Below are positions 1 to 43,606 of a stretch of 43,606 nucleotides of DNA, one piece after another. This DNA comes from Thiotrichaceae bacterium (lineage in GTDB: Bacteria > Pseudomonadota > Gammaproteobacteria > Thiotrichales > Thiotrichaceae). The notes beneath the pieces are model-generated. The model did not search any database and was not told the origin of the DNA. It saw nothing but the letters and a program-made list of their open reading frames with translations. Each line of letters begins with the position of its first letter. The stretch's first letter is position 1. The position numbers and the translations under genes are program-made. Where the stretch lies: assembly GCA_026989145.1 (NCBI GenBank), contig JALSJU010000110.1:1-43606 (forward strand), in the 5' to 3' direction.

Positions 1-498
1 CGTTTCATGCGCTAAACCGATATGCTGCGCTAATTCTTTGAGCGATAATTCAAGTTTCATTTGTCTGTTTTCACTAATATTACACCGTATATAAGCAAGG
101 ATACGTGCTTTGGCTGAGCGGATATTTTTGATTTCATTAATGGCGCGTAAGTCTCTAACTTGGCGTGAAAATACGGCCAATAATTGCTGCATTTCTAGTG
201 GATTATTATGTAAATGTGTTAACAATGCTGGTTTGCTAATACTTTGCAAAGTGCTTGCTACATCGGCTTGTGCAGAACAATGATACTGCTCAGAAAATAG
301 TGAAGCCTCGGCTATAGTTTCGCCTGATAAACCAACGTGTAAAACGACTGACGTGCCGTCAATGGTATTTCTCACCAGCTTTACTTTGCCTTCATTCACT
401 AAAAAGATACGTTTTACGGTATCTCCCTGATTAAAAAGTGTTTCACCTTTTTTGAAGGATGATGTTTGTACAGCTAAAGCTTTAGGAAAGGTTATCAT
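1..498 (-). CDS. Crp/Fnr-family transcriptional regulator (C-terminus cut by window edge)
   Basis: Manual translation from the ATG at 498 leftwards gives 166 residues open to the window edge. The N-terminal part reads as a cyclic-nucleotide-binding-like beta barrel (FKKGETLFNQGD, then VNEGKVKLVR and GETIAEASLF), followed by a dimerisation helix (about residues 105-140). The start of a winged helix-turn-helix follows (LSLKELAQHIGLAHET), where the window ends. There is no N-terminal cysteine cluster of the kind that holds the Fe-S centre of true FNR; only two scattered cysteines are visible. It is therefore a Crp/Fnr relative of unknown effector. An AGGA about 8 bases before the ATG could be its ribosome site. 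Whether it reads the Fnr-type boxes found elsewhere in this window is unknown. Confidence 0.85.
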   Translation of the reverse strand, partial: MITFPKALAVQTSSFKKGETLFNQGDTVKRIFLVNEGKVKLVRNTIDGTSVVLHVGLSGETIAEASLFSEQYHCSAQADVASTLQSISKPALLTHLHNNPLEMQQLLAVFSRQVRDLRAINEIKNIRSAKARILAYIRCNISENRQMKLELSLKELAQHIGLAHET

Positions 499-659
499 GA
501 GGTGATCCTAGAAAATCTTTTAATTCATAAAATTCTATTAATATTAGCAAGTTGGTGCTCTTACGTCGTTTGGTATTTTGACTAAGTTTCTGTTATCGTC
601 TTCGAAAGCAGGTTAAAACTGTAACTGAAGGCTACAAGTTGTAATGAGGAACTATTTAA

Positions 660-1274
660 ATGTCATCTCAAAAACCATTTCATTTTTTATTATACTTTTT
701 CATTCTAGCACTGCTGACCACGTGCTCATCTTACAAGATAGCCTATGACTTAACACCACCTAAAACCAAGCAAGGTTTGGTGTGTGTTCAACAAAGTCAA
801 TCACAGTTGAATCAATGTAATAATAGTTGTTACTACCAATATCAGCGTTGTTTAAAAATCTCGCAAAATCAAGCGCAAAAAGAGTTACCGAGTCTGCTTA
901 AAGAATATCCACTAAAGCTCGAAACTTGGTTAAATCAAAGAGAGCAATACCGCAGAGATTTGGATTTTTACGAATTAAGGATGGATTTAGCGGAAGCTCG
1001 ACGTGAGACATATCTTAACAATTGTATGAAGCAAGGTATGAAAAAAAGGAAATGCACGAGTCGGCATGCTTATATTAGCTTATTACCTTCGTTGAGCCGA
1101 CCTTCTTTTACTATAAGTCGACCTGTTAAGCCTACTTTGGCAAGTGTTACAACACGTGCTCGTGCACAAAATTGTTCTCAACGTTGTGGTTGTCAGGCTA
1201 ATTTTCGACTATCTTATGCGAGTTGTGGCGGTACGGTAAAGTCAAAAAAAGTTTGCATCAAAAACTGTAATTAA
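660..1274 (+). CDS. Cysteine-rich putative lipoprotein, unknown function
   Basis: A 204-residue protein with a hydrophobic leader (residues 6-20) ending in LLTTC, an imperfect lipobox with Cys22 as the possible lipidated residue. The mature part is rich in cysteines in pairs and clusters (CNNSC, NCMKQ, CSQRCGC, ASCGG, KVCIKNC) and has a charged, probably helical middle (about 75-125). The cysteine pattern suggests disulfide-bonded envelope protein rather than an enzyme. I do not recognise the family. A GAGGA lies about 10 bases before the ATG. The gene stands alone between the divergent Crp/Fnr gene and the convergent pilD, 15 bases from the pilD stop. Confidence 0.65.
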   Translation: MSSQKPFHFLLYFFILALLTTCSSYKIAYDLTPPKTKQGLVCVQQSQSQLNQCNNSCYYQYQRCLKISQNQAQKELPSLLKEYPLKLETWLNQREQYRRDLDFYELRMDLAEARRETYLNNCMKQGMKKRKCTSRHAYISLLPSLSRPSFTISRPVKPTLASVTTRARAQNCSQRCGCQANFRLSYASCGGTVKSKKVCIKNCN

Positions 1275-1289
1275 AGCTACTATGCTTTT

Positions 1290-2171
1290 TCAGATCATAA
1301 AATAGTTTGTCATTGCTAGCACAACTTCATCGCGCCAAATAAAGGCAACAAAACCAGCTAAAGCCAACCAAGGGCCAAACGGTATCGCTTGGCTGTCTTT
1401 TTTGCGTTGAATAATCATCCACAAAATGCCAAAAATAGCACCGAGAAATGATGCCACAAAAACAGTGAAAGGTAATATTTGCCAGCCGCCCCATGCGCCA
1501 ATTGCCGCGAGTATTTTAAAGTCACCATAGCCCATGCCTTCTTTGCCCGTAATGAGCTTGAACACATGAAAAAGCGACCATAGAGAAAGGTATCCAAACA
1601 TTGCGCCAAGTACGCTACTTTGTAAATCAACAAAGCCTGAGAAGTAGTTTACTGCAATACCCATCCACATTAAGGGTAGGGTGAGGTTGTCGGGTAGTAG
1701 CATGGTTTTTGCATCAATAAGTGATAGCAAAATAAGTACCCAAGTAAAAAGTAATGCAGCAAGAACGGGCCAGCCAAAGCCTATTTTCCAAGCGACAAAT
1801 ACCGACAATAGAGCGGTAAAGACTTCAATTAACGGATATTGTATTGATATGCCTGTTTTACAGGATGAGCATTTCCCTCTTAAAAATAAATAACTTAGTA
1901 CGGGAATATTCTCTAAAGCTGTAATCATATGACCACAGTGTGGGCACTGCGAGCGTGGCACAAAAAGATTAAACGGTTGTGAATTTTGGACGTTTTCTGA
2001 CGAACTTTCACCGCCTAATAGCTCCTGACACTCGCTACGCCATTCGTTTTGCAGCATGATGGGTATGCGGTAAATCGCCGCGTTAAGAAAGCTCCCAACG
2101 AGTAGTGAAAATAAACCAACAACCACTAAAAAGAAGGTGCTGTTAGTTTCTAGTAATGTAATAACTTCCAT
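1290..2171 (-). CDS. pilD: Type IV prepilin peptidase / N-methyltransferase PilD
   Basis: Inner-membrane aspartyl protease that cleaves type IV prepilin leaders and methylates the new N-terminus. From the ATG at 2171 the protein has 293 residues. It shows the bacterial A24 layout: an N-terminal membrane helix, a cytoplasmic zinc site with two CxxC pairs (Cys76/79 and 101/104), then several membrane helices carrying the catalytic aspartates, Asp153 in SLIDAKT and Asp217 in the GYGD motif. A TTG three codons upstream (2180) is also possible but has GGGA directly against it, so I prefer the ATG. It is last in a pilB-pilC-pilD transcription unit; the pilin gene pilA and coaE, often neighbours, are not adjacent (coaE lies at 28.6 kb). 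Confidence 0.95.
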   Translation of the reverse strand: MEVITLLETNSTFFLVVVGLFSLLVGSFLNAAIYRIPIMLQNEWRSECQELLGGESSSENVQNSQPFNLFVPRSQCPHCGHMITALENIPVLSYLFLRGKCSSCKTGISIQYPLIEVFTALLSVFVAWKIGFGWPVLAALLFTWVLILLSLIDAKTMLLPDNLTLPLMWMGIAVNYFSGFVDLQSSVLGAMFGYLSLWSLFHVFKLITGKEGMGYGDFKILAAIGAWGGWQILPFTVFVASFLGAIFGILWMIIQRKKDSQAIPFGPWLALAGFVAFIWRDEVVLAMTNYFMI

Positions 2172-2192
2172 ATTTCCCAATCCCTTTTTTAT

Positions 2193-2221
2193 GAGAAGAA
2201 CAAATCTAGTTTGTTCTTCTC
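2193..2221 (-). other. Perfect 12-bp hairpin between pilC and pilD
   Basis: GAGAAGAACAAA (2193-2204) and TTTGTTCTTCTC (2210-2221) pair perfectly around a 5-base loop. It lies between the pilC stop and the pilD ribosome site. In the pil reading direction it is followed by an A-run, not a U-run, so it is not a normal intrinsic terminator. It may slow transcription or set mRNA stability so that less PilD than PilB/PilC is made; that role is inference. Confidence 0.6.
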
Positions 2222-2229
2222 TCCACCTT

Positions 2230-3471
2230 TTAACCTACAGCCGCACCCATTTTAAAGATAGGCAAGTACATCGCAACAACTAATCCACCGACTAACACTG
2301 CCAGTATTGCCATGATTAACGGCTCTATTTGTTTGGATAAAGAGTCTACCAAGTCATCGACTTGCTCTTCAAAGTAGTCAGCGACCTTGTCCAGCATTTC
2401 TTCAAGGCGACCCGACTCTTCGCCAATCTTAGTCATTTGAATAACCATATTAGGGAACTGCTGGGTGGTTGACATTGCAACGTTTAACTGAACACCTTTT
2501 GAGGCATCTTCTTTTATTTGTAAAGTGGCTTTTTCATAGACTACATTGCCTGTAGAGCCCGCTACAGCATCCATCGCTTCTACAAGTGGGACACCTGCTG
2601 CAAACATGGTTGATAGGGTTCTTGAGAAACGTGCAATAGCAGATTTGTTAACGATAGCTCCCATAATAGGAAGCTTTAATGCGACCTTATCCAAGAAATG
2701 ACGGAACTTTTCAGAGCGTTTTTTACCTTGCTGGTAAGCTATAGAGATACCAATGAAAATACTGAACGGATAGAACCAATTAGCTTGTAACCACTCGGAT
2801 AAACCAATTACCCACAATGTGAAGGCGGGTAAGTCTGCGCCAAAGCCTTCAAAAATATCTTTAAAGGTAGGAATAACCCAAACGAGCATGATAACCGTAA
2901 CAATAACAGCCATGGCTAAAACACTGATGGGATACATCATTGCTTTTTTCACTTTTGCCTTCATTGTTTCGGTTTTTTCTTTATACGTCGCTACTTTGTC
3001 GATCATATCTTCCAGCGTACCCGCCTGTTCACCTGCCCGAATAAGGTTAACAAATAGGTTGTCAAAATGGTCGGGATGTTTAGCTAATGCTCCTGCTAAA
3101 TCAGAACCACTCTCAATATCGACAGTTAGTTGTTTGATGAGTTTTTGCATCCCAGGTTTTTCGTGTCCAGATGCTATTATATCTAATGATTGAACCATCG
3201 GTACACCAGCGCGCATCATCGTCGTTAACTGGCGTGCAAACTGTGAGATGTCAACGGTTTTTACAGCGCCACCAGTGACTCGATTACTTTTCTTTTTGAT
3301 TATTTTAGGGCTAATTCCTTGTCTTCTTAATTCAGCTCTTAAAAAGTTTTCATTAATCGCAGAGTTTTCTCCGCGAATTTTAACTCCCGCCTTGTTAATA
3401 CCTGCCCACTCATAAGTTTGGAGTTCTTTCGGTTTAGTATTTGGTTTTTTTGCAACTGCTGTTGTAGCCAT
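2230..3471 (-). CDS. pilC: Type IV pilus inner-membrane platform protein PilC
   Basis: A 413-residue member of the T2SS F / PilC family, the usual length. It has two repeated cytoplasmic GspF domains (about residues 75-195 and 280-400) with the conserved FARQLTTMMRAGVPMVQSL and FSRTLSTMFAAGVPLVEAM motifs, and three membrane helices (about 180-205, 230-250 and 385-405). It anchors the pilus machine in the inner membrane and couples the PilB and PilT motors to pilin. It lies 24 bases after pilB and is presumably co-transcribed with it; the pilD gene follows after a strong hairpin. Confidence 0.96.
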   Translation of the reverse strand: MATTAVAKKPNTKPKELQTYEWAGINKAGVKIRGENSAINENFLRAELRRQGISPKIIKKKSNRVTGGAVKTVDISQFARQLTTMMRAGVPMVQSLDIIASGHEKPGMQKLIKQLTVDIESGSDLAGALAKHPDHFDNLFVNLIRAGEQAGTLEDMIDKVATYKEKTETMKAKVKKAMMYPISVLAMAVIVTVIMLVWVIPTFKDIFEGFGADLPAFTLWVIGLSEWLQANWFYPFSIFIGISIAYQQGKKRSEKFRHFLDKVALKLPIMGAIVNKSAIARFSRTLSTMFAAGVPLVEAMDAVAGSTGNVVYEKATLQIKEDASKGVQLNVAMSTTQQFPNMVIQMTKIGEESGRLEEMLDKVADYFEEQVDDLVDSLSKQIEPLIMAILAVLVGGLVVAMYLPIFKMGAAVG

Positions 3472-3495
3472 TATTTTTACCTAAGTTTATTTTTA

Positions 3496-5208
3496 TTAAT
3501 CTTTTGTGACACGTTCTAGTTCTGCAAGTGAGGTTACACCTTCACGTACTTTTTCAAGTGCTGATGTCCTTAAGTCGTTAATACCTTCTTTTTCAGCTTG
3601 AATTGCTAGCTGCAAAGAGTTTTCACCTTCCATTATCATGGTTTCCATATCACTAGAAATGGGCATGACTTGGTAGATACCTACACGACCTTTATAGCCG
3701 TTAGAACAACTTCCACAGCCAACAGGTTCAAAGATTTTGAGCGATTTTACCTCTTCTTCAGCGAACCCCAGCTGAACAAGTGCCTTTTCTGGAATATTTT
3801 CAGCAAGTGTTTTACAAGATTTACATAAACGCCTTGCAAGACGTTGGGCAATAATTAAATGCACCGAAGAGGCAATATTAAACGGCGGCACACCCATATT
3901 GATTAAACGCGTTAGGGTTTCTGGTGCACTGTTCGTATGTAGTGTTGATAATACTAAATGACCTGTTTGCGCGGCTTTAATAGATATTTCAGCCGTTTCG
4001 AGGTCACGAATCTCACCAACCATAATAATATCTGGATCTTGTCGTAAGAAGGCTCGTAGTGCGCTAGCAAAGGTTAAACCTACTTTCGCATCGACGTTAA
4101 CCTGGTTGATACCAGGAACCTGTATTTCTGCAGGATCTTCCGCGGTTGCTATATTTTTTTCAGAGGTGTTTAAAATATTTAAACCTGCATAAAGCGTTAC
4201 TGTTTTACCCGAACCTGTCGGGCCGGTAACTAATATCATGCCATCAGGTTTTGCCAATGCATCCATTAAATCTTTTTTCTGCTTTTTATCAAAGCCTAGA
4301 TTATCAACACCTAAGGCAGCTGTATCTGAATCTAAGATACGCATTACGATTTTTTCACCGTATAATGTTGGCAGTGTATTCACACGGAAGTCGATATGGC
4401 GCTCACCGTATTTAAAGTGAATTCGCCCATCTTGCGGTATACGTCGCTCTGAACTGTTTAAACGTGCCATAACTTTTAAACGTGATGTCATCTTTCTAGC
4501 GATAGACTTGGGTGGCATACTGACTACCTGTAATATGCCGTCTATACGGTAACGAACGCGCAAGATTTTTTCGTAAGGCTCAATATGGATATCCGATACC
4601 TTTTTATTAATAGCATGGGTTAACAACTCATTAACAAAGGTGGTAACGTCTACACCTGAATCGTCTTCTTCTTCATTATCCTCGCCTTCTAAATCTTCTG
4701 TTTCTAAGATTAAGTCCTGCGCAGCAGCATCGGATGAAATTGACATGCCGGTATTAACGGAAGACTCACTGTAGTCAGGATTAAGAATCTTTTGGAATTT
4801 ACCGTATTCTACAATAACAGGCTCAGGTACAAGCTCCGTTGCAAAGCGGATATCGCTGAGTTTAGATAAAAAGAATGGATCAGCAACTGCTACAGTCAGT
4901 GCTTTACCCATTCTGAATAGTGGTACAATTTGTAACTTACGCAACATGTCTGCATTAAGTAGGGTGCTGACATCGAGCGGAATCTCGATAACATCAAGGT
5001 CAACAAAGCTCAATCCATATTCTTTACTGTTGTACAGTGCTAAAATGCTTGGATCAACGAGCTTCTTTTGTGCTAGATGCGTTGTAATAGATATTTTTCG
5101 AGATTTAGAATCAGTATGTGCTTGCTCTGCTGTTTTTAAATCCAATACCTTGCCGGCAACTAACTGTGTTAACAAGTTTGAGAGTACTATTTTTTTAGTC
5201 TTTTCCAT
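3496..5208 (-). CDS. pilB: Type IV pilus extension ATPase PilB
   Basis: Hexameric cytoplasmic ATPase that powers pilus extension. At 570 residues it has the normal PilB length. It has an N-terminal MshEN/GspE-type domain (about 10-150), an acidic linker (170-183), then the secretion-ATPase core: Walker A GPTGSGKT at 329-336, Asp box TAEDPAEIQ near 355, Walker B region IIMVGEIRD at 394-402, His box STLHTNS at 421-427, and a tetracysteine zinc site (Cys462, 465, 498, 501). It is first of a pilB-pilC-pilD unit. No strong Shine-Dalgarno precedes the ATG. A divergent rubredoxin gene lies 160 bases away. Confidence 0.97.
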   Translation of the reverse strand: MEKTKKIVLSNLLTQLVAGKVLDLKTAEQAHTDSKSRKISITTHLAQKKLVDPSILALYNSKEYGLSFVDLDVIEIPLDVSTLLNADMLRKLQIVPLFRMGKALTVAVADPFFLSKLSDIRFATELVPEPVIVEYGKFQKILNPDYSESSVNTGMSISSDAAAQDLILETEDLEGEDNEEEDDSGVDVTTFVNELLTHAINKKVSDIHIEPYEKILRVRYRIDGILQVVSMPPKSIARKMTSRLKVMARLNSSERRIPQDGRIHFKYGERHIDFRVNTLPTLYGEKIVMRILDSDTAALGVDNLGFDKKQKKDLMDALAKPDGMILVTGPTGSGKTVTLYAGLNILNTSEKNIATAEDPAEIQVPGINQVNVDAKVGLTFASALRAFLRQDPDIIMVGEIRDLETAEISIKAAQTGHLVLSTLHTNSAPETLTRLINMGVPPFNIASSVHLIIAQRLARRLCKSCKTLAENIPEKALVQLGFAEEEVKSLKIFEPVGCGSCSNGYKGRVGIYQVMPISSDMETMIMEGENSLQLAIQAEKEGINDLRTSALEKVREGVTSLAELERVTKD

Positions 5209-5305
5209 TGAATGGTATCTTTTTAATTATTTTTATTTTTTGATGTATATTTCAGGCTATTCTACGAGGACTCAGTCAAAAGTTAAAGGAACACTAGATA
5301 ATCGG

Positions 5306-5311
5306 TATAAT
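5306..5311 (+). promoter_or_regulatory. Possible -10 box of the rubredoxin promoter
   Basis: A perfect TATAAT lies 57 bases before the rubredoxin ATG. The hexamer 17 bases upstream, TTAAAG at 5283-5288, matches the sigma-70 -35 consensus at only three of six positions, so the call is weak. Confidence 0.35.
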
Positions 5312-5368
5312 TATTTAGCCTTGTATCTGATTAAGCCGAAGAGTAAGTTGATAAAATAAGGAATGAAG

Positions 5369-5533
5369 ATGAAAACATATATGTGTGCAGTATGTGCATG
5401 GGTTTACGATGAAGCAAAAGGTTGGCCTGAAGATGGTATTGAACCCGGTACAAAATGGGAAGATGTACCAGAAGATTGGGTTTGCCCAGACTGTGGCGTG
5501 GGTAAATCTGATTTTGAAATGATTGCTGTTTAG
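5369..5533 (+). CDS. Rubredoxin
   Basis: A 54-residue one-iron redox carrier, found by translating the plus strand. Four cysteines bind iron in two knuckles: Cys6-x-x-Cys9 and Cys39-x-x-Cys42 ([10 protein letters not shown]). The conserved [15 protein letters not shown] stretch is typical. Rubredoxins normally have CxxCGY in the first knuckle; here it is CAVCAW, so the small glycine after Cys9 is replaced by alanine. AAGGA ends 6 bases before the ATG at 5369, which makes this the start rather than the in-frame ATG at 5363. Rubredoxin passes electrons to alkane hydroxylases, rubrerythrin-type peroxidases or flavo-diiron NO reductases; no such partner is in the window. Confidence 0.95.
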
Positions 5534-5534
5534 C

Positions 5535-5573
5535 GAACTTCCCATTTCAGAAATAGATCTGAATGGGAAGTTC
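5535..5573. terminator. Long hairpin after rubredoxin, possible terminator
   Basis: GAACTTCCCATT (5535-5546) and AATGGGAAGTTC (5562-5573) form a perfect 12-bp stem, extended by CAGA/TCTG with a one-base bulge. It begins 2 bases after the rubredoxin stop, between that gene and the convergent pilU-like gene. No U-run follows on either strand, so termination is inferred from position only. Confidence 0.5.
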
Positions 5574-5612
5574 ACTGATGACTTACTGCACTCGTTCTAA
5601 TATTCAAGTTAT

Positions 5613-5635
5613 CCATTTGGAAAACACCCAAATGG
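5613..5635. other. 8-bp hairpin downstream of the pilU-like gene
   Basis: CCATTTGG (5613-5620) and CCAAATGG (5628-5635) pair perfectly around 7 bases, 9 bases beyond the stop of the leftward pilU-like gene. It may act as a weak transcript end or 3' stabiliser. Confidence 0.35.
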
Positions 5636-5643
5636 TAAGCTCA

Positions 5644-6771
5644 CTAAACTAAATCAGGGAGTGCGTTTTTGCCCATAGAGGGAGCGCTTAGGGTGCTGTT
5701 TTTATCTTCACTTTCTTCATTAAAGTTCAGCATCCATTCTAAATTGTTTTTAGAGGTGGCATTTTCTAGCGCCTCATCACGGGTAATTTTATCATTTTTA
5801 TAAAGTTCGGCCAGTGACTGATCAAAAGTATGCATGCCATCAACAGCACCTTTTTCAATAATATCTTTTAACCCTTGTAGGTTTCCTTTACGAATAACTT
5901 CTGCGGTGAAAGGTGTATTAACGAGAACTTCGGTTGCTAAAACATAACGCCCATCCACTCCTGGAATAAGGCGCTGTGCTATGATAGCCCTAACATTTAA
6001 GGATAAGTCCATTAAGACTCTTTCTTTTTGCTCCGAGGGTAATAAATACATTAAGCGCTCTAATGCTTGAATGGTGCTTGTCGCATGTAAGGTGCTCATT
6101 ATAAGATGCCCAGTATCTGCAAACCCCATTGCTGCTTCTGCTGTAGCAGAGCTTCGAATTTCACCTACCATGATAACATCGGGTGCTTCACGCATCGCTT
6201 CACGCATGGCATTTTCATAGGAAAGAGTATCAAAACCAACTTCACGCTGTCCGATAATAGATTTGTCATGACGGTAAGTGAATTCAATAGGGTCTTCAAT
6301 GGTAAGGATGTGGCCTGTTTTTCTTTCGTTTCGGTATTGAATTAATGATGCCATTGAGGTCGATTTACCCGCACCTGTAGATCCTACAAATAAGAATAAA
6401 CCTTCTTTTTTCATAACCAAACTTTTAAGTACTTCTGGCAAGCCTAATTTATCTGGAGATTGGATATCAGAACGAACGTAACGGATTACCATTGAAACTT
6501 CACCACGTTGAAAATAAAGGTTTACGCGGTAACGTCCTAGACTTGGAACCGAGATACCTTTATTCATTTCTCTCGTTCGTTTAAAAACATCTAGTTCTTT
6601 ATCTGATAATAAGTCTTTAGTGAATGCAGCAATTATGCCTGGCTTTAATTTGTCTTTAGAGATAGCGACAAACTCACCCATAATTTTTAGATAAGCATGT
6701 GCCCCCGTTGTTAGGTAAAGGTCAGAAGCATTTTTTTTGACCATGGCTTCAAGATAAGGCTTAATTTTCAT
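5644..6771 (-). CDS. PilT/PilU-family ATPase, second PilU-like copy
   Basis: A 375-residue PilT-family secretion ATPase. It has the N-terminal PAS-like domain (MKIKPYLEAMVKKNASDLYL) and a core with Walker A GSTGAGKS near residue 128, the IEDPIEF Asp box, Walker B PDVIMVGEIR, and the MSTLHATS His box. Family members depolymerise the pilus or assist PilT. A C-terminal tail after about 340, with EESEDKNS, is unlike PilT. Its length and PilU-like ATGHL and MEFT-type features resemble PilU (about 380 residues) more than PilT. It is third of three related ATPases in the order pilT, pilU, this gene, and lies 34 bases after pilU. Its separate job is not known. Confidence 0.85.
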   Translation of the reverse strand: MKIKPYLEAMVKKNASDLYLTTGAHAYLKIMGEFVAISKDKLKPGIIAAFTKDLLSDKELDVFKRTREMNKGISVPSLGRYRVNLYFQRGEVSMVIRYVRSDIQSPDKLGLPEVLKSLVMKKEGLFLFVGSTGAGKSTSMASLIQYRNERKTGHILTIEDPIEFTYRHDKSIIGQREVGFDTLSYENAMREAMREAPDVIMVGEIRSSATAEAAMGFADTGHLIMSTLHATSTIQALERLMYLLPSEQKERVLMDLSLNVRAIIAQRLIPGVDGRYVLATEVLVNTPFTAEVIRKGNLQGLKDIIEKGAVDGMHTFDQSLAELYKNDKITRDEALENATSKNNLEWMLNFNEESEDKNSTLSAPSMGKNALPDLV

Positions 6772-6805
6772 TGTTAACTCTTTTTTATTATTATTGTAAT
6801 CGAGG

Positions 6806-7957
6806 TTATAATTCTTCCAAACTTTCTATTGAGAGACTATCCGTCCCTTTAAAGAAGTCATCTTTCTTTGAGTGGCGACTATTTAGTTTTAGCTGTAGGC
6901 GTAAATCATTGATTGAGTCTGCATTACGTAAACCCTCTTGTACGGAAATCATTTTTGCATCAATCAAACGGAACAGTGCCTGATCAAAAGTACACATTCC
7001 AAGGTCATTCGATTTTGCGATAAGCTCTTTCATTCCTGTCACATCACCTTTGTGAATTAAGTCAGCCATCATTGGTGTGTTTAACATAATTTCTACAGCA
7101 GGTAGTCGTCCTTCTTTCTTATCTCTTCTAACCAAGCGTTGTGAAACTACTGCTTTTAGGTTTAATGATAAGTCTAACAGCAGTTGATCTCGGCGCTCTT
7201 CCGGGAAGAAGTTTATAATACGATCCAGTGCTTGGTTGGTACTGTTAGCATGTAAAGTGGTCATACATAAGTGACCTGTTTCTGCATAAGCTATAGCATA
7301 CTCCATTGACTCTCTATCACGAATTTCGCCTAATAAAATTACATCTGGTGCTTGCCGTAAGGTGTTTTTCATGGCTATTTCGTAGCTTGCCGTGTCTACA
7401 CCTATTTCGCGTTGAGTAATTAAACAGCCTTTGTGCTCATGTGTAAATTCGATTGGATCTTCAATGGTAACAATATGCCCTTCAGAATTATCATTACGAT
7501 AATCAATCATTGAAGCTAAGCTGGTCGACTTACCTGAACCGGTAGCACCAACCATAATTACAAGGCCACGCTTAGTCATCGCAATATCTTTTAAAACCGG
7601 CGGTAATACTAATTCTTTAAAGTTAGGGATATAGTCAGGAATATGCCGAAGCACCATGCCTGAATTACCACGCTGGGTAAAAGTATTGACACGAAAACGA
7701 GCAACACCCGGTAAGCTTACAGCAAAGTTACACTCCATAAATTCTTCAAATTCTTCTAATTGCTTATCATTCATGATTGAGCGCACTAAAAAATTTGCTT
7801 GATCAGCATCCAGCTTTTTATCAGATAATGGTTTCATCAAACCACTGATTTTTACCGATGGTGCTGCACCCGTAGTAATAAAAAGATCGGAGGCACCTTT
7901 ATCAAGCACTGCACTTAATAATTGATGTACATAGTTAATTGCGCTGTCTTTATCCAT
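6806..7957 (-). CDS. pilU: Pilus retraction ATPase accessory protein PilU
   Basis: A 383-residue PilT paralogue, nearly the same length as known PilU proteins (about 382). It has GASDLFITTGAAPSVKI at the N-terminus, Walker A GATGSGKS, IEDPIEFTHEHKGC, Walker B PDVILLGEIRD, and TTLHANSTNQALDRI, all PilU-like. PilU works with PilT to drive pilus retraction, and cannot usually replace it. It lies 45 bases after pilT, in the same order as the pilT-pilU pair of Pseudomonas. A C-terminal basic-then-acidic tail (SRHSKKDDFF, then SLSIESLEEL) follows the core. Confidence 0.92.
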   Translation of the reverse strand: MDKDSAINYVHQLLSAVLDKGASDLFITTGAAPSVKISGLMKPLSDKKLDADQANFLVRSIMNDKQLEEFEEFMECNFAVSLPGVARFRVNTFTQRGNSGMVLRHIPDYIPNFKELVLPPVLKDIAMTKRGLVIMVGATGSGKSTSLASMIDYRNDNSEGHIVTIEDPIEFTHEHKGCLITQREIGVDTASYEIAMKNTLRQAPDVILLGEIRDRESMEYAIAYAETGHLCMTTLHANSTNQALDRIINFFPEERRDQLLLDLSLNLKAVVSQRLVRRDKKEGRLPAVEIMLNTPMMADLIHKGDVTGMKELIAKSNDLGMCTFDQALFRLIDAKMISVQEGLRNADSINDLRLQLKLNSRHSKKDDFFKGTDSLSIESLEEL

Positions 7958-8002
7958 TTTATTCTTCTTTTATATTTTGTTTATAATGATCGATATTACT
8001 TA

Positions 8003-9049
8003 TTAAACTTTTTGCATCAGTGCAACAGGGTTATCAGCTTTCTTTTTAGCAACTTCCGGAGAGATATGCCCCAGTGTCATCAACTTTTGTAAACCTTGAT
8101 CGAGTGTTTGCATGCCGTCTGCAGCACCTGTTTGTAAGGCTGATTTCATTTGAGCAATTTTATTTTCACGAATCATTGAGCGAACCGCACGTGTGCCCAT
8201 TAAAATTTCATGTGCCGCTACTCGGCCACCACCTACGCGTTTTAATAAGGTTTGAGATATTACCGCTTCGAGAGATTCAGAAAGCATAGAACGAACCATG
8301 TCTTTTTCGGCGGCAGGAAAAACATCAATAATACGGTCAATAGTTTTTGGTGCGCTGGTTGTATGTAGTGTGCCAAAGACTAAATGTCCTGTTTCAGCTG
8401 CAGAAAGTGCAAGACGGATTGTTTCTAGGTCACGCATTTCACCAACGAGAATCGTATCTGGATCTTCACGCAATGCTGAGCGTAATGCATTATCAAAACT
8501 TTGTGTGTCACGATGGACTTCTCGTTGGTTTACTAAGCTTTTCTTTGATTGATGTACAAATTCGATAGGGTCTTCTATGGTTAAAATATGTCCGTAATCG
8601 GTATCATTTTTATAATCAACCATTGCTGCTAGTGTGGTCGATTTACCTGAACCGGTTGGCCCTGTTACTAAGACCAATCCACGAGGTTTATCAGCAATTT
8701 TCTTAAAAATAGAGGGTGCATCTAAATCTTCTAAAGAAAGTATCTTGCTAGGGATGGTACGAAATACAGCCGCGGCACCACGGTTTTGGTTGTAGGCATT
8801 AACACGAAAACGTGCTACTCCTGGAATTTCAAAAGAGAAATCAGCCTCCCAACTCTCTTCATAGGTTTTACGCTGCTTGTCATTCATGATGTCATAAATC
8901 ATGCTATGCACTTCTTTATGTTCCATCGAAGGCATGTTTACGCGGCGCATATCACCGTCAACACGTATTAGAGGTGGCTCACCAGCTGAAAGGTGTAAAT
9001 CAGAGGCACCATTTTTTACTGAGAAAGCGAGTAATTGTGTAATATCCAT
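8003..9049 (-). CDS. pilT: Pilus retraction ATPase PilT
   Basis: Hexameric motor that pulls pilin back into the membrane, giving twitching motility and DNA uptake. It has 348 residues, the typical PilT length. Features: GASDLHLSAGEPP at the N-terminus, Walker A GPTGSGKS at 130-137, IEDPIEF near 158-164, Walker B DTILVGEMRD near 198-207, His box GTLHTTS near 226-232, and an AIRNLIRE-like motif, here AVRSMIREN, near 288-296, needed for retraction in PilT. It is the first of three related genes and is divergent from yggS; pilT next to yggS-proC-yggT is the usual gammaproteobacterial order. Confidence 0.97.
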   Translation of the reverse strand: MDITQLLAFSVKNGASDLHLSAGEPPLIRVDGDMRRVNMPSMEHKEVHSMIYDIMNDKQRKTYEESWEADFSFEIPGVARFRVNAYNQNRGAAAVFRTIPSKILSLEDLDAPSIFKKIADKPRGLVLVTGPTGSGKSTTLAAMVDYKNDTDYGHILTIEDPIEFVHQSKKSLVNQREVHRDTQSFDNALRSALREDPDTILVGEMRDLETIRLALSAAETGHLVFGTLHTTSAPKTIDRIIDVFPAAEKDMVRSMLSESLEAVISQTLLKRVGGGRVAAHEILMGTRAVRSMIRENKIAQMKSALQTGAADGMQTLDQGLQKLMTLGHISPEVAKKKADNPVALMQKV

Positions 9050-9140
9050 TATGCGATTCTTCTTATTTTTATTATTATTGAATTATTTTTGCAACAAACT
9101 GTTTTAATTTGATGCATTCTTACGAGTAACTTTATCACAC

Positions 9141-9824
9141 ATGAGCACATTAGCAGACAACCTCCTGACAATCGGTGCATCCATAAAAGAATATGCTGAG
9201 TGTTACCAGAGAAAAACAAAAGATATTCAGTTGCTTGCGGTGAGCAAACATCATTCTGTGCAGAAAATAGAAGAAGCTTTTAATTTAGGTCAAACAAGTT
9301 TTGGTGAGAACTATGTGCAGGAACTGCTAGAAAAAGCACGACAATTAAGTCATTTAGACCTTGAGTGGCATTTTATTGGGCCACTACAATCAAATAAAAC
9401 TAAGATGATTGCTGAGACGGTAGATTGGGTGCATACCATTGATAGACTTAAAATTGCCGAACGCTTAAATCGGCAGCGCCCAGAAAACCTTGATGCTATT
9501 AATGTGTGTATTCAAGTTAACATTAGTAACGAAGCCAGTAAGTCAGGTGTGTTAGCCAGTGATGTTGAAGCACTCGCCACTGAAATAGAAAAATTACCGC
9601 AACTTAAACTGCGTGGCTTAATGGCTATTCCTGCACCACAAACTGACTTTAATAAGCAGCGAAAAGAGTTCTCTAAACTCGCTTTACTTAAACAAGGCTT
9701 AAATATAAAAGGCTTTAAGCTTGATACATTATCCATGGGTATGAGTGCAGATAGTGAAGCGGCCATTGCAGAAGGTGCTACAATTATACGCATAGGAACC
9801 CGTATTTTTGGTGCAAGAGAATAA
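9141..9824 (+). CDS. yggS: PLP-binding homeostasis protein, YggS/PROSC family
   Basis: A single-domain alanine-racemase-like barrel of 227 residues that binds pyridoxal 5'-phosphate and keeps free PLP and amino-acid pools in balance, without a known catalytic activity. Lys36 in LLAVSKHH is the expected Schiff-base lysine. Other family signs are FGENYVQE, WHFIGPLQSNK, MGMSADSEAAI and the C-terminal GTRIFGARE. The start has no clear Shine-Dalgarno. The proC gene starts 18 bases after the stop, so the two are probably one transcript. Confidence 0.95.
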   Translation: MSTLADNLLTIGASIKEYAECYQRKTKDIQLLAVSKHHSVQKIEEAFNLGQTSFGENYVQELLEKARQLSHLDLEWHFIGPLQSNKTKMIAETVDWVHTIDRLKIAERLNRQRPENLDAINVCIQVNISNEASKSGVLASDVEALATEIEKLPQLKLRGLMAIPAPQTDFNKQRKEFSKLALLKQGLNIKGFKLDTLSMGMSADSEAAIAEGATIIRIGTRIFGARE

Positions 9825-9842
9825 AGAGGAGCTAATTCAGAT

Positions 9843-10670
9843 ATGAGTAGCAAAACGATTACGTTTATTGGTGCAGGCAATATGGCTCGCGCTTTAATTT
9901 CTGGTTTAGTGCAAGGTGAAAGTGCACTGAATATAAGAGTTGCTGATCCTAACGAAGCTCAACGCGATGCTATCACCAGCGTTTGGACTCAAATTACTGC
10001 TTTCGCTGATAATAGCACTGCTATTGATGGTGCTGATATTGTGGTCTTCGCGACTAAACCACAGGTATTACAAACGGTTTGCGAGTCATTTAAAAATAGC
10101 CTAATAACAAGCGTATCGCAAACTAAACCTTTACTCATCTCAATCGCCGCAGGCATCACCCTCGAAAGTATGCAGCAATGGTTAGGTTGTGAGATGGCTA
10201 TTGTACGTTGTATGCCAAACACCCCCGCGTTAGTACAATCAGGCATGACAGGGTTAGTGGCTAATCACAATACTAATGAAGAACAGCGAAACTTAGCAGA
10301 GAGCATTCTACGGTCTGTTGGTAATACACTGTGGTTTGATGATGAGGATAAACTTAACGCCGTAACAGCCGTTTCAGGCAGTGGTCCAGCCTACTTTTTT
10401 TTAGTTATGGAGGCGATGCAAGCATCCGCACAAAAGCTCGGACTGGACGAAAAAGATGCGCGCTTGCTAGTTTTGCAAACCGCCTTTGGTGCCGCTAAGC
10501 TAGCACTAGAAAGCGAAGATGATGCGGCAACGTTACGTCAACGTGTAACCTCAAAAGGCGGCACGACAGAAGCGGCTTTAAAGGTATTAATAGATGGAGG
10601 CTTATCAACGCTATTTGAGGATGCAATAGTCGCTGCGAACAATCGTTCTATTGAGTTGAGGAATCTCTGA
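9843..10670 (+). CDS. proC: Pyrroline-5-carboxylate reductase ProC
   Basis: Last enzyme of proline synthesis: reduces 1-pyrroline-5-carboxylate with NAD(P)H. 275 residues, normal length. A Rossmann fold starts at once (FIGAGNMARALISGL); VFATKPQ, CMPNTPA, the AVSGSGPAYFF active-site stretch near 180-190 and the VTSKGGTTEAAL signature near 235 are all present. An AGAGGAG lies 15 bases ahead of the ATG. The final residues LRNL and the TGA stop fall inside the left inverted repeat of the 10656-10924 element, so the natural C-terminus may have been replaced there. Confidence 0.97.
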   Translation: MSSKTITFIGAGNMARALISGLVQGESALNIRVADPNEAQRDAITSVWTQITAFADNSTAIDGADIVVFATKPQVLQTVCESFKNSLITSVSQTKPLLISIAAGITLESMQQWLGCEMAIVRCMPNTPALVQSGMTGLVANHNTNEEQRNLAESILRSVGNTLWFDDEDKLNAVTAVSGSGPAYFFLVMEAMQASAQKLGLDEKDARLLVLQTAFGAAKLALESEDDAATLRQRVTSKGGTTEAALKVLIDGGLSTLFEDAIVAANNRSIELRNL

Positions 10671-10924
10671 TTAAGTCCCATAAATTCTGGCAACGCCAAA
10701 TTTCCAGCATCAAGGCATGTGAGCTTTTAATGCTTACTGCCTTTAAAGTGAACATAACACAGAGGCTGTGAATTTGGCTAAGCCCCAAAGGGTAAGACTC
10801 TAGGGCAGCATCTCCGTTGTTGTATTTCTCATGAAGGCAATAAGCATTCATTTCAAAATACGCCTAGGATATACTGCCCTAGAGACTTACAGAATTTTAT
10901 GGGACTTAATCAGGGTTTCCTTAA
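10656..10924 (+). repeat. Structured inverted-repeat element, copy 1 (MITE-like or RNA-forming)
   Basis: A 269-base non-coding block between proC and yggT. Left terminus 10656-10689 and right terminus 10890-10924 are imperfect inverted repeats (about 31 of 34 match, plus one indel), ending TTAAGGAAACYCTGATTAAG. Inside lie nested helices: GCCAAATT with AATTTGGC; AAGGCA with TGCCTT enclosing GTGAGC with GCTTAC; CCC-aaa-GGG at the TTGGCTAAGCC motif (10774-10784); and a long helix 10792-10808 with 10874-10890 (16 of 17). That helix encloses the core TCCGTTGTTGT and AAATACGCCT, where GTATTT can pair with AAATAC. No open reading frame fits. The same core recurs at 36.5 kb within a helix of different sequence. 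Confidence 0.75.
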
Positions 10925-10992
10925 GTCAAGGTTAAGTAAACAACACGTAAAATAGTAAGGGGCAGGTTTGCCTAAATAAAAAGGGGGCAATA

Positions 10993-11541
10993 ATGGGTTT
11001 AGCCGTAGATATTTCGGTTTTTTTAATTGATACAATTTTTTCTTTGTATATTGCAGCAGTCGTGATTCGTTTGCTACTCGGTTTTGTGCGCGCTGATTTT
11101 AACAACCCTTTTTCACAATTTTTAGTTAAAATTACCAGCCCTGTACTCGTGCCATTGCGTCGTTTTGTACCTGCAATGGGGTCGATTGATAGCTCCGCTG
11201 TTGTTTTAGCATTTTTATTGACCGTTATTAAATTGGGTTTAATGTTACTGTTAAAAACAGGCAGCCTACATTTTCCGGAGTTATTAATTTATGCAATCGG
11301 TGATCTATTAAAGTTAGTCCTTTATATTTACTTATTTTCACTAATTATTCAGGCAATTACTAGCTGGATTGGTAACTCACACGGCAACCCGATTTCACCG
11401 CTGCTAAATAGTTTAACCAACCCCATTTTACGTCCTATTAGAAAAGTTGTACCGTTAATAGGCATGATGGATTTATCACCGTTAGTGGCTATCTTAGGGA
11501 TTAATATTTTATTAATGATTGTCACAAGGGTGTTTGTATAA
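10993..11541 (+). CDS. yggT: YggT family membrane protein
   Basis: A 182-residue integral membrane protein with two tandem YggT domains: each has a hydrophobic helix followed by a conserved SP-lPLRRFVP-like loop (SPVLVPLRRFVPAMG near residues 50-65 and NPILRPIRKVVPLIG near 140-155). The family is linked to proline/osmotic genes and to cell division or membrane organisation, but its exact role is unsettled. An AGGGGG Shine-Dalgarno sits just before the ATG. It usually follows yggS-proC directly; here a 269-base repeat element separates it from proC. Confidence 0.92.
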   Translation: MGLAVDISVFLIDTIFSLYIAAVVIRLLLGFVRADFNNPFSQFLVKITSPVLVPLRRFVPAMGSIDSSAVVLAFLLTVIKLGLMLLLKTGSLHFPELLIYAIGDLLKLVLYIYLFSLIIQAITSWIGNSHGNPISPLLNSLTNPILRPIRKVVPLIGMMDLSPLVAILGINILLMIVTRVFV

Positions 11542-11614
11542 TTAAAACGGGTTATGCAAAATTATAATAATAAAAATCAGCTAACTATTCGCCTATCTTT
11601 AAGGAGCAGCAATC

Positions 11615-13060
11615 ATGCTCTTTAATAGTTTTGAATACATTTTCGCGTTCTTACCCTTAGTTTTCTTTTTATATTTTGCTTTAAGCAAAGTAAGAATCCA
11701 CTTCGCTAAAGTTCTTTTAATTTTCGCTTCACTGTTTTTTTATGCATGGTGGAAGTTAGAATACCTACCGATTTTATTGGCTTCAATAGTCTTTAATTTC
11801 ACTGTTGCGGACTTAATTCGAGAAAATAAACTCCGCAGTTTTATGCCTAAAAAGGCTGTATTAATTTTTGGAGTAGTTGCAAACATTGCATTGTTAGCTT
11901 ATTACAAATACGCTGATTTCTTTATCGAAAATGTCAATGCTGTTCTTGGTACTGAGTATTCGTCACTAAAATTACTGTTGCCATTAGCTATATCCTTTTT
12001 CACTTTTCAACAAATTACCTATTTAGTAGACAGTTATCGGGGTGATATTAAAAAGCACAGTTTCCTTAGCTACACTTTATTCGTCACCTTCTTTCCACAG
12101 TTAATCGCTGGGCCAATTGTGCATCACAAAGAGATGATTCCGCAGTTTGAATCAAAATTAAACTGGGTCAAAGATTACCAGAATATTGTGATGGGTCTGT
12201 TTATTTTCTCCTTGGGTTTGTTTAAAAAAGTGATGATTGCCGATCAGTTTGCGGTTTGGGCTTCTGCTGGCTTTGATGGTTCTCAAACGCTTAGTTTATT
12301 AGAAGCATGGGCAACATCACTCTCCTATACCTTTCAGCTTTACTTTGATTTTAGTGGTTATACCGATATGGCGATTGGCGCGGCATTACTGTTTAATATC
12401 AAACTACCTTTTAACTTTAACAGCCCTTACAAAGCATTAAATATTCAAGATTTTTGGCGACGTTGGCACATGACGTTGACACGCTTTTTAACCGAGTACA
12501 TTTACATTCCACTAGGTGGAAGCCATAATGGGAAATTACGTACTTACATCAATATCATGATTGTGTTTCTTATTGGTGGCATGTGGCATGGCGCGGGTTG
12601 GACATTCATTTTTTGGGGTTTTTTACACGGCCTAGCTTTAGCTATTCACCGGGGTTGGGGGGCGTTATCAATCCAAGTGCCGCGTTGGTTAGCATGGTTT
12701 ATTACCTTCAACTTTGTAAACATTGCCTGGGTGTTTTTCCGTGCGAATACCTTTGATGATGCATTGAAGGTTATTAAAGGTATGTTCTCTGGCAGTATTG
12801 TGTTGCCTGAGTTGCTGGCAAGTAAACTGGGTTTCTTACAATCCTATGGTTTCGAGTTTGGCGCATTAGCTAACATTACGCCATTAAGTATTGGCTTTAT
12901 TTTGCTGGGCTTTGGGCTGGTATTAGTACCAAAAAACACCATGCAGTTGATGCAAACTCAGCTTGTTAGTGGGCGAGCTATCTTTCTATCTGCGTTACTA
13001 TTTTCTATTAGCATTCTGTCCTTTTATAAGGTTTCAGAGTTTATCTACTTTAACTTTTAG
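11615..13060 (+). CDS. MBOAT-family O-acyltransferase (AlgI/DltB-like)
   Basis: A 481-residue polytopic membrane protein of the MBOAT family. These proteins move acyl groups from the cytoplasm to an extracellular polymer or lipid. Conserved signs are FAWWKLEY-like start (FYAWWKLEYLPIL), FFPQLIAGPIVHH near 160-171, YFDFSGYTDMAIG near 243-255, FWRRWHMTL with His285, and GGMWHGAGWTF with His325, the likely catalytic histidine. AAGGAGC precedes the ATG. It is followed 8 bases later by an SGNH-like protein, the same pairing as AlgI with AlgJ/AlgX or DltB with DltD. No polymer synthase genes are nearby, so the substrate is unknown and alginate should not be assumed. Confidence 0.93.
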   Translation: MLFNSFEYIFAFLPLVFFLYFALSKVRIHFAKVLLIFASLFFYAWWKLEYLPILLASIVFNFTVADLIRENKLRSFMPKKAVLIFGVVANIALLAYYKYADFFIENVNAVLGTEYSSLKLLLPLAISFFTFQQITYLVDSYRGDIKKHSFLSYTLFVTFFPQLIAGPIVHHKEMIPQFESKLNWVKDYQNIVMGLFIFSLGLFKKVMIADQFAVWASAGFDGSQTLSLLEAWATSLSYTFQLYFDFSGYTDMAIGAALLFNIKLPFNFNSPYKALNIQDFWRRWHMTLTRFLTEYIYIPLGGSHNGKLRTYINIMIVFLIGGMWHGAGWTFIFWGFLHGLALAIHRGWGALSIQVPRWLAWFITFNFVNIAWVFFRANTFDDALKVIKGMFSGSIVLPELLASKLGFLQSYGFEFGALANITPLSIGFILLGFGLVLVPKNTMQLMQTQLVSGRAIFLSALLFSISILSFYKVSEFIYFNF

Positions 13061-13068
13061 GTAAAAAA

Positions 13069-14127
13069 ATGAAAAATAAAAGCAAAGTTAAACTCTGGAT
13101 AGGCGTAGTTCTCAGTGTGATTGTTACCGTTGTTTCGCTGAACTATGTGATTGATCCACTATGGGTTTTCTCTCACAGTAACGCGCTTAATAATAAGCAG
13201 CCGGTATTCAATGAGCGTCAGCAGAAAACCAATAAGCTTTATTTTGGATTAGCGACTGGAGAAACACAAAAATATGACTCATTAATGATAGGTAGTAGCC
13301 GGGGGGCGATGTTTGATCAGAATGACTTCGATGGCATGAAACTTTTCAATTATTCGGCAAACAATATGGAGCCATGGGAATATTCAGGTTGGATTGAGGT
13401 TGCTAAAAAAATCAAAGGCAGTGACTTTAAAAATATCGTTATCGCCCTAGACTTTTTTAGTGCTCAAAATAAAGCAGGTGAAGTCACTAACCCAGAAGAG
13501 CTACCTGAAAGTTACTTACAACGCGCTCAAGAAAAGCTTTACCCTTACCGTTCCTTACTTAGTTTAGATACTGCAAACAATGCGTTTAAAGGCTTGATGA
13601 AAGCGGTCCGATCCCCTGGAGTTGAATACTACAATAGACAAAATGTGAAAGTCGCCACCCAAGTTTCTGCAGAACAACGCGATCAATATATTCAATGGAA
13701 TATTGAAGATCATCAAAAGGATTTTGGTGAAAATTATCGCTACAACACGGATTGGGTCAATTTGTTAGAAACCTTGAAAACACAGAATCCAACGACTAAT
13801 TTTATCATTCTCACTACTCCAGTTAGTAAAATTTGGTTTGATGAATTTGTAAATCCAAAACATCTGGATGATTATAAGCGCTGGTTAAAAGAGACAGTAG
13901 GGGTCTTTGGTAAAGTGCATCACTTTATGTATATGAATAGCGTGACTAAAAACGTGGATAACTTCTTTGATGCGCATCATGTTTATCAACGGGTAACACA
14001 AATGATGGCAAAAAAAGTAAGTATGGATGCTCGTGACTCGAACAAGACTTTACTTGATGACTTTGGTTTGGTGTTAACACCTAAGAGCATTAAAGCTTAT
14101 CTGGCAGGTTTAAAAGTAACTCGGTAG
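13069..14127 (+). CDS. Membrane-anchored SGNH-hydrolase-like partner of the MBOAT protein
   Basis: A 352-residue protein with an N-terminal signal anchor (about 9-28) and an extracytoplasmic domain. The GSSRG motif at 75-79 (after SLMI) matches the serine block of SGNH/DltD-like proteins, and DAHH at 301-304 near the C-terminus supplies a plausible Asp-x-x-His pair. IVIALDFFSAQN and FIILTTPVSK fit the beta strands of that fold. It starts 8 bases after the MBOAT gene and is likely translated with it. By analogy with DltB-DltD and AlgI-AlgJ it would complete acyl transfer to the final acceptor outside the membrane; this is inference from fold and context. Confidence 0.75.
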   Translation: MKNKSKVKLWIGVVLSVIVTVVSLNYVIDPLWVFSHSNALNNKQPVFNERQQKTNKLYFGLATGETQKYDSLMIGSSRGAMFDQNDFDGMKLFNYSANNMEPWEYSGWIEVAKKIKGSDFKNIVIALDFFSAQNKAGEVTNPEELPESYLQRAQEKLYPYRSLLSLDTANNAFKGLMKAVRSPGVEYYNRQNVKVATQVSAEQRDQYIQWNIEDHQKDFGENYRYNTDWVNLLETLKTQNPTTNFIILTTPVSKIWFDEFVNPKHLDDYKRWLKETVGVFGKVHHFMYMNSVTKNVDNFFDAHHVYQRVTQMMAKKVSMDARDSNKTLLDDFGLVLTPKSIKAYLAGLKVTR

Positions 14128-14206
14128 TGGCTGATGTAGAACCCTGAAGAACATCGGATTTATTTATCGTATTGATAATATTCATATATTGTGAAATTAT
14201 AAGTAG

Positions 14207-15307
14207 ATGGTAACATTTATTAGAAACTATATTTTGGTACTGTGTTTGTTGATGCTTAGTACATCAGGAGAGGCAACTCTGTATGAGGATGCGGAACAAT
14301 ACGGTGTGCAAAATAATATACAAAAACCAACGAGAACTGTCGATGGTTGGTATATTTATGATTCCGATCCTACGGGCGCGGTGGTCAATAGCGTTTATGA
14401 TGCAATAAAACAAAGCCATGTGATTCAATTTATAGGTCAAGCAAATACTAATGCCAATGGTTATGTGATCGGTGACTGGACACCTACAAGCCCTGGTAGC
14501 TGGAATAATACTACGGAATTTAATGTCAACTGGTGTCATCGTTATGCAGGCACTTATACAGTGTTTATGCGAATATACGTCACGAATCCCGTTACTTATA
14601 CACACCCGAATGGTAATACGTATACGACTGATCAACGTTATTTAACTTACAGCGCTTCTACTACCGACAATGGTATTAATGCTACTTATCCAAATTACAT
14701 CTATTTTGGTTTGGGCAGTAGCACACAAAATGGTCAGTGGCATTCTATTCAAAGAAATATGTTGGCAGATTTACAACAATTTGAACCAGGTAATACGATT
14801 AAGTCAGTGACTGCCTTTTTGATTCGAGGCAATGGAAAAGTGGATGATATCGAACTGACAGCACAGCCATTAAACCCAGTCATTAGTTTAAAGAAAACCT
14901 CAAAAACTATCCATGACCCTGTTAATGGCTTAATCAACCCTAAGGCGATTCCAGGTGCGACCTTGGAATATACGATCACTGCCAAAAATACCTCACGTGG
15001 CGCAGCAGATGAGGGCACAATAGCAGTGAAAGATAAAGTACCCGCTAAAATGAAACTCTGTGTTGCTAATACAGCTCAATGTATCGTCCCAAGCTTGGGT
15101 TCTGCCAATAACACCAGTGGCTTAAGCCTAGCCAGTGTTAAATATTCTAATAACAGTGGCACTAGCTTTGCTTATACCCCTGTTGCAGATTCGGGCGGTT
15201 ATGACAGTACAGTAACGGATATTAAATACATCTTTAATAATCAATTTAAAGGCAGTTGCGGTGATGATCGTAGTATTCAATTGAAGATGCGTATGGGGGT
15301 TAAATAA
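14207..15307 (+). CDS. Secreted protein with C-terminal DUF11 domain
   Basis: A 366-residue protein with a signal peptide (about 1-23, ending near SGEAT). Residues 24-225 form a beta-rich domain I cannot name, with many Asn, Thr and Tyr. Residues 230-366 resemble a DUF11 repeat: ISLKKTSKT, then PGATLEYTITAKNTS and VKDKVPAKM. DUF11 modules are Ig-like adhesion or stalk domains. A start at this ATG gives a clean signal peptide although no Shine-Dalgarno is visible. It lies 79 bases after the SGNH-like gene. A cell-surface or matrix protein is the best guess. Confidence 0.7.
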   Translation: MVTFIRNYILVLCLLMLSTSGEATLYEDAEQYGVQNNIQKPTRTVDGWYIYDSDPTGAVVNSVYDAIKQSHVIQFIGQANTNANGYVIGDWTPTSPGSWNNTTEFNVNWCHRYAGTYTVFMRIYVTNPVTYTHPNGNTYTTDQRYLTYSASTTDNGINATYPNYIYFGLGSSTQNGQWHSIQRNMLADLQQFEPGNTIKSVTAFLIRGNGKVDDIELTAQPLNPVISLKKTSKTIHDPVNGLINPKAIPGATLEYTITAKNTSRGAADEGTIAVKDKVPAKMKLCVANTAQCIVPSLGSANNTSGLSLASVKYSNNSGTSFAYTPVADSGGYDSTVTDIKYIFNNQFKGSCGDDRSIQLKMRMGVK

Positions 15308-15393
15308 GTACTACGCCTTGAAGTGCTACATGGTACAGTCTGATAAGCGCACCAATACACTTCTTTTGAAGTCATTACGCAGTATCTCAGTAA

Positions 15394-15936
15394 TTACCAT
15401 TGAATCTCAACTTTACGGCGGCCCCATTTAAAAGCATTACGTTTATTCATTCCCATATAAATATCAATCTTCTTGCGCCAACGTTTATTCATTTTATCGA
15501 GTACTAAATACTCGCCATCAAGCCCTTTGATACGAATTTTTTGGCGGTGTTTTAAACCGTATATATTGAGTAAATCACGTGATACAGCAATTACTTTCAT
15601 GCCGGGTGCTAAACGATCACCCCAAGCCGCAATATTGGGCGTGCTATCTGTTTGGCCCACATGAGAGGTATAGGCGGTAGCCGTAACGCGAAGTGAATTT
15701 AAATATCTTTTAGATCTTTTTCTCATTGAAGTCGGCGTTACGCGCCATTCTGAGCCCCATGTACGAACTCTTGTGAATCCCTGATTTTCTAAGGTTTGGT
15801 AAATTGCTTCAACTTGATCTGTATGTGATGCGGTTAAAGTTGTTTTTATTGTATTTCGTCCTGGGCCTGCCATCGTGGTAGCAGAATAACCCGCAAGGGT
15901 GAGTAGTAGTAAAAGTTTATGTACGTTAACTAACAT
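15394..15936 (-). CDS. Secreted 3D-domain protein
   Basis: A 180-residue protein with a signal peptide (about 1-24). The C-terminal half is a 3D (double-psi beta-barrel) domain: VTATAYTSHVGQTDSTPN, AAWGDRLAPGM, and a terminal DKMNKRW with KKIDIYMGMNKRNA, where the aspartates give the three-Asp signature of MltA-like and Rpf-like proteins. Such domains bind or cut peptidoglycan. The N-terminal half (about 30-85) has TLENQGFTRVRTWGSEW, of no clear family. It stands alone on the minus strand, opposite to both neighbours. A wall-acting function is inferred from the domain. Confidence 0.75.
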   Translation of the reverse strand: MLVNVHKLLLLLTLAGYSATTMAGPGRNTIKTTLTASHTDQVEAIYQTLENQGFTRVRTWGSEWRVTPTSMRKRSKRYLNSLRVTATAYTSHVGQTDSTPNIAAWGDRLAPGMKVIAVSRDLLNIYGLKHRQKIRIKGLDGEYLVLDKMNKRWRKKIDIYMGMNKRNAFKWGRRKVEIQW

Positions 15937-16205
15937 TCTTGTCGCTCGGTAATTGATAAAGATCCTCCCCCAAGGACAGAGCGTATATTAGCAAACAATG
16001 ATTAACTAAGAAACTTTTTAGTTTTATTTCATAAAAGTTAATAAAAAACAGTTGGTTACATTAAGGTAAATTACTCTGATCAAAGGTAATGTAGATTTAA
16101 AGCTCTAGTTTGAGTCATATCTTATGCAATACGGAGGAGGTTCTAGACAATTGAGTTCATTCTTGGCTTATGAGAGAATTGAGGCTTAAATTAGAGGGGT
16201 ATTTC

Positions 16206-16793
16206 ATGTTTACACGACTCACAATTCTTTCTTTAGCGCTTTTATTGGGCTTAGGCGCTTGCAGCAATGACGATGATGATAAAAAAGAAGCTTCTACGGA
16301 GCAAGAAGCCAAAATTATATTATCAGCTGATGGGATTGGTACGCTTAATGCCGATAGCTCTTTTAATATGCATCAAGTAACGTTGGCATTTGGTGATTAC
16401 AATGTTGTTGAGGAGTTAAATTATCATACCGGAACACCTTATCCCGTTATTCGGGTCGCTGATGGAGTTAAAAACCTGATGACGATTATTCCAGATGCCT
16501 CACAGCAAAACATTTACTCTGTGATTGTTGAAGATAACTTAATTACAAACAGTTTAGGTCATCACTTAGGCACGCCTTATAAAACAGTTTATGCTGAAAA
16601 AACTGAGCAATGCCAAGCGGGTTCGGAAGATATGTTGGGTAAGGCATTGTGTTATGCACCGAAAACCCCCAATATTATTTACGTCTTTCATGGTAAATCT
16701 GGTCATGCTGTCGATGGCAAGTTACCTTCTAAGGAAGATTTGCAGGAATGGGTTTTAGAATCTATTATTTGGCGTCCTAAGTCTAAATCCTGA
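16206..16793 (+). CDS. Putative lipoprotein, unknown function
   Basis: From the ATG at 16206 the protein has 195 residues and begins with a textbook lipoprotein signal: FTRLTILSLALLLGLGAC with Cys19 in the lipobox, followed by acidic NDDDDKK. GAGGGG lies 8 bases before this ATG, which decides it over the upstream ATG at 16170 (which would spoil the signal peptide). The mature domain contains ILSADGIGTLN, TGTPYPVIRVADG and a late NIIYVFHGKSG stretch. I do not recognise the family; it may bind at the envelope. The stop codon lies in the left arm of the inverted-repeat element at 16790-16913. Confidence 0.7.
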   Translation: MFTRLTILSLALLLGLGACSNDDDDKKEASTEQEAKIILSADGIGTLNADSSFNMHQVTLAFGDYNVVEELNYHTGTPYPVIRVADGVKNLMTIIPDASQQNIYSVIVEDNLITNSLGHHLGTPYKTVYAEKTEQCQAGSEDMLGKALCYAPKTPNIIYVFHGKSGHAVDGKLPSKEDLQEWVLESIIWRPKSKS

Positions 16794-16913
16794 ATCAGTG
16801 ACTTCACTACGGCATACTGCGCAAGCTATTGATGATACATCACGGGTTTAAGAAATACCCGTGCTAAACCAATATATTACGCCCTATTGTCCGCATTGAA
16901 GTCACGGATTCAG
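16790..16913. repeat. 124-base inverted-repeat element of a second type
   Basis: Termini 16790-16806 (CTGAATCAGTGACTTCA) and 16897-16913 are inverted repeats with 16 of 17 matches. The interior has a perfect 7-bp hairpin, CACGGGT (16841-16847) with ACCCGTG (16857-16863). TACGCCC near 16888 could also pair with GGGCGTA just outside the element near 16930. The left terminus contains the TGA stop of the upstream lipoprotein gene. Its sequence is unrelated to the 10.7 kb element. No reading frame fits inside. Confidence 0.6.
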
Positions 16914-17031
16914 GGTAAATAATACGGGCGTAGCATGAAAAATTAACACTCTTAGTGAAAAGCAGGCGAATTAAGATTTTTGAGTCGTCATAGTTTCTCG
17001 AGCAACGATCCAATACATTAAAGAGATAAGT

Positions 17032-17610
17032 ATGAGTATAGAAACAGAACTTCAAGAGCGTAGTGCTTCAAAGTGTGAGCTTTGTAGCGCAACAGATAAT
17101 TTAACAACCTACAACATTCCACCAAATAGTGACGCTAGTGCAGATCAAAGTTTGTTTATTTGCGGAACTTGTAAGGGGCAAATTGAAAATGCTGAAAGCA
17201 TAGATGTAAATCATTGGCGTTGTTTAAATGACAGTATGTGGACGCCCGTACCAGCAGTACAAGTAATGGCGTGGCGAATGCTTAATCGCTTAAAAAGCGA
17301 GGCTTGGGCGCAAGACTTATTGGATACATTATATTTAGAAGATGATGTTCAGCAGTGGGCAGAGTCTGGCGCAACAGAAGATGATGAGAATGATGCCGAT
17401 GAACCCACAAAAGACAGTAATGGCACAATCCTTAATGCAGGCGATACGGTCACATTAATAAAAGACTTAGTCGTTAAAGGTGCAAATTTTACAGCTAAGC
17501 GTGGTACTATTGTAAAAAATATTTCGTTAACGGATAACCCAGAACATATTGAGGGTAAAGTTAATGGAACGCGTATTGTATTAGTCAGTGCGTTTTTGAA
17601 AAAAGCTTAA
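17032..17610 (+). CDS. PhnA/YjdM-domain zinc-ribbon protein
   Basis: A 192-residue protein of the PhnA (YjdM) family. The N-terminus carries a zinc ribbon with Cys15-x-x-Cys18 and Cys44-x-x-Cys47; the C-terminus has the small beta domain typical of the family, with DSNGTILNAGDTVTLIKDL, VKGANFTAKRGTIVKNISL and the ending VLVSAFLKKA. Between them is an acidic linker (about 122-132). Despite its name, the family is not a proven phosphonate enzyme and its role is unsettled. GAGAT before the ATG is an acceptable ribosome site. A nested hairpin starts on its stop codon. Confidence 0.9.
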   Translation: MSIETELQERSASKCELCSATDNLTTYNIPPNSDASADQSLFICGTCKGQIENAESIDVNHWRCLNDSMWTPVPAVQVMAWRMLNRLKSEAWAQDLLDTLYLEDDVQQWAESGATEDDENDADEPTKDSNGTILNAGDTVTLIKDLVVKGANFTAKRGTIVKNISLTDNPEHIEGKVNGTRIVLVSAFLKKA

Positions 17611-17661
17611 ATTGAGAGCTTTGGATGACTCGTCATGTGAGTTGCACAAAGGCCTCAATTT
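17609..17661 (+). terminator. Nested three-part hairpin overlapping the phnA-like stop codon
   Basis: AAATTGAG (17609-17616) pairs with CTCAATTT (17654-17661); inside it CTTTG (17619-17623) pairs with CAAAG (17647-17651), and inside that ATGAC (17625-17629) with GTCAT (17632-17636). The outer arm starts within the TAA stop. No U-run follows, so it may protect the 3' end or form part of a small repeat rather than terminate. Confidence 0.45.
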
Positions 17662-17681
17662 GCCAGCAAGGAGCTAACTAG

Positions 17682-18131
17682 ATGTCTGATTGTTGTTCAA
17701 GCAATAACTCCCCTAGCGACGATGCTGGTCACCATGTAGCACCAAATAAGCATATTTGTCCTGTTAACGGCAAACCTTATACTAAAGTGCCTGCTCACAC
17801 GCTTTTTCATCACTTAAAACAGCCATGGCTTTGGAAGGGTGATCTGTCACAACAATATTATTTTTGTGATGACTCCGCTTGTGAGGTGGCTTATTTTAGT
17901 GAAGCTAACGACATTATTGATAAGTCTAAACTGCGCACCATCATTGGTATTAAAGAGCAAAATAATGATGATGCGTTAGTTTGTTATTGCTTTGGTGTCA
18001 CCTATGCCGAATCACGAGCTAACAAAGGTGTGAAGGATTTTGTAGTCGATATGACAAAACAAAAAAAGTGCGCCTGTGATACTCGAAACCCTTCGGGTCG
18101 GTGCTGCCTGAAAGATTTCCCCAAGAATTAA
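17682..18131 (+). CDS. CopZ-like [2Fe-2S]/zinc-binding protein
   Basis: A 149-residue cysteine-rich protein. The N-terminal part resembles the zinc and iron-sulphur domain of the CopZ N-terminal family: HICPVNGKPYTKVP, then YFCDDSACEVAYF. The C-terminal part resembles a BFD-like [2Fe-2S] unit: CYC at 101-103, CAC at 130-132 and CC at 141-142 before the end. In Archaeoglobus such a domain is fused to a copper chaperone that delivers Cu to the CopA pump; here the HMA chaperone domain is missing. A redox or metal-delivery role is inferred. AAGGAG lies 9 bases before the ATG. Confidence 0.8.
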   Translation: MSDCCSSNNSPSDDAGHHVAPNKHICPVNGKPYTKVPAHTLFHHLKQPWLWKGDLSQQYYFCDDSACEVAYFSEANDIIDKSKLRTIIGIKEQNNDDALVCYCFGVTYAESRANKGVKDFVVDMTKQKKCACDTRNPSGRCCLKDFPKN

Positions 18132-18172
18132 CAAAGTTTTTTCATGATAACAAACAAAAACAGCCATAGTTC

Positions 18173-18201
18173 TTGACAAGCAAAAGCGAAAACGGTCTAA
18201 T
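18173..18201 (+). promoter_or_regulatory. Sigma-70 promoter of tRNA-Phe
   Basis: TTGACA (18173-18178, perfect -35) and TCTAAT (18196-18201, five of six for -10) are separated by exactly 17 bases, about 39 bases before the tRNA. The bases after the -10 are GC-rich (GCGCC), as expected of stable-RNA promoters under stringent control. Confidence 0.75.
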
Positions 18202-18239
18202 TGCGCCTCGCTTTTCGCGAAGTCTACTTATCTAAGTAT

Positions 18240-18315
18240 GGCCCGATAGCTCAGTCGGTAGAGCAGAGGATTGAAAATCCTCGTGTCGGTGGTTCGATTC
18301 CACCTCGGGCCACCA
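18240..18315 (+). tRNA. tRNA-Phe (GAA)
   Basis: A 76-base cloverleaf. Acceptor arms GGCCCGA (18240-18246) and TCGGGCC (18305-18311) pair, with discriminator A and an encoded CCA (18313-18315). The D arm holds GCTCAGTCGGTAGAGC, the anticodon loop is TTGAAAA with anticodon GAA, and the T arm has GGTTCGATTCC. A T-run follows directly. A strong promoter lies upstream. Confidence 0.98.
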
Positions 18316-18421
18316 TTTTTTACAACCCCGCTTTTTTACAACCCCATCATGTACAATTCCGACATGTATAACGCGCTTCGTATCACGCAGGTCCCTTCTT
18401 TTGAATGGCTACCTTTCTTTA

Positions 18422-19579
<1,158 letters not shown>

Positions 19580-19682
19580 GACTTAATCCTCTTTTTACAT
19601 ATTAATTGCATATAAAGAGTAATTAATAGAGCTGTTGATTACCTTGTCTTAGATCAATAAATAGAGAATAAGAAGAACCTGA

Positions 19683-21086
19683 TTAATTTTTTTCAAATTC
19701 TTTGAGCTTTCTAGTTAAAGTGTTTCTGCCCCAGCCGAGCAACTCCGCGGCATCCTTCTTGCGTCCGCCGGTTTTTTGTAGCGCCTCTTTTAAGGCGATT
19801 TTTTCTACTAGAGGCGTTATATCATCAAGGATTCGACTATTGCCACGTTTTAAACGCTGTGCAATATGTTGTTTGAGTAATGTCTGCCAGCTGTGGTCAC
19901 TATTACTGTCAGCTGTTTCTTTTAGGTCTTGTGGAAGATCATCAAACGTTATTTTATGCCCCGTTGCCATAACAGTTAACCAGCGGCTAGTATTTTCTAA
20001 TTGACGTACGTTGCCGGGCCAATTTAGTGTTAGTAGGTAGTTAATAACTTCTGAGCTTAATGACTTTTGCTCAATATCTAGCTCGTTAGAGGCTTGGGCC
20101 AAGAAGTGATTGAGTAATAAAATAATATCGTCATCGCGCTCCCGCAGAGCAGGAATTTGAATACGAATCACATTTAAACGATGAAATAAGTCTTCTCGAA
20201 AGGTGCGTTGCTTAACTTGCTCTTCTAGATTTTGATGGGTTGCAGCTACCACCCGAACATCAACTTTTACAGCTTGTGTGCCGCCAACACGGTAAAATTC
20301 ACCATCAGCTAGCACTCGCAATAAGCGAGTTTGTAACTCGGCAGGCATGTCGCCGATTTCATCTAAAAATAATGTTCCGCCATTAGCTTGCTCAAAGCGA
20401 CCTTGGCGTTGGGTTTGTGCTCCAGTGAATGACCCTTTTTCGTGCCCAAATAGCTCTGACTCTAATAAATCTTTAGGTATAGCAGCGGTGTTAATGGCAA
20501 TAAAAGGCTTGTTGGCACGTGGGCTATGCATATGCAATGCCTTGGCGACGAGCTCTTTTCCGGTACCTGATTCACCGGTAATCAATACCGAAATACTGGT
20601 TTTACTTAACCGTCCAATGGTACGAAACAGCTCTTGCATCGCAACGGATTTGCCAATAATTTCTTGTTGGGTGACGGGTAGATCTTCCTCAATTTTTTTG
20701 GTGGGTAGTTGATTTGATGCGCAGGCACGTCGGGCTAATTCGGTTGCTTCATTAATATCAAACGGCTTTGGCAAGTATTCAAATGCACCACTTTCATAAG
20801 CCGACATTGCACTGTCCATATCTGAATGCGCCGTCATAATAATGACGGGTAAACTAGGATACTTTTTATGCACTTCTTTAATTAACTCAAAGCCGTCCAT
20901 GCCTGGCATACGAATATCAGAGATGATGGCATCAGGCAGGCTGCTTTCGTTTTCATCACCTAACTGACGCAATAAATCCGAGCCACATTCGAACGCAGTG
21001 ACTTTCATTTGAGCATTTTCTAACGCGCGTTGTAGCACCCAGCGAATTGACTGATCATCATCAACTATCCATATTTTTTCAGTCAT
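19683..21086 (-). CDS. ntrC: Nitrogen-regulation response regulator NtrC
   Basis: Sigma-54 enhancer-binding protein that switches on nitrogen-starvation genes when phosphorylated by NtrB. 467 residues, normal length. The receiver domain has Asp57 (ISDIRMPG) and Lys107; the AAA+ domain has Walker A GESGTGKE at 171-178 and Walker B LFLDEIGD at 239-246; the C-terminal Fis-type helix-turn-helix is ELLGWGRNTLTRKL. The sigma-54 contact loop reads GSFTGA (218-223) instead of the usual GAFTGA. It overlaps ntrB by 4 bases. Confidence 0.97.
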   Translation of the reverse strand: MTEKIWIVDDDQSIRWVLQRALENAQMKVTAFECGSDLLRQLGDENESSLPDAIISDIRMPGMDGFELIKEVHKKYPSLPVIIMTAHSDMDSAMSAYESGAFEYLPKPFDINEATELARRACASNQLPTKKIEEDLPVTQQEIIGKSVAMQELFRTIGRLSKTSISVLITGESGTGKELVAKALHMHSPRANKPFIAINTAAIPKDLLESELFGHEKGSFTGAQTQRQGRFEQANGGTLFLDEIGDMPAELQTRLLRVLADGEFYRVGGTQAVKVDVRVVAATHQNLEEQVKQRTFREDLFHRLNVIRIQIPALRERDDDIILLLNHFLAQASNELDIEQKSLSSEVINYLLTLNWPGNVRQLENTSRWLTVMATGHKITFDDLPQDLKETADSNSDHSWQTLLKQHIAQRLKRGNSRILDDITPLVEKIALKEALQKTGGRKKDAAELLGWGRNTLTRKLKEFEKN

Positions 21087-22192
21087 AGGTTTTCCTGTTT
21101 AGTTGATTTATTGGTTAAGGTTGTAATGGGTAATAGCAAGGTAAAACAAGTTTTACTGGGCTTTGAGTCAAACTCAATAATACCGTGATGGCGGTTTGCC
21201 AAAGATTGAGCAATAGACAAACCCAAGCCAGTGCCTTTAGCAGAGCCACTAATCATGGGAAAAAAAAGCTTATCGCGGATTTCATCAGGCACGCCTTGAC
21301 CGTTATCAATTATATCTAAACGAAGTGCTAAACGATGTAACTGCTGGTTGATGGTAAAGTTTCGCAATACACGAGTTTTAAATAAAATATTTCCGGAGTC
21401 CCCAACTGCCTTTATGGCATTGCCTGCAATATTAAATACCAGCTGAATTAAGCTGTCTCTATCGGCATTCAAATCAGGAATGCTGGGGTCATAATCAAAG
21501 CGCAACTCTACCCCATCAGGCATATCAGCAATAATGAGTTTGCGCACACGTTCTAAAACCTCATGAATATTAACTTGCTCATTTTTAATGGGTTGAGGTG
21601 ATCCCAGCATACGATCTACCAGTTTTTTTAAACGGTCGGCCTCTGAAATAATGATATTCGTATAGTCTCTTAGCCCGCTATTTTTAGTAGCTTCTAGTTC
21701 TGTCTCTAATAACTGTGCCGCACCACGAATTCCGCCTAAAGGGTTTTTGATCTCATGTGCCATACCACGTACCAGCATTTGAGTGGCTTCTTGTTGGCTG
21801 AGTAGTTGTTCTTCTCGTGAGAGCCGTAATTGGTGGTCTACGCGGTGAAGTTCTAACACAATACCGATTAACTCACCCACATTAAAAATAGGGTTGGCAA
21901 TACAGTCGACCAATATATTTTCATAGTGAGCGCCTTGTAAATTACATTCGCGCAAGGTTTGCGGTTCTTTACGGTCGATCACATAGCTTAAATGCTGTTT
22001 TATAGCCTTATGCTTAAATAGAAACGAAAAAGGCTTGTCAACAGCACGCCCCCGGCTTTGCCCAAATAGGTTTTCAGCTGCTGCATTCATTTTGGTGATG
22101 GTTAAGGATTTATCCAATGCAATCACAGCGGTGCTCAAAGCGTCACTAAGCGCATGAGTAAAAACGGTTTCTTGGAGCTTATTGGAAGTCAT
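21083..22192 (-). CDS. ntrB: Nitrogen-regulation sensor kinase NtrB (GlnL)
   Basis: Soluble histidine kinase/phosphatase that acts on NtrC and is set by the PII protein. 369 residues. It has a PAS domain (about 15-115), the H-box GMAHEIKNPLGG with His146, the N-box NIAGNAIKA, and the G boxes DNGQGVP and GTGLGLSIAQSLANRH. The ATG at 22192 has no Shine-Dalgarno, and a predicted sigma-54 promoter would start transcription one base before it. An NtrC-type operator lies upstream. glnA, commonly first in this operon, is absent here; a PP2C/kinase gene lies there instead. Confidence 0.96.
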   Translation of the reverse strand: MTSNKLQETVFTHALSDALSTAVIALDKSLTITKMNAAAENLFGQSRGRAVDKPFSFLFKHKAIKQHLSYVIDRKEPQTLRECNLQGAHYENILVDCIANPIFNVGELIGIVLELHRVDHQLRLSREEQLLSQQEATQMLVRGMAHEIKNPLGGIRGAAQLLETELEATKNSGLRDYTNIIISEADRLKKLVDRMLGSPQPIKNEQVNIHEVLERVRKLIIADMPDGVELRFDYDPSIPDLNADRDSLIQLVFNIAGNAIKAVGDSGNILFKTRVLRNFTINQQLHRLALRLDIIDNGQGVPDEIRDKLFFPMISGSAKGTGLGLSIAQSLANRHHGIIEFDSKPSKTCFTLLLPITTLTNKSTKQENL

Positions 22193-22203
22193 AGAAAATA
22201 TAA

Positions 22204-22218
22204 TGCAAATTTCATGCC
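22204..22218 (-). promoter_or_regulatory. Sigma-54 (-24/-12) promoter of ntrBC
   Basis: On the minus strand GGCATG-AAAT-TTGCA matches the -24/-12 consensus (GGCACG-N4-TTGCA) at all but one base, with GG and GC exactly ten bases apart. It points towards ntrB. Predicted +1 is about 22193, one base before the ATG. Sites that fit NtrC binding lie 70-100 bases upstream. Confidence 0.6.
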
Positions 22219-22266
22219 TAATAGTTAATCATGGTCGCGGTAATAGAATACAGGAGAGACTCTTAA

Positions 22267-22304
22267 TTGCACCAATTTTAATCTATTTAGCGCCAAGTTG
22301 GTGC
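22267..22304. promoter_or_regulatory. NtrC operator region upstream of ntrB
   Basis: GCGCCA-AGT-TGGTGC (22290-22304) matches the NtrC dyad GCACCA-N3-TGGTGC at all but one position. A separate half site TTGCACCA lies at 22267-22274. Together they fit autoregulation of ntrBC by NtrC; binding itself is inferred. Confidence 0.65.
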
Positions 22305-22367
22305 GATTAATTTCAAAGGGGACTAAGAAGCGGATAAATCAAATATCAGTGAATGCGCAGAATGGCT

Positions 22368-24116
22368 TTACCATCCAAAATAATATAGAAGTCCCAAAAT
22401 AACTAAAAATTGAACAACTGCTAGGCTTTTCCAGAAGGCTAATGGGTTACGTTCTAACAAAGGTTGTGATGTGCTTTTATCTAGTAATGATTGGTTCGGT
22501 TTACTAAAGTCAGTTAAAAACTCAGAGAGCAAACCGTAGCGTCTTTCGGGGTTAGGGTGAACGGCCTTTTGCAAGCAAGCATCCATCCAATCTGGCACTT
22601 GGGGGTTGTATTGACGGGCTGGCGTGTAATTAAATTTCTTTTTTGCGGCGCGTTCTGGACTTATTTCTCCATAGGGTAGTTTTCCTGTGAGCATTTCATA
22701 AGCAATCACTCCCAATGAGAAAATATCTGAGTTATTGCTACCTGGCTCTCCTTTAAAATATTCTGGTGCAGAATAATTAGCCGTGCCGACGATTTGATTG
22801 TGTTCGATGACTGATTTTATTTCTGCCAAGCCAGCAATTTTTGTTGAGCCAAAATCAATGATTTTTAAGGTGTTGGATTCATCCAGTAGAATATTATCTG
22901 GTTTTAGGTCCTGATGGATCATTTCCATACGGTGCATTGCACGTAAGCCACGTGCTATTTGATCAACTGTGCCACGCACTTGTGTAATCGATGGGTTGGG
23001 ATTATCTGCCATCCATTGTTTTAAACTCTGCCCCTGCACATATTCGACCACGGTGTACAAAAATGATCGCTTACGGTCAGTGCCGCATACTTTTATGAGG
23101 TGTGGTGATGAGAGTCGTTTTGCCACCCATTCTTCATGCAAAAATAAGTCAATATAGGTTGGGTCATCTTCAAAATTAACAGAAGGTGTTTTAATCACGA
23201 CTTTACGGTGCTTGCCTTTGATTTTTTCAGACAGCGTATCCACCGCTAAATATACTTGAGAGCGTGAAGTCGCATTGAGCTCACGAACTATTTTATAGCC
23301 ATCAAGTAAGTTGCCAGCGGTTAAATCAGGTGGAAAAGGTAGCTGAGTAAGTTGCTCATAAAACTCGGTTTTATCAGGGTCCGGTACATGCTGAATTAAT
23401 GCCACCTGAGCGCTAATATTGTCTTTACTTTCATTGGTGGAAGCGGCATTAATTAGCTCATCGGTAATTGTTTGCGGGTCTTCTCGGTGAGCTTCCAGTA
23501 CCTGCTGAATCTCTTTGTCACTCACATAGTCATGCACTCCATCGGTGCTAAGTAGGTAAAGGTCGCCTTCTTGAATGGTGGTTGAGCGGTAATCAATTTC
23601 TAAATGCGTATCAATGCCGATGGCACGACTTAAATAATCCCTGTCATCTGTGATCCAAACACGATGGTCACGCGTGAGTTGGACTAAATCAGAACCACGA
23701 AGACGATAAATTCGGCTATCGCCAACATGAAATAAATGTGCGGTTTGTGACTTGATAACAATTGCACTAAAAGTTGTTACCATGCCTTTGGCAGTGCCGT
23801 ACTTTTCTTGCCCTTGTGAGTACAGCCAGGTATTTAGGGCGGTTAATATTTTAGTGGCGGCTTGCTTTACCGTCCACGATTCTGGTGTGCCGTAATAGTC
23901 ATCAATAAACTGGCGCACGCAAACTTGGCTGGCTTCCTTGCCCCCATCACTGCCGCTCATCCCATCTGCAATTGCTATGGTAATGCCTTTACTTTCGAGT
24001 TGAATCTGATCATCAGTTTTATCAGAGGGCGTGTGAAAACCTAAAAAATCTTCATTCTCGGGTTTAACGCCAGCTGTTGAGGTTTGGCCGATTTTTACAG
24101 AAAGTGACTTTGTCAT
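22368..24116 (-). CDS. PP2C phosphatase fused to Ser/Thr protein kinase, membrane-anchored
   Basis: A 582-residue two-enzyme signalling protein. Residues 1-245 are a PP2C phosphatase: IADGMSGSDGG with Asp51, HVGDSRIYRLR, and STDGVHDYV. Residues 270-535 are a protein kinase: VVIK with Lys309, catalytic loop HQDLKPDN at 401-408 (HQD in place of HRD), DFG at 421-423 and APEYF. The glycine loop is unusual: ELNATSRSQVYLA has no glycines. The last helix (about 558-580) anchors it in the membrane. It starts 33 bases after a double-thioredoxin gene and may be co-transcribed. Similar fusions in other Proteobacteria sit near nitrate or formate transport genes; the target here is unknown. Confidence 0.9.
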   Translation of the reverse strand: MTKSLSVKIGQTSTAGVKPENEDFLGFHTPSDKTDDQIQLESKGITIAIADGMSGSDGGKEASQVCVRQFIDDYYGTPESWTVKQAATKILTALNTWLYSQGQEKYGTAKGMVTTFSAIVIKSQTAHLFHVGDSRIYRLRGSDLVQLTRDHRVWITDDRDYLSRAIGIDTHLEIDYRSTTIQEGDLYLLSTDGVHDYVSDKEIQQVLEAHREDPQTITDELINAASTNESKDNISAQVALIQHVPDPDKTEFYEQLTQLPFPPDLTAGNLLDGYKIVRELNATSRSQVYLAVDTLSEKIKGKHRKVVIKTPSVNFEDDPTYIDLFLHEEWVAKRLSSPHLIKVCGTDRKRSFLYTVVEYVQGQSLKQWMADNPNPSITQVRGTVDQIARGLRAMHRMEMIHQDLKPDNILLDESNTLKIIDFGSTKIAGLAEIKSVIEHNQIVGTANYSAPEYFKGEPGSNNSDIFSLGVIAYEMLTGKLPYGEISPERAAKKKFNYTPARQYNPQVPDWMDACLQKAVHPNPERRYGLLSEFLTDFSKPNQSLLDKSTSQPLLERNPLAFWKSLAVVQFLVILGLLYYFGW

Positions 24117-24148
24117 GTGTTGTTAGCCGTTAAATTTATGTGAAACAT

Positions 24149-25204
24149 TCAATATTTCCATATATCGACATCAATTCCTGCTGCACGGATTTTATCAGCT
24201 CGTGCTGAGATATAACGCTGAAAATTTGGTTCTGTCTTATAAGATTTTGTGAGCACATAATCAAACACCGATTGAATGTGAAAGCTACGCATTTGCGCAT
24301 CAATGCGCATTACCTCATCACCCTTTGGGTCGAAAAAAATAATTGCAGGTAGGTAAGCGATATTGAGTGAATCAGCCCAATCTTTTGCCGTTGTTTTGTC
24401 ACCCGCAGGGGTTGTTAACGCGGTGTTCGAATGTCGAGACAGCTGCACGCTGCTAAACTGATTGACCAGTTTTCTAGTTGTTTTATCTTGTAATGTTTTA
24501 GTATGAAGTAATGTGCAGTTTTTGCAGTTTTCTGCTTCAAAAAAAACGGCTAAGTATTTTTTAGATTGTTGACTTAGTTGTTTTAGGTTTCGTTCTGGTT
24601 GAAAAAAATCTTCCGTGTGAAGTTTTGGTGCCAGCTTGGTTGTGGATGGGCTGGATGTTTTGTTGTTACTTAGGGAGGCGTAGTGCCCAAAACTGCCTTT
24701 TTTCTCTTCTTTATTTGCTACAAAATCGAGTGAAAGTTTAAATTCTTTAGGGGGGATGTAGCCATTCAAGCGATGTATGACTTTTTTGTTTTCATCAAAA
24801 AATAATAAGGTCGGTGTGTATTTAATATCAAGGGCGGCGGCAAAGGATTTTTCACTATAGTCGTTGCCGGCTACGCTAATCACATCACGGTCACCCCACA
24901 TATTTATGGCAATAATTTCAAAGTTTTTACGAAAAAAAGTAACGAGTTCAGGGTCAGCAAAGTTCTCTTCCCAGAGCTGGCTACAATATGGGCAACCGGG
25001 TTGCCAAAAATACAAAACTAAACGTTTATTCGCTGCGGTTGCATCACTGACATCTTCATCTAAATCAAGAAAACTTTCTTTAAACCATGTAGGGTGAGTG
25101 GCGGTTTTGCCACCTCGGTATTCGCCTTCTTTGACAGTTTTTTCGGCATATGATGAACTTATAAAAAACAAAGCTATGCAGATTGTAATAAGCCGTTTTA
25201 ACAC
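24149..25204 (-). CDS. Periplasmic protein with two thioredoxin-like domains
   Basis: A 351-residue exported protein with a signal peptide (about 1-20, ending SSYA). The first thioredoxin fold (about 40-165) has an active site QPGCPYCSQ (Cys71, Cys74) and the cis-proline in TPTLLFF; the second (about 205-330) has ENCKNCTLL (Cys227, Cys230) and LPAIIFFD. Two domains in tandem suggest a disulfide reductant or electron relay, like SoxW-type proteins. The partner is not in the window. The PP2C/kinase gene follows 32 bases later, an unusual pairing. Confidence 0.8.
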   Translation of the reverse strand: MLKRLITICIALFFISSSYAEKTVKEGEYRGGKTATHPTWFKESFLDLDEDVSDATAANKRLVLYFWQPGCPYCSQLWEENFADPELVTFFRKNFEIIAINMWGDRDVISVAGNDYSEKSFAAALDIKYTPTLLFFDENKKVIHRLNGYIPPKEFKLSLDFVANKEEKKGSFGHYASLSNNKTSSPSTTKLAPKLHTEDFFQPERNLKQLSQQSKKYLAVFFEAENCKNCTLLHTKTLQDKTTRKLVNQFSSVQLSRHSNTALTTPAGDKTTAKDWADSLNIAYLPAIIFFDPKGDEVMRIDAQMRSFHIQSVFDYVLTKSYKTEPNFQRYISARADKIRAAGIDVDIWKY

Positions 25205-25325
25205 TTTTCCCTCCTAAGCTGTACTGTGATAAGTTACAACTAGTTTAGCACTTCTATTGCGTTAATTAGTAAAATGAGTAAACTGTATTTCTGGGCGTAT
25301 TTTAAAAACAATTCTATAGTTCTCT

Positions 25326-25973
25326 ATGATTGAATTCAAATCAGTTACTAAACAATACCCGACTGGGCAGTTGGCTTTATATAATGTTAATTTAAAATTA
25401 GCACAAGGTGAGATGGCATTTCTTACAGGCAATTCTGGCGCGGGTAAAAGTACCTTGCTAAAGCTAATCGCTATGTTGGATTTCCCTTCCGAAGGTGAGG
25501 TTATCATTGCAGGGCAAAGCTCATCCATCCTTAAAAAAAGTAAAATTCCCTCATTTAGACGCAATATTGGCATGATCTTTCAAGATCATCATTTGCTGTA
25601 TGACCGTACTATTTTTGATAATGTTGCACTGCCTTTAAAAATCGAAGGTATGCGGCTTAATGATATTCAGCGTCGCGTGCGTGCTGCATTGGATAAAGTG
25701 AATTTACTGCAAAAAGAAAAAGAATATCCTGTGATGCTTTCTGCGGGTGAAAAGCAGCGCGTCGGTATTGCCAGAGCCGTGGTTAATAAACCAATGATTA
25801 TTTTAGCCGATGAGCCTACGGGTAACCTTGACCCTGATTTAGCACACGATATTATGCAAACCTTTAAGCAATTTAATGACTTTGGATCAACAGTATTGAT
25901 TGCCAGCCATGACCATGCGCTTATTCAAGATATGAAAAAGCGCACTATTGTATTGCGCAAGGTGAAAACCTAA
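25326..25973 (+). CDS. ftsE: Cell-division ABC ATPase FtsE
   Basis: ATPase of the FtsEX divisome complex, which activates murein hydrolases at septation. 215 residues. Walker A GNSGAGKS at 35-42, Q-loop FQDHHLL, signature LSAGE at 138-142 (usually LSGGE) followed by KQRVGIARA, and Walker B MIILADEPTG. FtsX overlaps it by one base (TAATG). ftsY and rpoH, the usual neighbours, are not here. No clear Shine-Dalgarno precedes the ATG. Confidence 0.96.
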   Translation: MIEFKSVTKQYPTGQLALYNVNLKLAQGEMAFLTGNSGAGKSTLLKLIAMLDFPSEGEVIIAGQSSSILKKSKIPSFRRNIGMIFQDHHLLYDRTIFDNVALPLKIEGMRLNDIQRRVRAALDKVNLLQKEKEYPVMLSAGEKQRVGIARAVVNKPMIILADEPTGNLDPDLAHDIMQTFKQFNDFGSTVLIASHDHALIQDMKKRTIVLRKVKT

Positions 25974-26920
25974 TGGCTAGTAAACAAGCATCCAGCGCTT
26001 CTGTTGGCGTGTTAGGGCATCATAAAGAGGCAATTTCATTTAGTTTGTCACGTTTGTGGCAGTCGCCTTTATCCACATGGATTACCTTAGCGGCAATCGC
26101 AATCGCGTTATCATTGCCTGCTAGCTTGCATTTACTACTTAAAAACTTGAAATCGATGACAGATGATAAACGTGAAGTGCCGACAATTTCACTGTTTATC
26201 AAGCACGGTATTTCAGAGCAGCAAGCGCGTGATCGGGGGCAGTTACTTGAGGAGCTTTCAGAAATTGATAAAGTCATTTTAGTCCCAAAAGATGAGGCAT
26301 TGGCTGATTTTAGAAAAATCACAGGTTTTGCAGAAACATTAGAAACACTGGATGAGAACCCACTGCCTCACGTTTTAGTCGTAACACCACATTTAAATTT
26401 AATAGGCCATCCCGGTTTAGATCTGAAAAAGCTATCCAAAAAACTAGAGAATTACCCCGAAGTAGACTTGGTACAAATGGATGTTGAATGGGTGCAACGA
26501 CTGCGGGGGATTCTAAAAATAGCCGAGCGCGCGATACTGGTAATTTCAATATTACTCGCGCTTACGGTATTACTGGTTGTTGGCAATACCATCAAGTTAA
26601 ATATAGAAAACCGTAAAGAAGAGATCGAAGTTTCTCAGTTAATTGGCGCTACTTCAGCTTATATTCGACGGCCTTTTTTATACAGTGGGCTTTGGTATGG
26701 CTTGTTTGGTGGCGTGATGAGCTTAGTATTTGTGCATTTTGCTTTATTATTTCTTGTTTCGCCAGTAAACGAACTCGCACAACTATATGGTAGTACTTTT
26801 ACCATTAGTGGTTTAGGTGTAAGAATAACCTTATATATACTATTAGCGAGCAGTCTGCTGGGGCTGATTGGTGCTTGGATAGCGGTTGGCCGGCATTTGA
26901 GAAATACTCGCGTTTACTAA
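25973..26920 (+). CDS. ftsX: Cell-division membrane protein FtsX
   Basis: Membrane partner of FtsE. 315 residues with a cytoplasmic N-terminus, a first membrane helix (about 38-58), a large periplasmic loop (about 60-175, containing TISLFIKHGIS and DENPLPHVLVV) and three further helices (about 185-210, 238-262 and 283-305). NRKEEIEVSQLIGATSAYIRRPFL is the conserved cytoplasmic coupling loop that touches FtsE. Overlap by one base with ftsE fits translational coupling. The stop is 81 bases before a TauE-like gene. Confidence 0.96.
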   Translation: MASKQASSASVGVLGHHKEAISFSLSRLWQSPLSTWITLAAIAIALSLPASLHLLLKNLKSMTDDKREVPTISLFIKHGISEQQARDRGQLLEELSEIDKVILVPKDEALADFRKITGFAETLETLDENPLPHVLVVTPHLNLIGHPGLDLKKLSKKLENYPEVDLVQMDVEWVQRLRGILKIAERAILVISILLALTVLLVVGNTIKLNIENRKEEIEVSQLIGATSAYIRRPFLYSGLWYGLFGGVMSLVFVHFALLFLVSPVNELAQLYGSTFTISGLGVRITLYILLASSLLGLIGAWIAVGRHLRNTRVY

Positions 26921-27001
26921 ATTTATTGACCTGTAAATCTGGATTTCACATTATTCATTTTTCTATCCAGGGATTAGGGTTAAACTTAGGCATATACGAA
27001 A

Positions 27002-27754
27002 GTGGCATTCTCTGACCCGATAATTTTTATTATTCTTTGCTTAGCTGGCGCAGTTGCGGGTTTCTTAAATGTGCTAGCTGGTGGTGGATCTGCCTTAACC
27101 ATTCCCATTATGATTTTTCTTGGTTTTGATGCCACGGTTGCAAATGGTTCCAACCGTATTGCTATTCAAGTCGAAGCACTCACTGCTGTGGCAGCCTTTA
27201 AAAAACAGCAACATGCTGATTTTCCTCTGAGTTTAAAACTCTCCTTAATGACTTTGCCAGGTGGAATTTTAGGGGCCTTTTTTGCAGTTAAAATTGATGA
27301 TGCCTTATTTACAAAGATATTAGGTTTTGTGATGATTTTGATTGTTGTATCTTTAATGATTCCTAAGTCTGAGCTAATAGCACATGCGAAACAGCATAAG
27401 TGGACAAACTGGTTGGCGTGGCCAGTGATGTTTGTGGTGGGCTTTTATGGTGGCTTTATTCAGGCCGGAGTAGGCTTTGTGATTATGGCAGCGTTATTGC
27501 ATTTGTACCGTATGGATTTAGTTAAAATTAATATGCACAAGGTGTTTATCGTGATGGTCTTTACAGTGCCAGCGGTGATTGCTTTTATCGTTACTGATAA
27601 TGTAAATTGGTTTGCTGCAATCGCGCTATCGCTTGGAATGATTGCAGGTACGTTGTTAGCGGTAAAACTAGCTATAACAAAGGGTGAGAAGATAGTACGG
27701 CTAGTTTTAGCAGTGTCATTACTGATTATATCGGTTAAACTTTTTCTGCTTTAA
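27002..27754 (+). CDS. TauE/SafE-family transporter (sulfite/organosulfur exporter family)
   Basis: A 250-residue membrane protein with about eight helices. The two conserved half-repeats are visible: AGGGSALTIPIMIFLG near residues 25-40 and GFYGGFIQAGVGFVIMAAL near 145-165. It begins with GTG and lacks a good ribosome site, but no better start covers the first motif. Family members export sulfite, sulfoacetate or similar small anions; the substrate here cannot be told. It is convergent with zapD, 10 bases apart. Confidence 0.85.
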   Translation: MAFSDPIIFIILCLAGAVAGFLNVLAGGGSALTIPIMIFLGFDATVANGSNRIAIQVEALTAVAAFKKQQHADFPLSLKLSLMTLPGGILGAFFAVKIDDALFTKILGFVMILIVVSLMIPKSELIAHAKQHKWTNWLAWPVMFVVGFYGGFIQAGVGFVIMAALLHLYRMDLVKINMHKVFIVMVFTVPAVIAFIVTDNVNWFAAIALSLGMIAGTLLAVKLAITKGEKIVRLVLAVSLLIISVKLFLL

Positions 27755-27764
27755 GTGCGTACTC

Positions 27765-28526
27765 TCAGTAGCTGTATAAAGTTAAAGTAAATTCAACATT
27801 TTCAAAGTTTTGTTTTCCTTTCGTTTCTAGCAATGAGGCATCAACAAATCGTACCGAGAAACGCTGTTTCCCAGCGCTAATTTCGGGGTAGAAGGATACA
27901 TTTCCGGGTAACTTTATAGATAAAAACTGGTAGTCTCTGGCAGAGCCTAAGCTGGCTTGATAAAATCCACCCTCTGCAATTAATTGTTGCGTTTCTTTAT
28001 TTTCTAGAATAACTTCCATTAATAGTTCAATAGCACTAAATGCGGTACTGTAGGGGGTGATCCAGTCATTTAGATCGCTAATTCGTTTTTTTTCCGGTAG
28101 ATTCAGCCAATAACTAAACAAAGGAATATCTAGGCCATTTACTCCGCCTGCAATGGTTGAGCGTTGCCTTAAAATATTTAAAAAGTTGTGTGATTTTAAA
28201 TGTTGGCCGAGTTGCCCGCTTAAGTTATAAAGCCGCTTACTTTTTTCCTCTAGCTTTTCGAGGATACGCTCCATCCTAAATTTATCAGATTCTTCTATTT
28301 CTCTGTTTTCACGAATAGATTGTGCCACGCCATCCATGATATGTAAGGTGGCATTTTTCACATCAAGTCGAGAAGAAAGGCTATAAATTTCAAGTAGAAC
28401 CATGACTGCTGCTTGGCAATTTTCAGGCGTTGGTGTTTCAAGGTGATTATTAAAACGCTTCATTAAATGTGACAGCCTCATGAAGAGGCGCATTTTTTCA
28501 TTTAAAGGTTGTTGGTAAAGAGACAT
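27765..28526 (-). CDS. zapD: Cell division protein ZapD
   Basis: FtsZ-binding protein that bundles FtsZ filaments at the Z-ring. 253 residues, typical length. The N-terminus YQQPLNEKMRLFMRLSHLM and the middle GLDIPLFSYWLN, PEKKRISDLNDWI and QLIAEGGFYQASL stretches are family marks. It follows coaE on the minus strand after 41 bases, the usual coaE-zapD pairing of gammaproteobacteria. Confidence 0.95.
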   Translation of the reverse strand: MSLYQQPLNEKMRLFMRLSHLMKRFNNHLETPTPENCQAAVMVLLEIYSLSSRLDVKNATLHIMDGVAQSIRENREIEESDKFRMERILEKLEEKSKRLYNLSGQLGQHLKSHNFLNILRQRSTIAGGVNGLDIPLFSYWLNLPEKKRISDLNDWITPYSTAFSAIELLMEVILENKETQQLIAEGGFYQASLGSARDYQFLSIKLPGNVSFYPEISAGKQRFSVRFVDASLLETKGKQNFENVEFTLTLYSY

Positions 28527-28567
28527 GGCTAATCAGCTTGGATAAAAGGATAAGACAAGTATAGCAA

Positions 28568-29173
28568 TTATTTTTTAGAAACAAAGTACTGGTGTAGCTG
28601 ATTAACCTGCTCTATCAAATAGTCTATTGTTTTAGAATTATCTAAAACATGACTAGCCGCTTGTTTTCGCTTTTTTCGATTGAGCTGTTTTTGCATAATG
28701 TTTTCTATGCTTGCTAGGTCTAAGTTGTCTCGTTTAATCACTCGATCAATTTGTTGTTCGCTTGAACAATCTACGACAATAACTTCATCAAAAATAGTCT
28801 GATAGTTTTTTTCTATTAGTAAAGGAATATCAACAACAACATAAGCGGGTGTTTTATCAGAGTGCTCAACGGATTTTATTTGTTGTAGTATTGTGGCTTT
28901 AATGTGTGGGTGCAGGATAGCTTCAAGCGCTGTTAATGATTTAGGGTCGGAGAAAACTAGCTGTTTGAGCTTTTCTCGGTTCAACTCACCACTGCTAAGC
29001 AGTATCTCCAAACCAAATACGTTAACTATTTCCGCTAGTGCGGGCTGGCCTTTTCTTACACTGTCTTTAGCGATTTTGTCAGCATCAATTATTGGTACGT
29101 CTAAAACGCGAAAGGCATCGACGGCGGTACTTTTACCGCTGCCAATGCCTCCTGTTAAACCTACTTTTAACAT
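28568..29173 (-). CDS. coaE: Dephospho-CoA kinase CoaE
   Basis: Last enzyme of coenzyme A synthesis, phosphorylating the ribose 3'-OH of dephospho-CoA. 201 residues. The P-loop GLTGGIGSGKST lies at residues 6-17; DADKIAKDSV, HPHIKATI, VVDIPLLIE and a final lid RVIKRDN are present. It is preceded by a DUF2853 gene 27 bases upstream and followed by zapD. pilD, often upstream of coaE, is elsewhere in this window. Confidence 0.96.
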   Translation of the reverse strand: MLKVGLTGGIGSGKSTAVDAFRVLDVPIIDADKIAKDSVRKGQPALAEIVNVFGLEILLSSGELNREKLKQLVFSDPKSLTALEAILHPHIKATILQQIKSVEHSDKTPAYVVVDIPLLIEKNYQTIFDEVIVVDCSSEQQIDRVIKRDNLDLASIENIMQKQLNRKKRKQAASHVLDNSKTIDYLIEQVNQLHQYFVSKK

Positions 29174-29200
29174 TTGTGTAGGTTAGCTTTTGTATAAAAA

Positions 29201-29524
29201 TTAAGCGTAAACAGACTCTTTACCAAACTTCTTCGCAAGCAAGTAATAGAAAGTTACACGCTGCTTTTGGCGGTCTTCTTTAACTTGTGTGCATACTTCT
29301 TTAATTGCAGCGTCAAGCTCTGGGCTATCGTCCATACCTAGCTTCTTCATTAGGAAGTTCTTTTTTACTGTTGCTAGCTCACTGTCATCAGTACAGCCTA
29401 CAAGCATTGCATCAAGATTTTCGTGTACTAATTTCAGACTATCAAAAATAGCGGTAACTAGTTTCTCATCTACATTGTTATCGTATTTTTTTACATTTTC
29501 AATTATTTTGCCTAAATCTGCCAT
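29201..29524 (-). CDS. DUF2853 family protein
   Basis: A 107-residue acidic, probably all-helical protein. The pattern KYDNNVDEKLVTAIFDSL, then KKLGMDDSPELDAAIKEVC and the C-terminal QRVTFYYLLAKKFGK is the DUF2853 signature as I recall it. The function of this family is unknown. AAGGAG lies 6 bases before the ATG. It may be the first gene of a transcript continuing into coaE and zapD. Confidence 0.8.
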   Translation of the reverse strand: MADLGKIIENVKKYDNNVDEKLVTAIFDSLKLVHENLDAMLVGCTDDSELATVKKNFLMKKLGMDDSPELDAAIKEVCTQVKEDRQKQRVTFYYLLAKKFGKESVYA

Positions 29525-29568
29525 CTCATTCTCCTTTGTAATTTATTAGCCCGTTGGTTGTATGGACT

Positions 29569-29597
29569 TTAAGGAAACTCTATCAGGTTTTCCTTAA
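29569..29597. repeat. Short palindrome matching the termini of the 10.7 kb element
   Basis: TTAAGGAAACTCT (29569-29581) and AGGTTTTCCTTAA (29585-29597) are near-perfect inverted repeats separated by three bases. The halves match the two ends of the element at 10656-10924 (TTGAGGAATCTCTGAT and ATCAGGGTTTCCTTAA). It could be an element with its interior deleted, or a terminator for the DUF58 gene; no U-run follows. Confidence 0.5.
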
Positions 29598-29687
29598 TAA
29601 GATTATATCCATGTAACAAACTGATTTTAAATGGATAGCCATGCTTAATCAAGTTGTATACCAACCATTCTTTGCATAGCTTTGAAC

Positions 29688-30620
29688 TTATACTAGGTTT
29701 TTAATAGGAAGATAAATCTGTGTTTGAATATTGTCATCATTAGTCATAATACGAGTGTAGTTAATGTTTAAGTCTGTAATGATCTTTTTTCTAGCAGAAG
29801 TTATTGCTGCTATTTTATTGGTAATATTTATTCTTTGTTTATCATTTTGGCTTTCAATATTTAAGACGACTTGGTTGCTATCCTCTAGCGCCAATGAACC
29901 TACGTTTTTCAAGTTAACTTCAGCAGGGTCAATGATGTGAAAAGCTTGTACAGAACAGTGATTAGCCAGCGTTGCTAGCTGTTGTTGCTGAAGTCCTGCA
30001 AAATCACTGATGAGATAACATAAAGAGCCTGATGCTAGTTGTGGCATTATTTCTTTTAACGCAGAGCTAAGTCTATCTAGATTTGAGTCTGAAAAGGGGG
30101 GTGGGTGGGTTGCCTGATACTTATTCGCTTTTAGTAAAAAAGCATTGTTATTATCAAAAAACGTGAGTGAATGATCGCTTAAAACCCAAGCTTTAAAATC
30201 AAGTCCGTGAATATTTGCAGCTTTGCTAAGTAAAATACTTGCCCTTAAACCTTGGCATATTTTCAAACGCTTGCTAGTGCCAAACAGCATGGTTTTACGT
30301 TGGTCTAATAAAATAGTTAAACTCGGGCGAGAGTCTGAATGATAGGTTTTAACAAAGGTTTCTTGTGAGCGAGCTGTTAATCGCCAATTTATGGCGCGTG
30401 GATCATCGCCCATTTGATAGGGGCGACTTTCGGCATAATCACTGCCGCTGCCTAAGTTACGGCTGTTGAATTGTCCTGCGTATTGGGCGTGCTGCATATT
30501 ATCCGATGCCGCTGATGGTTTAATTTTTTCAGCTAACGCTTGTAATTTACGAAGCTCATTTTGATCAAGCCAATGGGTTTGGGGAGGCGGGTTGTTTCTT
30601 TTAAAAAAAGACAAGTTCAA
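29688..30620 (-). CDS. DUF58 domain protein, partner of MoxR ATPase
   Basis: A 310-residue soluble protein of the DUF58 family. The conserved block YAESRPYQMGDDPRAINWRLTA (about 82-103) with TFVKTYHSDSRPSL after it is diagnostic. It acts with MoxR-type ATPases, probably as an adaptor for maturation of envelope or metal enzymes. It overlaps the moxR stop by 4 bases. In most genomes VWA proteins (BatA-like) and a membrane protein follow; here the operon ends after DUF58, next to a palindrome that matches a mobile-element end. Confidence 0.85.
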   Translation of the reverse strand: MNLSFFKRNNPPPQTHWLDQNELRKLQALAEKIKPSAASDNMQHAQYAGQFNSRNLGSGSDYAESRPYQMGDDPRAINWRLTARSQETFVKTYHSDSRPSLTILLDQRKTMLFGTSKRLKICQGLRASILLSKAANIHGLDFKAWVLSDHSLTFFDNNNAFLLKANKYQATHPPPFSDSNLDRLSSALKEIMPQLASGSLCYLISDFAGLQQQQLATLANHCSVQAFHIIDPAEVNLKNVGSLALEDSNQVVLNIESQNDKQRINITNKIAAITSARKKIITDLNINYTRIMTNDDNIQTQIYLPIKNLV

Positions 30621-31594
30621 GGAACAGCAACCGTAGCAATAATTTGTTGAATAATATCATCTGCATTAATGTTGGCAGAGCGCGCTGTATGGTTAAGTGC
30701 TAAGCGGTGGCGCAAAACGTCAGGCGCAATGGCGATAATGTCCTCAGGAATAACATAGTCACGGCCTTTTAAATAAGCCATCGCACTACTAGCGCGTAAC
30801 AAGGCAATTGAGGCACGCGGTGAGGCGCCCGCGCGTAAAAGATCTTCCCAGCTTTCATCACTATCTGCCGGCTGTACTTTGTCTAAATGTCTCGTCATAC
30901 CGACCAGCTTAACAATATATTCTTCAAGCACTTGTTCAACGTGAACTTCTGCAACTTCACGACGCGCATTAAGTACGGCCTCAGGTGTAATTGGAGTCAG
31001 TGGGCTGTCTTTATCGGAACCAAAATGATGTTGCCTATCTCGCTGTAAAATGAGCAACTCATCCTCCGCACTGGGGTAATCTAAAACAATATGTAGTAAA
31101 AAACGGTCAAGTTGTGCTTCTGGAAGCGGGTAGGTGCCACTTTGCTCTAACGGGTTTTGGGTCGCCAGCACCATAAATAATTCAGGTAAATCACGGGTCA
31201 CACCGCCGACTGTAATTTGCTGTTCTTGCATCGCCTCTAACAATGCAGATTGAACTTTGGGTGGGGCACGGTTTATTTCATCAGCGAGTACGATTTCATG
31301 AAAAAGCGGACCTTTAACAAAATGAAAAGTACTGTCTTGGGGGGAGAAAATATCACTACCAGTTAGATCAGCAGGCATTAAGTCAGGCGTAAACTGGATG
31401 CGCTGAAAAGAGGCTTGAATACCATTAGCAAGGGCAGTAACCGCTGTGGTTTTAGCCAGCCCTGGTAAGCCTTCTAAGAGAACATGGCCACCGGTTAACA
31501 CACCAATAAGCAATCTATCGAGCAAGTTTTCTTGCCCGATAATGGCGGTTTTGAGGTGTGTACGTATTTGTAAAAAGTCGGTTTGAGTCTGCAT
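30617..31594 (-). CDS. MoxR-family AAA+ ATPase
   Basis: A 325-residue chaperone-like ATPase of the MoxR/RavA group. Walker A GLPGLAKT at 42-49, Walker B VLADEINRAPPK, sensor 1 ATQNPLEQSGTYPLPEAQLDRF, and a C-terminal lid with GASPRASIALLRASSA are intact. MoxR proteins help fold or load cofactors into partner enzymes. It is first of a two-gene unit with DUF58. Confidence 0.93.
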   Translation of the reverse strand: MQTQTDFLQIRTHLKTAIIGQENLLDRLLIGVLTGGHVLLEGLPGLAKTTAVTALANGIQASFQRIQFTPDLMPADLTGSDIFSPQDSTFHFVKGPLFHEIVLADEINRAPPKVQSALLEAMQEQQITVGGVTRDLPELFMVLATQNPLEQSGTYPLPEAQLDRFLLHIVLDYPSAEDELLILQRDRQHHFGSDKDSPLTPITPEAVLNARREVAEVHVEQVLEEYIVKLVGMTRHLDKVQPADSDESWEDLLRAGASPRASIALLRASSAMAYLKGRDYVIPEDIIAIAPDVLRHRLALNHTARSANINADDIIQQIIATVAVP

Positions 31595-31643
31595 GAGCTG
31601 GATTATAGAGTATTTCTATTTTTCTAGCTTGAAACAGGCACAA

Positions 31644-34600
31644 TTAATAAGCGAGTTTAAAACGCCTCATAAATAATAAGGCCGCTAAGATTAGCCAAGG
31701 CATGCTTCCACCACCACTTTTACTCGAACTGCCACCGCCATTTGAAGAACCACCACCCGCTTTAGAAACTTTAAATTTTAAAACATTGGTGTTGTTATTT
31801 GTATTTGAATCTTCTTCACTACTAGTGACTTGAGCCGAGTTACTTTGATCGCCTGTTTTGATGGCCTTTAGTACTAATTCGTAAGTTTTTTCTGATCCTG
31901 ATTTTAATGATGTTGTCTTACACTCAACTTTTTGAGCGTTTATTTTTTTGCAACCAGCAGGTGCAGAGCCTGTTAAGGATAAGCCGGCAGTAAAATTATT
32001 AATAAGAACAACATTATTAGCTTTATCAGAGCCAGAGTTTTTAACGGTAATTTTAAAGGTAACGCTATCATTGCTATTCGCTGTAACACGAACAGTTTGT
32101 AAAACCTGTAAATCAACACTCGCAGGCTTCTTTATCGTGCCACGGCGGTAAACTACTCCTTGATATGCATTACTAATCCATTTCTTAGCACTGCCACCAC
32201 TTAATGGTTTTATATGCAATGAATAACCAATTGCACTTGAGTTATCTTCTACCGAGTAGACAAGTGACTTATCATCACCCGTAAAGGATGGTGCGGTATA
32301 CGTTGAAGATTCAGCTACTTTAAATACTTTTCCTGTTGAAAGGTCTGCATAGCTTACATTAACAACTTTTGTGTCGGCATTATAAAAATCAAATGCCATT
32401 AAATTATTATTAATATTACTTAGGCTAGGAAAGCCTACTTGGCGGCTAGCTTTAGGCTTTATTAATGCTAAGGTTTTATTTGTTTGTAAATCAAGCGCAT
32501 AAATACTCCAAGCACCTACTTGTTTATTATTGACCGTAAAGGTATTTAAGGCATCATAAACAAGGTAGCGACCATTGGCGCTAAAGTCCATAGCATCCAC
32601 AGTATCAATTTTATTATCTGAGCTTGAATCATCCATTTTGGCCGCTTTTAATTTATACTCTACAAATTTCGCTTCTTTCTTGGTTAAATCCAGCAAATAA
32701 ATAGCAGGAAGTCCAGCATGATCGGCATTAGGGTCTTTTAAAACAATACTAAGGTAATGATCATCGGGTGAGAAGGCTACAGAAAAGAAGCTATCATTTT
32801 CATTGATACATTCAACTTTAGCCGTTTTAGTATCAGCCATGCAAAAGTCATGCTCTTTACTAATAAAGGCAACGGTTGTTCCGTCGCCAGAGACTGCAGG
32901 GCGATGACCACCCACCTCCTTACTTTTAAAGTAAACACCACCATCAGTATCTCCTTGCCCTTTTTCATAACGGCCTAGATACAATTTTCCATTTTGGGCT
33001 GTAATATTTATCACTGAATCAGCCGCATTAGCTGGCTTACCCGGCGAGCTAGGTGGAGGTGTTGTAGGGGCATCATAAATTTCTACAGCATCAAAGGCGC
33101 TTGCCACCGCTTTTGACTGCTTTGATTTAGCACCAAAGATATCATCCGCAGACTGAATACAGGCTTGGCGTAAATCAGAGAATTCAGAGCGCGGTAATAA
33201 GTGGGTGGTATTTGCACGGTAGAATATTTTAGCGGCATCACCATGGCCGATTGCATAGCTTCCTCCTTCTGCAAGAAGATAAAAAGCATGATTAGGGATA
33301 CCACTGTTTGTATGAACGCCTCCGTGATCTCTAGCTGTTGTGACATAGTCACTCATTTTTGCTGGATCATTATATAGGCTAGGGTCTTTCATGCTCCGTA
33401 TTTTTTCAGAAAGAAGTGTTCCCATTACCCAGTCATTAGTACCGGTAACATACCTTTCGACCATTTCACCAAAAATATCTGATAATGATTCATTGATTGC
33501 TCCAGGTTGATCTTGGTATACAAGATCAGATTCAGCATCAGTAACGCCATGAGAAACTTCATGTGCAACAACATCTAGTCCTCCAGCGTATTTCAATGCA
33601 TCACCAAAAAACATCATGTTAATACCACCGCCAGCCCAAAAAGCATTGTTATAGTTTTTACCAAGTCGAACTAGCCCCGTGATTCTACCGCCTTTAGCAT
33701 CTAAAGAGTTTCGATTGAAAGTAGTCTTGTAATAGTCATAAATTTTCGACAAATTAACAGAGGCACTAACACCATCTGCAAGCCAGCCCTGATCTGAAGA
33801 GTCTGAAACTATTCGATAATAGGATTTTAGATCTTTAAGTTCATTACTTGCTGGTTCATTTTTTGCATCATAAACATTAATGACCCCTTTTTTCTCGTCA
33901 AAGTCTAAAGGATTCATTGTAGAGCCATCAAACATGCTTTTACTCGCATCATTTAATGAATATTGCCCTGTGCTAGAGTCATGCCAAACATTTATCTTAT
34001 GTGATTCCCCGAATACCCCGTTGCCACTCCCTGTTACATTCTCTGATTTAATATTATCGAAAGATACAATGGACTTACCACTAGTAGCATTAATTAGAAC
34101 CGTTTTTAAATAGATTGGTGAAGTTTGAAGTTTTATTTCCCAAGCTAAAACAGGGGTGATATGACTCTTATCTGAATAAATAACTAATCTAGTATCTGTT
34201 TTTAAGATTTCATTTATGTTAATTGAGTGGGCTTCTGATGCAAAATTAACTGCAGCTTCTTCAGAAACTGTTGGTGTGGTTGAAATATTTGAAGGTGTAG
34301 GAATAAATTTCCCTGTCATGCCGATGACATCACCCAACTGGTTACTGTGGGTAGTTAGTTGAGACTTCCAAACAGGAATACCTTTATATTGCTGAGTATA
34401 CTTGGTATGAAATTGGCCAACATTGTCTTGGTACAGCTTTTTAATGTTAAGTTCTTGCTCCGGGAATTCTAACTTTAATAAACTATTGTACTTATCAAAA
34501 AATGCTAAATTCTTTGCTTTAATTGAGTATTCATCAGGGCTAAAGCGTATTTTATAAGAGGGTGATAAATTTTCTGATTGTTTGTTGATGCCTTTTATAA

Positions 34601-35054
34601 ATGACGGCGTGCCAATATTACTGATTTTTAGGGTGAAATCAGATTTGATTAATTTACCTTTTACTGAGAGTGGAGTTTGCAGTGTGCTGGTATTGTCATT
34701 TGGGCTAGAACGCAGGCTTTTTTTAAGAGGCGGGTTTTGTGGCAAAAAAGAGGAGTCGGTAGCCAGCTTTTTATTTTTTATGTTTTGTTTTTTATAAAAC
34801 TTCGCAAAAGAATTCAGTAGCTTTCCCTCTCGGCTGTTTGGCTCAACCGGTTGAAACTGCGCAGACTGAATTAGGGCAGATGAAATATTGTTTTCATCAT
34901 TCAGGTCCAAAGTAGAGTCGAGCTGCGATAAGGGACTGGCGTTAATATTAGTGCTAAGACCTAAAGCAAAGGTTACCGCAAAACTTAATAGTGAGATCCC
35001 CGCTTTGTTAGTAGATTTTGTCCTGTATTGTAACTTTTTGTCTTTAGTTAGCAT
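31644..35054 (-). CDS. M4 (thermolysin-like) secreted metalloprotease with propeller-like region, DUF11 and GlyGly-CTERM
   Basis: A 1136-residue secreted protease. Signal region about 12-40; propeptide with FTP/PepSY domains (about 165-335); M4 catalytic domain with zinc motif HEVSH (498-502) and third ligand in NESLSD (Glu522), followed by the HTNSGIPNHAFYLL stretch. Residues about 680-970 hold repeated VAFISKE, VAFSPDDHYL and MDFSANGRYLVYD strands typical of a WD40-like propeller. A DUF11 domain follows (about 1005-1090), then a Gly/Ser stretch and the terminal MPWLILAALLFMRR, a GlyGly-CTERM signal processed by a rhombosortase. It follows a propeptide-like lipoprotein gene by 21 bases. M4 enzymes are usually about 600 residues. 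Confidence 0.9.
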   Translation of the reverse strand: MLTKDKKLQYRTKSTNKAGISLLSFAVTFALGLSTNINASPLSQLDSTLDLNDENNISSALIQSAQFQPVEPNSREGKLLNSFAKFYKKQNIKNKKLATDSSFLPQNPPLKKSLRSSPNDNTSTLQTPLSVKGKLIKSDFTLKISNIGTPSFIKGINKQSENLSPSYKIRFSPDEYSIKAKNLAFFDKYNSLLKLEFPEQELNIKKLYQDNVGQFHTKYTQQYKGIPVWKSQLTTHSNQLGDVIGMTGKFIPTPSNISTTPTVSEEAAVNFASEAHSININEILKTDTRLVIYSDKSHITPVLAWEIKLQTSPIYLKTVLINATSGKSIVSFDNIKSENVTGSGNGVFGESHKINVWHDSSTGQYSLNDASKSMFDGSTMNPLDFDEKKGVINVYDAKNEPASNELKDLKSYYRIVSDSSDQGWLADGVSASVNLSKIYDYYKTTFNRNSLDAKGGRITGLVRLGKNYNNAFWAGGGINMMFFGDALKYAGGLDVVAHEVSHGVTDAESDLVYQDQPGAINESLSDIFGEMVERYVTGTNDWVMGTLLSEKIRSMKDPSLYNDPAKMSDYVTTARDHGGVHTNSGIPNHAFYLLAEGGSYAIGHGDAAKIFYRANTTHLLPRSEFSDLRQACIQSADDIFGAKSKQSKAVASAFDAVEIYDAPTTPPPSSPGKPANAADSVINITAQNGKLYLGRYEKGQGDTDGGVYFKSKEVGGHRPAVSGDGTTVAFISKEHDFCMADTKTAKVECINENDSFFSVAFSPDDHYLSIVLKDPNADHAGLPAIYLLDLTKKEAKFVEYKLKAAKMDDSSSDNKIDTVDAMDFSANGRYLVYDALNTFTVNNKQVGAWSIYALDLQTNKTLALIKPKASRQVGFPSLSNINNNLMAFDFYNADTKVVNVSYADLSTGKVFKVAESSTYTAPSFTGDDKSLVYSVEDNSSAIGYSLHIKPLSGGSAKKWISNAYQGVVYRRGTIKKPASVDLQVLQTVRVTANSNDSVTFKITVKNSGSDKANNVVLINNFTAGLSLTGSAPAGCKKINAQKVECKTTSLKSGSEKTYELVLKAIKTGDQSNSAQVTSSEEDSNTNNNTNVLKFKVSKAGGGSSNGGGSSSKSGGGSMPWLILAALLFMRRFKLAY

Positions 35055-35075
35055 GGGGGAAGCCTTTAGTCCTTA

Positions 35076-35792
35076 TTAAAATTGCGTTCGTATTATAGAT
35101 GCTTGATTAAGAAGCTTGCCTGTTAGGGCATCAAGTATATAGGTATAACTTGTAAGTTTAGCATGACGAGCGGGTTGTAACTTATAGGCGAGTCTGGGTG
35201 TAGTGTCGTCAATGAAAAAAATCAATTTTTGGGATGTGTAATCGGTTTGGTTTAAAGCAGGGTTAATTATAGATGCCTTTTGAAACAGATGGTCACTACT
35301 CAACCCCGCATTAATATCAATATCCTTTGGGGTCGGAAAATACTCGCCACGGACTATTTGCAATTCATGTTCGCGGTTAAAGTGTATAGAGATTATCCCC
35401 TGCCAAACGGGAATTCCTTGATATTGTTGCTTCAGTTTAATACGAGTAAAACCAAGATCATCGGTTTTATTGGAGCTGACTTTAAACTCTTTTGCAGGCT
35501 CGTTGATTAAAAATTCGTTGCGGTATTTTTGTAAAAAATTAACAGCAGCTTGCTCCATTGTTTCTGAGTCAGTGGCTTTTTTATAAAGCGTTTGCGTGGA
35601 GTTATTGTCTTTGAGTAGCTTCACCGTTTTATTGTGAGGGTTTCTTTTTAACAAGAAATCTTTTGATAGCGTTTGCATAGGCTCGGCATTGATGTCATTT
35701 ACTTTGTTTAACGTTGTATTACCAGCACAAGCAGATAAATTTACAACAGTAAGTGAAAGGCTGAGTAATAATAAGGCTTTAAAAAATATCAT
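35076..35792 (-). CDS. Lipoprotein made of a stand-alone FTP/PepSY propeptide-like domain
   Basis: From the ATG at 35792 the protein has 238 residues; a TTG at 35801 is an alternative. The leader ends LSAC (Cys22 lipobox). The mature domain resembles the propeptide of the neighbouring M4 protease: QQYQGIPVWQGIIS and GEYFPTPKDI match QQYKGIPVWKSQLT and GKFIPTPSNI. TYILDALTGKLL near the end fits PepSY. M4 propeptides fold and inhibit their protease, so a membrane-held inhibitor or chaperone is likely. The protease gene follows after 21 bases. Confidence 0.8.
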   Translation of the reverse strand: MIFFKALLLLSLSLTVVNLSACAGNTTLNKVNDINAEPMQTLSKDFLLKRNPHNKTVKLLKDNNSTQTLYKKATDSETMEQAAVNFLQKYRNEFLINEPAKEFKVSSNKTDDLGFTRIKLKQQYQGIPVWQGIISIHFNREHELQIVRGEYFPTPKDIDINAGLSSDHLFQKASIINPALNQTDYTSQKLIFFIDDTTPRLAYKLQPARHAKLTSYTYILDALTGKLLNQASIIRTQF

Positions 35793-35923
35793 AGTAAGCA
35801 ATTTAATCTAAACGTTTATTATCGCAATTAGGTGTATTGATAACGATGCATTATCATATTTCTAGCAATTATCTGGCATAATTTATAATCACTTCTATAT
35901 TAGCAAACATTAAAGGAATACTC

Positions 35924-36400
35924 ATGAAATCATTAACTCTATTCTTACTCCTTTTTATTACCGCTTGTAACAGTGGCGAGCAAAATAAAAATTCGGGAAG
36001 CCACAACCCTAGCGACACCCCAACAGCAAATATCACAGCCGTAACAACTCAGGGTGATGAAGATAGCTATACTTTCAACGTCACGATTAAAAGTGATGAA
36101 ACAGGTTGCGATCAATATGCAGATTGGTGGGAGGTCCTAAAAGCAGATGGAACTTTAGTTTACCGCCGTATTTTGGCGCATTCCCATCCCAATGATCAGC
36201 CTTTTACGCGCTCGGGAGGGCCGGTAAAAATCACTCAGGACGAAATGCTTTATATTCGTGCGCATATGAACAAATTGGGCTATGTGGGTGATGTGTATAG
36301 TGGTAGTGTAGTAGAGGGTTTTATTAAAGTAGAAACACAAACAAGCTTTCCAGATAGTGTTGAAAAGCTTGATCCTTTGCCAGAGGGTTGTGCCTTTTAA
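35924..36400 (+). CDS. Small lipoprotein, unknown function
   Basis: A 158-residue lipoprotein with a clear signal, MKSLTLFLLLFITAC (Cys15). After a Ser/Asn/Pro linker comes one domain with NITAVTTQGDEDSYTFNVTIKS, CDQYADWWEVL, and LVYRRILAHSHPNDQPFTRSGGPV, ending in PLPEGCAF; two cysteines may form a disulfide. The AHSHP stretch could be a metal site. I do not know its family name. AAAGGA lies about 8 bases before the ATG. Its stop coincides with the presumed left edge of repeat copy 2. Confidence 0.75.
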   Translation: MKSLTLFLLLFITACNSGEQNKNSGSHNPSDTPTANITAVTTQGDEDSYTFNVTIKSDETGCDQYADWWEVLKADGTLVYRRILAHSHPNDQPFTRSGGPVKITQDEMLYIRAHMNKLGYVGDVYSGSVVEGFIKVETQTSFPDSVEKLDPLPEGCAF

Positions 36401-36647
36401 GTCAATTGCAAGCAAAGCACTAAATATGGTTAAAATCAATAACAAAGAAATTGGAAACTTGGCTAAGCCACGCAAACTAATAAAAGTGGCGAGCTTACAA
36501 GGCATCAATTCCGTTGTTGTTATTTTTTGCGAAGGGTTGTTGCACCATGCCACGGGCGTATCCATTCTCAAAAAATACGCCTGCTAGGACTTGATGCCTT
36601 GTAAACTCGCAGAACTCAGCTAGGTTATTCAAGAGCTTCCTTAAAAG
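36394..36647 (+). repeat. Structured repeat element, copy 2
   Basis: About 254 bases between the lipoprotein and norD genes, with the same core as copy 1: TTGGCTAAGCC (36459-36469), a small hairpin GCCAC with GTGGC, then a long helix 36489-36508 with 36591-36610 (19 of 20 pairs) enclosing TCCGTTGTTGT and AAATACGCCT. The helix sequence is unlike copy 1, but pairing is kept. The right end, read on the minus strand, is TTAAGGAAGCTCTTGAATAAC, close to the copy 1 terminus. The left end is degenerate; CTTTTAAG at 36394 pairs with CTTAAAAG at 36640. Edges are approximate. Confidence 0.65.
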
Positions 36648-36658
36648 ACATACGCTCT

Positions 36659-38512
36659 TCAATTTGTAAGCCTCAAATAAAGCAAAGGCAACTTCTTAGG
36701 TAACTCTGCCGCATTATTAATCAAAACATAGGAACGACCGCCAAATAAATACGGCAAATAGTCTTCTGCTTGTTCATCAATGGTGACACAAAAGGGTCGA
36801 AGCCCTAATTTTTCGGCTTCTAATACCGCTTGGCGTGTGTCTTCTATACCGTATCTTCCTTCGTATTTATCCAGGTCATTGGGTTTGCCATCGGTGAGGA
36901 TGAGAAGTAGTTTTTGGCTACTGGTTTCTTTTGATAATAACTGTGTGGCATGGCGAATGGCCGCACCCATGCGGGTGTAATAGCCTGGGTGGATGGCATT
37001 GATGTGACCGCGTACGTTGTCATCGTATTTGTCATCAAAGCCTTTGATATTGTAGAAACGGATGTGACTTCGATTGCGAGATGAAAATCCGTGTAGCGCA
37101 AAACGATCACCGGTGGCGGTGAGTGCTTCTGAGAATAAAAAGAGCGAGTCACGCACCACATCAACCACACGTGCATGGTTGTTGATGTGCGCATCGGTTG
37201 ATAACGAGAGATCTGCCAGCAACAAACAGGAGAGGTCACGGGTTTTATTGCGTAGCTCTTGATAGACGGGCGTATCACTATTCACTTGTCCACGTTTAAG
37301 ATCAGATAAGAAATTAACATAATTTTCTAAATCTATTTCTGTGCCATCGCTTTGTCGATTTATCCAGTGGCGTTGTGGGCGTAGCACTTCAAATTGACGG
37401 CGAATTTTATGCGCTTGTTGTTGCAATCGTTTAGGTAGCTCCGTTGGCTCGGTATCGCGAGATTCCATTTCTTGCAATCGACAATGGGCTTTTTGTAGTT
37501 TTGGTTGTCTGTAATCCCATTCATCAATGGGGATGCCTTCACCGAGCACAATATCGTCGTATTTGTTGGATGGGAGATCTAAGTCTAGCTTGATTTTGCT
37601 GGCAGTGGTTTGGCTGTCTTGAGCGACGGTAATATTATCCATATCCTCTGCCGTTTCCATCGCGTCATCGTCATCATCTTCGAGACTGGTGCGGTCTACT
37701 TTGCTAAATTCGGCCCAGCTCCATAGGCTTTCAAGACGAAAAGTCATTAGCCCCTCGTTACCTGTTGGCATATCTTCACGGTTGCCTTGTTTACGCTTTT
37801 GTTGTTTCTTTTGATCTTTTTTAGTCTGTGGTGCCTCTTCAATGTCTGGGTCTTGAATGCTCTTTTGTTCTATTAATTCTTCATTAGGCGGGGCAGGGTG
37901 CAACCATAAAACGACAGGCTGTGGAGGTCGTTTTGCATATTTTATATTTTCAGTTGAAGTCGCGTTTATTAATGCATGACGGATGATTATTTCTTGCTCG
38001 GCTTCATCCTTTGCTAAATTTTCAGGCTTAGGGCGTTGTGCTAAATGGGCTTTTAACAATGTTTGGTAACGTTGATTTAAACCGGGCCAAATTTCTAAGG
38101 TTTTAACGGTTCGATATTGGTTTCTGCTAATCCAGTTTGTATTGTGTTCTGTTGGTATATCTTCTTCAGCAACCACGGATAAAGCGGTTAGCCATAAATA
38201 TAAATCAAGATTCAGTTGCCTAGTCGGAAAGAGGGCAATGCTATCAGGAAGTCGTAAAGTCTCTTCATCACGCCAAGCATATTGTGTTTTATCGCCCATG
38301 CCAGCGATGCGTTGTAGGATGGTTCGACGCGTGTGTAGCGTTGACTCGGTTGCGTTTTCTACGCGCAAACCGCCCTCACCACCCAATGCACGGAAGAAAA
38401 TACCTGCGGTATAACGAACCTCATCTAATGTGACTGCGGCATCAGGGTAGTTGGTGTCAGCACGTTTTGTGATGAAACGATGCCATGTTGAGCCGACTAA
38501 TTCTTCTAGCAT
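36659..38512 (-). CDS. norD: NorD-like VWA protein, nitric oxide reductase activation
   Basis: A 617-residue cytoplasmic protein with a C-terminal von Willebrand factor A domain. The MIDAS metal site reads DLSLS at 434-438; YTRMGAAIRH and ILTDGKPNDLDKYEGRYGIEDT fit the other MIDAS blocks. The N-terminal half is helical with an acidic linker (about 278-292). NorD works with the NorQ ATPase to insert iron into the NorB subunit. AAGGA sits 8 bases ahead of the ATG. It is last in the leftward operon, 22 bases after the zinc-ribbon gene. norB itself is not in the window. Confidence 0.92.
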   Translation of the reverse strand: MLEELVGSTWHRFITKRADTNYPDAAVTLDEVRYTAGIFFRALGGEGGLRVENATESTLHTRRTILQRIAGMGDKTQYAWRDEETLRLPDSIALFPTRQLNLDLYLWLTALSVVAEEDIPTEHNTNWISRNQYRTVKTLEIWPGLNQRYQTLLKAHLAQRPKPENLAKDEAEQEIIIRHALINATSTENIKYAKRPPQPVVLWLHPAPPNEELIEQKSIQDPDIEEAPQTKKDQKKQQKRKQGNREDMPTGNEGLMTFRLESLWSWAEFSKVDRTSLEDDDDDAMETAEDMDNITVAQDSQTTASKIKLDLDLPSNKYDDIVLGEGIPIDEWDYRQPKLQKAHCRLQEMESRDTEPTELPKRLQQQAHKIRRQFEVLRPQRHWINRQSDGTEIDLENYVNFLSDLKRGQVNSDTPVYQELRNKTRDLSCLLLADLSLSTDAHINNHARVVDVVRDSLFLFSEALTATGDRFALHGFSSRNRSHIRFYNIKGFDDKYDDNVRGHINAIHPGYYTRMGAAIRHATQLLSKETSSQKLLLILTDGKPNDLDKYEGRYGIEDTRQAVLEAEKLGLRPFCVTIDEQAEDYLPYLFGGRSYVLINNAAELPKKLPLLYLRLTN

Positions 38513-38534
38513 GTTAGTGTCCTTTTTATCTCAA

Positions 38535-38741
38535 TCATTGTCCAAGTACTGGCGTTGAGCCAAACCACGGCAAAATTATCATCATGCTTAGCGAGAAAAG
38601 AACCAGAAAGATAAACCAGAAGATGAATCTGCGTTGCGGTGATGTTTGCTGATTAGTGGGCAAGGGCATTCCACAGCTAGGGCAGGTTTTATCATCAGAA
38701 CTGACCTTGTTATTGCAATGATTACAGATTAATTGCCTCAT
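38535..38741 (-). CDS. Small zinc-ribbon membrane protein
   Basis: A 68-residue protein with a zinc ribbon (Cys6, Cys9, Cys20, Cys23: ICNHC and TCPSC) followed by one membrane helix (about 38-60). AGAGG precedes the ATG. It sits between the norEF-like pair and norD. Function unknown; a role in assembly of the membrane complex is only suggested by position. Confidence 0.7.
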   Translation of the reverse strand: MRQLICNHCNNKVSSDDKTCPSCGMPLPTNQQTSPQRRFIFWFIFLVLFSLSMMIILPWFGSTPVLGQ

Positions 38742-38901
38742 AATAGCCTCTTTTTGCTGTTTAACAGGTGTTTCTTAAGACCACCCCCCCACTTTTTTAG
38801 TGAGCTTGCCGTTTCGTTTTTTGAAACGGACAACTCAATTATGTCGCTGCTGTTTGGCGACGTGGTTTTGTATTTTTGATTTGGTGTAACGGTAGTTATC
38901 A
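38742..38901. other. 160-base gap with hairpins inside the nor operon
   Basis: Between the second norF-like gene and the zinc-ribbon gene lie CCGTTTC with GAAACGG (around 38810-38830), GTCGC with GCGAC (around 38843-38862), and CCACCCCCCCACTTTTTTAG (38781-38800), which almost repeats part of the terminator at 42541-42586. This may split the operon into two transcripts. Confidence 0.4.
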
Positions 38902-39192
38902 TTAGAGCATCGTCCATTTAGCAATCTGTTCAGGGAATAAATAAACAATAATGATTAGCGAAGGAATAACGTAAAAATAAGTTCGCATCAGTGTTCTCAA
39001 AACAATGTGAGCCTTTTTTAGCTCCATAAAATGATCAACAATAATCCTGCCTTTAATTGCCAGTACGATGGCCATGATGCTTGCACTTATAAAGCTTGTA
39101 TCAGCACGTTCTGCCATATAAGCACTCAAAAGTGTTAAGGCTAAAAGGACTACCCAAAGCGTGCCTATTGTTCTTTTGTGTGTCATATTCAT
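38902..39192 (-). CDS. NorF / cytochrome c oxidase subunit IV-like protein, second copy
   Basis: A 96-residue membrane protein of the COX4_pro family (PF03626): three helices and the loop KGRIIVDHFMELKKAHIVLRTLMRTY, matching the IxxFMxL-R pattern of NorF. It is coupled to the preceding norE-like gene by a one-base overlap (TAATG). It resembles the copy at 41532. NorF improves nitric oxide reductase activity in denitrifiers. Confidence 0.8.
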   Translation of the reverse strand: MNMTHKRTIGTLWVVLLALTLLSAYMAERADTSFISASIMAIVLAIKGRIIVDHFMELKKAHIVLRTLMRTYFYVIPSLIIIVYLFPEQIAKWTML

Positions 39193-39818
39193 TACCTAAT
39201 CACATACAACAGTGGAAAAATAGTAATCCAAGCCAAATCAATCATGTGCCAATAAACCGCCATATTGATTAAGCCTTCGTGTTCGTTTGATGTGTAGATG
39301 CCTGTGTTTATTCGATAGATCACCCAAATCAAACCCGCACTACCCCAACCAACGTGTAAAAAATGGTTGAAGGTTACATAGTAATAAACGCCGTAAAAAA
39401 TATTAGTTTCAGTGGCTAAACCTTGTGTGGTGTTCCAATGATATTCAAATGCTTTGATAATGAGGTAAATCACACCACAAGCCACAGCGCCCCAAAGCCA
39501 GTTTGCACTTTGTTTGGGCTTATTTGTGCGTGTTGCTATTACGGCTCTCACCACAAAAAAACTACTGGTGAGCATTACAAGGGTGTTAGTTGTGCCCGCT
39601 AAGGTGCTGAGCCTTGTTGGGCCTTCGTGAAAAAGCTCGGGGTTATGTACTTTTGCTAAAAAGTAGACGATAAACATAATCGCAAACTCACTCATTTCTG
39701 CCAAAATCGCAAACCAGATTGCGATGCTTCCAGGGATGTTAGCTTTCTTTACTACAAAATTTAACTGTTCAGAAGTAGGTTTTGTTTGGGAGACATATGA
39801 GGAAGCAAGGGCATTCAT
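39192..39818 (-). CDS. NorE / heme-copper oxidase subunit III-like protein, second copy
   Basis: From the ATG at 39818 the protein has 208 residues; GAGAAG in the end of the upstream gene serves as ribosome site, and the longer frame is ruled out by the overlap of 68 bases. It has five membrane helices and the conserved PGSIAIWFAILAEMSEFAIMF at the start of the first, TNTLVMLTSSFFVVRA, and the C-terminal AVYWHMIDLAWITIFPLLYVIR. It is a short subunit III of the NorE type and pairs with the downstream norF-like gene. Confidence 0.85.
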   Translation of the reverse strand: MNALASSYVSQTKPTSEQLNFVVKKANIPGSIAIWFAILAEMSEFAIMFIVYFLAKVHNPELFHEGPTRLSTLAGTTNTLVMLTSSFFVVRAVIATRTNKPKQSANWLWGAVACGVIYLIIKAFEYHWNTTQGLATETNIFYGVYYYVTFNHFLHVGWGSAGLIWVIYRINTGIYTSNEHEGLINMAVYWHMIDLAWITIFPLLYVIR

Positions 39819-39819
39819 G

Positions 39820-40233
39820 TTACTTCTCAATACTCTTTTCGATACCCAATAGGTTTCCAATAATTGGAAACCTAAAGTTTCTCTCATTAATAGCTTTTGA
39901 AAAGCCTAAAACACCTAAAAGCATAAAAAGTGGTACGATAATCATCAGGTAAATTTCAGCCATGAGTAAGGCCTGAACGGAGGCAAAACCCGTGGTTAAA
40001 AATGCGATAATAGCAAGTGTTAGTGCAATAGCCGTCGTGAGGGTGCTTCCCCATAAGGCTTGTTTAATATGATTTTTACTAACTTGTGAAGCATTTTTAT
40101 AGGCGAGAAAATAGAGCGCCCAAAGGATTAAATAGAAAATCCCAATAAACAATAAATTAGCCATGAAGAAAGCCATCGCCACTGCGCCTGTATAATCATG
40201 GGTAAATTTTTCTTTGTATTTTTGATCGTCCAT
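39820..40233 (-). CDS. Four-helix membrane protein of unknown function in nor cluster
   Basis: A 137-residue membrane protein with about four helices (roughly 15-45, 65-85, 90-105 and 105-115 region) and a basic end FRFPIIGNLLGIEKSIEK. The FPIIGNLL motif resembles the end of DUF4870/Tic20-like proteins, but the match is weak. Its start follows the norQ stop by 2 bases and its stop precedes the norE-like ATG by one base, so it is tightly bound to the operon. The role is unknown. Confidence 0.6.
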   Translation of the reverse strand: MDDQKYKEKFTHDYTGAVAMAFFMANLLFIGIFYLILWALYFLAYKNASQVSKNHIKQALWGSTLTTAIALTLAIIAFLTTGFASVQALLMAEIYLMIIVPLFMLLGVLGFSKAINERNFRFPIIGNLLGIEKSIEK

Positions 40234-40235
40234 TG

Positions 40236-41018
40236 CTAGCTTCCGATCTTTGCGCGCACCACTTCCATTAACGCTTCAACCGTTTCTTCATCATCGGTAA
40301 GTGGCTCGATAATGGCTGCACGACAAGCATCAATGGGCGCAAAGCCTGCATTGATTAAGGTCGCGGCATAAACTAATAGTCGGGTGGAGGCGGATTCTTC
40401 TAAATCATGGTCTTTTAAAGCGCGTAAAGCGTGAGCAAGTTCAATCAGTTGGGTTGCTGTTTTGTCATCAATTTTAGTTTCATTTTGGATAATGGTCGTT
40501 TCTGTTGCCACATCGGGGTAATTAAAACGCATAGAAATAAAACGTTGGCGCGTTGAGGGCTTCATGCCTTTAAGTAAGTTTTGATAGCCGGGGTTGTAAG
40601 AGACGATTAACATAAAATCTTTGGGTGCTTCTAATAATTCGCCAGTACGTTCGATAGGGAGAATCCGACGATCATCCGATAACGGGTGGAGTACAACCGT
40701 GGTATCTTTACGCGCTTCAACCACTTCATCTAAATAACAAATTGCTCCTTCTCTTACTGCCTTGGTGAGCGGACCATCTTGCCAATAGGTTTCGCCATCG
40801 CCAATTAAATGCCTGCCGACTAAATCAGCGGCGGTTAAATCATCGTGACAGGCAACGGTGTAAAGCTTGCGTCCTAATTTTGCCGCCATGTGTTGAATAA
40901 AACGGGTTTTACCACAACCGGTAGGCCCTTTGATTAATAAAGGTAGTTGGTTGTTGTAAGAGTGTTCAAATAGCTCAACTTCGTTGTTTTGGGTTTGGTA
41001 ATAGGGGATGTCGCTCAT
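40236..41018 (-). CDS. norQ: NorQ/CbbQ-family AAA+ ATPase
   Basis: A 260-residue MoxR-type ATPase that, with NorD, activates nitric oxide reductase. Walker A GPTGCGKT at 31-38, Walker B AICYLDEVVEARKDT, sensor 1 MLIVSYNPGYQNLLKGMKP and arginine finger region STRQRFISMRF are all typical of NorQ/CbbQ. AGAGAG precedes the ATG. CbbQ (RuBisCO activase) is excluded because no RuBisCO or CbbO is nearby and NorD follows. Confidence 0.92.
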   Translation of the reverse strand: MSDIPYYQTQNNEVELFEHSYNNQLPLLIKGPTGCGKTRFIQHMAAKLGRKLYTVACHDDLTAADLVGRHLIGDGETYWQDGPLTKAVREGAICYLDEVVEARKDTTVVLHPLSDDRRILPIERTGELLEAPKDFMLIVSYNPGYQNLLKGMKPSTRQRFISMRFNYPDVATETTIIQNETKIDDKTATQLIELAHALRALKDHDLEESASTRLLVYAATLINAGFAPIDACRAAIIEPLTDDEETVEALMEVVRAKIGS

Positions 41019-41063
41019 GTGTGCTCTCTTGGTAATTTTTATAAGTGATTTGTTAGTGTTTTG

Positions 41064-41519
41064 CTAGGGATTTTGGTACCCATTAATCACTGCAAATTTT
41101 GCCGTCATCATATCCATCGTATTGACGTGTTGTTCAAACCATGTGGGCCAAGCTGAAAAGATATAGTTTTTGACTAATTCAATGTCTTGGCTATCACTCC
41201 AAGCGTTTATTAGCTCACGCAAAAGATTTAAAGCTTTTACGTGTTCACTAGCGTGTATCTCGTAGGCAGGAAAGCCCGTTTCTTGCATAAGCGCATTTTC
41301 ACGCTCAAAGTGTAAAATGGTGTGATCTAACCATGCGTTTAATTTCTTGCTGAGTGCCTGCTGGTTTTCATCACTATTCTCTGAGATATATGTATCGATA
41401 AGCTCGCCAATCTCTCTCACTATTTTGATTTCTTCAAAGTGAGTAGCATTCATAAAATCAAGTTCTACAGATGGAATTTCATCCTGTTGTAGCGTTTTTC
41501 TAACAGTATTTGTGGTCAT
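41064..41519 (-). CDS. Bacteriohemerythrin-domain protein
   Basis: A 151-residue four-helix bundle with the full di-iron ligand set: His27, His66, His70, Glu74, His89, His93, His131 and Asp136 (in HFERENAL, HASEHVKAL and EQHVNTMD). Hemerythrins bind O2 and can bind NO. AAGGAGG precedes the ATG. It sits between norF-like and norQ in a nor-accessory operon with an Fnr box, so NO detoxification, sensing or O2 delivery is the likely job. Confidence 0.9.
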   Translation of the reverse strand: MTTNTVRKTLQQDEIPSVELDFMNATHFEEIKIVREIGELIDTYISENSDENQQALSKKLNAWLDHTILHFERENALMQETGFPAYEIHASEHVKALNLLRELINAWSDSQDIELVKNYIFSAWPTWFEQHVNTMDMMTAKFAVINGYQNP

Positions 41520-41531
41520 AAGTAGCCCTCC

Positions 41532-41828
41532 TTATTTATTAGAGACTAAATAAATAATAAAAATTGCTAACGTTGCACCCCACAACCAGCCATACATAAT
41601 CACCCGCCAAAGCAGTGAAACATCACGAAGCTCCATAAAATCACGAATAATTAGCGTGCCTTTAACCACCGCTGTTAGCAGTAAAACAAGCACACTAACA
41701 ATGCCGCTAAAGCCAAACTTTCCTAATGCATAGCTGAGTATCGTTAGGGCTACCATCGCTAACCAAATGCTATGGATGTTGATGTGATTTTGAATGGTTT
41801 TTTTCACGCGTTTTTCATCCCTTATCAT
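41532..41828 (-). CDS. NorF / cytochrome c oxidase subunit IV-like protein, first copy
   Basis: A 98-residue three-helix protein of the COX4_pro family with VKGTLIIRDFMELRDVSLLWRVIMYGW, the NorF signature. AGAGG lies directly before the ATG at 41828. It follows the first norE-like gene by 17 bases. The divergence between the two norF-like copies is large, so they are not a recent duplication. Confidence 0.8.
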   Translation of the reverse strand: MIRDEKRVKKTIQNHINIHSIWLAMVALTILSYALGKFGFSGIVSVLVLLLTAVVKGTLIIRDFMELRDVSLLWRVIMYGWLWGATLAIFIIYLVSNK

Positions 41829-41845
41829 CCTCTTTCATCTTTCTT

Positions 41846-42427
41846 TTATCGGATTATATAAACGAGCGGAAACAAGATAATCCAAACCAAATCAACCATA
41901 TGCCAATACGATGCACCCGTTTCGACGCCATAATGATTGTTAGCGCTGTAATGACCCCGTTTTGCTTTTATCACAATCGCAAATAAAATAATCATGCCTA
42001 AAATCACGTGTAAAAAATGAAACATCGTGAGAGACAGGTAAAACATATAAAAGGTATTGGTGCTGAGTGTGATACCTGCCGAAAACTTATCGTAATATTC
42101 CAGTGATTTTAAGAGCAAAAAACCAGCGCCAAAGCCAAGTGCAATATTCAGATTAGTGATGCACGCTTTAACCCTGTCCAACTTAATCGCATGAACCGCC
42201 CGAACCACAAAATAGCTAGAAGTAATGAGCAGTAGCGTGTTAACTGCACCCGATTCTTTATTAAGCGTTAATTGGAACTCATTAAAAAGCGCCACATTTT
42301 GAGCACGCGTAACCGCGTAAGCGATAAAGGCAATCGCAAACACCAGTAGCTCCATAAAAATAAAAAACCAAATCGCCAAATCACCTGGGAGTAGCTTTGG
42401 CTCTTGTAATGTTATTGGCTCATTCAC
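41846..42427 (-). CDS. NorE / heme-copper oxidase subunit III-like protein, first copy
   Basis: A 193-residue membrane protein of five helices: PGDLAIWFFIFMELLVFAIAF, LLLITSSYFVVRAVHAI, FYMFYLSLTMFHFLHVILGM and ASYWHMVDLVWIILFPLVYIIR are NorE/subunit III features. It is the first gene of the leftward nor-accessory operon; a perfect Fnr-type box lies 62 bases before the ATG. NorE supports nitric oxide reductase and is not catalytic itself. Confidence 0.85.
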   Translation of the reverse strand: MNEPITLQEPKLLPGDLAIWFFIFMELLVFAIAFIAYAVTRAQNVALFNEFQLTLNKESGAVNTLLLITSSYFVVRAVHAIKLDRVKACITNLNIALGFGAGFLLLKSLEYYDKFSAGITLSTNTFYMFYLSLTMFHFLHVILGMIILFAIVIKAKRGHYSANNHYGVETGASYWHMVDLVWIILFPLVYIIR

Positions 42428-42488
42428 TTAATTCGTTAAATCCATCTCAATTGGATTTTTACTTTAGTGAGTTTTTGGGGTTTCTACC

Positions 42489-42502
42489 TTGATGATCATC
42501 AA
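42489..42502. promoter_or_regulatory. Perfect Fnr/Dnr/Nnr box for the nor-accessory operon
   Basis: TTGATGATCATCAA matches TTGAT-N4-ATCAA fully and lies in a 16-bp perfect palindrome (CTTGATGATCATCAAG). Its centre is about 68 bases before the norE-like ATG, a normal distance for activation. Control by an oxygen- or NO-sensing Fnr-family regulator is inferred; the regulator is not known. Confidence 0.8.
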
Positions 42503-42548
42503 GAGGCGGTAAGCTAAGAGGGATTACTTACAAAACATCAAAAAAGTA

Positions 42549-42586
42549 GGGGGGTGGCAAAATAAGCCTATAAATTGCCACCCCCC
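42549..42586 (-). terminator. Intrinsic terminator insulating the nor operon
   Basis: GGGGGGTGGCAA (42549-42560) and TTGCCACCCCCC (42575-42586) form a perfect, GC-rich 12-bp stem with a 14-base loop. On the minus strand it is followed by TACTTTTTTG. It would stop leftward transcripts arriving from the right before the nor promoter; on the plus strand GTGTTTTTG follows, so it could work both ways. Confidence 0.75.
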
Positions 42587-42624
42587 GTGTTTTTGCCACT
42601 TTTGTAACAATACTCAACTTCGTT

Positions 42625-42644
42625 ATACTGGTGAAAACCAGTAT
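42625..42644. repeat. 8-bp hairpin with GAAA loop
   Basis: ATACTGGT and ACCAGTAT pair perfectly around GAAA. Together with the REP-like palindrome 30 bases on, it looks like part of a composite intergenic repeat. Confidence 0.5.
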
Positions 42645-42671
42645 CTATTTACGATTAGGCGATGCGTCAAC

Positions 42672-42700
42672 CGTGGATTGCGGTCTTCACCGCAATGACG
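42672..42700. repeat. REP-like palindrome
   Basis: ATTGCGGT (42677-42684) and ACCGCAAT (42689-42696) pair around CTTC, within GTGGATTGCGGTC...ACCGCAATGACG. Palindromes of the pattern GTCATTGCGG...CCGCAATCCAC are common extragenic repeats in many Proteobacteria. Confidence 0.6.
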
Positions 42701-42712
42701 AGTGGTTGATTT

Positions 42713-42976
42713 TTGTTGATAAGATTATGGCTGTCCTTTAGTTGGTATCCTCACATCAGTGAAGAGGAAGTAGATAGTCTGGTCATAAGATTTGTTAAAA
42801 GTCATTTTTACGGCATAGATATCAACAGTGACTATAAGCAAATGCAAGGCACGCTTACGGATACATACAGGATAAGAAAAGGAAACATAAGAATCATCGT
42901 CAAAGTTGTAAACGATGAAGTGATGATAGAAGCTATCAGATCAGATATAGGCTACAGAGGTGGGATTTACAAATAG
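42713..42976 (+). pseudogene. RelE/ParE-superfamily toxin remnant
   Basis: The C-terminal half reads YRIRKGNIRIIVKVVNDEVMIEAIRSDIGYRGGIYK, the pattern of RelE/ParE-type toxins (YRIR-G-yRi, then a terminal hydrophobic strand). The N-terminus is unlike the family, starts only at TTG codons and has no ribosome site, and no antitoxin gene is visible. It is most likely a 5'-damaged toxin gene. No downstream antitoxin fits: after the stop only a 40-residue unrelated open stretch (GSVAIGGLVVGRPQ) remains. Confidence 0.5.
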
Positions 42977-43166
42977 TTTGGCACACTTGGTTCAGTGGCG
43001 ATTGGTGGGCTTGTGGTAGGTAGACCTCAAATGCATAGCAGAGACTACTTCTATACTCTTCGAGGAGCAGGTAGCTGTGTTACTTCTTTTTTGGGAGTAG
43101 GGTTCATATAGCATCCATATTGGAAGGTTATACTCTTTAGTGTGAAAAAAATATTGGAGATATAAA

Positions 43167-43496
43167 ATGAAAATAAAAATGATAACAGCTAGTCTATTTG
43201 TAAGTATGATGCTTCATGCAGTGAATGTAGGTGAGGTACTGCCTCTTGTGGTTTTAGATAAAGATAATGGAGGAGACAGTAAAGACAACGCATGGCACTC
43301 AAAAAATCTTCAGGGTAAAGTGCATATCTTGCTTTATATGGATCCTGATAAACGTGAAGAGTCAATGCCCTTTTTAGATACATTAAATGCAGAGAAATAT
43401 GATAAAAAGAAGTATTCGACCGTAGCCATTGTTAACTTGGCTGCGACATGGATGCCTGATGCTATCTTAGAATCGTTACTTGAGACCTTTGCATGA
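43167..43496 (+). pseudogene. YtfJ-like thioredoxin-fold protein, truncated
   Basis: A 109-residue fragment with signal peptide MKIKMITASLFVSMMLHA and a YtfJ-type domain: GEVLPLVVLDKDNGGDSKDN, WHSKNLQGKVHILLYMDPDKRE, STVAIVNLAATWMPDAILESLLE. YtfJ proteins are about 180 residues; here the frame ends abruptly after LLETFA, with the C-terminal half missing. GGAG precedes the ATG. The break coincides with GAGACCTTTGCATGA (43482-43496), which resembles the end of an insertion sequence. The style of the protein is reminiscent of Campylobacterota, but that is an impression. Confidence 0.6.
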
Positions 43497-43606
43497 GATC
43501 TCATTTTCCAATTTATTCTGATAATTGAGTTGGATGTTAAAAAAACATCAAATCAATCGCTAGTTCTTCTCTATTTTTACCTTAATACTTACATTTTTAA
43601 GCCTAT
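43482..43606. mobile_element. Possible left end of an insertion sequence
   Basis: GAGACCTTTGCATGAGATC starts exactly where the YtfJ-like reading frame loses similarity to its family. Termini beginning GAGACCTTTGCA occur in some insertion sequences as I recall them. The rest of the window shows no coding frame; the transposase, if any, lies beyond the edge. Confidence 0.35.

Follow-up and report, generated by a model that had tools for sequence, protein, structure and literature searches.

The window analysed here, a stretch of 43,606 nucleotides, is the entire contig JALSJU010000110.1 (C110) of a Thiotrichaceae MAG (GenBank assembly GCA_026989145.1; 2.63 Mb in 133 contigs, 97.69% complete, 2.42% contaminated). 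It carries, on the minus strand, nine genes in the order norE1-norF1-Hr-norQ-M4-norE2-norF2-Zr-norD (36659-42427; Table 1), and all nine reading frames are open. Neither norB nor norC is present in the window. The genes named in an earlier note on this DNA, which was made from the sequence alone, are real and lie on the minus strand where the note had put them, but a ninth gene, Zr, situated between norF2 and norD, had been overlooked.

Table 1. Features of the operon and of the stretch upstream of norE1. Pfam cut-offs (bits): COX3, 23.8; COX4_pro, 28.9; Hemerythrin (PF01814), 25.3; Zn_Ribbon_1, 25; DUF4870, 25.
Feature	Position	Strand	Description	Evidence
norD	36659..38512	-	VWA-domain partner of NorQ	Pfam VWA
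Zr	38535..38741	-	68-aa zinc ribbon (CxxC..CxxC) with one hydrophobic segment	Pfam Zn_Ribbon_1 29.3 bits
norF2	38902..39192	-		Pfam COX4_pro 37.4 bits
norE2	39192..39818	-	second, anciently diverged NorE lineage	Pfam COX3 36.9 bits
M4 (X2)	39820..40233	-	four-helix membrane protein	DUF4870 below cut-off (19.9 bits)
norQ	40236..41018	-	MoxR-type AAA+ ATPase	Pfam AAA_5 and CbbQ_C
Hr	41064..41519	-	single-domain hemerythrin	Pfam PF01814 29.7 bits; alignment
norF1	41532..41828	-	COX4_pro/NorF-type	Pfam COX4_pro 45.0 bits
norE1	41846..42427	-	COX3/NorE-type membrane protein, GTG start	Pfam COX3 61.6 bits; tree placement
Perfect FNR/DNR-type box TTGATGATCATCAA	42489..42502	.	61 bases ahead of norE1 start	
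Upstream stretch	42560..43480	.	occupies the place of X1 and norBC in relatives with linked norCB	
Repeat end	43480..43606	.	last 127 bases; contig breaks here	

Proteins encoded by the operon

The identification of norQ and norD agrees with the Pfam matches to AAA_5, CbbQ_C and VWA. The best PDB match of NorQ is the NorQ of entry 9qhd (E 8.3e-106), and NorD is matched by chain G, the NorD of the same entry (E 2.1e-92). The operon hence encodes two of the accessory proteins by which cNOR clusters are recognized, a NorQ-type AAA+ ATPase with CbbQ_C and a NorD that combines a VWA domain with likeness to the solved NorD. The two subunit III/IV-like pairs that had been proposed are also borne out: both E proteins exceed the COX3 and both F proteins the COX4_pro cut-off, and each pair joins a COX3-like NorE to a COX4_pro-like NorF, as in cNOR accessory gene sets. 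NorE1 belongs to the lineage that usually adjoins norCB in the mapped loci, and NorE2 is matched by solved structures as an oxidase subunit III. The reading frame of norE2 as called reaches 39887; a start at the ATG at 39818, which follows the M4 stop by one base, would yield a protein of 208 amino acids. Since the E2 reading frames of relatives are 208 amino acids or shorter in 13 of 14 cases, the frame was probably over-called, and this ATG is the likelier start.

The description of Hr as a complete bacteriohemerythrin stands in part. The protein passes the Pfam Hemerythrin cut-off, is matched by solved structures, and displays in its alignment the motifs H / HxxxE / HxxxH / HxxxxD, which we take to be the seven-ligand pattern of hemerythrins; however, it stays below the curated cut-off of the NCBIfam bacteriohemerythrin subfamily (NF033749; 47.8 vs 84 bits). 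Zr recurs ahead of norD in other loci, and its alignment comprises 17 loci that were picked because they carry this gene.

M4 had been described as an unknown four-helix protein. It matches no Pfam family above threshold, but there is a sub-threshold match to DUF4870; among four M4 homologues scanned, three likewise score below the DUF4870 cut-off and the fourth gives no match. Most relatives in which norCB is linked encode a second small membrane protein, X1, in the interval from norB to norE1. Comparison of the M4 and X1 profiles gave 71.7% (E 3.5e-5), set against at most 0.91% for 18 different-family pairs and 98-100% for the F1-F2 and E1-E2 pairs in the same run, and the best match between single sequences has an E of 8.4e-5. 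M4 and X1 are thus probably homologous. Structure models of M4 (mean pLDDT 81.2) and X1 (76.6) yielded no PDB match at E ≤0.001. A strict duplication of an X-norE-norF triple was considered and dropped, as G002 keeps M4 without E2/F2, and both L168 and L177 show X-like matches in the interval from norQ to norD. An ACCCCCC-type motif between X1 and E1 was likewise discarded as proof of an old junction, the motif being dispersed.

On the norD side of the operon, the window contains a 1136-aa ORF (31644-35054) that reads, by its sequence, as a secreted thermolysin-type metalloprotease, and a 241-aa ORF (35076-35801) that looks related to it.

Two NorEF lineages in related genomes

The earlier note had proposed a search for the same gene set in other genomes and a phylogeny of the pairs. 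An E2 query was run on 57 relatives, 63 genomes of the family and 369 of the class (each set including the window's own genome); it retrieved 17 loci in named genomes, which are labelled Thiotrichaceae, Cocleimonas, Piscirickettsiaceae, or unplaced Gammaproteobacteria and Proteobacteria. After records of one contig had been joined, there were 16 distinct loci in which a single operon contains both norEF pairs (the window, G009, G006, G007, L111, L112 (= L174), L114, L115, L117, L118 (with L123), L121 (= L175), G005, G025, G060, L113 and G062). G062, with only the first part of E2 on its contig, is counted among them. Three cases were left out: L168 (G410), whose two pairs are divergent and whose fetched 17.6 kb contain no norB; G034, which retains a remnant of E2; and an additional E2/F2 copy of G025 (L067:3877-4840), which is frame-broken and resides on a different contig from the intact operon of that genome. 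The recurrence of the same gene order in many genomes means that the arrangement is not due to chance. In a limited search of the open-licence literature, no account of two norEF pairs sharing a nor operon came up.

Ten of the 16 loci carry norB on the contig of the operon, upstream of E1 (L115 shows only its last 37 codons), and X1 was detected between the two genes in eight of these ten; in G009, a gene reading as GGDEF/EAL is found there. G025 and G062 each possess a single norB on a contig without E1, and other genes precede E1, so that the operon is truly separated from norCB in these two genomes. Contig breaks leave the linkage open in four loci (G005, G060, L113 and the window), and G034 and G013 display other rearrangements.

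Phylogenetic analysis of 77 NorE and oxidase subunit III proteins (89 matches, identical ones merged) places the E2 proteins, together with homologues from other families, in a clade of 22 rows on a long branch with support of 100/99. Three members (L143, L144, L150) are themselves on long branches, and the position of L144 and L150 is flagged as possibly false joining. By this tree, the E2 clade is deep and the two NorEF lineages were separated anciently, in keeping with the divergence the note had seen; a recent tandem duplication of norEF was dropped as an explanation. E2-type pairs also occur in other surroundings. L173 carries one as the sole NorEF of a norCBDQ-EF cluster, and in L168 the pair is divergent and stands beside a norE operon. 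Four loci (L169-L172) have an E2-type pair without norCB in the fetched stretch, the F protein of L172 being closer to F1 and L171 containing a partial norD-like match. In L119, the pair follows genes that read as NorR-like and CcoG-like; the CcoG-like gene is directly ahead of E2/F2 (L119:7587-9927), in a MAG labelled Polarisedimenticolaceae that is possibly mis-binned.

The box ahead of norE1, named after what we take to be the FNR/DNR-type consensus, is the only match in the window, where 0.15 are expected and 15 of 100 shuffles contain at least one. The identical 14 bases precede E1 in G007, G002 and G062. Among the 14 two-pair loci in which the stretch before E1 is in view, seven, the window included, have a perfect box no more than 300 bases from E1 (six of the 13 others), and the remaining seven, G006 and G025 among them, have none. 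This distribution makes it probable that the operon has an FNR/DNR-type promoter of its own; such a promoter is likely here and is not a fixed feature of these loci.

The contig end and the missing norCB

The absence of the catalytic genes asserted in the earlier note holds for the window and, as far as searched, for the bin: norB was not found in a run that detected it in 27 of 63 genomes, and norC was not found in a search without a positive control. The combination of catalytic norC and norB that marks a cNOR cluster is thus seen in neither. Upstream of norE1, the contig continues for 1.2 kb without norCB and stops inside a multi-copy repeat. Copies of this repeat (97-130 bases, 99-100% identity) are present in 12 further contigs of the bin, in at least 10 of them within one base of the contig end. 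Such a pattern is expected where an assembly fails at a repeat that it cannot resolve; to call the repeat an insertion sequence would be a guess. Because the contig stops there, norCB may lie beyond the break, elsewhere, or among unbinned sequences. The note had named norCB next to the operon, in a layout common among relatives, as the finding that would overturn its reading; exactly this is seen in relatives, but adjacency is unreadable in the window's own genome. We consider it very probable that the operon forms the accessory part of a cNOR cluster and that its norCB went unseen; the likeliest reason is the break of the contig at the repeat, with the norCB stretch left unassembled or unbinned. 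That stretch would be situated just past the break or at a distance, as in some relatives.

A true loss of norCB, perhaps with a regulator and nirS, when foreign DNA and the repeat landed upstream of norE1 would leave the operon as a recent relic or with a role for the hemerythrin only. Foreign-looking ORFs do adjoin norE1, an observation that fits this reading and the preceding one alike: the upstream stretch, which is probably foreign DNA, contains a RelE-like ORF (42713-42976; matching phrog_1213 and no Pfam family) and a truncated YtfJ-like ORF (43167-43496) without a match in 56 other genomes searched. Furthermore, besides norB and norC, this nearly complete bin was found to lack a close match to the DNR-type regulator of the relatives (best match 28%), and both nitrite reductase searches stayed below cut-off. 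For nirS, a short match over positions 5-78 of 368 reaches 24.9 bits (cut-off 25.5), compared with 400.6 bits for a real NirS from G025 with the same model; the best nirK value is 62.3 bits (cut-off 296.3). A real loss of denitrification is therefore possible. Since nirS shares the stretch with norCB in G005, G007, G025 and G013, among others, and is missing from the norCB stretches of G006 and G009, a single missing block of norCB and nirS is likewise possible in the window organism. The nine open reading frames and the perfect box, however, speak against loss, as does a survey of the 63 family genomes: norB occurs in 21 of the 22 with a norE match, the window's MAG being the exception, and incompleteness alone would produce 1.26 such drop-outs (six further genomes have norB but no norE match). 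All in all, we regard loss as unlikely.

The earlier note had left three options for the operon: service to an unlinked NO reductase, to an unusual heme-copper enzyme, or to two separate enzymes. The first is supported by G025 and G062, whose single norB was found elsewhere. The proposed search for norB and heme-copper oxidases brought no norB to light. The bin yielded a single COX1-family gene, a fragment truncated by the contig end where C53 begins; we call it cbb3-type because the next gene reads as ccoO. This neighbourhood led us to drop a new kind of heme-copper enzyme. The norB linked to the operon in G006 encodes an ordinary cNOR subunit (best PDB match 3o0r, E 8.5e-223), which tells against the unusual enzyme and the two separate enzymes alike. 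One might still suppose that NorQ/NorD and one NorEF pair now serve another enzyme such as the cbb3-type oxidase (no other heme-copper enzyme was found in the bin), and point to the four E2-type loci without norCB and to the CcoG-like gene of L119; but the linkage to norCB in 10 of 16 loci and the best matches of NorQ and NorD, both to their solved namesakes, render this extremely improbable. It is also very unlikely that the organism has no norCB at all and has kept a promoter-bearing NorQD with a double NorEF to mature or complete a different heme-copper enzyme.

Place of the operon among nor systems

The operon is accordingly placed as a cNOR accessory arm and not as a new enzyme. NorQ and NorD are required for FeB insertion into cNOR, as described in PMC9976466 and PMC13036017, and the latter gives NorE and NorF no known function. 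By homology, NorQ hexamers and NorD would insert the non-heme iron FeB into NorB and so activate NorCB; NorE and NorF, both small membrane proteins, are relatives of oxidase subunits III and IV; the hemerythrin would probably bind NO or O2 under NO stress.

The Paracoccus-type norEFCBQD cluster shares norE, norF, norQ and norD with the operon, and many relatives have norCB upstream. In contrast to that cluster, the window's contig lacks norCB, possesses two NorEF lineages instead of one, and adds a hemerythrin, X-type membrane protein(s) and Zr. NorA of Ralstonia/Cupriavidus, which binds NO and works together with NO reductase (PMC9045102), is similar in being a hemerythrin-type di-iron protein encoded with NO-reduction genes; the likeness is drawn from this description, and the protein studied here differs as a single-domain hemerythrin within a norEF-QD operon.

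These findings dispose of an attractive but wrong idea, that of an NO reductase lacking its catalytic subunits, and illustrate a way in which such a gap can arise. PMC8139620 states that norQD is always linked to norCB; G025 and G062 contradict this, and the norEF-QD arm is thus separable from norCB. A deep second NorEF lineage can sit in one operon with the usual one, and it is of mild interest that a single operon unites two anciently separated lineages of NorEF with a pair of small membrane proteins that are probably related to each other. As NorE and NorF lack a known function, genomes that contain both lineages offer a natural comparison for studying what these proteins do.
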